Shown here: positions 1 through 64,000 of the stretch, piece by piece | How the letters are laid out: each line of letters opens with the position of its first letter | How positions within the stretch are numbered: the first letter of the stretch is position 1 | Assembly: GCA_020055645.1 (NCBI GenBank) | Contig: CM034549.1 | Location: 31,705,930 to 31,769,929, forward strand | DNA: 64,000 nucleotides | From: Tomocerus qinae | Lineage: Eukaryota; Arthropoda; Collembola; Entomobryomorpha; Tomoceridae | Direction of reading: 5' to 3' | Program-made: the position numbers and the translations under genes | The notes under the pieces: model-generated | The model's database searches: none | The model's input: only the letters and a program-made list of their open reading frames with translations | Told to the model about the DNA's origin: nothing

Positions 1-54
1 CACTTTTTACTAGATTTGGTACGAATTTCGTGAAATATCAATTTGTTCTACTAG

Positions 55-916
55 AATAGCGGTGTAATGGTCAAGTATGAGTACAGTGCCTGGTGTCAAC
101 CAATAAATCCATCTACAGAAAAATCTGTAAGTTGTGCAAGTTTTCTCTATTACATTCTGTATTCTCTATTTACATAATAATAAAGATTAACATTACATAT
201 CACATAATCCCTATTTATATTAAACACATTCTGTAGAAAAGTCTAATTTTTTTTATTGAATTATAGGTAGCCGTCCTGATGTGGATTTATTTCGTTACGA
301 AAGTGATAGAATGTCTTGAAGTAGTGATTTGGGTCCTGTCCAATCAACTTCACCTACGCGTTACAAGCTTTTTGTCTTACCATCACGTTACATCCATATT
401 ACTATCTTGGCTAGCTACCAAATTCTCACCTGGAGGGACAGGTTGTACATTATTTTAGGTGATTTTTAACTGTGGTATCCGTATTAATAAAATTACAGAT
501 GCTTTTGTTTGCAGTTCTTGTGCTTGCAACTGTAAATAGCTGGGCCCATTTCATAATGTATCTCTACTTTACGTTGAGATCGCATGATTTCGATATGCGG
601 CCATTCCGTCCCTCTGTTTTAATACTTCTAATCGTAAGAAGACAAATAATTATATGTTCATATCTGTTAACTGCTTATGCAGATAAGCAGTCATATGCAG
701 ACGTTATTGTTATTACAGTATTTAAATGATTTATTTATTCCATTCCAGACTCAGATTCTTCTATCGATAATAATATGCATTTTTGTAGTACAGAAAAATT
801 GCGGATTCCCTATCCTAATAGCACTAGCTATGATTTTCTACATGACATCTATATTCGTAGGCTTTATGTGGGAATATTCCGTGTACATTTATAATGCCTA
901 TTTTCGGAGAGATTAA
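55..916 (+). CDS. ELOVL-type very-long-chain fatty acid elongase, 3' part (partial at left edge)
   Basis: Exons 55-126, 267-441, 515-633 and 749-916 join with GT-AG introns and matching phases into 177 codons plus stop. ELOVL enzymes are multi-pass ER membrane proteins that condense malonyl-CoA with acyl-CoA. Family landmarks appear in order: a WCQP motif (family WRCQP), KVIECLEVVIWVL (family KxxELxDTVFFVLRK), YHHVT, FSPGG, then NSWAHFIMYLYF (family NSFVHxxMYxYY), a last membrane segment and a basic end. The C-terminus (YFRRD) is natural. The 5' exons lie outside the window. Oddities: the histidine box HxxHH reads LSYHH, so its first His is missing, and the KxxExxDT and TxxQxxQ motifs are also changed, although reading frame and splice sites are intact. 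It is either a diverged insect paralogue or a recently inactivated copy. Family call is firm, activity is not. Confidence 0.85.
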
Positions 917-1688
917 AGTATGGATCCTTTTAAGTGTTCACTCACACGTCAATTCGGTACGGTATATTAAGTCAATCGTGTCCCATCCGAGGCTCTCATC
1001 TTTTCAATCTGTCCTGAACCTAAGGAAAACCTGCACCATCTACACATAGTCACATCCTGTCACCTGTGAGTGTCGTCTGCTGAAATCCTAGATAAACGTA
1101 ATTAATAAATAAAAAGCAATAAATCATATCCTCAATATTCGCTAACTTCACTTAACTCAAGGAATTACTTCACCTTCGTAGACGTATAGACATAAACCGA
1201 ATACGTAGTTCTTGTAATTTTTAATTGCATATAACTTAAACTGTATTGCCAAGTCGTATTTGTAAGGAAGGAAAAGGTAATTTTGCAATTTTAAAACTGC
1301 TACAAACACTACAAACTACAAACTACAAACACAAACTACAACACATCTCAAAGTGCCCCTATTATTCTTGGTAACTAACTTTTGTGTGAACGAGTAATGA
1401 GGCAGGATAGCACTGTTCTCCTACATCTACTGGAAAACCCAGTAAACACAGAGCCGCGGTTGAGAACGAAACTGAAGAATTCACAAATATAAAATCGCTG
1501 TACTTTTCTTTACTCATTCTCATCTTGCGGTCTGTGGTGTGTCGTCCCGGCGGGCATTGAGAATAATAATTACTGCAATAATTTTGGATTTACATTGTTT
1601 TCGAGGCGAAAATTAATTTATTCAATTAACATAATTTAATAGAAAATCCCCAAATTCTTAACCACGCCATTAGTTTATTCGTGTCATC
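917..1688. other. intergenic spacer: 3' UTR of elongase and promoter region of helicase
   Basis: No gene seen. Three overlapping AATAAA signals at 1104-1123 probably end the elongase transcript. A short tandem run of the unit ACAAACT lies near 1305-1340. The 190 bp before the helicase start are less AT-rich around 1525-1560 and are the natural promoter position, but no TATA box stands out. Confidence 0.5.
1104..1123 (+). terminator. polyadenylation signals of the elongase gene
   Basis: AATAAA occurs at 1104-1109, 1108-1113 and 1118-1123, about 190 bp after the elongase stop codon and before the helicase gene on the same strand. Confidence 0.5.
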
Positions 1689-4006
1689 ATGGCCAGCTCA
1701 ATCTCAAGTTGGGTTGACGCTACTAGCGAACAAGAACAAACCTTAGCAAGCCAGGTAATCTTTTCATTTTTTATTCTCTTTTCCAAAATTTATGGTTAAT
1801 AATTAAATTGTTATGGTCTGTAAGTTATAACACTGCTAATGACTGCTGGAGTTGTCTAAAATTAGGTGGGGAATATTTCCATTGCTACCAATTCTAAAGT
1901 TCCGACTACTGCTCCCAGCCAAGTACCATCTCGCAGTGGTTCTGCAGCTTCAGGAAATGTACCCAAACCGCCAGCGGAAGAGAGCAAAGGTCAAGTAAAT
2001 GCTGCAGATAATGAACCTAGTGCGGATGAAATTAGCTTAGCAGAAAAATCTTTGCTTCAAAAGTTAATCCGTAAGAGATTAGTGGATTCTAACACTGCAT
2101 CTTTGGAGATTAAGCAAAAGGATCCTAATTCACCGTTGTATTCTGCAACTTCTTTTGAAGATTTACCATTGTAAGACTTATTACTTACTTATAGTAATTT
2201 ATGGTTTGTTTGTTGGTATGTTTTTTAATGCTTTTGTAGTGTAATGTAACCGGTTTTTTTGGTAGGCGTCCAGAATTGTTAAACGGTATTTTTGGCATGG
2301 GATTTAACGCCCCGTCTCGAATTCAGGAAACAGCTTTACCTATCCTTCTCAGCAATCCGTAAGTTAACAATATTCCATTGTTACTTTATTTTAAAAATGT
2401 TAAAAAAAATTATTTTATGGTATTTAGTATTTGTTTGTATGTGCAGAGTATTTGTTTTCCGAGCCGACTTTAGAGAATTAATTAAAACTTTTTTGATTTT
2501 AACAGCCCTCAGAATCTCATTGCACAATCACAATCTGGAACCGGAAAAACTGCCGCTTTTGTTTTAGCAATGTTGAGCAGAGTTGATTCCAAGTTAAATC
2601 ATCCTCAGGTTTTATGTCTATCCCCTACGTACGAACTAGCTTTACAAACTGGTGACGTATTAAAGCTAATGGGCAAGTTTTGTCCAGAGATTACAGTAAA
2701 GTTTGCAGTTAGAGGCGTAGAAAGTAAGTGTTTTATGTATTCATTGGAAAGTCGTATGTCGTAAAAATTATTGCTTTGGATTATTTGAAAATCTTTGCTA
2801 CGACAGTTGTGAGTGTTTATAATTTATTGAATTCTTTCCTCTGACTTATGATTGTGTTAACTTACAATTTCAATTCTTATAGTTCCTTTTGGTTCTGAAT
2901 GTAATGAGCATATCATAATCGGAACTCCCGGAAAAGTTATGGATTGGGCTTTAAGACACAAATTCTTTCAGTTAAGTAAGATTAAAGTTTTCGTCCTTGA
3001 CGAAGCAGATGTAATGATAGCTACTCAAGGTTATCTTGATACCAGCATTAAAATTCACCGGTAATGAATAATACATTAACTACAATACAATGTTATTTTT
3101 ATGCGTACATTTTTGTTCAGTAATAATCATTTCATTGCTTTAATTATAAATTGACAGGAAGTTGCCTCCAGATTGCCAGATGATGTTGTTTTCCGCTACT
3201 TATGATTCTGAAGTAATGCAGTTTGCAGAAAATCTTATCCCCGATGCAACCGTAATGCGTTTGAAGAGAGAAGAAGAAAGCTTGGATAACATTAAGCAAT
3301 ATTATATTGTATGTCGCACAAAGGAAGAAAAATACAGAGCAATCGCCAACATATATGGTGTAATTACAGTTGGTCAAGCTATGATATTTTGTCAGGTATT
3401 TGTGGAGCAGCTTTTACCCTTTGAGATTTATTACTCTTTGAGATAATTGAGATAATAATCTTTATACATTGTCTTCCTATGGTAAACTAATCATAAATGT
3501 GGGGTTTCAGACTAAAAAGACAGCTGCTTGGTTAGCAGGGACGCTAACTAAAGATGGTCATTCCGTAGCCTTATTATCTGGAGACTTGACTGTTGAACAA
3601 CGTTTGGCTGTTCTCAATCGTTTCAGAGACAGCATTGAAAGAATTCTTATTACAACGAATGTTATGGCCAGAGGTAAACTTTTTTTAAAAATTGTTCTTT
3701 GTTCATTGGGTTTCATTTAGATTATATACAAGGTCGTTTAAATCATTTCCAGGAATTGACGTTGAACAAGTGACCTTGGTTGTGAATTTCGACCTACCTA
3801 CTGACATGAATGGAAAGACTGATTGTGAAACCTATTTGCATCGTATTGGTCGTACAGGACGGTTCGGGAAATCAGGAATAGCTATCAATCTCGTCGATAG
3901 TTCTAGATCAATGGAAATCTTAGGGGACATTGAAAATCATTTTGGGCGGCCTATAGCCAAGTTAGATGCTGAAAATGTGGCTGAGTTGGAGAAACTTGAA
4001 GACTAA
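1689..4006 (+). CDS. Dbp80: DEAD-box ATP-dependent RNA helicase, DDX19/Dbp80 family
   Basis: Eight exons (1689-1754, 1866-2170, 2266-2358, 2506-2723, 2883-3060, 3158-3395, 3511-3673, 3753-4006) join in phase through GT-AG introns to 504 residues, close to the usual 460-480 of the family. Dbp5/DDX19 enzymes act at the cytoplasmic face of the nuclear pore and use ATP to strip export factors from mRNA. Helicase motifs are complete and in order: Q-motif with FNAPSRIQ near 137-144, Walker A SQSGTGKT at 163-170, [20 protein letters not shown] at 267-270, SAT at 299-301, then in the second RecA domain [28 protein letters not shown] and HRIGRTGR at 450-457. [10 protein letters not shown] and the [20 protein letters not shown] stretch are typical of this subfamily rather than eIF4A. 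The N-terminal 110 residues are low-complexity. The first ATG gives the only long N-terminus in frame. No defect seen. Confidence 0.95.
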
Positions 4007-5765
4007 AATGTTAGTATAATAATATCCTTACTCTACCTGTAATTTGTCATGTACCGGGATAGTTAGTCTTTCGGCGAATTAGTATAAAAAGTGATCTTTC
4101 AATATAACCAAATTGTATTAATTCGCTCGATTTGGCAGCATCCCAGAGAACTAGAAAATCCCAAAGCAGTCATTTTCTAACTTTTCCTTTATTTAGACAC
4201 GTTCAACCCTTATTAAAAATATTTTTAATGTTGAACCGTTTTGGGGTTTCCCAGTGCTCATGTAACTACTAATTATTATCAATAACCAAACTACTGCACA
4301 ATGCAATACACTGGTTAAAAGCCACTACGTAATAGTTTCCCTTATTCCAGCATAAAAACTAATACCTTTTTATGCAATAATTAAGTAAATTGTTTCCAGT
4401 AATAGTGATAATAATATTGGCATATACATTTATTTGTTAGTCTTCAGAATTTTGTACCGGTTTAAGATAACATTATGTTATAGGTGAAAATAATAAAAAT
4501 TGTATTGAAAACTTTGAAACATATATGGGGGATAAGTGCATTTATATGTTTGGGACCTGTATAAAAATATTACTATCTATGCTATTATGTACTCAAAGCT
4601 GGTAGAAATTAGAATGCCATGTATGTACTACTATTAATGTTTATTGCGTGTTAGTTTACCGTCCAAGTATTTATGATTTTTTAATAAAAAGAAGTAAATA
4701 CTAACATAACATGTAGTGAATGCACAGGAAGTACAGTATTTCAGCTTTAAAAATCCTAAAATGTAATAATTACATATTATAAATATTTATCTTTGCTGCC
4801 ATTTTCAGTGCTGCCTTATTTAGCTGGACATTTATTTTTCCAATATGACGTGATCGTAAATCAGAGAAGTTTATTTATTTTAATTAGTCATTACAGTCAT
4901 TCGTTTTTCAAAAATATTTCATGAAGTCAATGATCAAAAAACGAAGTCACAGGATCGCGAGTTTAAGTGATTCCCTCTGTAGTTCTCTATCTCTGTTTTC
5001 ATTTTTTAATATGTTTCGATTCTTTACTATGCGCCTTTAATCATAAATACGATATTTGTGCTTTTTGATTGGATTTTCATACTGGTGAAAATGCATGTAT
5101 GAAACGAGATTCATGGGTGGGTGGGTGTTAATGTACATGACAAGTTGCTTCAATAATTAATTCAACACACGTATATAATACTGTTTTTAATTTTAATGGT
5201 ATTGGTAATACACAACTTCAACTTCGTTTTAGCTTACTTTAATGGAATCATGTAATAGTAGTATTTGAGTTTACGTGTTTTGGCATTTGTACATCACTTT
5301 TGCAATGGCAATCCCTACTTCATAATATGAAGTAAATGTAGTCAAAATGAAATACATAGATAGATTTAAGTAGGAATACAACTATTTTCTACACACCCAT
5401 TATTTCAGCAATAAAATTTCAGGTCATCAACAATTCATCAACTACTACTCACAGAGCATTTACCTTTAATTAATTAAAACGTAACCAACAGAACTTTCTA
5501 CTTCGCCACTTTCTCGAATAGTGCATTCCAAAAAATATTGTAACAGCTTATGGCTTATAGATATAAATTCTTGAGTTGCAACGTGAAATGGTGCAACTCA
5601 TTGAAAATATGGATTTCAAATACATTACATATCCACTTTTATGATAGAATAGGATTTGGCAATTTAGTTTACTACTCTAGTTTACTACATACCTCGACGC
5701 ACAGGTACATTAATATTACAATAACATGTTTCGTGTACACAAATAACAGTTTTTTTCATGCAGCT
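4007..5765. other. helicase 3' UTR and intergenic AT-rich DNA
   Basis: Candidate AATAAA signals for the helicase transcript lie at 4492-4497 and 4683-4688. Beyond them the sequence is AT-rich with no supported exon on either strand. Confidence 0.5.
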
Positions 5766-5816
5766 TCAAATACTGCTCGTAATTTTATCACACCCTGGCC
5801 TTCGAATACTGAAAGC
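5766..5816 (-). CDS. possible terminal exon of the multi-pass transmembrane gene (tentative)
   Basis: Read on the minus strand, an AG at 5817-5818 is followed by 16 codons (AFSIRRPGCDKITSSI) and TGA. It starts in phase 0, which is what the exon at 6911-7117 needs, and gives a short basic cytoplasmic tail. The polypyrimidine tract before it is poor and nothing but phase and position supports it. The true last exon could lie elsewhere between about 4.7 and 6.9 kb. Confidence 0.25.
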   Translation of the reverse strand, partial: AFSIRRPGCDKITSSI

Positions 5817-6910
5817 CTGTGTATATCCACTTCTATATTTTCTAATGCTACCTACTGCGAATTTCTTATTTTCCTGATATTTACTATTGGCTTTACTCTA
5901 TTAACATTCCAATATTAGGTCAATGAGCATAAATTAGATATTCAAACTTTTCAAAATAATATCAACGCAATAATGTTTTTATCAAAACGGCAAAAATTAA
6001 CTACTTTCTATTGGAATCTTAATCTGATTTTGGAATTTTATCAACTAAACCTAATAACTGTATTTGTATGTACTGTATACTACATGTCGGAAGATATATT
6101 TATGTAATTTTATGTAACTATTAACTATACTTCAGTGTCGAAGAGAGTACCGTATTATTCTAACATACGTTACGTTGACACACCATACGATACGAGTATG
6201 TTTAAGTATTAATTATGTCACATCTTTCACATTTATTATAAAACTTATCTTACTTTACGTATTGTAGTACGATTAATGTATACGTGACTACGAAGTATCA
6301 ACTATCTACTATTAATCTTGCAATTTTCAGTAGAGATAGAATACTTAAGCGAGCTTGCCATTATAATGACTAATGACCAACCAATTTGTTACAGAACTTT
6401 TCAAACTACAGAAAAAAACACAAAGTACGGGTATCAATCATTAACAATAACTAATTCATTGAAAGGTAAATTCTCTATTATGAGAGGTTTATGGATCTTT
6501 TTGTCGGTCGGATACATTTAATACATTAATATTACAGTATAATTTAATATAGTTGTCCATACCGTTGATTTGCATACACGATTACATGAACATGAAACAT
6601 TATATTAAATATTTGGCATTCGACATAAAATTGTTATGCTTCATAAAGAGACATGCATAACACATCACCATTGAAAGTCATAATTTCCCATTGTACAAGA
6701 CAATAATATAGTGAGTAGTAAAAGGTTTGACCCTAAACTATTAGCATAATAGTATTGTGAATTGCAATGCAAATATTATAGTAAAGAAGGATTGCTGGAA
6801 GTAATATAAATAAATGTAATATGACATTAATGATAGTTTTACAAATAAAGAGATTCTCTGTGGTGGTGTTTGTGGCGAATGGAATATGCGTAATGATGAG
6901 GACGATTTAC
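5817..6910. other. AT-rich DNA, presumably last intron or 3' flank of the minus-strand gene
   Basis: No exon, repeat or RNA gene that I can support. The few open frames on both strands show no family resemblance and no flanking splice sites. Confidence 0.4.
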
Positions 6911-7117
6911 AGGCTGTTTGGTGATGTTGGCCACTGTAGCTCCCATAGCAAATTCAATTGTCCGACACACCGTTTGAAGAGCGAACCACGGCCAGGGAGA
7001 AGGTTCAATTGACGAAACAAAAATGCCGTAAGGACTTAAAATCCGTATGAACTCGCAAATACAAAGGAGGACACCGAGTATTGCGGTTATTGATGTATAC
7101 TTGATCACTTTGTGCAC
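6911..7117 (-). CDS. exon of the PRRT-like gene: hydrophobic segments 6 and 7
   Basis: Acceptor ttctag before GTGCAC and donor after a KQP codon triplet (gtaaat). It has 69 codons, phase 0 at both ends. It encodes [20 protein letters not shown] and then [18 protein letters not shown], two hydrophobic stretches parted by a short Ser/Pro turn. Phase 0 fits the exon at 11298-11439 upstream. Confidence 0.75.
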
Positions 7118-10100
7118 CTAGAATTAAAATAGTCTCATCATTTTAAGAAGAAATAGGAAAAGCATATGGATGATAGTATAGCAATACATATCTTATTTGC
7201 ATTAGGGGAGTTGTGGATATAAATTGACGGAAAATACAGTAATAAACTTATAATATAAAATATTATCCATTATAGTCGTTTTATATTCCTTGAACACCTT
7301 ATGTTCTAATATCAGTACGTATAAAATATATACATATACTATACGGACACGGTAATTTAAAAAACTACATGACATACGGGACTTAAGAGGGACAAATCCA
7401 TATGAAGTTGTTACAATTTGAAAATTCAATGAAAAACGCCTAATTAGGCATTTTGCATATTTCTAAACGACATTTGGAATTATTAGCAATTATAATTTGG
7501 GTAGTACTTTAGATGGAGGCCATGTAGGAGTAAAAGTACGGACACACTGAGGGCATACCCCCATACAATTTGTTAAAAAATATATATTATAGTCATCAAA
7601 CACCTGGCGGAGAGATTGCTATTCTCTGTATTATAGTTGGTTTCATTAGGTTAGGTTCGTTTTTAAACTACCCTGTACGGGGGTGCGGGAGTGCCTTTTA
7701 GTGTGACCGGTAAAAGTGAATCAAGCGTTGGAGTTGGAGAATTAGCACATTTTGAGATTGCCGCGTCTATTTTGTAACTGAGTAATAAAGACGTGGAGTA
7801 AAGTAAAATTGCTGACTGAAGACAACAGAAGACGACGAGAGAAGTTTTATCAAGATTACTTTGCAAGACCAAAAAAACTAATTAATTGGTAATGGATAGC
7901 AGAAAGAATAAGGATTTGTTCTTCCGGAAAACTGGTAAAGTTGGTACTGGTTTCAAGAAAAAGGCCACCAAAGTAACGAAGCCAAAAATGAATTGGGATT
8001 CTTCAAATTCTCCATCATCAAACACTCGGGCTGAACTAAGTGTACCAAGTGAAATGCTAGCTGACTTTTTCGAATGTCCAATATGTCTTGATTACGCATT
8101 ACCTCCTATTTACCAATGCAGTGCAGGACATTTAATTTGTTCGATTTGTCGCCCGAAATGTGAAATTGTTAGCGAGAACAATGAAGAGAGTCTATTATGT
8201 CCAACTTGTCGACAACCTTTGGGTTAGTAGTTTATGAAAATGCACTTAATAAACATACAAAATCACAGTGAATTCATAAATAAATAATCTACAACATTGT
8301 TTTTCTATTCAGAATCTATTCGCAATATGGCCCTGGAAAGAATATCCAGTTTGATTCAATTTCCGTGCAAGTTCTCTACATTTGGATGTACATCGAAAAT
8401 GCCACCGTCAGAAAAGTTAGTTCATGAAAATACATGCCAATTTAAAATAATACGCTGTCCAGTGCCCAAAACTAGCCAATGTGAATGGGAAGGAAACGTA
8501 AACCAAGTATTGCCACATATCTCTAAGAATCACAAAGAAGTCACCACATTGTATGGTACGTAAAAATAGGTCAGTTATAATTAGGAATACGAAGTCGTGA
8601 TGTCAGTTCCCCAGATTTCGCAATTTATTTTAGCGAAAAGTTAAACATTGTATTTATTTTCTTTCTGTTAGGCAATGACATAATTTTCATGGCTGCTGAT
8701 GTTCTTACTCCTGCTCCTGCTGAATGGTTAATGATGCAGGAATCGCACGGAAAAACTTTTCTCATCGTACTTAAAAAGGTGAAACATGAAAACGTGGTTA
8801 CCTTCTATACTTATACTGTCGCTCTTGAACTTCATGGTGAGGCTAAAAAGTTTGCTTACAGGTGAGACAATGAAGTTATTTTATTAACCACATGTGAAAG
8901 CGTTATATTTGCTCTACGTTTTTCTTCCTTATTATTATAGGATTGCCCTGAATGCTGAAGATAAAAGATTGGCCTGGGAAGGGATACCGAAATCTATTAT
9001 CGACGAATGTTCAGTTTGGGAGTCTGAGTGTTTCAAGATTGACAATGAAACTGTCCTTATGTTTGCAAAAGATAATGATCTAGCTCTCAATGTGGTAATT
9101 TATCAGGTAATTTGCAAATCAATTTTGTAATCGAAAGTTTTACGAGAAGCCTTCATTTACATATATTTAATAAATCGTGTCTAAAAATTAGTGTTGCCCC
9201 GATGCATCGGCGGCCGATGCGGCCATTTCCGTCTATTACCGATGCATCGGTATCGGCCATTTTCAAATACCAGAATCGGCCTGTAGGCCGATTCTTTGGC
9301 CGATGCGACCCAGATCTAAAAAAATATCTCTACACGGTGAAAATTACAAATAATTTTTTTTTTAATTTTTGATTTTGTGTAACAGTGACTTTTTAATACG
9401 ACATCTTACCATAACTATGTTGCAATGAAGATTTTATTTTTTATTTTTTATTTTAGCATAAGTAGTACACAAAGTATACACAAAGTAAATGAAATTGCAA
9501 AAGGCGCATAAAACATGATAAACTCCGCTTTACTATATTATTTAAAACTTTAAACTTCTACCCCTATCTGGAGGTGCCATGTTGTTTCAAATAATTATCT
9601 CTATAGCCCACTGAAGCAAAACAACTTTACTTCGCTGCTTTTCGTACAAAAGATAAATTTTGAAGTTTGCTTGACTTATTTTTGGCTTTTAAATTTTTAG
9701 TCAAGTGTTAGCTACTCAAAGCGATCGATGCATACTGTCTGCATATTAAATTAAAATTAAATTTTTCTGAGTATCAAGTTTCGCCACATCAGCCGATGCA
9801 TCGACCGATGCATCGGCCTTGCATCGGTATCAGCCAAATGAAAATGGCCGATGCATCGGGAACGCCGATGCGGCAAAATCCCCGCATCGGGGCAACACCA
9901 CTAAAAATCTCATATCTGTAAATAAACATTGTCATTTTTATCAAGAATTCTGCCTGTGTAAGTTTCCAAACAGCAAACGCCTAAGCTTCACAATAATTCG
10001 AATTCACAGTAATGCTAAAAATAATATAGTTTAAAATTCAAATCTAAAAATGATACAATTTACTACTCATCACAACAGAAAGAGTAGTATGTCCTTTAAT

Positions 10101-13100
10101 TTGCATATGCAATGTGTGTAATTTACGTTGGCAGTTTTACGATTTCACTTGTACTTGTCTCCTTTTCCAATTCTAATTAACTCAAAGAGTTAAGGGCGAT
10201 ATTGGGATTTTGAAAACACTATGATAGTACTGAATATGTTTTTCATTTATTTATGTCTAGAAAATGGAGTACTCCTCAGAAACCGAGTCTGAAGATGGAT
10301 GTGGAGTGGACAATAAGCTAAGTACACGTTAATTATAATAAAATACCACTCACAATAGATTTTAGCAAATGCAGGACAATCCATAACGCAGTCTTATTTC
10401 TTTCTCATATTTTCTTTATCACTAATCGGTAGTATTGGCATTAGAAATTATTGTTATAGAACTCCCATAAAAATTTTCCCAAATCACCACACCAAAATTT
10501 ACTTCCAATTGACTAAAACTTTGATGAAAATACGGGTGAAACTTTTACATCAAGTTAGCATATGGAAAGTGAAAGTACTACCTTTTGGATTGTACATTAG
10601 TTACTACACTATTACACCATAACCTGGTGTTGAAACATATATTGATGGCTTTGGGAGCACTAATGTACTGAGTACTGACTGTTTTATCTTTGGTTTAATA
10701 CAAGTGTCATGATTTTTAGTTTTGATTTTGAAAGGAATTGTTATAAATTACTAACAAGTAAATGAATCTTAAACTATGTGCGGGAAACTTGGGTATAGAA
10801 AATTAGAAAATCTCTACTGTCCACTAAACAATTAAATACGTTCATTCATCTTTTATAATAATTATTAATTAATAAACTTGTATTTTGTTCCAATATTTTT
10901 GTTATACCTTAAGCACGTAACCTATTACTGTAACACTCAACATCATTAAAACAACTTAATTTTTTAGATTTACATTGGCATTATCACTTAAAATTATTGA
11001 TATGAAATCTTTCTATTTTCCTTCATCACAAAAGTACCTAATTGGGCGACAAAAAGACCGGGGAATAAGTTGAATAAGTAACTGATCTTTGAATACTTTG
11101 CACTCATTTGCTAATACTATTAATACAAACTAGAAAATACTGTATGAAGTTTAGATAATCAAACGCATAAATAGCTGCAAAATGTACAGACAGACAAAAA
11201 ATGGGTTTAGGTATTTACAAGGTTTAGGTAAAAAGTAACATATTTAGGATAGAGTATACAACATGTTTAAAGTGACGTCTTAAGAAACAAGACTAACCTG
11301 ATTTTTTCTGGAGAGCTTACGACTGAGCCGATAATCAAGTGCAGTTTGATTGACGTATGCGATATGAGACAAGATGGATTGCAGTGTATAATCGGGACCC
11401 CCACTGCTGAGCAAACTTTCAGTTCCAGCCCCACCATTCCTACCCACCCAACAAACAAATAACAAACAAAATTGAAAGAAACGTCTCCGAATACAAATAT
11501 ACTTACTATACTGAAGAAGCATTTTATCCTTCTAAGAAAGTACCGTTTTCAAAGATACCTACTACAACATGTACTATGTTTTCTGTAACAACAGATCCTT
11601 TCCATTTGAGGAATAAAAGCAAACAAGTAAATGCAAGAGGAGCACATGTTCTAGTTGCAGTTAGTTGTAAGGCATCAGTTGGTAAATACTTAAAATTATT
11701 ATTGTAATATGATACTTATGGGGATAGATAGATGTGCAGAAACTTCTCAGCTTTACAAAAAGCAATTTACTTCATATTATTGTGGCATGCGATTTTGATA
11801 TAGCAGCATTTTCTACTATCATTAACCAGTAATATTGGCATCAGAACAGTTTTTGTTATAGCACACAATTCTTTCTTATCTGTAAATTGGAAATAGATAC
11901 GTTTGAAGATAATAAAAAACTATCTTCATCCAATAACCTGAAAGCATCGACTGCTTTTTAAGAAGCAGAAAGGAACTTTGTAGTTCTTCTTCCAAAATGA
12001 AAATCAACAGACCATGTGAAAGCAAACTTTATCTGTCTTCAATCAAGACAGGAGTCCTTGGATTATTTCATTTTAAGAGTGGAACAGAACGGCTTCCCTG
12101 TAGCTGTTTGCTATTTCAAAGAAAGTATATTTACCATCCCCTTTGCAAATAAGAAAACCAAACTCCATTGTCACAAAATAATACAATACCCTTTATACAG
12201 ATAAATTGACTTTCTCCTTCTAAACAGTCCATTTTAAACTTCATGAGATTTATTCGGGAAGTATAATCTAAGTCTATTGCTAGCTTTTTGATATAGGACA
12301 AGAAATAATGTTTGGCTGTAGTAGTAGTACTATCTACTACTTACATAATAATATTGATGGAAGCATGTATTCAATCAGGAAACTGTGCTTTTTAGAATTT
12401 CGAAATGATTGACATTGGAAATCAATATTACATGTAATTGCTTATTGCTTGTGTGTAAAAGCTTTCTTCACAAGTAATTTTCTGTTCCGGTAAATATTTA
12501 ATTTCTGAAGTATAGTAGAATCAAATTGAGTAAATATTGAAACATGAGAAACAAATGAAATATATGTTCTATTTTTCCGCAATAATGAGTTCTTAAAGTA
12601 GGTAAAAGATACTAATTTATAGAAAATGTACTATAAAAGTAGTCAATAGTACCAGTACCTGTCATTGTTAATATCATTGGCATTGGCATTAGTATTGTAC
12701 ATATTGTTTTCTAAAGATTTTCTCGATGATCTTCTTTTGTCTTTTGAAGATCCATCTAGGTCGGCAATAGATTTTCCGTCCTTTTCTATTTCGCACCATG
12801 TTAACGATTTTTTTCGGTATTCCTTCTCATTACTACTCCCGGCAGGTGTGTCAGGTAGGATAATAGATCCACTGTCTTTCCGATTCAGACTAAGCCTTCT
12901 TGTACTAATGCAAGAAGTTCCCCCTCGCAAACCTGGACCACTACTCTTTCTCCTTGGCAAAACTGGGCTTGGGGGCCGGACGAAATTGCTGCCACTGCTA
13001 CCCCCCGATGTGGAAGCTGTGACCATGCTGCCGGTATTTGTATTAGTAGGTGAAATATCCTTCACTGGGCTTGATGCACTTCCGTTGTTCTCATTAGCCG

Positions 13101-16100
13101 GCGATGAATTATTTGTCGTCGATTTCGAAGTAGATGGGCCTGGGATCGGAGCTGACGATGGACGGCCACTAGCGTTTTGAGAGCTACATCCTCCACTGGA
13201 ATTTGTAGTCCCTGGTGCTTCTGCTGTAATAATTTTATATACGGTTAACTACGAAGGAAACTCCAATAACACATCGAAATTGCTGAATACATACGCAACG
13301 TATCTGTAATTTCCATTAGAGAAAACAATAGAAGCTGTTACAGGTAAAATTACTCTGCTGGAAAGGAAACCAATTTGTTATTATTTCTCGATTACTACTA
13401 CTAACACGTAGATATAGATCAATGGGTTCAATTCATTGGTGTATAGAAATAGATAGGGATGAGATGGCCATGCATCATTAAATTACTAATTTGAGGAGTT
13501 ATTACCCATATCCCACAAGATTAATAACAAAAGCAATAATGTTGATAATTGCCAGGACCAGGTGCATCAGAAATGTACCATCACAAGTTCTTGTAGCGCT
13601 TGTGGTGATTCTAGCTTTACAAGATATTACATCATTAACTTCGAAAGCCAGGTTTCTGGAAATTATAGCCTATCTACCCATAAAAGGGCACTTTAGTGAA
13701 ATATTAACTACATGATACACATTTTGATTTTACGTATCTAAATGCAGAAACAGCACGGCATATTTACATAAAATATAGAATACGTGGTTTTCATTGACAA
13801 TCGAAAAGTAGGAAAAGGCGCTAAAATTACAGAAGGGAAGATATTTATGTGATGGTATAAGTTTGGTAAGTGATAAGAACCAATTGACTTACTGGTTTCA
13901 TTTAGCCGTGAAGAATCAGAAGCAACAGAAACTGTTCTGTCGTTCTCATCAGTGATTTTGATCTTAGGATTGGCTGCTGAAGATGAGCCGGATGCTTGGA
14001 GCAACGTTGGGGCTAAAGCTGCGGTTAAAGATGAAGCCAAATTTTGACCCGGTGCCAAGAGACCCATCCCGAATAGATTGGCTATCCCTAAAAGAGAAAA
14101 TAAATGGAGAGATTCCTGATTATTTGTGCTTTACATTAGGTATAATCTGTCTCCAGTTTCTTTTTCCACCCTTGTGTCTAATCCATCGAAAAGTTATTGC
14201 CTATAACAGCGTTTCTCGCGAAAAGCAAAAACGGATTTTTTTCGAGTGACATATTGGTTCGTTTTACTGCGCATTTACATATAAACCACAGTAGTCTTAT
14301 GTTATGCTGTGGTAGTAGATAAAGCTGATTACATTATAGGTTTTTGATTTTTATGCTGAGGTTCGAATAAAAAGTTAGGTTACAAGTGCATTTGGTGTAA
14401 GAAATTGTTTCTTCCTGTCTTGTTGAGAATAATGCTACTTAACTCCTTTGAGAAATGACACTCGTTTGCAATCAGTCAGGCCAGACACTATAGCAATCGG
14501 GTAAGTAGCTGTCGCACTGTGTCCTCAAGAGCTTTCTGGAAAATCAGCTTAAGTCAGTGAAAGTTGTCTCGGAAGTCTCAGAGTGAGATGATTCTGTTAG
14601 AGCTCAAGTAAATGTCAAATTGACTGGCTCTGCCTGACTTTCTCGTACAAGGCTAATGCTAATCGTACGACAAGACAATAAAGCAAGGGGATTCAATTCA
14701 AGACAAACGGAAACTTCAACGGTACTGCTTGGTCAGACAGAAATTTGATGCGCGGTACACCGCGGAAATGCTTTGTCATACAATTCTGAGAGGTTTAGCC
14801 ATCAGCTCTATTTCGTTTCCATTTCATTTCTCATTAGTTCGTTTGTAGGGTCTGAGTGTAGGAAATAAGCCAGACTCTCTTTCTTTAATGGACAAAACAA
14901 TGAAAATCAACTTGTAGACAATGAACGACAGCTAGACACTTCGTATTTACTCGTCAGAGCACAAACACAAAACAAATCTAACTTTATTTATACAGATCTA
15001 CACTTTCTTGACTTCTATTTCAATGCAGGTGGCAGGTGGTAGTCCTCTATAGAAAATGACTAAATATTAACTTGGAAATAGTTGGACTACTATTTCTATA
15101 GAACAATTTTGTCGTGAAACATACGTGAAGCTATTATTAATGTTATAACGCTGCGAATGCTTTCTGATCATGTAATTATCAACGACAGGTCGTCAAAACA
15201 AATAGAGTTTTACAAAAGCTTTCCACCTCTTCAAGGTTCTTTACCTTAGTTTATTTTCATTCTACATAATAGTATTTAGTTAGGAAATAAGGCATTGTGT
15301 TTTCATTACTACGCAATCCACGATCTGAGAACCGTATGTTTCATTTTGTTATTATGACAGAGACTTTAATAACGCCCTTTCAAAGTTTGCTTCACAGCGG
15401 TTGCCTTTCTTGCTTACCTTTGTCATTAGTTGTGCTAGTTAAAGAGGATCCTTCGGTAGAACCTCCCGTATTACCCAAGACACCCAAAACCCGTTTTCCA
15501 GCATAAAGAAAGGATCCACAGAGCAGAAGTCCCCAGAGTGCGAAAGCCAATTGAGTCACCAATTTTACCAGCTACCAGCATCGCGTAAAATGAAGCAAAG
15601 TCCGTTTAAGACATCGCATTTTCATCGCATGGAAATAGTACAAGAACAAGACTTTATTATATAATCTGATATATCTTGCCGTGTCTTATTTCATCTTAAT
15701 AACCATATTAGTAGGGATATACTATATCAAGATTTGTAAGGGGCGGATTAAATATTCATCTTATATATGAGCCTTGATTCTGTTTTAGTACTACCATACA
15801 TACTGGAAGGATAAGGCAATTAAGACTACAGACTCGACAAGGATATTGTATAATTTGGTTAGGTACTAAAGTTGATAGCGTAAAGGATACTTAGTAGACA
15901 TACATATTATATATCGTTTTTCATTCATCTTAAGAACTTAATATACACACACAAGACAGAATTAATTTAGTTTGTCATTAATTTCCTAGCGAAGAAAGAT
16001 TTACTTCTCTTACTATTAGATGCTGATACACGTACGTAAATTACAAGTAAATTATTCCTCTTCTTTTGTAATTTATAGTAGGATTCATGTCGTTAGTATA

Positions 16101-19100
16101 GTTTGTAGTCTCGTACTCTAATGTGGTATTAAATGGTAATTATAGGATGAAAGTTTTAGTACCTAGCGCTTTCCTTTAATCTCCTCTCGTGTCTCGATAT
16201 TGTTCATCGTGTTCAATCAATACGAAGATGAATGAGAATTACAAAATCCGACTCCTATGCACACATTCCCTTTGAATGGACTCAAGAAAATAAATGTAAT
16301 CTAAGGAAAATGCAAATCCGAAAACGGTAATAAGGTTACTTTGATATTTGATACTATACTTTAGTGTTTGAGACGAAAAGAAAGATGAGGCCAAGGAGAA
16401 AAGAGAAAGTCGACAAAGGAAGTTATGTAACGAATGGGCACCGTCAGTGTCAACCTTTGGACCAAGGCCAAACATTTTCAATTTATTTATGTTACCCACG
16501 GAAGTAGATGAATATAAGTAGGATGTTCCCCAAGTATAATGCAGCTTATTCCCAAAATGCTCAGTTTGTGTGCTTTTATTTCCCTAATTGTACGAATTTC
16601 TATGTAAATGCAATCTCCAAATCATGTTCTCATTAGATTATATATTACTCGTGTATTTTCCCTTCCTAAACCAAAGTACATAATGACTTATTCCTTTCCT
16701 AGTGTACAATAGAAAGTAATATAACATTTTCATGATACTGCAGAGAAAAGAGAAATAACTTAGCATTTGGAACTTTACAAACTTCGGTACAGCAATATAA
16801 TATATTGTGGCTTAAACTTCTTTTATGTAATAAATCCTATGTGAATTGTAGCATTTAGTATTTGCACATGTATTCTTAGTTATCTATACTTGAGCTTAAC
16901 TAAAGTCTGAAGCATGGGGGTATGGGAGGATGGCCTTACCATGAGATCCATGTTGAAATTAGAGTAAATGGCAGCAGCGATAACGGTGACGAAATGTACT
17001 GTAATGACAACTGAGAGGCAAGTCTTTTTCCGAAATTTCTCAGGCCCTAAATCCAGTTGCTGCAAATTGTCATAAATTTTCGCATTTAGAATAGCAAACC
17101 ACATTCCAACAATAGTTCTTCAGTTGTAGAGCTAAAAAATTAGCTTAGGCACTGCTCTGTATCCATTTTTATCAGAAATTCATTTCTACTGTAACATGTC
17201 ATTACATTTACTAGATGTTTAAATTCGTATTTCACCACCCCCTATTAATTGTAACAGATAAAAAACTATTTATATATGATAAACTATATATAATGAACTA
17301 TATGTAATGAATTTACAATTATGTGGCTGATGTAGAAGAAAATTTCAAAATAAGATTCCGAATTCTAACAATATTATATTTCTTTATGTTGAATGTGTTA
17401 GATAACCTATCAGATAAATACGCTGTATATGTACAGTATCACACGAAAATCAGTTTATACTTTCTCCTTTCTATAGAAAACTCCATAAAACATTTTTCAA
17501 CAAAATTTTGAATGAGTTAAAATCTTGGTGAAAGTCCTAGTGAAAGGTCGGTGAAAGTTATAAGTATAATAAGATGAACTTTGAATTTTGATGAAATTAT
17601 TGACAAAAGGTCGATGATAGCATTTGGCCATAAGAAAAGAGTAGTATTTAAAGTAACTTTCGTATTATACGGACAAATGGCAGTCCAGCAGCATGCATGC
17701 TTTGAGAAATGACATCTATCAGTTATTTTAGCTTTTTGGTGATAATAACCAATAGTGTTGGCCCTGCAATATTTCGTCTTTTATCATGGCAAATATAGTG
17801 GCTTTTTCATATAGGCATTATTATGCAAACGTAGCATGTAGCCAAAAGCGTCACAGCAATTTGTAAAAATTTAGAAACATTCATGCAATCTTAGTAATTA
17901 AATATTAAAAATGCGTAGGTATAAGAAAATCCTGAATTCCGTTCAGTTGACATTTTCATTTTTTATGAGTTTTACACAGATATAAAACATAAGCTCTGAA
18001 AACATCAATAAAGTTTCCGACTGTTCCCAAATAAAGTTTTAAATGAACGGAAGGAAATTGTGTTTGTAATTGTATTGTAATGTGGAAAGTAGAAGGCCCT
18101 GTGAAAGTTAACGAAAGGACGGTGGAGGAAACATATCAGAACAAGTGAGCGTGACACGCACTTATTTTTAATGCTCTGGACTTAGTTGGGAAAAAGTTGT
18201 TATCCCTGTTGCGAGTTGACTACAATTCTTGAACTAAGGTTCACCAAGAAAAAGCAGTTTCATATTCTTCTAATATGGAGTCATCCATAATTCAAAGACT
18301 TGCAGAGTACACGAAGTGGTACCCGGTGGGTGACTGAGCAGTGTGGGTAGTACGTATGTCCCAGGCTCATATCAAAGTTTCAAAAAAGTTAGAGTAAAAG
18401 AGTTTCATGGGACAGGTAAGTATTGTGGCTCTACCTGAAAGTTTTAAACCTTCACATACTCAGTAAACGGCAAAAGAAACCCGAATTCGAACAATAGTCA
18501 CAAGAAAGTTATCTTGCACAACAATAAGTATTGCTTGCCAGATATCATTCAAGTTTTTATTAACTTTGGGTCTCCTGAGAAGATTATATCTCCCTTAGTA
18601 AGATTAGGGAGGAGGATGGATATTTTATTGTAAATCCTGAATAATGGCAAGGAAGGTAGTGAAAGCCAGCTTAAAATGCCTTTCACTTACAAAATGTATG
18701 GACATTTATGTAGGACAGACAAATGCACTATGAGTATATTCTTTACAGAAAAATCAACCTAACATGACACGAAACAATAAATCAGCCTTAGCAAATGGTA
18801 TTGCATTCGATCTTTATTTTAGATTTTCATATAGCAAGTCAACTATTTTAACAGAGAGCTAATTAGTCGCTTCAGTTCATTTTTAAACGAGCAAGTGCTG
18901 CAATGAATGAATTTCGGACTTGTTACAGGATACGGCCTACGGCACCAATTCCCTAGTGAATTGAGAGCTTCAAATATTAACATTTCATTGGAATGTCTTC
19001 AGGCGGCCTTTTGAATGGTATTCGCCGTATAAATGTAGCTACACTGGAAGTATTTGTCTCAGGGTTCACTAACATAAAATTGCTATCGCCGGAGCTGTCT

Positions 19101-22100
19101 TTTAACTTTTACAGTACAACGAAATACAGTGAGTAATTTTACTTGCACGATACCCAAATTACATACAAATTGCATCCACAAATGCTGGACAACCAATCAA
19201 TAGCTTGACTAAATATTACTTTTCTGTTCAGCTTTTGATAAATAGGAAAAATGCAATCAAATCGAACTTTTCGTTTTTGATCATTTTGAAACTTTAACTT
19301 TCAACCTTTAAGATACCCTCGATATAGCCACATAAACGTGAAATATCCCATGGAAAGGTCGCGTCAAGGACTATCATTATGAAAACCCATTAATTTAATC
19401 TTTTAACTTGCTAGTAATAATGGTAGCGTTTCCTGTAACTATATCGATGTTCGTAGCTAATAGAAGAAAGTAATGTCCACCGATTATCCATGACTAAGCT
19501 AGATATTAGGACAGGAATACCTTTGTGATCATTGTACAATGGCATTAACAATGTCGAGTAAATACTTGCTGGTCAAATACTTGACTTAACTCTGACTTGG
19601 GTTGTATGACTGAAAAAGCATCATTATCATTACTTCAATGAACTTATATTGTTAGGGATGACATTCTGGTTAAAATCAGACCACATGAGTTAACCCTTTT
19701 ATATTTTTTGTAGGATTGAGTTCAGATCGATATCGTTAGTTGAAAAGTCCTGAGTGTAGATTTCGGGTTTAGTTACTATAATAAGTAAAGCAATCAGCTA
19801 TACCAGCATAGAGGAAGCTTGAGAGTGAGATTACTTAAATTGAGAGTGAGAAAAACACAGCATACAATGCAAAGCTTAAGCCATCATAATCATGCAGTTT
19901 TTTACTACAATTATAGTGTGTAATTAATATGTGCCAATAGTGGTTAGATCTGTCTACATACTGAATTGTACATATTGAAGGAAGGCGAATTCTAAAAATT
20001 GTACAGTAAGTATAGAAGTGCTGTGTGTTAGCAAATGTCTAGTCTAAATAAAAATATGGAAAACTGAGTGGGAAAAATATTAGTACCCTGTATGGTTTGT
20101 CGTAGTTCCATTGGGAAATAACGAAGATAGATGAATCAGGTGATAGCTGACACAACTTGTGCTGCGGTACGGCCTGACAGATGCAAACAACAAACAAAAC
20201 ACAATCCATTCAAGAAATAGAATACAGAGAGAGAGAGATTGAAATGGAAAATGGTAGAAGTAGTAAGTAGAAGATGACTAATAAGAATACATAGATAGAG
20301 AGTACAGCGGCAGTGGCATATTCATTTCAGTAAGTACACTCAACGTCATAGTCATATCATTACTTTACGCCAGGAACACAACGACAACGAGTGAAATACG
20401 AGGAAAAGATAGATAGATAGACTACAAAGATAGATTCTACTCACAAATACATTACAGTACATTTAATTAACACTGCATCACATCAGCAACAACATCATAG
20501 CCAATACCATCATCTTACAATGCCAAAGTCTTGAAGCTCCCATCATTTGCTGCTACAATGAAACCGGATTCATGTTTAATTAAAATTAATATAACTTCTT
20601 ACATAAACCTAACTATAATACTTTGTCATTCACCCAAGATTACTTTTGGGAATATGTCTTTAATTATATCTGTATTCACTATCTTAAGTATAGACTATAA
20701 ATCCGCAAGTGAAAGTCACATTAAGAGAAAATTATCGTTTTAGTCTTCTATGCAAGTATTCTATTTATATATAACTATTTACATCCCAGTAATTATGATG
20801 AGAACTTAATAACTTAGTATTTACATAACTTGGTAGTTGGTAAGATGTGGTACGTTATATAATATATCTTTCTAGGTGAATCTATACTTTTACCAGGAGT
20901 TTGGTTCGATAAGAACTGTTATTACATCATTAGTATTTCTCTGTCTTAAGGTATAGCATGGTAAATAGTAGCAAGTTAATTAGCACGAAGATTTTGTGTG
21001 CAGACATTTATAGCTGAAGCACATCCTAAACATTTTGCGAATCTGATAGTATTCTACAAGGTATCGCTGATAAGTGATCAGTTATTTTACGTTAATGATA
21101 ATGATTGAAAAGTTTTTATATTATGTACGTAATAGGGTACAAAATAAGCATCATTACTTTATCCACGTTAATTCAATACATAAAATGTTATCATACATTG
21201 ATCGCTGGCCCTCTTTCAGCGAAATTGATGTCTAATACAATGTTTTAAGTTGAAATCAATTTAGTTCAATGATTAAAAATTTACTTACCTGTGTCAGTTG
21301 CAGAAATGCGATTTGAATGAGACTGAAGGAAGAAATAAGGCATGGAAAGCCTAAATCCCAAATCAGAGTTCCCATCAACATTGGCATCGTCTGCAAAATT
21401 AACAAATATCAATCGATTCAGGCATTATCTAATTGATTCAAAAAAGTTCCTCAAATTCTCAAAATGCATTAGTAAGTCTGAGGTATACTAATGAATTGGT
21501 ATTAATTTTTTAAATGTTCAATTTCATAGCATACATACTAAATAGCATGGATTGAGAATCAATAGGCTGTAAGTAGGTTTGATATGTAGTGCATAAAAGA
21601 TAAGTTCGAGCAAACGAATGCTTTGAGGGTTGATGGATTGATTGATTTCTAGGTAATTTTGAACCAATTGAGTGGTATGCATGTGAGTGGATGAAGGAGA
21701 AGAGCTAGAATAGTGGAGCAGATGTTTCCCATGAAGCGACCATAAGGAATATCTGGGTTAACGCATGTCTTAGTGGAATGTGACTACAACAAACTAACTA
21801 TTGCAGGAGACGTAGGTTTAGAATGTATATGGACATAAGTGAGTGAGCTGACTCAAGAACTGAAGTCATTCTTTATCGATTCCCGTCTTGTCTCAGTTGT
21901 CTCTCTTCTCTCTATATATCTCCGAATGGAACTATACAAATACAATTTATGTAGAGACAGTCAGCACTAGTGTCAGTATAAATAGGTGCTTCAGTTTCCT
22001 TTTTTGCATCCTGTCGACACGAACCTTTTGACGACATTACACGATAAGGCAGAATGCAAGTCAGCACAGCACACCCGTCAATGACAAGAGAATATTTTAA

Positions 22101-25100
22101 TATTCAATTCAAATTCAGCAAAATCGATGTGAATATAATAAAAGAGAGAAAAGGGTTTTCTTTCTTTTCCTGTCATGCCCCGGGCTTCCTCGCACATTTA
22201 CAGCTTGTTTCCTTCAATTCAATTTGGGACAGAGATAAAGACACTACTCCTACATAAATATCTGACACAGCCTGCGACTGCTTCAATTTCCTAACTTCTG
22301 GAAACGTTTATCATTATGTAAGCAACATCTATATCAAATACTAATGAAGATATATGCAACTGGGATGAAATGATTAAGAGATTGCCAATTCATGTTCAGA
22401 ATAGACAATTCGTCATACTATTATGACAATCCCATTTTAATATTTGCCAAATTGTTATGAGTGGCATAAACAAAGTAATTACCTATTGAAAACTGTCATT
22501 TCTGCAAACCATAATATTTATGTAATAGGTACATCATTTTACACTGTTGCAAGAACCTAGATTTATTGGGTAAAGAATAAATTGTAAACTGACTTTTTGC
22601 ATTGAGAAGAATGATGAATCTCAAACAAGATTTATACGAATGAAATAAATAAGAGAATGACAATGACGTTGACACTTTGACCATATGCAGGTTATGAGAA
22701 TGTGTCTGTAAATGCTGAATCTGCTGCCAAAATCAGTGTATTCAAATATGATTGTATGTCTGTTGGGTATGTAGTGATGATTTTCTTCTCCACGAGTGAG
22801 CAGAGAACTAATAGTGACGTGCGTGGTTGGGTCTGGCTGTATGCATGTCACATAGTTAAGTTGAGTTAACGTTTTAGTTATTGCTACGCGGCCTTGCTCC
22901 TCGCTGTAATAATGTCTGAGTCGATTTTTCATTCTCCATGGGCAATAATGCATAATGTTCTCTTTTCTCCGACACTATTCACGGCTCAACGTATACGCTC
23001 TACAGGACTCTACATGATCACAGCACATTTTTGCAAAAAAGGAACCGAAAGCTCAGAGAAAAGTCGTTCGCTTTCGCTAGTGATATGTCTATTGCAATTT
23101 CAAGGAAAATGTCGACTAGACTAGACATGAGAAATGCTTCCACATACGAACATAACACTTCTTGCACGCTTCGTGATTCAGAGCTAAACAAATTCGGGGT
23201 TCTTTCAAGACAGAACACTAAACACACCATATAACGTATTCGATATACTGAATTGTAATGCATCCTCCAACGTTATGAATGGCTGAGTATACCTAACGCT
23301 AATAAAACCTTGGCGATCACGTCCAATAACGGTACAGTACTTCCACATCATCTACACAATTTTATTTATGATGTGTATTAGTACTTCCTCAACAGGCTAC
23401 CCTCTATACAATATGCATACATATAACTGTCCCTTATGACCATTACGACGCTTAGTAATGTGACAAAGAAAGATGTGAGAATATTTGAAAATATAGAGAT
23501 TCCTATGACATGAATCACTAAACTTGCCAATCACGTTTATGCACATCGGAAATGTGGTAGTAATTAGGTTATGGGCACTTGCTTTCTATTTATTTACATG
23601 TAATTCGGAAATATTTATGGCCTCTCAAGTTATACTAACACGTAGCTATTAAGAAAAGTGTAATACGCCCAGGTCGCTGTGACTTATAGCATAAATAGCT
23701 CTAGTATACTTTTATTATTGATTTAGTGCATGCATTGGGAATAAAAGGAGGTTAGAATAGTGCTTTGCTTGAAATGACAACTGTCTCAGAGGGAACTGCA
23801 GTAGCTAGAAAATGGTCTACAAAAAAAGAGCTATTCTCTCCATTTGAGACTCTTCTACATTTAGCGTTTTACTTGTACACAAATCAACTTTGACTTGAAG
23901 TTCAATGCAACGTATGGAATGTACATGTCTTAAGGCCAAGTTGTCCATTAGAACCACATGTTTTTGCCCTTGTGAACTTTGACAGCCATTGCTTATACCA
24001 CACAGCCGTACATCACGGTCCAAAGTACCAGATATACCTACTCATGGTTAAGTACTTGTCCTTTTCAAAGATAAAGTTGTATCACACACGACCATTGCAT
24101 TCACACACACACAGATAATGCGTCCTATTACGGCACTCCCTATCACTTACGAAGGATTATATCTTTTAATAGTAATGGTCGTGCCGTTTCAACATTTTAC
24201 GCTTTTACAACATCTTCGTACCTACAGAGAAGCCAAATACATTCTCCTAGACATGTCTTTCATTTTTTCCCTACTCTCTTCCTTTCTCTATACCCATTGA
24301 ATTCTTTTCAATTCCATTCAGCTGAAAGAAAAATATATTCTGCCATCCTGCATGCTTGTACAACAATTTTCTCCATATCTTATACTTTCTACCTATTTAC
24401 TATATCAAACAGCTTTAGTATAGTTTCAATTCTAGGTGGTACTTATTTCCCTATAGTATATTTCTAGTGAATTCTTATTTTAGCCTCTACTCTCTCTATC
24501 CTGCAATTTTCTATAGTTATTCTTCCAACATGTCCCACTTTCTGTGTGGCTTGTGCATTGATGTCTGCTCCTTCTATCAATGATCAAGAAGACCTTGTGC
24601 TTTCTACTAGCTTCTTCCTTGACGACAATTTTTTATTACGCTTTTCTTTTATTTGCATCCGTAAGGTTATTTAGCTACTATTATAACCACACATGTCATC
24701 ATCATTTCCTTTGCCACTCGTCATTCATATAGGAAAATTTAAGTTAAGATTTTTATCGTTCGTGCGCACCCTCGGGTAATTTTACAAGACATATTTTAAA
24801 TCTCACTTATTTAAATTTAGATCGAAAGGATGGGGTAGATAGGTAACAGCATAGAATTTAATCTCCCTCACAAGGTTTAAAAAATACTCCGAGGAAGATA
24901 GAGTATGCTGATAAATATGCAAAAGAAATCGAAATGGCGAAAGCGAGTCTCGCCAGTTCATTTTACGGGGAAGATATACGGAATTAAGGCTAATTCGGAG
25001 AGGAAATTGACCAACTGCAAATGTACTCGTCTCCAACATCTGCAGAGAAAAGGAAAAGTCCACAAGATTCTCATGGTTTACTACCACCGCAATCGAAGAC

Positions 25101-28100
25101 TTACTTTCTGCCCATCTGTCTGCCTTCCAAGCGGATACAATTGAATCATGCTTTAGATTTCGCTCTCATTTGCTAAAGGAAATAATAAATGAACTAAGGT
25201 CGAACATCCATGAAAAGCCTTTTCGTTGTGAAATGATTTTCAAATATTTTATTTGTATTCTGGATTAGAGTTTCTAAATTTGCAACATGAAAATGGAGAG
25301 GAAAATCAGTGTAAAAGCTTAAAAATCACTTCGGATGAAAGTTGTAAACTTTGTGCAACTAGAGGAAAAAGTGTGCTTACAAATAGTTTTCCAAAGTTAA
25401 TGTTTCCAGACTTGCAGCAATAGTGAGCACTAACAACTGATATTATTGGCGTATATAATGGAATGTGTGATAGCATTGTCTGTAATACTCACGCACTAAG
25501 TAGTAACAAACAGAGAGAGAGAGACATGAGCAGTATACTATTAGCTAGCACCCTAGCCATACAGTCTGGAGAGTCTGGTGAAGCAACGTAACATGTCACT
25601 GGAGGAAATAACGTTTGATTAGAAAATGCCAATCTAGAAGTTTTATTAGCGCAGCGGCATTTCTGTGAAGGAGGAAAGCAGCAATAAGCCTGCACCAGAG
25701 CGAAAACTTTAGATTGAGATTGAAAGCTCAATGTGATCCAAAAGATAGTCTGCGACTTCCAACTACATTTACTTGTTTGAAATGACTTTCTTCAGTTCAG
25801 GGGCAACTTTGCAATGTATGCACGTTTAACACATAGACTTTCCCTAACTTCCCTCCAATACTTTTTATACAGCCTTCTCAGCAGGTTTTAAGCTTAAAGT
25901 GAGAATGAGAATGGCAAAGTAATGCAATAAATTGGACACAAAGAACACTAATGGGAGTAGGGAACATTCAAACTACTTAGGTATACTATATGTAAGTCAA
26001 TGGAAGGAATAAAAAGTTTACATAGGGAGCAAAGGGAGGGAGACTTGGTTGTTATTCTACAAGCATTATTATTATGCACTAGAGATAGCCAGGGAAGACC
26101 TCTCGGAAATATGCAAGCTATAGCTTATTATAGTCTGTAGACTCTGGATACAATAGGATGTAGTTGATAACATTACTTCACTCACTTTTTTCAGACAATA
26201 AGGGTCAATGAAAAGATCAGCTGCACGTGAAGCACCCAGAAGACATAAAAAACTGTTGATAGTTGACATGTAAGGACGCGTTGAAAGTTGAGATCTGAAA
26301 GAAACAAGATAAAAATTAGCTACATTTGATCTGATTTTCAGCACCAGTGGACGATGACTCAACAGACATTACGCTTGTCCAAATGAATTACTCTAGAGCC
26401 ACGGAAATGCATCCCTTCGGATATTCCATATAGTCCCCTGAAAGTATGGAAGTAAATATCCTAATAAAAATGACTTTATTCGGTCGAATGAACCCATACC
26501 TAACTTTTGCCAAAATCGATCTAGAAATATGTACATTACAAACAAAAAGATAGTTAAAATTGAAAGTACCTGAAGTACGGTAACTTTACAAATTCACTCA
26601 AAAGTGTTCTTTACGTAGTAATAAAAATCAACCAGATTCGAATTAAAGATATTCTGGAGGAGTCACAGGTACACGTGTACTGATTTCACACCTCGAAATT
26701 CTTTTTGGTATTTTCACATTTTATACACCAACCATCTCAAATGTCAATTTTAAGTTAACTAAATTTTAATTTATAATAATTTTTTTATTTAAAACATAAA
26801 TTAGATTAAGAATAGACAAGTTGGTTGACGACTCCTGACGAGAATCTGACAATGGTGATGCATTTGGTTGGTGGTAGCGTTTTAATTGAGACATCTCCTT
26901 TCCAAACATTCATAGGTATGCACTACCTACCAAAACTTGTTTGTTACAAACAATCCTTCTAACGAGTTATATCAATGTAAAACATTGTTTTTGCTTATAT
27001 TGTGAAACTAAATCTAAATTGGTTCTCAACACGTTACGTAAGTCATTTGAATGTTGGGATTGTTGAGCTCATTCTACATTCACTACACCCAAATGCAATG
27101 ACAAGATGAATTTTCATGAATTAGTTCTTGAAAGCATAATGAAACCAATCGCATTCGTGGTAACCTTGATCGTCATTCATGTCAATTTCGGAAGAATGCA
27201 CTGGTCTTATTCTTTGTCAGATGGAGTAAACAAAAAAGCGATCAAGTAAATGCGTAAAAGGGAAGTAAGTGAGCGTACAGTTTTGTAGAACAAAATGAAG
27301 TGACAGATTCCTATGCGAATACCAAACTTTTTTCGATTGCTTTTAGCTGATATTATATTAAGAAAATCTTCACGATTCAGAAAAGAACATATCTGACAGC
27401 CGAAGGCTATTATTGATTTTGCTCTCAACTACTCGAATGTCTCCTTTCAGCCATTCGCAAGTATCTCTTAAGTATACTCACTCTATATAGTAGATATTTA
27501 GACTCCATCGGTATTTTGTATGCATTTACGACACAGCCCCAATTTCGTCAGTGACATTAGATAAAAGTATATAAGAAAAAGAATTGCCCAATTGACCTTC
27601 TATACTAATTGCAACTAAAATGGGACAACATGATAAGAAGCGTGAATTAATTTCAACAATACAATCTGTGGTATCATTATATTAAAACAATACAATACAC
27701 TGTATCTACATTCCTATTATTATCCATATATAGTGCTACAGACACGGACACACTACTTATTTAAGAAAATTGATGTTTTAGGATGGGAAATATTTCAATA
27801 GAAACATTATTATGATGGAGTATGCCTTTGTACACCATGACAAAACAACGTTTAGTGCACAAAAACTATCAGCATGTACCACTTATATCAAAAACTGACA
27901 AGAAAATTAAATTTTGTGATGGAAAATGCCAGAAAAAGTTGAGCTAGGCATATCCCACGTTGTGATACATTTATGAAAAAGGTTCTCTGTTCCATCTCAC
28001 TGGGTTTCATTTCAGGTATGACAATTTACATATCCTTATTCAAGACTATAAATACATTCAACATTTTGCAGTGATATACTAATGGATGATAAAACAATGC

Positions 28101-31100
28101 GCCCAAAAATAATCATATGTATAGTAGTTGTGGCGGAGGAAAGAAAGTATGTATGGGACCGTCTTTGAGAGTTAGAACAATTCCATAACCTCAAAGACAA
28201 TGAAGATTGGCAGTGTACATAGCCCTTTATACTTAGACGGCTCTGCTAAGTAAGGCAATAGATATTATGCTTCTGAAAGGTTGCATTAACATGATGTTCC
28301 GAGTTAAATCTCCCAACTAACACGGAGAACACAATAAGGGCGGAACCACACCTTCAAAAAGAATACTTGACTTATCACACGTATAAAACAAGCACTTTGG
28401 TACCACCTTATCGTAGTGTGGCTGATAAACCACACCCACTTTGGCTATTGCTATTGCAATTTACAATCCGCCGTTTTGGTTATACACTACTTCAACTAAA
28501 GTAGCGAGTAAGTAAAATTGACAATTTAAAAGAAACCTGTCTCTCAAATTCTCAGTGCTATCTTCTCCGATGGGCTTGGGTGTTACGCTAAAATTAATAG
28601 GAGAAAGCAGACGTTTTAGTCTAGTGCAGGATAAAGATATCACTTAGGCTTTACTACATTTCGTCTACTGCTAGCAATATTCTTATACTATGTCTATACA
28701 CAGCACAGTAAGTAACTAGTATGCATGTAGATAAAATACATTAGCGTGTTCAAGACAGCAATAAAATCTCGACATTCCTCAAGAATAAAAGCAATTGAAT
28801 GGTTTCCTCTCGATTGAGTGGTAAATGAGCCATTTCTATTGTGATACGGAGAATCGCGTGGATTCTGTATTTCTCCTATTAGAAACGTACCCTATGGCTG
28901 TATGCATAAGTGGTACTGCTCATAGTACCTATAAGGGAAAACTTGAGCTGTAAACCTTCTCTTACGGATAGACGCTATTACAACGTATATCACACACGAT
29001 ATTAAACTGTCTGTCTGGATTTGGGGCAGACTGATTTGACTAATTCTAACTTATCCCTTTCAGCAGGTATTACTAAAATTTCCTAACAAAATTAAATACC
29101 TAATTGAATTTTTACACGGCTGCATGAATGCATGATAATTCTTGGAAACAATACTGGTTGCCTGCCTAGTATAAAAAATTTATTGAAACCAATCCACCTG
29201 AGATGTGATTTGCTGTATTAATTGGATAACTTGAAGGATTTTAGGAACGGTATTTTATTGTGTGTCTACATTTTTCATCCCCTGCCTGTTTTATAAAATC
29301 GATCAACCATATTGAACCAGACAGATCTGTCACTAAAGTAAGTTAAATGTTTTATATAATGAAATTTGTTGCGTACCTGAGATTGAGTATTGAGAAGAAA
29401 GCGTAGAAAGCCAGGAAGAAGAAAAGACACGCGAATCCGTAGGCGTGAAGAAAGAATCCCCATCGAATTGATGAGTTGAGGGCAGAGAGCGTGGGAGCGT
29501 AAAATATTGTCGAATTTTGAGGAGTATGTTGTGTTTCTGAGTCCAAATGACGAGAACAATTGAGGCTATCAGTCTCTCCAGCATACTCGGAGAATTCTGT
29601 CCCACTGCTGTTCAAATTTCCTGTCAAATGTTTTTCAATTGTTAATTCTGTATGACATAATTGCATCTAATGTAAAATGGTAAGTACATGTTATGTAATA
29701 AAGATCGTCATCGCCTATTAAACTATTTGAGCTGCTTAACTAGTTCAAAAAAGCCAACTGCAATGTTTAAAACAAAATGAAACCCCTGTCTCCGTCTGTC
29801 AGTCGAAGAAGCAAAATTACATTTTTCAACTTAGTACAAAATTAATTTCCATAATTGTTGAGATTAACTGCACAGACATTCCGAGTCCGAATTAATCCCT
29901 ATTCAATAGCTTTTAATGTTAAGCGATAGTTGTGTGGGACTTAACATTCCTGCTCACTACTTGATGTAATGCAGTTCTTCTGTATTTAGCAAAGTAGTTG
30001 GATTTGGATAGAAGCCAATGAGATAGTGCCCTGGTTGTAATATAATTCTGTGCCAAACAAAGACAGTGTAACACGGCTTTTGCTAACATTACAAAAGGAC
30101 AAAATGGATGAATTGTATTGTATCGAAAGACAAAGGCAAGGTCATCAAAATCTCGTTCCAGTCGTTAATTTTGAAGTTTGGGATGGAAAGGAGAGCAAAT
30201 CGGAATCCGTGGATTCGCTATCCGCTCCGTTCACCCTTGTCCTTCCATTGTGTGTCAGTTTTCCCTGTTTATCTGCACATAGTTAGCAAACAATCCTGAA
30301 AAGACGTGGAAAAACAGAGTCGTAGTAAGTTTGATAACTAATGCACGCTCCAGTAGCAGATGAGAGGAGTTGACTTCAGTTATAATTTAGTGTACACAGA
30401 GAGAGTAGAACTGTGAAATCTCAACGTTTACTGACAAAAGCCTGAGAAATTCATTAGAATCCTTTGTGACTCTATCATTGTACTATTGTAGCAAATTCTT
30501 TCTTCGCCTCTGAATCCCCATTTTTTACGACGAAACTGTAATTGAAGACGGAAAGACAATTCGGATCACGGTCCTCATTAACTCAGGTTTATAGTGCAAA
30601 TTAGGAGAAACTTTCCCAATGAATGTAGAACGCTACTCACTCTCAAATCTGTACAAATGACCCACAGACCTGACAAAGGTACATCCCACTGTAACTAGGT
30701 CTATTGATGTAAGTCAACGGGCAATTAGATTTTGTCTTCACTACTGCATACAAAACTACAAGATACGTGGTAACAATATTAAGGCTGTTAATATACACGT
30801 TAATGTATACCTACCAAACCTTAGTCTATAATGTTGACTTTGTTATCTGTCCGTGGTTGAACTTTCTACCAGTTAGTCAGAGACTCTTGTTAGTTAGTGA
30901 TAATACACCGACTGACATGTTGCAAACTTTAAATGACTCGGAGACGAGCTCCTTAATGTGTGCTTCCACTCTATTTTACAAAACAGCAAAAGTTTTCTTG
31001 GAAGAAGTACATAGCGTTTATAGTTTGGAAACATGTTTGACTTCCAAAAACCTGTTTGTAGACACATGTGGCATTTATCACACTATTTTACACGCACCAG

Positions 31101-34100
31101 TGTAGTGAACACGAAACAGCGGAGAGTACTCATAGATGAAGAATTATTTCTAATGCAAAAATAAATGATGAATCAAGTATATCACATCAATTTGCATGTA
31201 GATACCTATTTTAATTTGCACTTGTAATAAGCGTAGACTTGAACTTAAATATGTACATAAAGGAAGTTTACATCCCTCTCTATTTTGATTTTTGAAGACA
31301 TGCTGAAATACAATTTTCTTTGATGACGACTGTAAGAGGAATCTGTTCTGTTTGAAGTGGTGAAACTTTCTTGAATTGTACTTTCTTAAGCCAAGTGGAA
31401 TAGGATTTAAGCGTCTCTGGCTTCTGTAAACCTGTCTTCACTTAAGTTATGTATTAGACCTGTTTCTAACTTTATTTCTTTGCCCAAGTAAACAAGACTC
31501 TCCAAAACTAATCCTCGACGCCACTCCAAGTCCCACACAGTCAAAGTAGCTCTCAAAGAAATCCGAGTGACTAGAAGAAATAAGAAATGCTACATAAATA
31601 CATCTCGACCAAAACATTTTTATAATGCATTACACGTACCTTTAGAATACTACAAAACCCATATTGTTATTTAAAATGCTTTGTAAATCATTATCGCCAT
31701 AAGTTTTGGCTATTTTACACAGAGTCTGGCAAATGAGATAAATAAAAGTATATTTTTCTTCTTCGTGTGCCTCGAAGCAGTTATAGTAGATAAATGACGC
31801 AACAGAAATCTAAAACTATTCATAGAGTTCAGAAACTGCACTATAACTATAACTTGGAAATTATTTATGCTAAAATACTTTTGTTTGTTCAAAACGCTTG
31901 GAACTCAAATGATAAAACAATCTGTTCGGTTAAAGCAGGAAAGTATACGTAGGATTTGAGGTTAAATTATGTTAAAGGAAATTGCTGACGACCGGAGTTG
32001 ACAGGGAGGCAGGATTCCCATAGTTTCTCCTGTCGTCGCATGTAAGAAGCAATTATGAAAGTCCGTGTTTCTAGCATCTTTGATTATTGCATGTGGTGGC
32101 AGAGTGGGGTTGGGGATAATTGGGAGAACTAATCGATTTCTTTGTAGCGTTATCAGATGTAATTACAATTAGCGACATGAAGCAATATTTGTAAGTAAAG
32201 CTGACTTGTATAATGCATAGGTACAAGTATTTCTGAGCACTTAAGCTCATTCAGTTTCGGGAACATAAGACGGCTTTCTTGAAAAATGGAGTAACGGCGT
32301 TCTCTCTTCATTAAAAGTGGATTGTCTTATCGTGAGACAAGGGAGGCTTTGTCATTTGAGTGGGCTAAGATGCACAGAGCCTGATTGTATCTGAGTATAA
32401 CATCAATTTTCGTTGAGAGTGCCCAATAGAGATGCGCATTAAAAGGAGGAAGCTTCAAAGTCGTGACCGTTAAGGAGAGAGTAGTGAAAGTAAGTAATTC
32501 ACAGAGTAATTTTCTCGAGTCTGCTTTCAGGAGATGTGAAAAGGCAGAGCTGACGCACTCAGCTCACTCAAGTGTCTATGTATCGTACAAGCCATCACAT
32601 TATTATCATTATGTTTTACTTTGCTCCTCTGCCATATCCCATCATTATCATTAGAACGGAGCATGCAGAGTCAAGTCGAGTCAACTTAAGTCTTTCCACT
32701 CCACTCAACAATCTTACCTTACTGAAAGCTCTTCTATTACTATCAAAACTTCGTAATCATCTTCATAAATTTTTCAAAACTTCTCTACCACTTGCACCAC
32801 TTCAACTAATGTTATTTACATATCAAACCATTTCCCTTTTCCCTACTAATTCTCTGCTTTCATAAGCTTCACTGCATTTGCCATGACATGCTTCTCACTC
32901 AATCCCGCTACCAACCAGTCAACAATTTGTTTCTCAATTTCACAAGAGAGCTTTTCCATTTACTTTGGATTTTTATTACTGCTTCATACAACGAGATCAC
33001 ATAATCACATTTTAGTTTTCAAACGCTGTACCAATGGCTTAACAAATTTTGCCTTTGTCACTTTCTAAACCTACTTCCCACAGAATACATTTGGAACACC
33101 ATTTGTTTATTTACCATTTACATTCAAACCGAAAGCAATTCTACTAATTATCGTGTACACTTCGCATATGCTCTACTACTACTCCAGGCCAAGGCGCTTA
33201 TATTATCTTGGATATCATTAAATGTATTGTTTGTAGTACATATATTCACCAAATGAAGAGTTTCAAAACCAAAAAATCGATCTAATTTTGCTGACAAGTG
33301 CGTACATGTATAAATTGCACTATAAACTATAAACTTACTTGTAAATGAACCTGAATTATTTTGATTAAGCCTATGAAACAGGTTCAATTTAAACTTTTGA
33401 TCATTTATGCTGAAATATGTTATCACTAATCAACTACTTTTAACTTTGTTCTCGTATGTCAAAGTAACTTAGTCTATATAGAAGCCACATTGGCAAATAT
33501 TTGTGATGCTGATAGAGAAAACGAATTCGTACCGCATCTATTCATCATCCACAAGCGACATGAAATTACATTGGATATCAAAGAGTCCTACAAGGAGGAA
33601 ACCTCAGAGTTCACCCAAAGCACAACCATCAGAAATGTTGATGAGAAAAAGTATTGGGGCACTACAGGGCTTTATGTTTAGATGAGTGTCGGAAAGGTTA
33701 ATTCTATAATTAATCTAATAAGTAGAAGAAGGATTCGTGCGCGCGTTATTCTTTCTGTAAACCTGATTTTCGAAGCAATTACAACTGAAATCTCAAAGTT
33801 TGACTCGAATAACGATTGGTTTGATGCAGCTCGTGCAATGCACTATATAATCCTAAAGTACAGAAATCCATAATGCACAACACTTAGTCATAAACATACA
33901 TATATACCATAAATACTAAATTGACATAAAAATCCCAATTTGTAAGAGACAAGACTGAGGGAATAAGCAGTAGGTTGCCATTATGCAAGCCAATGTTTTG
34001 TCAAACATGGACGATCCCGTGATGACTGAATCCCACTCTTTCGCATTCAATGAAATGAATCGCTATTATTTCAGAAACCATGAAACCAACCATGAATGCA

Positions 34101-37100
34101 GAAAATACATTTTACAGAGCCAAACAAATCTGATGAACCTACAACATACAGAGTCTACAAGGCAAACTTTATCTTGGCATTGTTATGGTATGTCCTGTAC
34201 AGTTCTAGTATAGCATTTATATAGCTATTCGTATTCGCACTGTATTAATAACATAAGAGCTCTAACTCTGCAGCATTAGCAATTACACAGCTCACAGGAT
34301 GATGATTTGAGTAGAGCAAATGGATAGCATTCGTAGAATTGCTCTAAGGTCTCACTATTTCCTAATTACAATACTAACATGAGCTAATGAGCTTTGAAGT
34401 AGCAGTATATGGAATCTTGTCTCTAGATATTACAGACTAGTGTTCAGGGTATGATATTAGCTACTATAAGACAATTCATATAGGTCACATAAACAATATC
34501 ACTACTACTGTGGATTCAACAGATTACCTAATTTCCTCTGGTAGGAAATTCAGCAATTTTCCAATGAAAACTGCAACGTGTGCTACTCCATAGAATTGCT
34601 TGCTCCAGTTTAAATCATTCATTCACCATCCTGCTTTATCTACATCTACTTCCTTACTTCTCTACATGAGAGCCAAAAGCTGAAGAGCTGTCATTAGTGG
34701 CATATTATAACATTTTTTAAAGCACAACACAATAAAAGTTAATTCTGACATTTTACTTTTCCTTTAGAATGTATAAAAATAGCACACCCACCCAAAACCA
34801 AGCAAGGTAGGAAATCTTACACGAAAATAAAAAAGGATGTACTTGTAGCAAAAAAATATTTAAAAAAATAAGCCCTCTTAACTCTGAAAAGTACATCTGA
34901 GAATTGAGAACATTTCATTAATTCGATTGAAGTAAGGTGGAAAAATCGATAAACAGTTTTTCAACGTGTCTTGCGTCCATACAGTTCCTATTAGGCTTTA
35001 CTTAATACAGCTAGAGATGTTTACTAGAAACCAGGCTAGTTCATTATTACAAAGTATGTATTTCGTAAGTACTTAGCTAATTAAATGTAAGTAGCACAGG
35101 TGAAACTCATTGTTTTATATGATACCGGACTATATGTACCTATGTATAATACTATTACAGAACGGATTGCATCGAGGCTTGTTGCAATCAAATTAGTATA
35201 GTCTTTTGTTCCTAGTTTAGCAGTGTGGCCAGGCATTATTACAGAATTTAAAGCCTAAGAGTACCTTGGAGATTATTGTAATAAATCCTATTACACGTCA
35301 TAGAATGATAGAACTCTACTTCATCTATCAAAGCGAATTGAATAATGTACTTATGATTCCTGCCTCCTTCTTTTCTTGTCTGCTACAATATTACAATATA
35401 AATAAGTATTCCTATAAGCAAATGTACTCTGAATATAGATGGACGATATATTTATATATCCAACAGCAAAGATGAAACGAAGTAAACGTCTAAATTTTCA
35501 TGTAGACCCATCTATCTAAGCACACTTGGCAAATCCGATATGACAAGAAATGAAAGGATTTTTGCACAATGTGGTGAAAGTCTTAGTGTATGTCCTACTT
35601 GCGTCGTGTCATACATGCTGGCTGAAAGATACATTGACTATTCACATATTCCACATAGTACTTTTCTGTTGGGTCTGCAATGAATCTTTCATGACGTGAC
35701 GGCTTTCCATCCACGGACAGCTAGAAGAAGATGGAGGAAGGAAGAGCCTAGATCTCCACGACTGACGTCCTTTCTCCCATTCTTCATTCTGAGCTGAATA
35801 TCATGCTCTGTGCTCACAGCTCGAATTATCGTACCTTCCCACTCACAAACTAACTATTAAAAGGCAACTAGTGCCCAATTAAACTATCATTAGTTCCACT
35901 ATTACGCATTATAAGACCAAAAGTAATTCTAAAATATATGCTCATAGACTGGTATTATTACCCCATTCCGTCTAAATTGATTGTCCAGCCTTCTGCTTTC
36001 CCTTCATACATGCACATGTGTAATCTTATAACATAATGGACACGGGCTACGTGAAGCGACAACTTAGCTCTCAAAGAAAGCTCAAATTGAGCCTGTGTAG
36101 TAAACGTAGCTCATGGTCCATGGTCATTAATAATGTAGCACTAGTGCACTCACGACCATTGTAGTTATTAATTAGGTATCTTATTTTACAATATAGCAAT
36201 CTTCTATGTGCATGTCTTTCAGTTGGAAGTAGAGATCTATTATTAAAAACAATTATTAAGTTATCCATAACCAAAAGCGTCTTTTCTGTAGCGTAACTTA
36301 TGACCCTTTCATAACCATAAGTAACAATTAATATTATAGGCACGATTATATTAATAATATAAATACTTTCTAAAACTAAAGTTACAGAAACTTAGTAATA
36401 ACGTTACCTATATGAATTCATTAAGCCATTACGATTTACGACCTAATTTCAATTGCAAAGTGGGGTAACAGCTATGGGTACATACTATGGTACCTTCTGT
36501 GGAGTTTCTATTCAAGCAGAGATTGTTTGTTTGGTTTTAGTAAATAGATATCCGTTAATTTCGTTGAGTAAGACCATGCAATTCTACAAATGTTCAAAAG
36601 ATCCCAATAATCCTTAGATTTTAAAATGTATATAGCCAAATTGAAAATATCAATAAGAATTCTGTGAATATGTGAAAGGACCAACTGCCTGGCTGTTAAT
36701 CTACTTGCTTCGGCAGCTGAGCACATTAGTAAGTAGGCGTAATTAATTGCATTATACGCAACAACAAATATTTAACCACGTAATACAGTAATCATGCATT
36801 TGGACGTATAAGAGCCAAGAGTGAGGATGATAGACATTCCTCTAGGCAAATGTAAACAAACAGAACTCTTCTCTGGCACTAATTTTAGATCGGTCATATG
36901 AATTATAAAGTAATAGGAGGGGAGTGTATAAAGAGCAAACACATTCTGATTAGTGCCATAGAATATAGTAGTAGTTTGTTTCTAATTTACATACACGCCG
37001 AGACTACGTGAAGAGACGGTCCTTGAATTTCTTACTAATGAGTTGTCTGTTTGCTCTCCTTTTTATATGTAGTCGTGTTTCTATATCTTAAACGGTTCTA

Positions 37101-39870
37101 CAATGAAGTAGTTTAGCAAGATATTTAATACTAGGAGGGCAACACTATGGAAGGTTATTGGATAGCTAACCAGATACTCGAGAGAAATCTCTCATAATAT
37201 AGTAGTCGAGTGAAGCAAAAAAAGTAAGTACATATTTACCTATAGGTGTAACAACTTAAGTATACTGGAGTATTACCTGATCGTGTGTGTGCACAAGGCA
37301 AGCTAACACAAAGGTAAACGTAACGAAGGAAGCTCTTGACGCCTAACGAAGCTATGTCATAAAAACAAGCGAACTCAGCAAGCTGAGCAGAGGAATAGCA
37401 TAAAGAGAAAGTTGACAACCACTAATTCATCTAAATACACAGATACAGGGGAAAGCACGCTTTCCCAACCTATTTCAACAGTATAGCAAAGCACAGCCAC
37501 ATTCCATTACCTTGGAATGAAGTGCATTACCGTGAATAGCATTCAACATCCTTGCTCCTTCTGTATTTCTGCTCCATCGATTGTGCCTCTATGAAATATG
37601 GGCCATATATTATTATGAAATGTTAATAGCTACTTTATTCGATCTGGAATTTCTAGTGCAAACTCCACTTAACAATCTATAACCATACTCTGTACACACG
37701 CATCAAAAGACTGCAGAGGAATATTTGTTTTTTCATGTGAGATGCGATGCCAGTTTAACTGAACGGAGACTGAATTCACAATTTAGTAAACCAATCAATC
37801 TTATGCATTCTATACGGAATTAAAAGTAAAAGGAAAGACACATGCATACTGTATATCCTTTAATTATTCCACGTTTAGCATATACAACATCAGATATTTC
37901 CACGATAAGTAGGAATTAGCACAATGGGCATAAATGCTTACGACATATCGAAGCGGATTAATATCGTTATACCCCAAGGAATTGCTCTGTTTTTGAATTA
38001 TGTAATTAGCTGTCTACATACGTCATGCATAATACAGATACGATGGAATGTTACGTAAAACATTTAGCTTGCAAGTTGCATGATGTAGTTCAATTGATAT
38101 AACATGCCTAACCACGTATGAAACTTGACATTTAGGTTTGAATAACAAAATGCTAGAATGTAGCGAAACTAAGGAATGTATTGATTAAAACTAATTAGCT
38201 ACCAGTTACCATTGCTAATTAATGGGTGGTTGTCGTCGATATTATGTTAACGTGTTTCAAGTAACGTGACAGGCTTTACTAGGCGGGTACGGCAAAACAA
38301 AAAACAAAATAATTTGGACCGAAGAAATAAATACACGTTGGTAGGTACATTTCTATGTATATAACTGGTTTAATTAAATGGAGCACTTTGTCACTCGTCT
38401 TCTACACCTTCAGCTATTCAACCTCAATTAATTCAATACTAAAATTCTATCTCTGCTCGTTTTCGTTGGAGAAAGTAGATTCATTTAGGTTCATTGCATC
38501 AGCAAGAAGAACAAACGCATCCTTGCTTTGCAAGTAGAGCAAATGAATTTACCATTATGCTCTAATTCAATTCATTTAAGGAGAAAAAGGCTTCGTGATT
38601 TCCTGCAAGGAAGTTGGTAGAGGGAGGCATCTACAGATATAACATTGTTCTAGCCACAATGAGCACTGAATTACAAAATAATACTTTTGATTTCCTTTGA
38701 TGGACTCGACTTGACTTTGGAATCTTAAGTTGAAGCAAACGAACCATTAATTCACACAAAAAGAATGGAGAGAAATTACATCTGGACAACTTTAATTTGT
38801 ATTCTGAATGCACAAACGTCTACCATTGCTCACTAATAAACGAAAGTAGCTCACTTTATATTTAACTCCACCGTTCCATGTCCTCGTCGATTTATACTTA
38901 CTTTCTACTGGTTAATGCACTTACCAATTCTGAGAAGAAGGAATCTCTGCTGTGCTCCGACCCAGAACATCATTCCTCTTTTCTCTCTGTCTCTACGCAT
39001 TAAAGGAAAAGATTTTTTCCGCTCCTGACCTCCTTTCTATAGACCCAATTACTGCCTTTCATTTCTATTCCTTTGATTCTATTTAGCACGAATTTACGCA
39101 AAGGTGAAATGTAGACTTCGGTTACGACACAACTATCAGCTACTGAGGTTTTCGCAATACTACTTTTTGACTGTTGCTTTGCAATTCACAGAAAGACCTT
39201 TTACAGCCTGAACTCCCATATATAAATAAATAAAATCATTTATTAACTACTTACGTATAGAGTATTAGATCTTACAGTTTAGATAGTTCATTTCATTTCC
39301 CCGTAGTTTATAATACTGTACCTTTGTACTAATTTATAATGCTAAAACGTTAATTTTCATGTTTCGAACAATGTTCACCAATAATTATTATACTGCCTGC
39401 CGGCATGTGAAATGCAATTTTATCTTTTCGCTTAGAAACGATTTGTAGAGAAAATTGAATACTGCATAGGGAAAAGGATTCAGAGATTCCTGAGATTGGT
39501 AATGCAATAGAAACGCAATTTATAACATTGGGAGCAGGATGTCTTTTGCCATAAGTTGATAAATGCAGTTCCATGGAGTAAAAGAAAATATATTCTGGGA
39601 GCAAAACACAATTGGAAATGAGCTGAAGTCGGCCGTTTAAAGAAAAAGTGGATATACCTAGAAGAATTGCTTAAGAAGGTAATCCTTGACTTGCTATTTC
39701 GTCATAATATTAGTAGCAAGCAGTTTCATTACCATTCCTGTTCAGTTTCGTCTGGTTCACAGTGCATTGAGCAGGGCGAGGAGGAGACGAAGCTGGTTGA
39801 GTCGCATTAAAGTCTGATCGAGGCGGGCCAGGCCAGGTTTCCAGTCCCGAAGGAATTTTCAGTCGAACGG
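6911..39870 (-). CDS. multi-pass transmembrane protein with glycosylated ectodomain and Ser/Pro-rich loop, PRRT3/PRRT4-like (5' end not found)
   Basis: Ten minus-strand exons, in transcript order 39733-39870, 29377-29620, 26186-26294, 21289-21390, 16940-17059, 15418-15571, 13893-14087, 12659-13223, 11298-11439 and 6911-7117, all have GT-AG borders and every junction keeps frame, giving about 658 residues. The order is a Pro/Asn-rich ectodomain with N-glycosylation sequons, five hydrophobic segments ([76 protein letters not shown]), a low-complexity loop of about 280 residues, then two more hydrophobic segments ([32 protein letters not shown]). [14 protein letters not shown] and PWPWFALQT recall PRRT3/PRRT4-type proteins, a similarity from memory, not a search. 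Function is unknown; a plasma-membrane protein is inferred. Introns reach 10 kb and one contains the SIAH-like gene on the other strand. The first exon and signal peptide were not found; an ectodomain exon at 52220-52359 is possible. Confidence 0.7.
7118..7891. other. intron of the minus-strand gene and promoter region of the SIAH-like gene
   Basis: The stretch 7600-7890 is less AT-rich, contains a run of TTAGG-like units near 7645-7656, and immediately precedes the SIAH-like start codon, so it is the likely promoter and 5' UTR. No exon seen. Confidence 0.4.
7892..10332 (+). CDS. SIAH/Seven-in-absentia-like E3 ubiquitin ligase
   Basis: Five exons (7892-8222, 8313-8555, 8672-8861, 8941-9106, 10261-10332) join in phase to 333 residues. 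SIAH proteins are RING E3 ligases that bind substrates through a C-terminal domain and send them to the proteasome. The order is as in the family: a basic N-terminus, a C3HC4 RING at 62-106 (Cys62, 65, 76, His80, Cys83, 86, 103, 106), SIRN, a double zinc finger at about 128-187 ([16 protein letters not shown]), and the substrate-binding domain at about 192-310 ([33 protein letters not shown]). Oddities: the RING loop between CRPK and CPTC is about nine residues longer than in vertebrate SIAH1, and the last exon adds an acidic 23-residue tail ([12 protein letters not shown]) where SIAH1 stops. The first in-frame ATG, at 7892, was chosen. The gene sits inside an intron of the minus-strand gene, and its last intron holds a MITE. 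Confidence 0.93.
9181..9188 (+). repeat. left target-site duplication of the hAT-type MITE
   Basis: CTAAAAAT directly precedes the element and is repeated exactly at 9901-9908 after its right end. Confidence 0.9.
9189..9900. mobile_element. hAT-superfamily non-autonomous element (MITE)
   Basis: A 712-bp insert in the last intron of the SIAH-like gene. Its termini are a 17-bp inverted repeat with one mismatch (TAGTGTTGCCCCGATGC on the left; the right end read inward is TGGTGTTGCCCCGATGC). It is flanked by an exact 8-bp direct repeat. The 8-bp duplication and TAGTGTTGCC-type ends are diagnostic of hAT transposons. Both ends carry clusters of the palindrome CCGATGCATCGG and variants (about 9200-9310 and 9790-9895), which look like subterminal transposase-binding repeats. 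The middle is AT-rich and encodes no transposase, so it would need a transposase supplied by another copy. Confidence 0.9.
9901..9908 (+). repeat. right target-site duplication of the hAT-type MITE
   Basis: CTAAAAAT, identical to 9181-9188. Confidence 0.9.
10338..10343 (+). terminator. polyadenylation signal of the SIAH-like gene
   Basis: AATAAA six bases after the stop codon of the last exon. If used, the 3' UTR is very short; a longer form cannot be excluded. Confidence 0.45.
10344..11297. other. intron of the minus-strand gene downstream of the SIAH-like gene
   Basis: AT-rich, no exon seen. A stretch at about 10410-10460 is roughly three-quarters identical by eye to 11808-11865, suggesting an old dispersed repeat. 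Confidence 0.4.
11298..11439 (-). CDS. exon of the PRRT-like gene: end of the cytoplasmic loop
   Basis: The acceptor follows a T-rich tract (ttgtttgttgggtgggtag) and the donor is gttagt. One base plus 47 codons, fitting the phase 2 donor at 12659. It encodes [18 protein letters not shown] and a basic end, SRKLSRKNQ, just before hydrophobic segment 6. Confidence 0.65.
11440..12658. other. intron of the minus-strand gene
   Basis: AT-rich, no supported exon on either strand. It contains one copy (about 11808-11865) of the diverged repeat also seen near 10410-10460. Confidence 0.4.
12659..13223 (-). CDS. exon of the PRRT-like gene: Ser/Pro/Asn-rich cytoplasmic loop
   Basis: The longest exon of the gene (565 bp, about 188 residues), bounded by acceptor attacag and donor gtactg, with phases matching both neighbours. 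Composition is strongly biased to Ser, Gly, Asn, Pro, Arg and Lys: [40 protein letters not shown] and [22 protein letters not shown] and RRSSRKS are typical basophilic kinase sites, so regulation by phosphorylation is a fair inference. No domain recognised. The plus-strand frame over this exon is an antisense shadow. Confidence 0.75.
13224..13892. other. intron of the minus-strand gene
   Basis: No exon or repeat seen between the two loop exons. Confidence 0.4.
13893..14087 (-). CDS. exon of the PRRT-like gene: start of the cytoplasmic loop
   Basis: A strong acceptor (ttattttctcttttag) and a strong donor (gtaagt). Two bases plus 64 codons plus one base, matching the phase 1 donor at 15418 and the acceptor at 13223. 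It encodes a small-residue hydrophobic stretch, [20 protein letters not shown], then [19 protein letters not shown]. Confidence 0.7.
14088..15417. other. intron of the minus-strand gene
   Basis: No supported exon; GC content is slightly higher around 14450-14800 but the frames there are short and broken. Confidence 0.4.
15418..15571 (-). CDS. exon of the PRRT-like gene: hydrophobic segment 5
   Basis: Fifty-one codons plus one base with a good donor (gtaagc). It encodes [19 protein letters not shown], then a basic KRV and a Gly/Ser/Thr-rich stretch. An in-frame TAG directly before the first codon marks the acceptor, whose pyrimidine tract is weak. Phase fits 16940-17059 upstream and 13893-14087 downstream. 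Confidence 0.7.
15572..16939. other. intron of the minus-strand gene
   Basis: No supported exon, repeat or RNA gene. Confidence 0.4.
16940..17059 (-). CDS. exon of the PRRT-like gene: hydrophobic segment 4
   Basis: Forty codons, phase 0 at both ends, acceptor aatttgcag, donor gtaagg. It begins [12 protein letters not shown] and runs into [20 protein letters not shown]. It joins the LQLTQ end of the 21289-21390 exon without a break in the segment pattern. Confidence 0.75.
17060..21288. other. intron of the minus-strand gene (about 4.2 kb)
   Basis: AT-rich with short purine-rich runs (GA repeat near 20227-20238, GATA repeat near 20408-20422). No exon or mobile-element ends that I can support. 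Confidence 0.4.
21289..21390 (-). CDS. exon of the PRRT-like gene: hydrophobic segment 3
   Basis: Thirty-four codons, phase 0 at both ends, acceptor aattttgcag, donor gtaagt. It encodes [18 protein letters not shown] and then a further hydrophobic run ending LQLTQ. Too short for a length-filtered frame search; found by following phase and splice sites. Confidence 0.75.
21391..26185. other. intron of the minus-strand gene (about 4.8 kb)
   Basis: No exon supported. Open frames around 22.6-23.3 kb and 24.8-25.1 kb occur on both strands at once and show no splice sites or family resemblance. Confidence 0.4.
26186..26294 (-). CDS. exon of the PRRT-like gene: hydrophobic segment 2
   Basis: One base plus 36 codons, acceptor tttctttcag, donor gtgagt. 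It encodes [20 protein letters not shown] followed by [18 protein letters not shown] is one of the stretches that recalls PRRT3/PRRT4 proteins. Confidence 0.8.
26295..29376. other. intron of the minus-strand gene (about 3.1 kb)
   Basis: AT-rich, no supported feature. Confidence 0.4.
29377..29620 (-). CDS. exon of the PRRT-like gene: ectodomain end and hydrophobic segment 1
   Basis: Acceptor catttgacag and donor gtacgc; phase 1 in, phase 2 out. The first half is polar with Asn-X-Ser/Thr sequons (NSSGT, NCS, NST, NSS), the second half is [20 protein letters not shown]. Sequons before the first segment suggest that the N-terminal side is extracellular. Confidence 0.8.
29621..39732. other. intron of the minus-strand gene (about 10 kb)
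   Basis: Several open frames of 60-112 codons occur (30.0-31.1 kb, 32.5-34.2 kb), but none has splice sites in frame, family resemblance or biased composition. I see no gene, RNA or transposon here. Confidence 0.35.
39733..39870 (-). CDS. exon of the PRRT-like gene: proline-rich ectodomain
   Basis: It lies in a patch clearly richer in G+C than its surroundings. Acceptor attttcag, donor gtaatg; two bases, 45 codons, one base. The phase matches the exon at 29377-29620. It encodes [14 protein letters not shown], then [12 protein letters not shown], with sequons NAT and NQT, which fits a proline-rich glycosylated ectodomain. Confidence 0.6.
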
Positions 39871-42800
39871 CTGAAAATTGAATTATGTGATGCCAAAGTG
39901 ACTACCTCGCCAACTTCATACTCTGTCTGGCCCTAAAGATAGTTCACGAAGCTGCAATTTAGTTTTCTCTCCAGCATCACTAACCTTAATATCGGGAGGA
40001 TGTGGCGGAGTCCCTTACTCAGTTCTTTAACTGCTTAAACCTACTATCTTATATTAATCGTCAGTATCATGACACGAGCTAGCAGGAACATTGGAGTCCT
40101 GTCCTCGGTATATGGAGTATAACTGTCATGTCGTGACTGCTCTGTCACGTTAATATTACTTACTGGATAGAAAATAGTTAACGACAAGTGTAGCAAGTTT
40201 TTTTTAAAGCATTTGCTACGTGCAATGTTTAACATTAAACAGAGCATCACATCGTCGTGTTTCGTTTGTGTCTTGACACTTTCATGTCATAATACAATAT
40301 ATCTGTAAAGTATCATCAAACAACTGCAAATAACACAATCCAACTGTATACCTAAGCTACATTTATTTTTTCTGTTTCTTCGCCAACTTTTTCTGCCAGC
40401 TGTGTGAATTGAGGAATTATGAAATACGCGACGAACTGTTTTCCAAGTAAACAAAGATTTATTTGCCCTCCCTGCTTTCACTGGTGAAACGGTGAAAGTT
40501 GACATGCTTTTACTCACGCAATGCCAGTCTTGTTTATTTTCTTAGTACATACTATAGCATGTTAAAGAGCTTAAACTCGAGTACAGAATAAATTCCATCT
40601 TAAAGTAACAATGCATAAACACTTTCAGGAAGGTTTTTCGAGGAAGAAGACCTATACAATTGTACAAGTACCGGGCAATTTCACAGTCTTGCTCTATTTT
40701 CTTATAATCTCTACATTTTTTGATAGATAGAGACTTGTGAAAATATACATTATTTCTCTTCCACTTTAAAAGACGCTAAAACATTCAGCCACTTAAACTA
40801 AATTCTGATCACATTACATTCGTTTCGATGTAGTTTTAGCTCAGTCAAGCATTGCTGACTTTGAAAAGAATATCCTACCACAAACTCCGTTCTTAAGATA
40901 CTCACTTATATATTTACATGCTAACCGTACCTCCGCCGATTCTTCTATTTACCAAGGAACTACAAAGACAAGAGCGAAGTGCAGTCAAGTGGAGTATCTC
41001 TATCTCCTACTCCAATGGGATTTAAGACGCTTCAGTCCAGAACGAGACTTACTTATGTGGAAGATAAAAAGCAATGCGATTTAGAGTCCTCTTCAGCTCC
41101 TACAACCAAAAACTGTGAGTGTCTCTACCTTCAACTTATACCTACACTCTGTACAAAAAGAACGAACAAACACAGGAGACCACGAGACCCTGCGCAATTT
41201 ACCCAACTACTAACTATGAGTAAATCCACAGCCTATCTACTCTACTCAGCTATATTGCTTATAGTGCAGTAGTACTTAGAAAAACATCCATAATAAGTAT
41301 TATCCTAGAGATTCGTCCTGGTTTCGTCGTCTTCCATACCCAACGACTAATTTTGAAAATTAGTCCTCTGACCTCACAACCAAAGATTCTCGGTAAAAAG
41401 TCAAGCTATAACGGTAATTCAATATCCATCCAAATATATATCGCGTATTTTTACAGGAATGGCTATGATTGGGTTAATATGACATTTCTGTACAGCTTTT
41501 AGAGCATGACTTGACCATTATAAATTAAGAACGAGTACCTATCTCTATTTTGATCCCTTTAAGCTTTGAGTAGAAAAGACCACGTTCTGTGAAGTATAGA
41601 CACAAAGGGTAGAAAATTTAATGGAAAATGTATGTGCTAATGTAAAGTTGGATATGAAATAAAAGGAAAACAAACGAACCATTTTTGCAGAAATGGTTTT
41701 TGGAGTGGAAAATAAAGCTAGCACTTTGATTGTGTGGAAAATACAGAAGTTGGGTAAATATGACGGAGGATTTTGCATTAGTGAAATTAAGGCACATGAG
41801 TGTATGTAAATAAAAGAGAGAAGACAAAGAGAAAACTGTGCAGAAGCCACCTTTAGCATTTAGATGTTTTGCAATAGACTTCCTACACACAACACTTTGA
41901 AAATCAGCAAATAAACAGGAGTTGGTACGTAAATAGGAGGGAAGTATATATACATTTCCTAATAGTGAGAGTAAATTCCAAGTAGAAAATTAGATAGGAG
42001 ATGAGACAAGGCATTTTACCGCACCATTCATTTCACTTACGAGTTGCAGTAGAGTACAGGTACTAGATTTTAATAGAGCAGCAGCAGGGAGGAAGAAATT
42101 TCTAATATTCACATGTAGGTTAGTCTGGGTAGCTCCGTTAACGAATGTTGTGCATACTCCTTTCCCAAAAGAGCCTCTTCAGCTCGAGTAAACCTCCTTT
42201 CTACTTTCACTCCATACTTCCCTTATCTTCTAAACTCGAGTGTTGAGCACTTGGGTTGACTAAGGTACGTAAGTAACAGCGAAGGCACATGTAGTTTCCA
42301 ATTGACAGAGTAGACTCCCTTTATGCACGACTTCTCCTGTTGACTGTTTTGTTTTTATGTATGGATCCAACTCCAATGCATGACTATGTTAACAATAAGC
42401 TACTGTTGTGTGCATGCTAAATATAAAGATACTATAGCCAGAAACCGCATCAGTCTAAACTAAAGTAGCAAAAGGAATTCCCAATCCCTGGGCAATGTAC
42501 TGAATGAATTCCTTACTCTCGGTCAAATAGGATTGCTCCTCTCACCAGTATAGACGCTCTAGTAATAAGTTGTGTGTTTTACTGTTTCCTTTCCTACGTT
42601 CTTTCATTTCAACTTTATTTCCTATTGTATAAAAGCGGAATAAATTCCACTTTGGAAACTTATGCTATGACGGAACTCAAAAACTGTCCAATGGGAAGTA
42701 GGAAACACTTTTACTAGTTCCAGGAAGCATGCGACTTTCTTCCATTTGCACTTCCAGCATTTATGCATCAATAAATACTTTTCTTTCAATATCCAACTTA

Positions 42801-45800
42801 CGAAAGCAACCTTTGTCCTTATCCGTACTTGTACTCTATCTATACCAGCACATTTCAGTTTCATTTGTAATTCCGAAGGTAAAGTTATATTTCGTATATA
42901 TATCAATTTCGTAAGTAACTTCATGCAACATTATTCATATTATGCCAACATATTTTGTGCCAAACTAAATAGTAGATTCCAAGAAAAATTATCGACGCAT
43001 CAAGGTTTAAATACTTTCTATTAAGAGCCTAAGTTAGTACATATACATGCATCATACGTTTTATGGATACCCCTGTATTCGAAAGGAATGAGTAACACAT
43101 ATGTACACCGTACACACATACCTAGTAATTTTTATTGCGTTAGTGTAGCAGTCTAAATGGACACTCTTCGGTCACTACTAAAAATAAACTGTATAAAAAT
43201 TCATTAAATCTTCCAGCTGTTGGAAAATGCAATCAGAGCTCCCGTGGACTCGCGTCACAGTTACTTAAGGCATGAAAAGACCTTGGCGACTAAAACCAGA
43301 GAGAAAGATTACAAAATTGACTTCATTACCATATAAGTCGTTCTGCCAGGGCAGAAACAAGTTACATAAAAAGTGTCCATGTATGAATATTGGTCTGCCG
43401 TAACGTGGGAGTAGAGATCTGTAGAGAAGACGCTAGCAAGGAAAAGGGCAACTTACGAAAACAGTTTAAATGCAGATATCATAATGATTTGCATGATAAA
43501 AGCTTAAGATGTAATCTTTGCAAAAAGTTTTTTCATTTTGCTTCAGCAGATTTTTTCATTCCTCAGTCAGTTTCAGGACATTTGTTTTGCAGAAGACATC
43601 GCTTTAAAAATGGATTCTTTAGTCCTACCCACCTACAGCTATCCAACCTAAAGACTCTGGACACAACATTACATTTTAAAATATAGGACGAGGAGGAGAC
43701 AACAAAATACTCCATTAGGAGGATACGTAGCTTAAGTAGAATTCTATGGTAAATGGAATCATTATGTTTCCGGCTTACTCTTACTTACATCTGCATCTGG
43801 AGAGAGCACTCCTTACAAAACAGAAGTGTACAGGTTGTACAAAAGCTTTTCTTGTCGCTGCAAGTGCCGTGACATGACAGACAGGCTAAAAATTTTTTCC
43901 TGCAGAAAAAAGTCTGGAGTTGAAACGATTTTAATGTGATATGTACTAGGTAGGGTGTAATACAGCTTGTAGTACTTACTCATGTAAAAAACTAATTTCA
44001 AAATGGAAATGGTTTTCTAAGCTGTTCCTACAACTGGGGAAATAATGTAGGTTAGCTGTTGGCTTTTCCTGGTTCTCAGGCTAAATTGCTTTCCGAGCTT
44101 CAAATTAACACGTCGCAGCTCCTACAAAAATAATTGAATAAATCAGCCGCTACACTTTCGGCTATAATCATAAACTTAATTTACATACACTAGGGCCCAC
44201 CTCTATCTTACATAGCGTGAATGTTAGACTCCAAAAGCAGTTGTATATCGTGTATACTAGTCAACAGTGTGGTAATTGCTACGCAAATGAAATATGAATA
44301 AATTATTATTCAATGCAACACGTAAATATAACTTGCGTCAGCACAAGTTGAGGTAACAGATAAGACCTATCATCTTTCCCAGCACTTTCCTTTCTTTCTC
44401 TATTTTAATCCGGCTTCTGTATAGAGAAGGTTTGAAACAATACCAGATTATTGTTGTGCCTTCCTACATCAATGAATTAGGATTTCCTTTAGCCTTCACA
44501 CGTCTACACGATTTCAGCTCGTTGCTCTCATAATATGAATTAAACAAGGTAGTGCATCTACCACTCACCGGATCAGATTTATCTAACCAAATTAAATCCA
44601 GAACTAAATACGATTGTGAAGAGTAACGAATGTGCAGTAATTTATACTCCTGAGAATAAATTGTTGTACCCTAATCCGGGCATCCGCTCACTTCTAATTT
44701 TTACATCAATGGCTGTTTCATCTTCATCCTTTTGACTGACTAAATGAGTAACCATACTTCAAAGGCTCGTCATGAGAAACGAGAACCAACATTTGCGAAT
44801 CAAGGGAATGAATTCACAACAGACTTGGATTTATCGATAGCCACGTATACATCATACTAAAATAAATCATACATCATGCTGATTGCGAGAATATATTTAT
44901 GTATGTAGTCTGAGTAGTCTTACCTGGAATGGAGCACATTTTCCTTTCTTCAACACCTGTTGCCAACTAACAGAATTCAAGGTAATCCACGAAAATCAGA
45001 TCAGCAAGGAATCTCTTCTGTACTTCTGTATTGTTTGCTCGACCAAAAGATTTTATTCTGTGGATACAAAATATAGTTGCAGTGAGTTGAATTTAATCTT
45101 TGATGAAAATTCGTCGCAGAGCGAAACGCGCAAACGTGATATTTACGCATTTAAAACCGAAACATCACCTGCAGTTAGTCTGGATTTTGAATCCCAAAAA
45201 ATAGTATTACAGTTCTACCTTTATCTGCTAAGCCCTTATTTAAGCCTCTATAAAGTTTTATCTATTCTGTTCTATTACATCGTAATTCACATGCTATAAC
45301 AATGGACAAAATTCAATCATGGTGTCTTCTTTTTATAGTACTTTACTGATTGTACTATAATAAAACCCGTGTGAATGGTTTCCCATGAAGTTGCACTAAA
45401 CTGTTTTACCATATTTAATATCTTTATACTATCGTTTACTATCGTACCTTATTCTTCAATATAGTAGTAATTAATTTTAATTATGTTTTTTCTACATTTT
45501 CTACAAAAGAGATACAATGGCACTTTTGCATGTGGTGAAAGTTTTATAGAGATGGTATATAGTATATAGGGAGCGTTGTATGTAAGGTTACTGCTATAAA
45601 CTCTTTGTTTTTCGTCTTATGGATGCTTTTGGCTGAGGTACTTTAACTTTAGATGATAGCAGAACTCTTTAATCTCTTTGAAATAGGCTTAGAGCATTTC
45701 GACATAAAACGATTGTTTCAGTTTTTATTATCTGTCTGCATTCCTCTCTTTCCCTTTATGTTTAGTTTACAAAGATGGATACATTTGTTCTTTTTCTGCA

Positions 45801-48800
45801 CTACTGCGTACTTGTACATTAACTGCTACTGCATCTTCCCTTATAATGAATTGTTGTGTATACCCATGTAATGCGTATGTATGTCATTCAATATATAATA
45901 CACTGTATATAGCACGTATCATCTGCATGGGTTATTTAGTTTTCATTCAACTGTGTGCAGATAGTTTGAGCCATAATGTCATTTATGGTTTCCCGTCGTA
46001 GATTTGATGGGATGTTGCTGAGAGGCGATGAATCCTGGTAATGAAAGCAATATCACACTTTATGAAGCATTCCGAGTATTATTATTAGTACTAATATAAG
46101 TTATAGGGTGTCTCGCTGTTTTCTGTTACATATTGACAGTTTGAAAAGGAAGCGCGACTGACAAATACTAACGGAGCAAAACGGGGATATTTTTCAGTGT
46201 GATATCTTACATATTTGTAGTTTGCTGGCTCTAGTGATATTACAGCGAAAATCCTTACCTTTGCATTGCTTTGGGCATTTTACTGTGTTTTATTGTATCG
46301 TAAGCTTGACTTAAGCTTAAGCTACTTACTGAAACTGGAGCTATAACCATAATTCATTTCATCGCGTCTTTCCTCCAGAAGTGCTTTTCTTGTGGTCGCA
46401 TTTCTCTTTTATTTTATGTTGTGGTGTGCACTGCAGTGTGATACTGTTTAACTATTGTTTACCATAAAAGTGAGAAAACCCGAAAGAAATCCAGCCTTCT
46501 GTTCAGCCTACGAGTAAACAAAACAAGCATAAGCTAGCAGTATTATTAAGGCCCTGAGTGAGATCTATCACAATATAAAGTCGTCAGTCGACTGCTATCT
46601 TTTCCATTTTTCTCTGCATGTTCTATCATTTTCTCAGTATTTGATAACAGTATCAAAAACTTGTCTTGTGTGGCAGAGTAAACCAGAATAAACCTAACAA
46701 TAAGGCTCAGTAACAATGCGCGCATACCGTGAAATATTAGACAAACAGTCTCCTTTTACTAATGTACAAGAGAATTAATGAATACTCGTTTACAACCAAC
46801 TTTTAGATAGAGCTATGTGGTTTTGGGCTTACCACATTTAATTTATGCCTAGATCTCTTGTTTGCCGTTGTAATTCAAGACTGCCTTCGATTAGTCAGCC
46901 AAAACATTTGCTTCTACACCACCGTTTGCTTTCACCATTCTATTTGTTTTTTTGTTTGCAAAAGCGATCTAACTAAACTAGCTAAAATTGACATAGACTG
47001 ACAATGAGCCTTTGTTTGGTCTATAATTATAATTAGCCCATTCAGATAGAGTTCAGTGTAAAATTAACTTGGGTGTCTAGTTTCATAAATAATGACATAC
47101 GCGTCCCATTGTCTACAACTATAGACAGCTTTTCCCTAGTTTTTCTTTTCTCTAAAGATTTACAAAGAATTCTTGGATACGGAAAAAACTCATTTAGGCA
47201 GTCATGGAGGAGAGGATCCTTGGATTTAAATAGACTGGATTAACTAGCAAGTATCAGTTTCTATAATCTACAGAGAAGGATACGTAAATAAATGCACATG
47301 GAAGTAACATAAGGACGCAGTAATAAATTACGCGGAGAAAACTGAGAAAAGCATTTCCCTCTTTGTCCATTAGTAGTTTCGAAAGTCTATTTGCTCAAGG
47401 TACAATTCGTTAGCTCTGTCGTGCCGAGCTGTTTTAATTTAGTTCTGGCCCTTAGTTCCATTAAATTCCAAAGTGGAAGCAAATGAAGATGGATGACAAC
47501 AAGAGAGAAGACAAAAGATGCAATGAAACTCACTTGGGTGTAGTAGGAGACAGTTCTTCGAATGTTGGGACGAGAGTGGCGAGGTCTCTTTTCGCTTGTC
47601 AAGCTTCGTTTTCCTAATTTTATTTTCATCGTGTCGTTTGACGCTTATAGAATTTGAAATTCCTTTTCGCACTGCACATCTCAACTCTGTCAAGTCACTC
47701 CACTAACAATCAGTTTTCTTCATTCTTTACACAAGATTCGTCTCGACGGATGGAAAACCGAGATTCACATTTGACGGACGTGTATAAATATCAGTTTGAT
47801 GCCTCATTGTATACGCTCTGTAAAACAGCAGCTTCTTCATGTCTTATCACTTCAACAAACGAGAAAATCATTACTGTCTTCTCTCCCAGATTGAATTCTT
47901 TACTTAACAACTGTTTTCCACTTCAAAGATGTAAACTGCAATTGGGAAAATGGAACATTTCATGTTTGCCAGATATGCGTGCTTCCACTCCTGCGTTCAT
48001 TACATTGTTTCAGATTTTCTTTGTTTACCTTCAACGCCACGGCTGGCAGTAGTAGTGGCGTGATCTGAACAAACCTAGAAGTGTACGATACCCGTGTTCA
48101 ATTATACTTTTAGTCTTTAAATAGTTACACCTTTACCACTAAATACAGTCATTATGCTATACTGAGATGACGAAATGAGAGTGGAGACGGTAATTATGAT
48201 AAGATTTTTGCGTGCCTGCCTAAAGAGTACCTTTACCTAATATAAACTGTAAGCCACGTCAGTATTCTCATTCAGTATGATCCGATGTGGGTTTTCTACA
48301 CAAGGTGTATCCATAAACATTTGGATATCCTGTGATTTATAAAATGGATATGTTAATAATTACATGGACGAAATTTTACACGAATCTGATCTCCAAGAAT
48401 TGTGTAAATATTCCGATTATACAATATATTTATGTGTATTTCTTATCCGGTTGTCCTTGTATCCTTAAAACAAAAACAAGTCGTACAGCCAAGCCACGCC
48501 AGACTCCAGGCCCCCCGACTCCTAACGTGGCTGATGATTGCTTCGTTATGAGCTTTAAGTAGCTAACTGGAATACAAATTATGTCCTTTACAAACCCTAT
48601 TTTATGCCCTCGTTAAGAAATGGTCAGAATCAGAAGATTGTTAATAAATATAATCTACTTTATATTTATGTTTTTAATTTTCTCAGCCCAGATATCAAAC
48701 CTATGCAGTTCATACAATTAATGGCAAATTTTTATGCAGTCAGCATCAGCAATGTACCTAATATGTGCCGTTCCCAATATATGTACAATTTTTCTAGACA

Positions 48801-51800
48801 AAATGGACGCTTTCGGAATTTTCTGCACACAATATAATCTCCCAATAGCTGCTTGATATAAATTCAATTCTAAACAATAATACTCAGTAACGGCGTCTCA
48901 TTTTCATAATATCACTGCATTTCTTCATTTGTAGTTCGCTGTTTAAATTAAATATAGTTCATTTAGACAAGAATGGAATCAGTGAATGCAGTGAGAAAAG
49001 TTATTGTTGAAACTACATTGTTTCAATAATGCAAAAATACTATTATTTTGGTACTTGAACTCTTCCCTTTAAATGGCATACATTATTGTGAGTATAAACT
49101 GCATATATATGTCTTGCACAACTGAATGATACAGTTCATACACGTATATTCTAGCGACTGCAATGGTTTTGTGTATTTGCAGTACGAGCTGATTCTGATA
49201 AATCCTCTCACCTTTTTATCATATCATGCATGATACTATATTTCATGTAGGCGAAAGTGACAGCCATAAATGAGAGAAACTTGTACTTGCAAAGAGAAAA
49301 ATTATGTACTCCTAGTTTGACTTTGCTTCGTAATTCTACCCATTCAATGCAGTTCAGTCGGCTTTCTGTCAAACAAATGAGATATACATGCAAAAGTGGC
49401 TTAACTTGAGTATTGTCTGCATATGCAAGTACTCTGCTATGCTCTATGCTACTCTACTTTAGATAGTGCAACTTCTATTTCTGCATCTGGAAATCTTTTG
49501 CTCTTCTACCACAGATTACAGACATCGATACAAACTTACTATCAAACTTTGTGTATAACTATTCAATCTATGGTATATAGATACATAAAAGTCTTACCGT
49601 GAGGAGAGGGATGACTTAATGATGAGACCTTCGCAGCAAACCCAGAATCACTTTTTTGATAATCAATAAACAGTTATACACTGGGGGAGTCAGTTTACGT
49701 AAGAAGACGGATACTAATTACTAAATTAAAACTGGACGCTGGCACATTTAGTAGAGTTCCATGCTGAGAAAACAAGCGATTATGTGTAACAATCTGTCTA
49801 AGCCTATCTAGTATGTAATAAATAACTATATAGGTCACCAATATGGTACGGTAGGTAAGTATTGGAAGTCAAACAAATGTTCAAACAAACTATGCACATA
49901 GATATCTTTCCTTCAATTTTTGGAAAGCTTGAAGTTCAGAAAGAATGTCTGGAATTATTTTGAAGAGTGAGGAGATATATTTTTATAGTATTATAATAAT
50001 TTGGGGATTGTAGGTTGGTTGGTCTTGAAGAAAGTAAGTGTACGTACGTAGTAAATGTTTTGAGAAAGTCTTAGAGTGTGCTGAGTAAATAGGTGATGAA
50101 GGAGCAAACACTAGAGAGAATACATCCGGGAGAATTGAAAGGAGAAATCTGAGGAGGCTTAAGATGAGACTTGTCTTGAAAAATAACGGCGAATGAAATG
50201 TGAGAGAGAAAAGCAACCAGTTTTCTACTGTGTTGGTTTCTTTCTGGGGTGTCCTTTTACATTCGGCTTTACTTTTGGTACTAGTAGAAGGACTTTGACT
50301 TGGCTTACACTTTACGGAAAGATTCGCGATGAGCTAGCTTAGTTTGCTGCTCCAGTCTGCCAGAAGAGACTTGGTTGTGTGCAATGTGCAACTCCTTTCC
50401 TTCCTGGACTACTTTGGCTTAGACGCGTATCTCCAGCTCTACTGTTGAGTTCTCTTCCACACTCTACACAACCAACTCCAGTCACAATGCTAGATATTTT
50501 CTGTGCAAAAAGCTATACATTACAGAACTGCGTGCTAACATCAGCCAACCTAGTAGTAAGCGTAGCAAAGGCCACACGAGAGCCATTTTATATTTACACA
50601 GAGAAACTCCTTTATTGTACTAGACCAATATATATATACCCCACATCTTTTCCCATCTATAACAAACCACACACACTTTCTCCTAACCAAGACTCACTTT
50701 CCTTTCTGTCTCGTTATAATATCCTTCTCTTGGACATGGATGTATATATATACGGGACTGTGCATATGTAGCATTAGTCAAGACAGCAAAACTGAAGTGG
50801 AGTAGACCGCACTAAAGACAGACTCACATTGTCATTGTCATGTTATCGTGCTCCATATACTACTACAGCATATGGCTTGCCTACATCACCCTACTAAAAA
50901 TATGTTTACGTACCATGTACTAACTGTAGTCCCTTCAAAGGAAATTCAGACTTCTATATTTATTTCCATGTGTGGGCTAACACACAGTTATAAAAGTGTT
51001 ACATAGATTTCGTGATTTCTTTTTCAACATCCAGTCTCTCAAAGTAAAGTATTAGAACCTATTCATCTCTATCTTTTACCTATGAGCAAGGAACCTCAAG
51101 CACTAATTTTGATTTAGAGCCCATGTAAATCCCATACAAAGTTACACAGAATTATTTTCCCATCCAATTCACAGTTCTCTTATTCAAATACACATCAATA
51201 CGACTTAAATGATATCCTTTCACTACTCTCGATACAATGCTGTGCTATGAATACCATTTGTACAAGACATTTCTATTAATTTTATTGCTTTCCTAACGTC
51301 GATTTAATCAAAACCTTACATCTAGTTATTTTTACATAAAGGTACTTCGTCATTTTACTTCTTTCTTAATCTGGAATGTGGAGGAGTATCTAAAGAATCG
51401 ACTTCCTTCCTCCGTGGTATCTTTTTAATCTTCTTTTGACAAGTTTAATAAGCCACAATTATATCTACTAGCCATTTGCTATATTCCAGATTAAATATTT
51501 CGTCATTTGTCAATACCGGAGATGTAGAGACTATTCTAATGATGTCTAATATCATCTCTAAGTACCTTAAAAGGGTTGTCAATATTTTCTTACAGTTCTT
51601 GTTCTTACATAGTGTGCCTGGCTTCTTCGTACGTGTTCACCAGTACCAAAATACCATTTTTGCGTAAGAAGACTTTTTATCTGGTAATCCGAAAAGAAAT
51701 CCTCTTTGAAAACTTGGGAAAATGAGAAGAAAAAGTCTAGTTAATCATCCTCAGTATATAAAGACCGACTTTAATATTCTACTTACGTATTTTTGTGAAA

Positions 51801-52219
51801 GGAATTCATCTGAAATCATTAGTAAGTATAATTTTGTACTTTTGCTAAGCTCTTCAGTAAATGACTGTATTATATTGTTGCCTGTTTGTAGGTATTTATT
51901 GCGTGAATTTTTTAGTATCAGTAACCCAAATACTAATAGAGTACCCAGAACCGGAAACGTAGGAAGAAGAGATTTTTTAGATCAGAAGAAAATGAAGAAA
52001 GGCCATGTTAACAATAAGTAACATGAAGTTCTACATTTACAATAAACATATACGCATGAAAGTTTTACTAGTTCCTGAATTGTGACAAGTATATATAGTT
52101 CCAGATTGAGTCTTGTCTTGTTGCCTTGCAATGCCAAGTACATTGGTGGAAGTAGTATATGAATATAGTTGGTCATAGTTAGCTGAGTGAGTTCCATGGA
52201 TTTCATTTCCTTTCCTCAC
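39871..52219. other. long intron or intergenic DNA, no supported gene
   Basis: About 12 kb of AT-rich sequence. Points that drew attention but remain unassigned are a Cys/His-rich plus-strand frame at 43390-43686, a G+C-rich patch near 48478-48550, and several open minus-strand frames around 50290-50490. None has a convincing gene context. Confidence 0.35.
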
Positions 52220-52359
52220 TAGCTTTACTCCAGTTGCTGGCTGGGTTTGGGCATGATTTTCCTTTCGTTTGTTCGTTCGTCTTGTTTTGTGCGAGAAGTG
52301 GAGCAGGCGCTGTTGATTCGACTGGAGCCACTTGGAGAGAATCGCGAGACTCCACTCCT
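52220..52359 (-). CDS. possible further ectodomain exon of the PRRT-like gene (tentative)
   Basis: In a G+C-rich patch the minus strand reads GVESRDSLQVAPVESTAPAP, then LLAQNKTNEQTKGKSC and NPASNWS, with two glycosylation sequons and proline-rich content like the exon at 39733-39870. Either of two donors (gtgagg at 52219, gtaaag at 52228) leaves phase 1, as the next exon needs. The acceptor is weak and another frame is also open here. Confidence 0.3.
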
Positions 52360-55300
52360 CTAAGCTCTCAAATCAACTCTCTGGGATATAAATACATGGG
52401 GATGGTAGAGGGAAAGCACATGAGACGGAGAAGAGACAAAGGACAGAGACATTACCTAAGCACTTATCTATATGCCGTAGGAAACCAAATATCAGTCACT
52501 TGACTGGCAAAGACATTTCAAAGGGAAAACAAGGATGGTAATATAAGAGCAAGATAAGAAAACCAGAGGAATGAGAATATAGATCAAGATATAGCACCTA
52601 CAAATATTTAAACTAAAAGTGTAAAAGAAAGAACGTAAAAATCTAGATCGCTACCCTACAGATATATACTGGCTATAACTTATACATGTCTGTAGGCACT
52701 ACAAGTCCTACTATAATAATTCAACGTGGTAGACAAAGTCTTAGAAATAATATGTGTGCTTCTCTCTAGGTTCAAGGTTGGACTCAACTATCTAAAACAT
52801 TGATATCTCGTTACTGCTCTAGTCTCTCACTGAATTTAAGTGGTTCACCTATCTAACCACACTCTATGTAGCCATAAGCACTGAACTACTACAATCCACA
52901 ATGCTTTTCACTAGGTAAATGGAACACAAACGCTCGAGTAAACGAAAGAAAACCACAGGTGATCCTATTTTATAGGAATATCTTCCATCTGGAAATAACT
53001 TATACTGGAGACTGGAGCTCGCAAGTAGACTACGCACGGACTTTCTCTTTCCCTCCTCTATTAGCTAAAACATTCTACTTTACACTGCTCAAAATATTTT
53101 ATACCTAATCCTCTAATATACTAATAGGTTGGTTTAGGTACATATAGTTCGAAATTCCGATTCTACCTATATCAATATTGCAACAAATACTAAGTAGAAG
53201 TCGATTTTATTAAAATATTTATCTCTGCAGAATTTGCTAGTCAATATGGAGTCAGTGATTAAAACGAACCTATGTCGGTGAGCATGAAATAATAGAAAAT
53301 GCAATTTAATTTCATTCATTTTACCCTTGGTAAATATTACATGGTGCTTGGGAAATGTGTCTCTTGTTGTGGTAGTTAAAGACGAAAAGCTTTTCTGTTC
53401 GTGCTACGGAGAATGCCTTAATGATTGCCCAGCGTGTGATTTTCTTTGTCATTTCATTAATGCCAGGTGGATATCTGATAAGGTGTCATTACCATAGCTC
53501 GGAAACATAATATCTAGCACACATCATGCTGTTCAGAAATGTTTGGGCAGATTACCATTTTGTTGGGAGCCCTAATCTATTTATTACAAGGGAGTGGGAT
53601 AAGCACCAACACGAAGCTCTGCATGGCTGATTGTCAAAGCTAGAGAATTGTTGCACAACATTAGTAGACACAATCTTGTGAAGTATAAATCCTTGAGCAA
53701 CCTCAAGTATGACAGCCACTTATGAATAAAGTCTTCTTTCATGCAGACATGATTTAAAAGAAAAGTTTAATCGAGTATTTTGTGGCTTCTTTGGCCATGT
53801 CTCTGGTTTTATTGAACAGTTTACAAGACATTGAATGAATGAAGTTTAGACAAGTTGGGTTGATTTGGATGAAGTGTGTTTTACAGCAGTAATAACTAAA
53901 CTACTACAGGCGGGGAGACAATAAGTTGGTTTTGAATCTGACGTACTAGAATCCGAAGTTGGGAACAAATAGAGTCAATTACAACGAGGGAGGTCTCTAT
54001 GGCTTTGCTTAAAGTAGTTATGATACTTTGGCATTTAATTTAGCTCGTTAAGCAAACATTTGTGTGCAAATATTTGGGGAGTAATAGCATATAGTCAATT
54101 GTAGGTCCCTAATCGTAATCGTAGGAATCGACGGGAATTATGTAGTCCAATCGAAGAGATAGGGAGTATGTAGAAAAGTAGGTAAGGGCAACATTATGTA
54201 TTTTGTCTGTGTGCCAAAATGTAGCAATTTCGTCTGAACTGAAAAGGAACTAATGCTTTGAATGACGAGTGTACATTTTTGTAAATCTTTTGAGAATCGC
54301 TGCAGAAGATTTATCTTCTGTTATCTGAAAGAAATATCCCTATATGAGTTGGCAGAGTTTGTTTATGTGCCTACATGGCTGTATTTTCTTTGTGTATTTG
54401 TCAGAATTCTTCCTTGAAAGATATCTCCGCTTAGCTCTGTCTTCAGAAATCCCAGTTTTATTTGCCGTAGTTTAAGTTTCCCCATAAGCATCATGAAGTC
54501 TGAACTGGATCCACAGAAAATTCAAGTGCAACCAGGCTAGAGACATAAAACTTAACGACACTGCTTTCCCTGTTATTCCGATGCTATCTGCTATATTTAA
54601 TGTAGAGTGTAGTAGTAGCTCTACCTACTATTAGTTCTTAGTCCGGATATGAGAATATCAAGTCCACATCCTAAAAGCAGTTGCAATCCCAGTTTTCCTC
54701 ACTCTTATATCATTATGCAACGTAGTGTACCCTCTCCATAGTCCACTCAAGTGCTTTACGTTCCTACTGCTTTATTGCTTATTGTTACTGTTGGGACATT
54801 CAGACTACCTTTTGAATATAGAACTAATAACAGGACACCAACAGGACGGAGCCCAATACTAACCAAATGGCACATTCCCTGATATTATATCTATCTAGCA
54901 CACATTATGCACTATTCTATAGCATTGTGGAAGTTCCAATGTCACCTCCACGAAAATAATAAGGTAAATACTGTATCTACATACAAATGCGATGCAATCT
55001 ACTGATATTGTACCCCATATACAAATAAAACTCAAAATATTGCTACTTTCCCTTTACCTCTTCATACTACTGAATAAACAAAGAGGATACTTATTGAACT
55101 ACTACTTGTATTAGTTTTACATACAAAAGCAAGTACCCAATTGCTGTTACCCACTTACCACTACATAACTTAATAGGCATTCCACCATTCATGCATAGAG
55201 GCTTCTGATATTTTAAATTTATTACTACATTCTCATGTTTTCAGTTGATTTTATGACAACGAGTTAAGGTTAAGGGCTACGGAAATGATACAGTTCCTTT

Positions 55301-58296
55301 ATTGCCCCACTTGTGCCTTTTCTTGCACGCAATACCATTATTGGCATGGCATAACAAGTGAAGAGCTAATAATATTATGGCTTCTGCACTCTGCATGCAC
55401 ATTTTCTAACCTATTAGACCATCTACTACTATTTACCATATCCTGGCCTGTACAAATAAAAACCGTGCAACAAGGTTTAACATCTGCTGTTTACAATCTA
55501 GAATAACATTTGTTATAAGACTACTGAGATGAACTAATCAATACCCAGAAGTCTGAGGGTGGTATACTACAAAGAAATGCCGACTTTTACATCCATGTGT
55601 TATGATTCCTAAACTAATTGTACACTTTTCTATTATGTCATTTAATATTGACCAAGTTATGTAGAGCGAGGAAGGAGTTGTGACAAGAAACGAGATATTT
55701 TTGCTTGACAATAATTTACTGCTAACAATTTGAACAGCTGTACATATCGCATCGTATTTATTGGACATCACATTATTGCGACTTAATTTTGAGATGTTGT
55801 TTCAGGAGTTACTTAAACTAATAATAGAGCAGCCTTTGGCTTGTTATTGCAACTCGTAACATCTATTACTTTTCACAAAGAAGCCCATGGCTGCGTAAAC
55901 CATTAACACAATTATGACATATCTACATCAGCCAGGCAAATTTTCCAAGATCTTATAAAATGTGTATAGAAAACTATGAAAAAATAATAAACATTCTCCT
56001 ATGTTTGTAGAACTCTTTCATGCATTGCTTTACATGCTCCTGATCATCTATAGTGTTTATTGATTCCTCAGGTTTCTCCAGAGTCCACTATTCCATTACA
56101 GTAGCCTTTTAAGCCTCCCCATGCCATCACCTGACTACATCCATCATAAATTATTAAAAACTGCAAACCAAATTACATGGTGCGACAACACACTGAAATA
56201 ACACACGTTAAACCGAAAATGGTTCTCTTTATACGAAATGGAAATGGCAAAAATCATGGCAAATTCATTTACCCTGGTCTTCAAATATTTGTTCGTCAAG
56301 CCTCGGGTCATGTCGTACCTACTTTACAGTGTAGCTTCGAATTTTCATTAAAATTTTATTCAAATCATGCAGTATATCTATCAATTTTAAATTAGCTTTG
56401 TAAACAGAATTTATGCTATACTGATAATACAACTTAGGATATACTTGTCCTTATTATGTATTATGATTAATCTAAGATATCGATCGCAACAAGTGTGAAC
56501 GATGAGAATGTTTATCGTTACGCCCAAGTGCAACAGAATATGTAGTGGAAAGAGTAAATCGAACTTAGTAACATAATCCAAACATATGGCTGTGTACATA
56601 ATGTCCTATGTAAAATAAGTATAAACTAAATAAAGTTGGAATGTCTGTTTACTTTAGTGTTTACTTATGCATGCTCTAACACTAATATTATAATAATATT
56701 AAATATTTAACATCGAGCAGTACATATCTAGAAATACTATGATAATCTTAGGCTAGATTCAATAGAGCTTTGACGCGTCGTTTACATTGCTTTAACATAT
56801 AATGGAGAGAGGAAAGCCGAAGGTGAACTGTGACCTTAGGAGGATTTATTTGGGTCACGTTACGTTTGAATGGCTCAAGTAGAAAGGACAGTCTGTTTAA
56901 AATTTTAAATGTGGTGTCAGTGCTCATTGTGGTGTAACGTTTAAATCCATTGTAAATACATCCCAGACGTGTCTGTAATACGTACGGAGCAATAAAATAT
57001 AAAAGTATCTCTTCTGTAACTTCCCATAGGACTCAAAACCAAAAATGCTCTTTGGTTTACCTACACGTTTGTTCTACTACACTATTTTGTAACTTATGTC
57101 TGTCTGGTCAGGTAAGTACACAGCTACCGAAATTATTTTTCTCCCTTGCTACTTTATCTTCCTAGCAGTTTAAGTTGGAGAGGCGGATAAGTGTGAAAGT
57201 TACTTTCTTTGAGTCCTTGAAAAGGAAAGAAATGTTGAGAATAATCATGTTCAGCCAAGTTATGGCTGAGAGTCGACTATTAAAGAAGAAAGGCATCGCT
57301 ATATTGTAGCACCGGTCGGAACAACGAAAAGAATTTTGCCATTACACTTTGTGTCACCTCGCACTAATTTAATACATTTAAAAGCATTCACCCTTTTGGC
57401 ACTACACCCAACTGAGTTTGTTTTTTGAGCAAATATATCGTGACAGTTTTCTTTTAGAGATTCTAATGCCTGCTCCATCTCGTTACCCTTACATTTTTTA
57501 GCCTCCCACACTCATTGTCTCCTTTTACGGCTCACCGCACAAGTTATGGAGAATTGGGTCCCACTGCACATAAAATAATGGCACTTTAAACATTTGGCTG
57601 ACCGTTAAAAGTGAAAGTAGTTACGACTAAAATCGCACTTGAACTGTCACTTGAATAATCACATTTCTTGAATCATGACATTGTGCACAGTATTACTTCA
57701 TTCACTGCCTCTTGGTACGAGAACTGTAAAATGTCCCTTGAACTAAAAATAAGGTTATAGAAAGGTATAAAATTGTGAAAGCATTTTCAATTAGTGCACA
57801 AAGAATACATAGATGAAACAGATCAACTCCATTTGTTTAGTTTCACGAGGCGGTTCAAAAATAAATTGGCATATAATGCTTTTCCTTCTATGCTTCGTCA
57901 TAGTATGAAAAAGTAGTCATAATTGTAGTAGTAGTATAGAACAAGTATAGAAAACATCCAAACTAAACTAAAATTATGGCGAAAGCACCGGTGAAAGGTA
58001 CTGTATGGAGTTGTAACACAGAAAGAGAAAGTACTATCTGTATTATAGAAAGCTTTACTTAGCAGTACATATGAGACTTTCATATTATGCTGAAACTTTG
58101 CAATTAAAAGTAAACACAGCCACTGCGCAAGAAATTATCCATTCCACTAAAAATGTTAATTAGATAAAATTCATTAATAATTGTTTACTATATAAGTACA
58201 ACCAGATACATATTTTGTTACATACCGTCTTTTACGTATATTATTGACAATTCTTTGGTATAGTTAGCTTCAAAAACGTCTATGACCTATGAGCTA
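52360..58296. other. AT-rich DNA left of the P-like element, no supported gene
   Basis: One minus-strand frame at 57299-57511 (70 codons) has a coding-like look but no recognised family and no start context. Otherwise nothing seen. Confidence 0.35.
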
Positions 58297-58328
58297 TACC
58301 CACACCATTTAATACCCACACCATTTAA
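58297..58328 (+). repeat. two tandem copies of a 16-bp unit
   Basis: TACCCACACCATTTAA occurs twice in direct succession, followed by a (TA)n tract at about 58338-58356, just outside the P-like element. Confidence 0.85.
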
Positions 58329-58372
58329 CTATATATTAATATATATATATATATACTAGAGTCTCAATGATA

Positions 58373-58380
58373 CCTATATC
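58373..58380 (+). repeat. left target-site duplication of the P-like element
   Basis: CCTATATC, identical to 62044-62051. An 8-bp duplication is the hallmark of P-element insertion. Confidence 0.92.
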
Positions 58381-58833
58381 CAACGTGAATAGAAATCATG
58401 GCAACCCTTTTACCCTTTCCCCATACAACGTGAAGACAATAGAACATTTTGCCCTCTTTCTGCAGCCAGTTTGGAATCATTAGGACATTTACCTTAGGGG
58501 AAAACTGGGTGCAGTAGGACTAGTCTTTGGTATACTGCAAATCCTCCAAGATTGAACTGAGAAAGTTTATTTGTCACTGCGAATAGTATTATTCAGTATA
58601 ATGGCAAGTTGTGTGATCAATTTCTGCCTGAACAATCAGCGAAACATCAAATACAATGGCAAACCGCATGTCACTTTCCACAGATTCCCTAAAAATGAAG
58701 TCATGAAAAAGAAATGGATATCTATTTGCAAAATTACAAATAACGATCCTCGTTACTTGTGTAATGCTAAGGTATGCTCGGAGCATTTTCTTCCGAAGGA
58801 CTTTCAAGCTTATGGACGTACTATGACTTTAAC
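58381..58833 (+). repeat. left long terminal inverted repeat of the P-like element
   Basis: It pairs with 61589-62043 read in reverse complement. It is identical for the first 93 bp, then has scattered substitutions and a few small indels. It includes the 5' flank of the transposase and nearly all of its THAP exon, ending at about codon 78. Confidence 0.9.
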
Positions 58834-61268
58834 CAAGGAAGCTATTCCAACACAAAAAATTCCGAGTTAGCTTTGAAATAAAAATGATAATAAATTATGG
58901 TGACCTCAAATATTCATATCTAACCTAATATTCTACATTCATACATGATTACAAAATTATAGGAAAGAGTAAAGAAAGAATTCTGTTAGACAAAATACAG
59001 ACACTCTCAGGCAAAATAGAAAAAATAGCTAAGGAAAATAGCAAGCTGAAACTGCAGCTGGAGGAATCTGAAAAGATGTTATCTAAGCTATTCTCCCCCG
59101 TACAAATCAATATGCTGAAAAATAATATATCAAAAGTAAACTGGACAGCTGCTGAGATATCAAAATCTATACTTTTGAAATGCTTGTCGCCAAAAGCATA
59201 CGAGTTCTTGAGAACAGAGTGGAAGTTGCCGATCCCGTGCCCAAGAACAATAGAAAGGTATAGTGATAAACTTTTTAAGCAATAAATGTGATAGACTCCA
59301 TAATTTATGCATTAGATTTCCCTGCTCTTCTAGACTACCAAATAAACACTAAAATAAATAATGCATTGTAAGTAACACACTGAATTGTGATAAATATTAT
59401 TTTGAATAGGTGGGTTACAGATGTGGACTTTAGTCCAGGGATTTTACACTCCATTTTGAATGTTCTACAAAAAAAATATGAAGATGTACCATACAGAAAT
59501 AGAAGTTGCGCCATTGGTTTCGATGAAATGTCTGTAGATAGTTATCTATGCTACGATCCTAAAGATGACAAAATATTAGGACCACATAAAAAGCTACTAG
59601 TAATTGCCATCAGAGGGATATATGATGAATGGAAACATCCCATTTATTACAATTTCGACACAAATCTAACTAGTACGATATTGAATGAAGTCATTACAGA
59701 AATTCAACGCGCGGGTTTAAATGTAGTGGGTATGAGTCTTAAAAATTACTGAACTGAATTAAAAAATTTATATAAACTTACATAAATGTCATTTTTCATA
59801 CGTTTTAGGCATGGTTAGTGATTTAGCTCCAACGAACAGGGGATTATGGGCTAATTACGGGAAAATTACTGAAGAGAAACCATACATCTTAAATGTGGTA
59901 ACGGGAGCTCCCATTTGGATATTTGCGGACTTCCCGCATCTACTCAAGCTATTTAGAAACAACATATTTGATCATGGATTCCTACTAACTAATGGCCATA
60001 CAATTTTGCTGTCAGATTTTCAAGAATTGGTGAATGCAACTAAGTCTGAGCTAAGCACTTCGTGGAAAGTTTGTCAGAAGCACTTAGATGTTGTGGGTAA
60101 AGAACGAATGAACGTTAGATATGCTTTCGAAACACTTTCGCGGACGACAGCTCAAAACTTTGAAAAATACTTATCAAAGCCTGAAGTTGCAGAGTTTATC
60201 AGACTTATTAATGACGCTGCGGATATACTGAATAGTCGTTTTCCAAACAACAAAAATCCACTGAAGTCAGGCTATGGAGAACATTTGGTTCATCAAGATA
60301 TGGTGCTTGACAAATTTGCAGCTGAAATCCGAGAAATGAGAGCCTTCGATAAAAGATCAAAAAGTGGAATCAAGAAAAGTATGATGCCTTTCCAGAAGGG
60401 TTTACTTATAACCATTGCTTCTCTTCGAGGTCTTTATCATCAACTGAATCAAGATTCTTTCAAAACTAAATACATACTTACCGCACGGCTCAATCAGGAT
60501 TATCTGGAAAATATTTTTAGTTCGATTAGAGGTCTTGGAGTGTTCAACCAGAACCCTTCACCAATAGAATGCAAATTTCGTCTTAAAAGCTTGGCCCTAA
60601 CAAAGTGTTTAAGTCTGTCGAAAAAAACATCAGTTAATTCAAGTAAAAATGACAATGGATTGATTCAAAGTGACATTCTACATTGTTTGAGAGAGCGCTC
60701 CGTCAACACAGCAATTTCTATTGAAAATAAATGGTCGTTTGAGGCTGCAGAAGCTTTCGTTGTATTAGATGTTCAAGAATACAACGATGAAATCGAAGAA
60801 ATTAACGCAGAAAATTGGGAGGAGTTTTGTGACTCGCTTACTGTTTCAGAGGAAACGGAATTTGGAGGTCAGGAGTACATTTGTGGATATCTTGCATCCA
60901 AACTTAAGAAACATTTTCCAAATCTAGAAATGGTAGAAGCAGGGAGAAATCCACCTAGTTGGACTCAGGAAATTTCTAGATATAACCTGACAATTCCTTC
61001 ATATGAGTTTCTGAATGCTTTCCGTAAAATGAATAAGATATTTATTCAGTTCCATTCTTCAGACAAGTGGAACATTAACAGAAAAGCAGGAGTTATGAAG
61101 CATTTGGAAACTGCACTCGGAGAGAAATATCCTGAACTTCCCACAAAGGTGATCTCCCTGTTTGTTCGAACAAGAACTCACATTAGAATAAAATACCTGA
61201 ACTCACTGATTAAAGGAAATCGCAGTCAAGCCGCATATATGCAACGAGTTCTTCGTAGCAATGTGTAG
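58601..61268 (+). CDS. P-element-type transposase with THAP domain
   Basis: Exons 58601-58865, 58963-59257, 59410-59729 and 59809-61268 join in phase through GT-AG introns to 779 residues (Drosophila P is about 750). P transposase cuts and pastes its element using GTP as a cofactor. The N-terminus is a C2CH THAP zinc finger that binds DNA (Cys4, Cys9, HRFPKN, Trp48, Cys66, His69, EAIPT). Next comes a charged, leucine-containing coiled coil at about 90-125, then a helix-turn-helix-like stretch with KCLSPKAYEFLR and TIERW. The RNase H-like core has candidate catalytic acids Asp225 (GFDEM), Asp298 (VSDLAPTNRGLW) and Glu527 (DYLENIFSSIRG); their spacing is close to what I recall for Drosophila P. 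The start is the first ATG, directly before the THAP signature. No inactivating change seen. No canonical polyadenylation signal was found after the stop. Confidence 0.93.
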
Positions 61269-61588
61269 TACACATTTACTTACTGTAAAAATCTTCTATA
61301 CCTTGCAGAGTTAACAGTTATTCATTGGTGAGTAGTAATTGTGTTTACGAGTTTCTATTTTGTGTTGCATTGCATTCTTATTTGTTTATATTTCCTTGCA
61401 TTGCTAGTAAATGCTTTGTGTTTTAGTCAAAACTTGTAGTTTCATAATCCTAGTTGTACTACTTTCTTACTTGTTAGCTATATAATAGGATAATAGGCTA
61501 TGTGCAAACTTGGAGGAAACGGAGGACACGAGATGTCAGATGTGAGATGAAACTTTCTCCTAAACATTAGTTAGTCATTTTGCAAATA
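61269..61588 (+). other. 3' flank of the transposase gene inside the element
   Basis: AT-rich, about 320 bp between the stop codon and the right inverted repeat. No AATAAA and no open frame of interest seen. Confidence 0.5.
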
Positions 61589-61824
61589 GTTAAGGTCATA
61601 GTACGTCCATAAGCTTGAAAGTCCTTGGGAAGAAACTGCTCCTCCGAGCATACCTTAGCATTACACAAGTAACGAGGATCCTTATTTGTAATTTTGCAAA
61701 TAGATATCCATTTCCATTTCATGACTTCATTTTTAGGAAACCTGTGGAAAGTGACATGCGGTTTGCCATTGTAATTGATGTTTCGCAGATTGTTCAGACA
61801 GAAACTGATCACACAACTTGCCAT
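61567..61824 (-). pseudogene. inverted, decayed THAP exon copy in the right terminal repeat
   Basis: Read on the minus strand, an ATG at 61824 opens a frame that matches the THAP exon of the transposase almost throughout (MASCVISFCLNN, HRFPKN, PRYLCNAKVCSE). A three-base insertion and a substitution turn CSEHF into CSEEQF, removing the fourth zinc ligand. The match stops at 61589, so the EAIPT box and the donor site are missing and the frame soon ends. It is the right-end partner of the left repeat, not an independent gene. Confidence 0.85.
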
Positions 61825-62043
61825 TCTACTCAATAATATTATTCGCAGTGTTAAATTAACTTCCTCAGTTCAATCTTGGAGAATTTGCAGTGTACCAAAG
61901 ACTAGTCTTACTGCACCCAGTTTTCCCCTTAGATGATGTCCTAATGATTTCAAACTGGCTGCAGAAAGAGGGCAAAATGTTCTATTGTCTTCACGTTGTA
62001 TGGGGAAAGGGTAAAAGGGTTGCCATGATTTCTATTCACGTTG
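61589..62043 (-). repeat. right long terminal inverted repeat of the P-like element
   Basis: Reverse complement of 58381-58833 with a few indels; ends with ATTCACGTTG, the inverted form of the left end. Confidence 0.9.
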
Positions 62044-62051
62044 CCTATATC
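62044..62051 (+). repeat. right target-site duplication of the P-like element
   Basis: CCTATATC, identical to 58373-58380. Confidence 0.92.
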
Positions 62052-64000
62052 TGTATTTACAAGATATTGTAAGATTAGACAGCTATAGCAATTTTTAGGA
62101 GTCGTCTATTGAAATCAACAAAAGTCAACACATGCATTATACCATTTTGTATGTACGCTAAAGAAATTAAGGATTGCATTCACGTGCCAAATGCAGAAGC
62201 CTATTCTCATCTGGAAATTTTTCCATGCTTTATCGTCTCTCACACTGTTGACTTCGTTTGTGCATTTCAATGAGATTGCAACTTATCTATACTTAGATAT
62301 CTCCGTTATAGTATAGTTGGCCTTTTTCCATGGAATGGAGTGCAGGAATTGGTATACAAATATCCATTCATCATTTCTTGTCCCAGATATTTACATACCA
62401 AGTCCATAGTTATTGGAGAATAGAAAAGTACTCCTTTCCTCTCTGAATACAAATATAGGATGGGAAATTATTATGTAAAAAGGATATGTAAAGATAATGC
62501 AAATGGCAAATACTACAACACAAAATTCGATTTATAGCATTTCTAGATTCCTACTTCGCTATAAAAAAGGATGGACAAAGGTTCGTCCGTTTCTCCCGTG
62601 GTATTTAAATCTACAGATTCAAAGTAATTAAATAGATCGATGTACCATGTTAATATTCATGTAGTACCTACTCACCATAAAAATAATATACAGAAAGAAG
62701 GCTGTGTGTATAAAGCGAGGGTTTTGGAGGGAACCTACTTTAATATATTAAAGAGTGGAGGCAACTGTTCCATAGCTGCATAGTTCATTGCAGGAAGACG
62801 TAATGGTTTTGTAGTTTGTAATTTGTAATATATGGGAATAGGAAATTGTATTCAGAATTTATATAGTCTATAATAAAATATCCTGTTAAGGAAGGATTGC
62901 TACAAGATTATAATATATGGACCAATTATGCAGAGAGAGCGCTATGAGAGAAAAATGGAAAAAATGAATGTAAATATTAGAATTGAAAGCTACCTAATGC
63001 ATCTCAATTCTATTCAAAGTATATAGCCATAGTTGCTATTGCTATGTACTTATACATATGATACAGGAAAAGGCTGGAAACAGAGACTGATGATTGCAGC
63101 CCTAGTATTAAGACTGAACAGAGCCGACGAGTCGGGAGTCCAAATCAAGATTCACTTTTCTATGCCAGTTTTGTGCTCTAGATTATTACGCTACAAAAGG
63201 AAAACAGGAGTGTAGTTGATTTTCCTTTTTTGCCTACAGAAGACTTTAATATTTGCTCTTGTGGTAGTAGTAAATTACAATAAGAATGGCAAGCATACTT
63301 AAGCATCCGTACCTAGCCACAGTATATCTCTACCTATATTAGCATCTACGTTGCCACATGCGACCCCTGCTGCTCTGAGGATGTAATATATGTGTACTCT
63401 GTGCTCCGCCAAATGGATGAACTGAAAGAATCACATTTTGCAAGGAACTGTTGGGTTAAGAAGATAAGTTGGGCCAAAACTGTGAGACAGAGTTCTACTT
63501 TTTCACCAGTCACCCCGACTATTTCAGAACGTGGGACGAATATATTTAGCGTCCTCATGAGTCTTATAGAATCAACTGCTTACTTATTCCTTACTATATT
63601 CACTATAGTGGATGGGAACCACAATGTGCCACCTTGTGCTTTGCTTACTTCATTTGTACTATAGCCAAATAAGCCAAAGCTAAATGATAGTTGGATTTGA
63701 ATGTGGGTTTGCTTATTGCTTGCCAAATGCCAACTCTGTGGAATACTTGCTTTCAGTACTGTAAATACTTTTCTATTTACAAGCATCTTTTTATGCACAA
63801 GACTCAACTTTAGCTATTTGCAATGTGAATGTACTTGCCTTGATCACATGTTAAGACTCCAACTTTCATGTGCACATAAATACATCCATGTACATCAAAT
63901 CATTCTGCCTCATGCCATTTACTCTCTTGCAGTCCAAATTCAATTAAGTTTGTCGTTACGTACGTTGTGTTCATTACCGGTGATTAAAGGATAATTCATT
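62052..64000. other. AT-rich DNA to the right edge, no supported gene
   Basis: Short open frames occur on both strands at 63.3-64.0 kb, overlapping each other. None has splice context or family resemblance. Confidence 0.35.

What the first reader, a model, noticed from the sequence alone, without database searches (positions are those of the whole stretch)
58373..62051. Intact, probably autonomous P-element-like transposon with perfect 8-bp target duplication
The element has matching ends, an exact CCTATATC duplication and an uninterrupted four-exon transposase of 779 codons with a THAP finger and three candidate catalytic acids at spacings like those of Drosophila P. Most P-like copies outside dipterans are broken, so a complete copy with identical outer 93 bp of repeat suggests recent activity in this genome.
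Basis: partly seen in the sequence, partly recalled or inferred. Interest (0 to 1): 0.75.

Follow-up and report, generated by a model that had tools for sequence, protein, structure and literature searches.

The report
Intact P-type transposon, coding-exon terminal repeats
This is a complete, probably working relative of the fruit-fly P element in an arthropod-like genome that holds many P-type elements, and its unusual feature is that its long end repeats have swallowed most of the first coding exon, which specifies the DNA-binding domain of its own transposase.

Summary
Window 58381-62043 is a 3663-bp P-superfamily transposon flanked by a perfect 8-bp duplication (CCTATATC). Its four-exon, 779-aa transposase frame is uninterrupted, matches the Drosophila P transposase (6p5a, E 6.8e-72) and aligns D225/D298/E527 with catalytic D230/D303/E531.

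(1) The terminal inverted repeat is about 455 bp, not 93, and includes 233 of 264 nt of the THAP exon; the inverted right copy lacks its zinc-ligand His and C-terminal part. (2) A second full-length insertion, 0.36% diverged inside, is broken by a 2.2-kb insertion and a 1-nt deletion. Of 19 compact non-autonomous copies, 18 have perfect TSDs. The outer 93 bp is identical at 34 of 40 scored places (two are the window's own), so it does not date this copy. (3) The genome has many P-type elements (582 first-look candidates, 58 scored).

Of 11 complete P-type elements compared, six have most of the detected THAP exon inside the TIR. TIR length varies from 279 to about 720 bp within one sister family, three copies of which carry AAA-ATPase gene fragments. 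New variant of a known kind, moderate interest.

The parts
58373..58380 (.). left 8-bp target-site duplication CCTATATC
62044..62051 (.). right 8-bp target-site duplication CCTATATC
58381..58833 (+). left terminal inverted repeat, 453 bp (outer 93 bp identical to the right end, the rest diverged); contains the 5' region, the ATG and most of the THAP exon
61589..62043 (-). right terminal inverted repeat, 455 bp, 93.4% identical to the left arm
61588..61824 (-). inverted copy of the THAP exon inside the right TIR (aa 1-78, 91%); zinc-ligand His lost, C-terminal THAP part absent
58381..58439 (+). end motif CAACGTGAA at position 1, repeated at position 46 (58426); candidate recognition repeats, mirrored at the right end
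   Evidence: D10, D14; function inferred
58601..58865 (+). transposase exon 1 (THAP domain, C4-C9-C59-H62)
58866..58962 (+). intron 1 (donor GTTAGC, non-consensus by recall; the same hexamer at the aligned place in 6 of 8 related copies)
58963..59257 (+). exon 2 (P-element HTH)
59410..59729 (+). exon 3 (RNase H N-terminal part; catalytic D225 codon at 59522-59524)
59809..61268 (+). exon 4 (D298 codon at 59820-59822, GTP-binding insertion domain, E527 codon at 60507-60509, C-terminal domain, stop)

Best explanation
The element is a complete, probably autonomous cut-and-paste transposon of the P superfamily. Shown from sequence: matched ends, an 8-bp TSD, a four-exon transposase frame with the P-transposase domains and catalytic acids, and relatives inserted elsewhere with the same ends and 8-bp TSDs. 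Inferred from homology: the spliced transposase binds DNA through its THAP domain, pairs the ends, excises the element with GTP as cofactor, and inserts it with an 8-bp stagger. The same protein (or a near-identical predecessor) probably mobilises the roughly 1.8-kb non-autonomous copies that share its ends. The long TIRs are best read as ends that recruited the neighbouring 5' region and THAP exon, then exchanged sequence by gene conversion or template switching during gap repair. The exchange is visible as a tract in L002; its direction and the repair mechanism are inferred. The right-hand THAP copy in the window is a by-product and cannot form a normal THAP finger.
For: Domains and homology: PF05485, PF12017, PF21787, PF21788 and PF21789 above cut-off; 6p5a E 6.8e-72. 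Frame and introns: (junctions 2 and 3 recur in L002, L030 and L032; junction 1 in L002, L029 and L031). TSD and ends. Purifying selection between the window and its 91%-identical relative L030: dN 0.048, dS 0.276 over 634 codons, 144 skipped. Second insertion L002: TSD GTCATGAC on both sides, interior 10 substitutions and 1 deletion in about 2.75 kb. Non-autonomous copies: 18 of 19 with both ends within 6 kb have a perfect 8-bp TSD; closest pair 0.23%, median of all 153 pairs 1.98%. Conversion: at 17 of 19 columns from 100 to 285 where the window arms differ, the L002 right arm carries the window-left state; at 16 of 17 columns from 318 inward it carries the window-right state. Growth of ends: sister-family TIRs of 279, 367 and about 676-723 bp, and L044 and L050 keep an inner remnant of an older right TIR (86 and 331 bp) between the transposase and the new right end.
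Against: No RNA, no transposition assay and no population data. The only close full-length relative among the scored candidates is broken, so there is a single intact copy and no intact sibling. The intron-1 donor is non-consensus. No AATAAA or ATTAAA signal was found between the stop and the right end, only AGTAAA. Non-autonomous copies differ by about 2% at the median, so much of the amplification is not brand new. No empty site was found: the joined flanks match only the window's own flanks, in a search that skips common words. Short TIRs in L049 and L053 could also come from loss rather than be an early stage.
Confidence: 0.85

Rival explanations
1. Structurally intact but inactive relic: the copy looks complete yet is silenced or carries a missense or cis defect, and the non-autonomous copies were moved by extinct donors.
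For: Single intact copy; the nearest full copy is broken; non-autonomous median divergence 1.98%.
Against: Frame intact, catalytic acids present, perfect TSD and ends; interior only 0.36% from a second insertion.
Confidence: 0.3
2. The duplicated THAP exon is functional: the right end acts as a second inward promoter that makes a THAP-only repressor or antisense/hairpin RNA that limits transposition.
For: The right TIR repeats the 5' region and the ATG; in the sister family the right THAP frame is open in L044, L045 and L050.
Against: In the window the right copy has lost the zinc-ligand His and its C-terminal THAP part. In the non-autonomous copies only 6 of 19 right arms keep the frame to the end of the copied THAP part, and 11 of 19 left arms keep a long frame, each with an altered C-terminus; in 3 right and 2 left arms no start was recognised. 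So there is no sign of selection on it; the open frames of the sister family may simply hitch-hike on conversion with the left arm.
Confidence: 0.12
3. A domesticated host gene rather than a mobile element.
For: Purifying selection between copies.
Against: Perfect TSD and TIRs, a second insertion at another locus, many non-autonomous derivatives with the same ends.
Confidence: 0.02

Closest known systems
Drosophila melanogaster P element
   Same: THAP, HTH and split RNase H with GTP-binding insertion; four coding exons; D/D/E at almost the same spacing; 8-bp TSD
   Different: TIR about 455 bp instead of 31 bp; most of the THAP exon lies inside the TIR; 3.66 kb instead of 2.9 kb; a distant relative by the tree
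Galileo (P superfamily, Drosophila)
   Same: Long Foldback-like TIRs (about 0.3-1.2 kb and more); TIR growth by recruiting internal sequence is described for D. mojavensis; in D. willistoni the 3' TIR overlaps the end of the coding segment by 69 bp (passages seen in PMC3573991 and PMC4168063)
   Different: Here the 5' coding exon (THAP), not the 3' coding end, is in the TIR, with an intact transposase; the Galileo copies described in those passages have no intact transposase; 8-bp TSD here (Galileo's 7 bp is recalled, not from a call)
Anopheles gambiae P elements and P-MITEs
   Same: Several coexisting P subfamilies, 8-bp TSDs, a few complete masters and more numerous non-autonomous copies with a non-P interior (passages seen in PMC1562414)
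   Different: TIRs there are 27-31 bp
Zebrafish Pdre2 / THAP9
   Same: P-type transposase with THAP, 8-bp TSD, reported active outside Diptera (PMC10983969, start of abstract and passages seen)
   Different: 13-bp TIRs with distant 12-bp subterminal repeats

Membership tests
P superfamily | transposase homologous to P transposase (RNase H split by GTP-binding domain) | tested here: met
[quoted passage not shown]
   (PF05485, 55 bits); ligands C4, C9, C59, H62 read from the sequence
P superfamily | three catalytic acids aligned to D230, D303, E531 | tested here: met
   D225, D298, E527; residues of the reference from PMC7776569, passage seen
P superfamily | 8-bp target-site duplication | tested here: met
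   window and L002 exact; 18 of 19 compact non-autonomous copies
P superfamily | GTP-dependent excision and integration with 17-nt 3' overhangs | not testable with these tools
   described in PMC7776569, passages seen; needs biochemistry
canonical P element (31-bp TIR type) | short 31-bp TIR | tested here: not met
   TIR 453/455 bp
[quoted passage not shown]
   binding sites were not sought beyond noting the repeated CAACGTGAA motif
Galileo subgroup | long Foldback-like TIRs | tested here: met
Galileo subgroup | transposase groups with Galileo | not tested
   no Galileo protein was available to compare; the tree holds only this genome and Drosophila P

The most novel reading that the evidence does not exclude
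In this P lineage the terminal repeats repeatedly grow inward to take in the 5' region and THAP exon, so that the right end becomes a second, inward-facing promoter plus DNA-binding-domain exon. In the sister family this right end faces a captured AAA-ATPase gene (L044, L045, L050), so these P elements could act as a machine that transduces host genes and splices a THAP domain onto them.
Probability: 0.12. Interest if true: 0.7.

Novelty: new variant of a known kind. Interest (0 to 1): 0.42.

Why it matters
Intact P-type elements with living-looking families are needed to learn how P transposases work beyond flies and vertebrates. A TIR that contains a coding exon links the DNA substrate and the protein-coding sequence. 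It makes testable how Foldback-like long ends arise (recruitment plus conversion), and how P elements might capture host genes and attach a THAP domain to them.

Tried and rejected
Truncated-sibling idea: one search suggested L002 lacks its left 105 bp. One search placed a 93-bp end 2.2 kb away and one search showed a nested insertion of about 2.2 kb with the TSD intact, so the truncation reading was dropped. Empty site: the joined 300+300-bp flanks match only the window itself. Selection on THAP in the non-autonomous arms: frames are shifted in many arms, so the repressor idea is kept only as a rival. Captured gene inside the non-autonomous copies: no gene was recognised; part of their interior matches other dispersed places in the genome. 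Viral carrier: one scan of viral contigs gave 3 pattern matches, none encoding a relative by tblastn. Host identity: a COX1 frame in the invertebrate mitochondrial code was read from a nuclear contig; I could not name the order, so 'arthropod-like' is from recall. Literature: no paper describing a P element with the THAP exon inside its TIR turned up in searches. That covers only the held open-access library. Apart from one abstract with outline and one introduction read in full, I saw listings, starts of abstracts and passages.

Full report
What is there. The window segment 58381-62043 (3663 bp) is bounded by the exact direct repeat CCTATATC. The two ends are inverted copies of each other over 453/455 bp at 93.4% identity, with the outer 93 bp identical. 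Inside lies a gene with three GT-AG introns (97, 152 and 79 bp) whose spliced frame has 779 codons and no stop. The conceptual protein carries THAP, P-type helix-turn-helix, both RNase H parts and the GTP-binding insertion domain above Pfam cut-offs; the C-terminal P-element model scores just under its cut-off (21.8 against 22.6 bits). Its best solved relative is the Drosophila P transposase, 6p5a (E 6.8e-72, residues 97-558). D225, D298 and E527 align with D230, D303 and E531, the catalytic residues named in PMC7776569 (passages seen); the spacings are 73 and 229 against 73 and 228.

Splice model. The splice sites were looked up at the aligned places in eight related copies. All six agree in L002. 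Those of introns 2 and 3 recur in L030 and L032. Those of introns 1 and 2 recur in L029, and both sites of intron 1 in L031, whose second acceptor has lost its AG. The unusual first donor hexamer GTTAGC is found in six of the eight (L002, L029, L031, L032, L033, L034); L030 and L036 differ. Several sites could not be aligned in L029, L030, L032, L033, L034 and L036. In L029, 6 of the 19 listed indels fall in introns 1 and 2, and the others mostly disrupt exons, because that copy is broken.

Copies in the genome. G000 has 334 Mb in 115 contigs. A DNA search gave 199 candidates, of which 40 were scored, so counts are lower bounds. The only other near-identical full copy among them is L002 on C2: 10 substitutions and one 1-nt deletion (in exon 4, breaking the frame) over about 2.75 kb of interior, which is 0.36% by substitutions. 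It looked truncated at first, but its outer left end lies about 2.2 kb away behind a nested insertion, and both ends are flanked by GTCATGAC. L030 is 91% identical, and the window/L030 comparison gives dN 0.048 and dS 0.276 over 634 codons (144 skipped, one stop excluded), so the transposase evolved under purifying selection. L029 and L032 are decayed. Window against L002 shows 13 changed codons, 10 of them non-synonymous, too few to interpret.

Non-autonomous copies. Twenty-one short copies were fetched (L009-L028 and L035). Nineteen have two recognisable ends within 6 kb, and 18 of those 19 have a perfect 8-bp TSD; L018 has none. L011 has only one recognised end, and the two ends of L019 lie 8.4 kb apart without an exact 8-bp match. 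The older 87%-identical copy L031 also has two ends but no matching TSD. Other old stretches (L033, L034, L036-L039) were fetched and show one end only in the piece held. Among the 18 copies longer than 1.3 kb, the 153 pairwise divergences have a median of 1.98% and a minimum of 0.23%; L035 is rearranged and aligns badly. Their interior of about 800 bp matches the element only in pieces of about 35-45 bp, and part of it matches other dispersed places. The outer 93 bp of the window is identical at 34 of 40 scored places among 155 candidates, the window's own two ends included. Identity of the outer ends is therefore a family property and says nothing about the age of this one insertion.

The exon inside the repeat. 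The left arm contains 233 of 264 nt of the THAP exon, and the right arm carries the inverted copy. That copy begins MASC..., still scores as THAP (33.9 bits, model positions 1-56 of 87), but its zinc-ligand His is replaced and its C-terminal part is missing. In the non-autonomous copies, 6 of 19 right arms keep the frame to the end of the copied THAP part, and 11 of 19 left arms keep a long frame with an altered C-terminus; no start was recognised in 3 right and 2 left arms. There is thus no evidence that a second THAP protein is maintained.

How the long ends arise. At 19 columns between 100 and 285 where the two window arms differ, the right arm of L002 has the window-left state at 17; at the other two it has the window-right state, which its own left arm also has. 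From column 318 inward it has the window-right state at 16 of 17 columns, with one gap. I read this as a conversion tract from left to right arm in L002. In the sister family (about 52% amino-acid identity over exon 4, ends CAAGGTTTATTAAAACC, 8-bp TSD) TIR lengths are about 279 (L053), 367 (L049), 678 (L044), 676 (right arm of L045; its left arm has a gap) and 723 bp (L050). Between the transposase and the new right end, L050 keeps a 331-bp and L044 an 86-bp inner remnant of an older right TIR; L045 shows none there. This fits ends that grew inward, taking first none or part and then all of the THAP exon, although L049 and L053 could instead have lost sequence. I infer template switching or recombination during repair, as discussed for Galileo in the passages seen.

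Survey. Eleven complete P-type elements of this genome were compared. At least 168 nt of the detected THAP exon lies in the TIR of six (window, L044, L045, L050, L054, L055), 13 or 67 nt in two (L048, L049) and none in three (L043, L047, L053), though L043 has one further eroded inverted block inside the THAP exon. In L045 and L050 the left THAP match itself is partial. Not in this count: L046 and L052, for which no TSD-bounded two-ended structure was found in the fetched stretch, L002, and the older broken copies. The tree of 14 rows puts the window with L030, then L043+L046, then the sister family; the 2-exon elements L047, L048, L054 and L055 form a separate clade (100/99), and Drosophila P is a long branch outside (midpoint root).

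The host is rich in P elements. A protein search gave 582 first-look candidates, of which 58 were scored with 75 matches. By my count of that table, 12 matches have an open_frame_aa value of at least 700, no stop within the match and an alignment of at least 600 residues. Four of these were read and have ATG-started frames of 766, 762, 671 and 732 aa (L047, L048, L054, L055). The novelty of finding one intact copy is accordingly reduced.

Mechanism, with shown and inferred steps. Shown: structure, homology, TSDs, multiple insertions, exchange tract. Inferred: expression, promoter position, splicing, THAP binding to the ends, GTP-dependent excision and insertion, and cross-mobilisation of the non-autonomous copies. 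I put 0.85 on a complete P-superfamily element with autonomous structure, and about 0.6 on present-day competence.

Comparison. It meets the features of the P superfamily that could be tested. It is not a canonical 31-bp-TIR P element. It resembles Galileo in its long ends, but membership in the Galileo subgroup was not tested. A coding overlap of 69 bp at the opposite end (3' coding end) is described for D. willistoni Galileo as a unique trait (PMC4168063, passage seen). I found no report of the THAP exon in the TIR in searches of the held library.

Noticed in passing
L044:5345-6900, L045+L051, L050 (C5:22.74 Mb, C4:0.17 Mb, C1:81.45 Mb): Three sister-family P elements with different 8-bp TSDs carry, on the minus strand and downstream of the inward-facing right-end THAP exon, fragments of an AAA-ATPase gene (AAA_lid_3; ATAD1/Msp1-like is recalled). 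A fourth place (C5:22.70 Mb) matches 97% but was not fetched. Similar DNA at C1:99.37-99.40 Mb (74-96%) looks like the source locus. Suggests gene capture by a P element; the frame is broken in L044, and a 264-aa frame is open in L050.
   Followed up: partly
L047:2040-5889, L048:2459-5970, L054:1628-5480, L055:1028-5069: The 2-exon P clade makes 9-bp target duplications (4 of 4 with symmetric ends), whereas the elements of the 4-exon clade make exactly 8 bp (7 of 7, and the 18 compact non-autonomous copies with a TSD).
   Followed up: partly
G000:C2, about 3047155-3049366 (L056): Another mobile element of about 2.2 kb with 35-bp inverted ends is inserted in the left TIR of L002.
   Followed up: no
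L040 (C1:36670928-36672268): A full-length COX1 frame and an ND2-like frame (ND2 by recall) in the invertebrate mitochondrial code inside the largest nuclear contig: a nuclear mitochondrial insertion or an assembly join.
   Followed up: no
L013:2332-2828: A 497-bp derivative made of one TIR plus a 38-bp stub of the other end has a perfect TSD (GGTAGCAC). Either 38 bp at one end is enough for transposition or the loss came after insertion.
   Followed up: no
L036 and L037 (C1:83.64 and 83.60 Mb): Two stretches 37 kb apart carry the same old P copy with almost the same match pattern, suggesting a segmental duplication.
   Followed up: no
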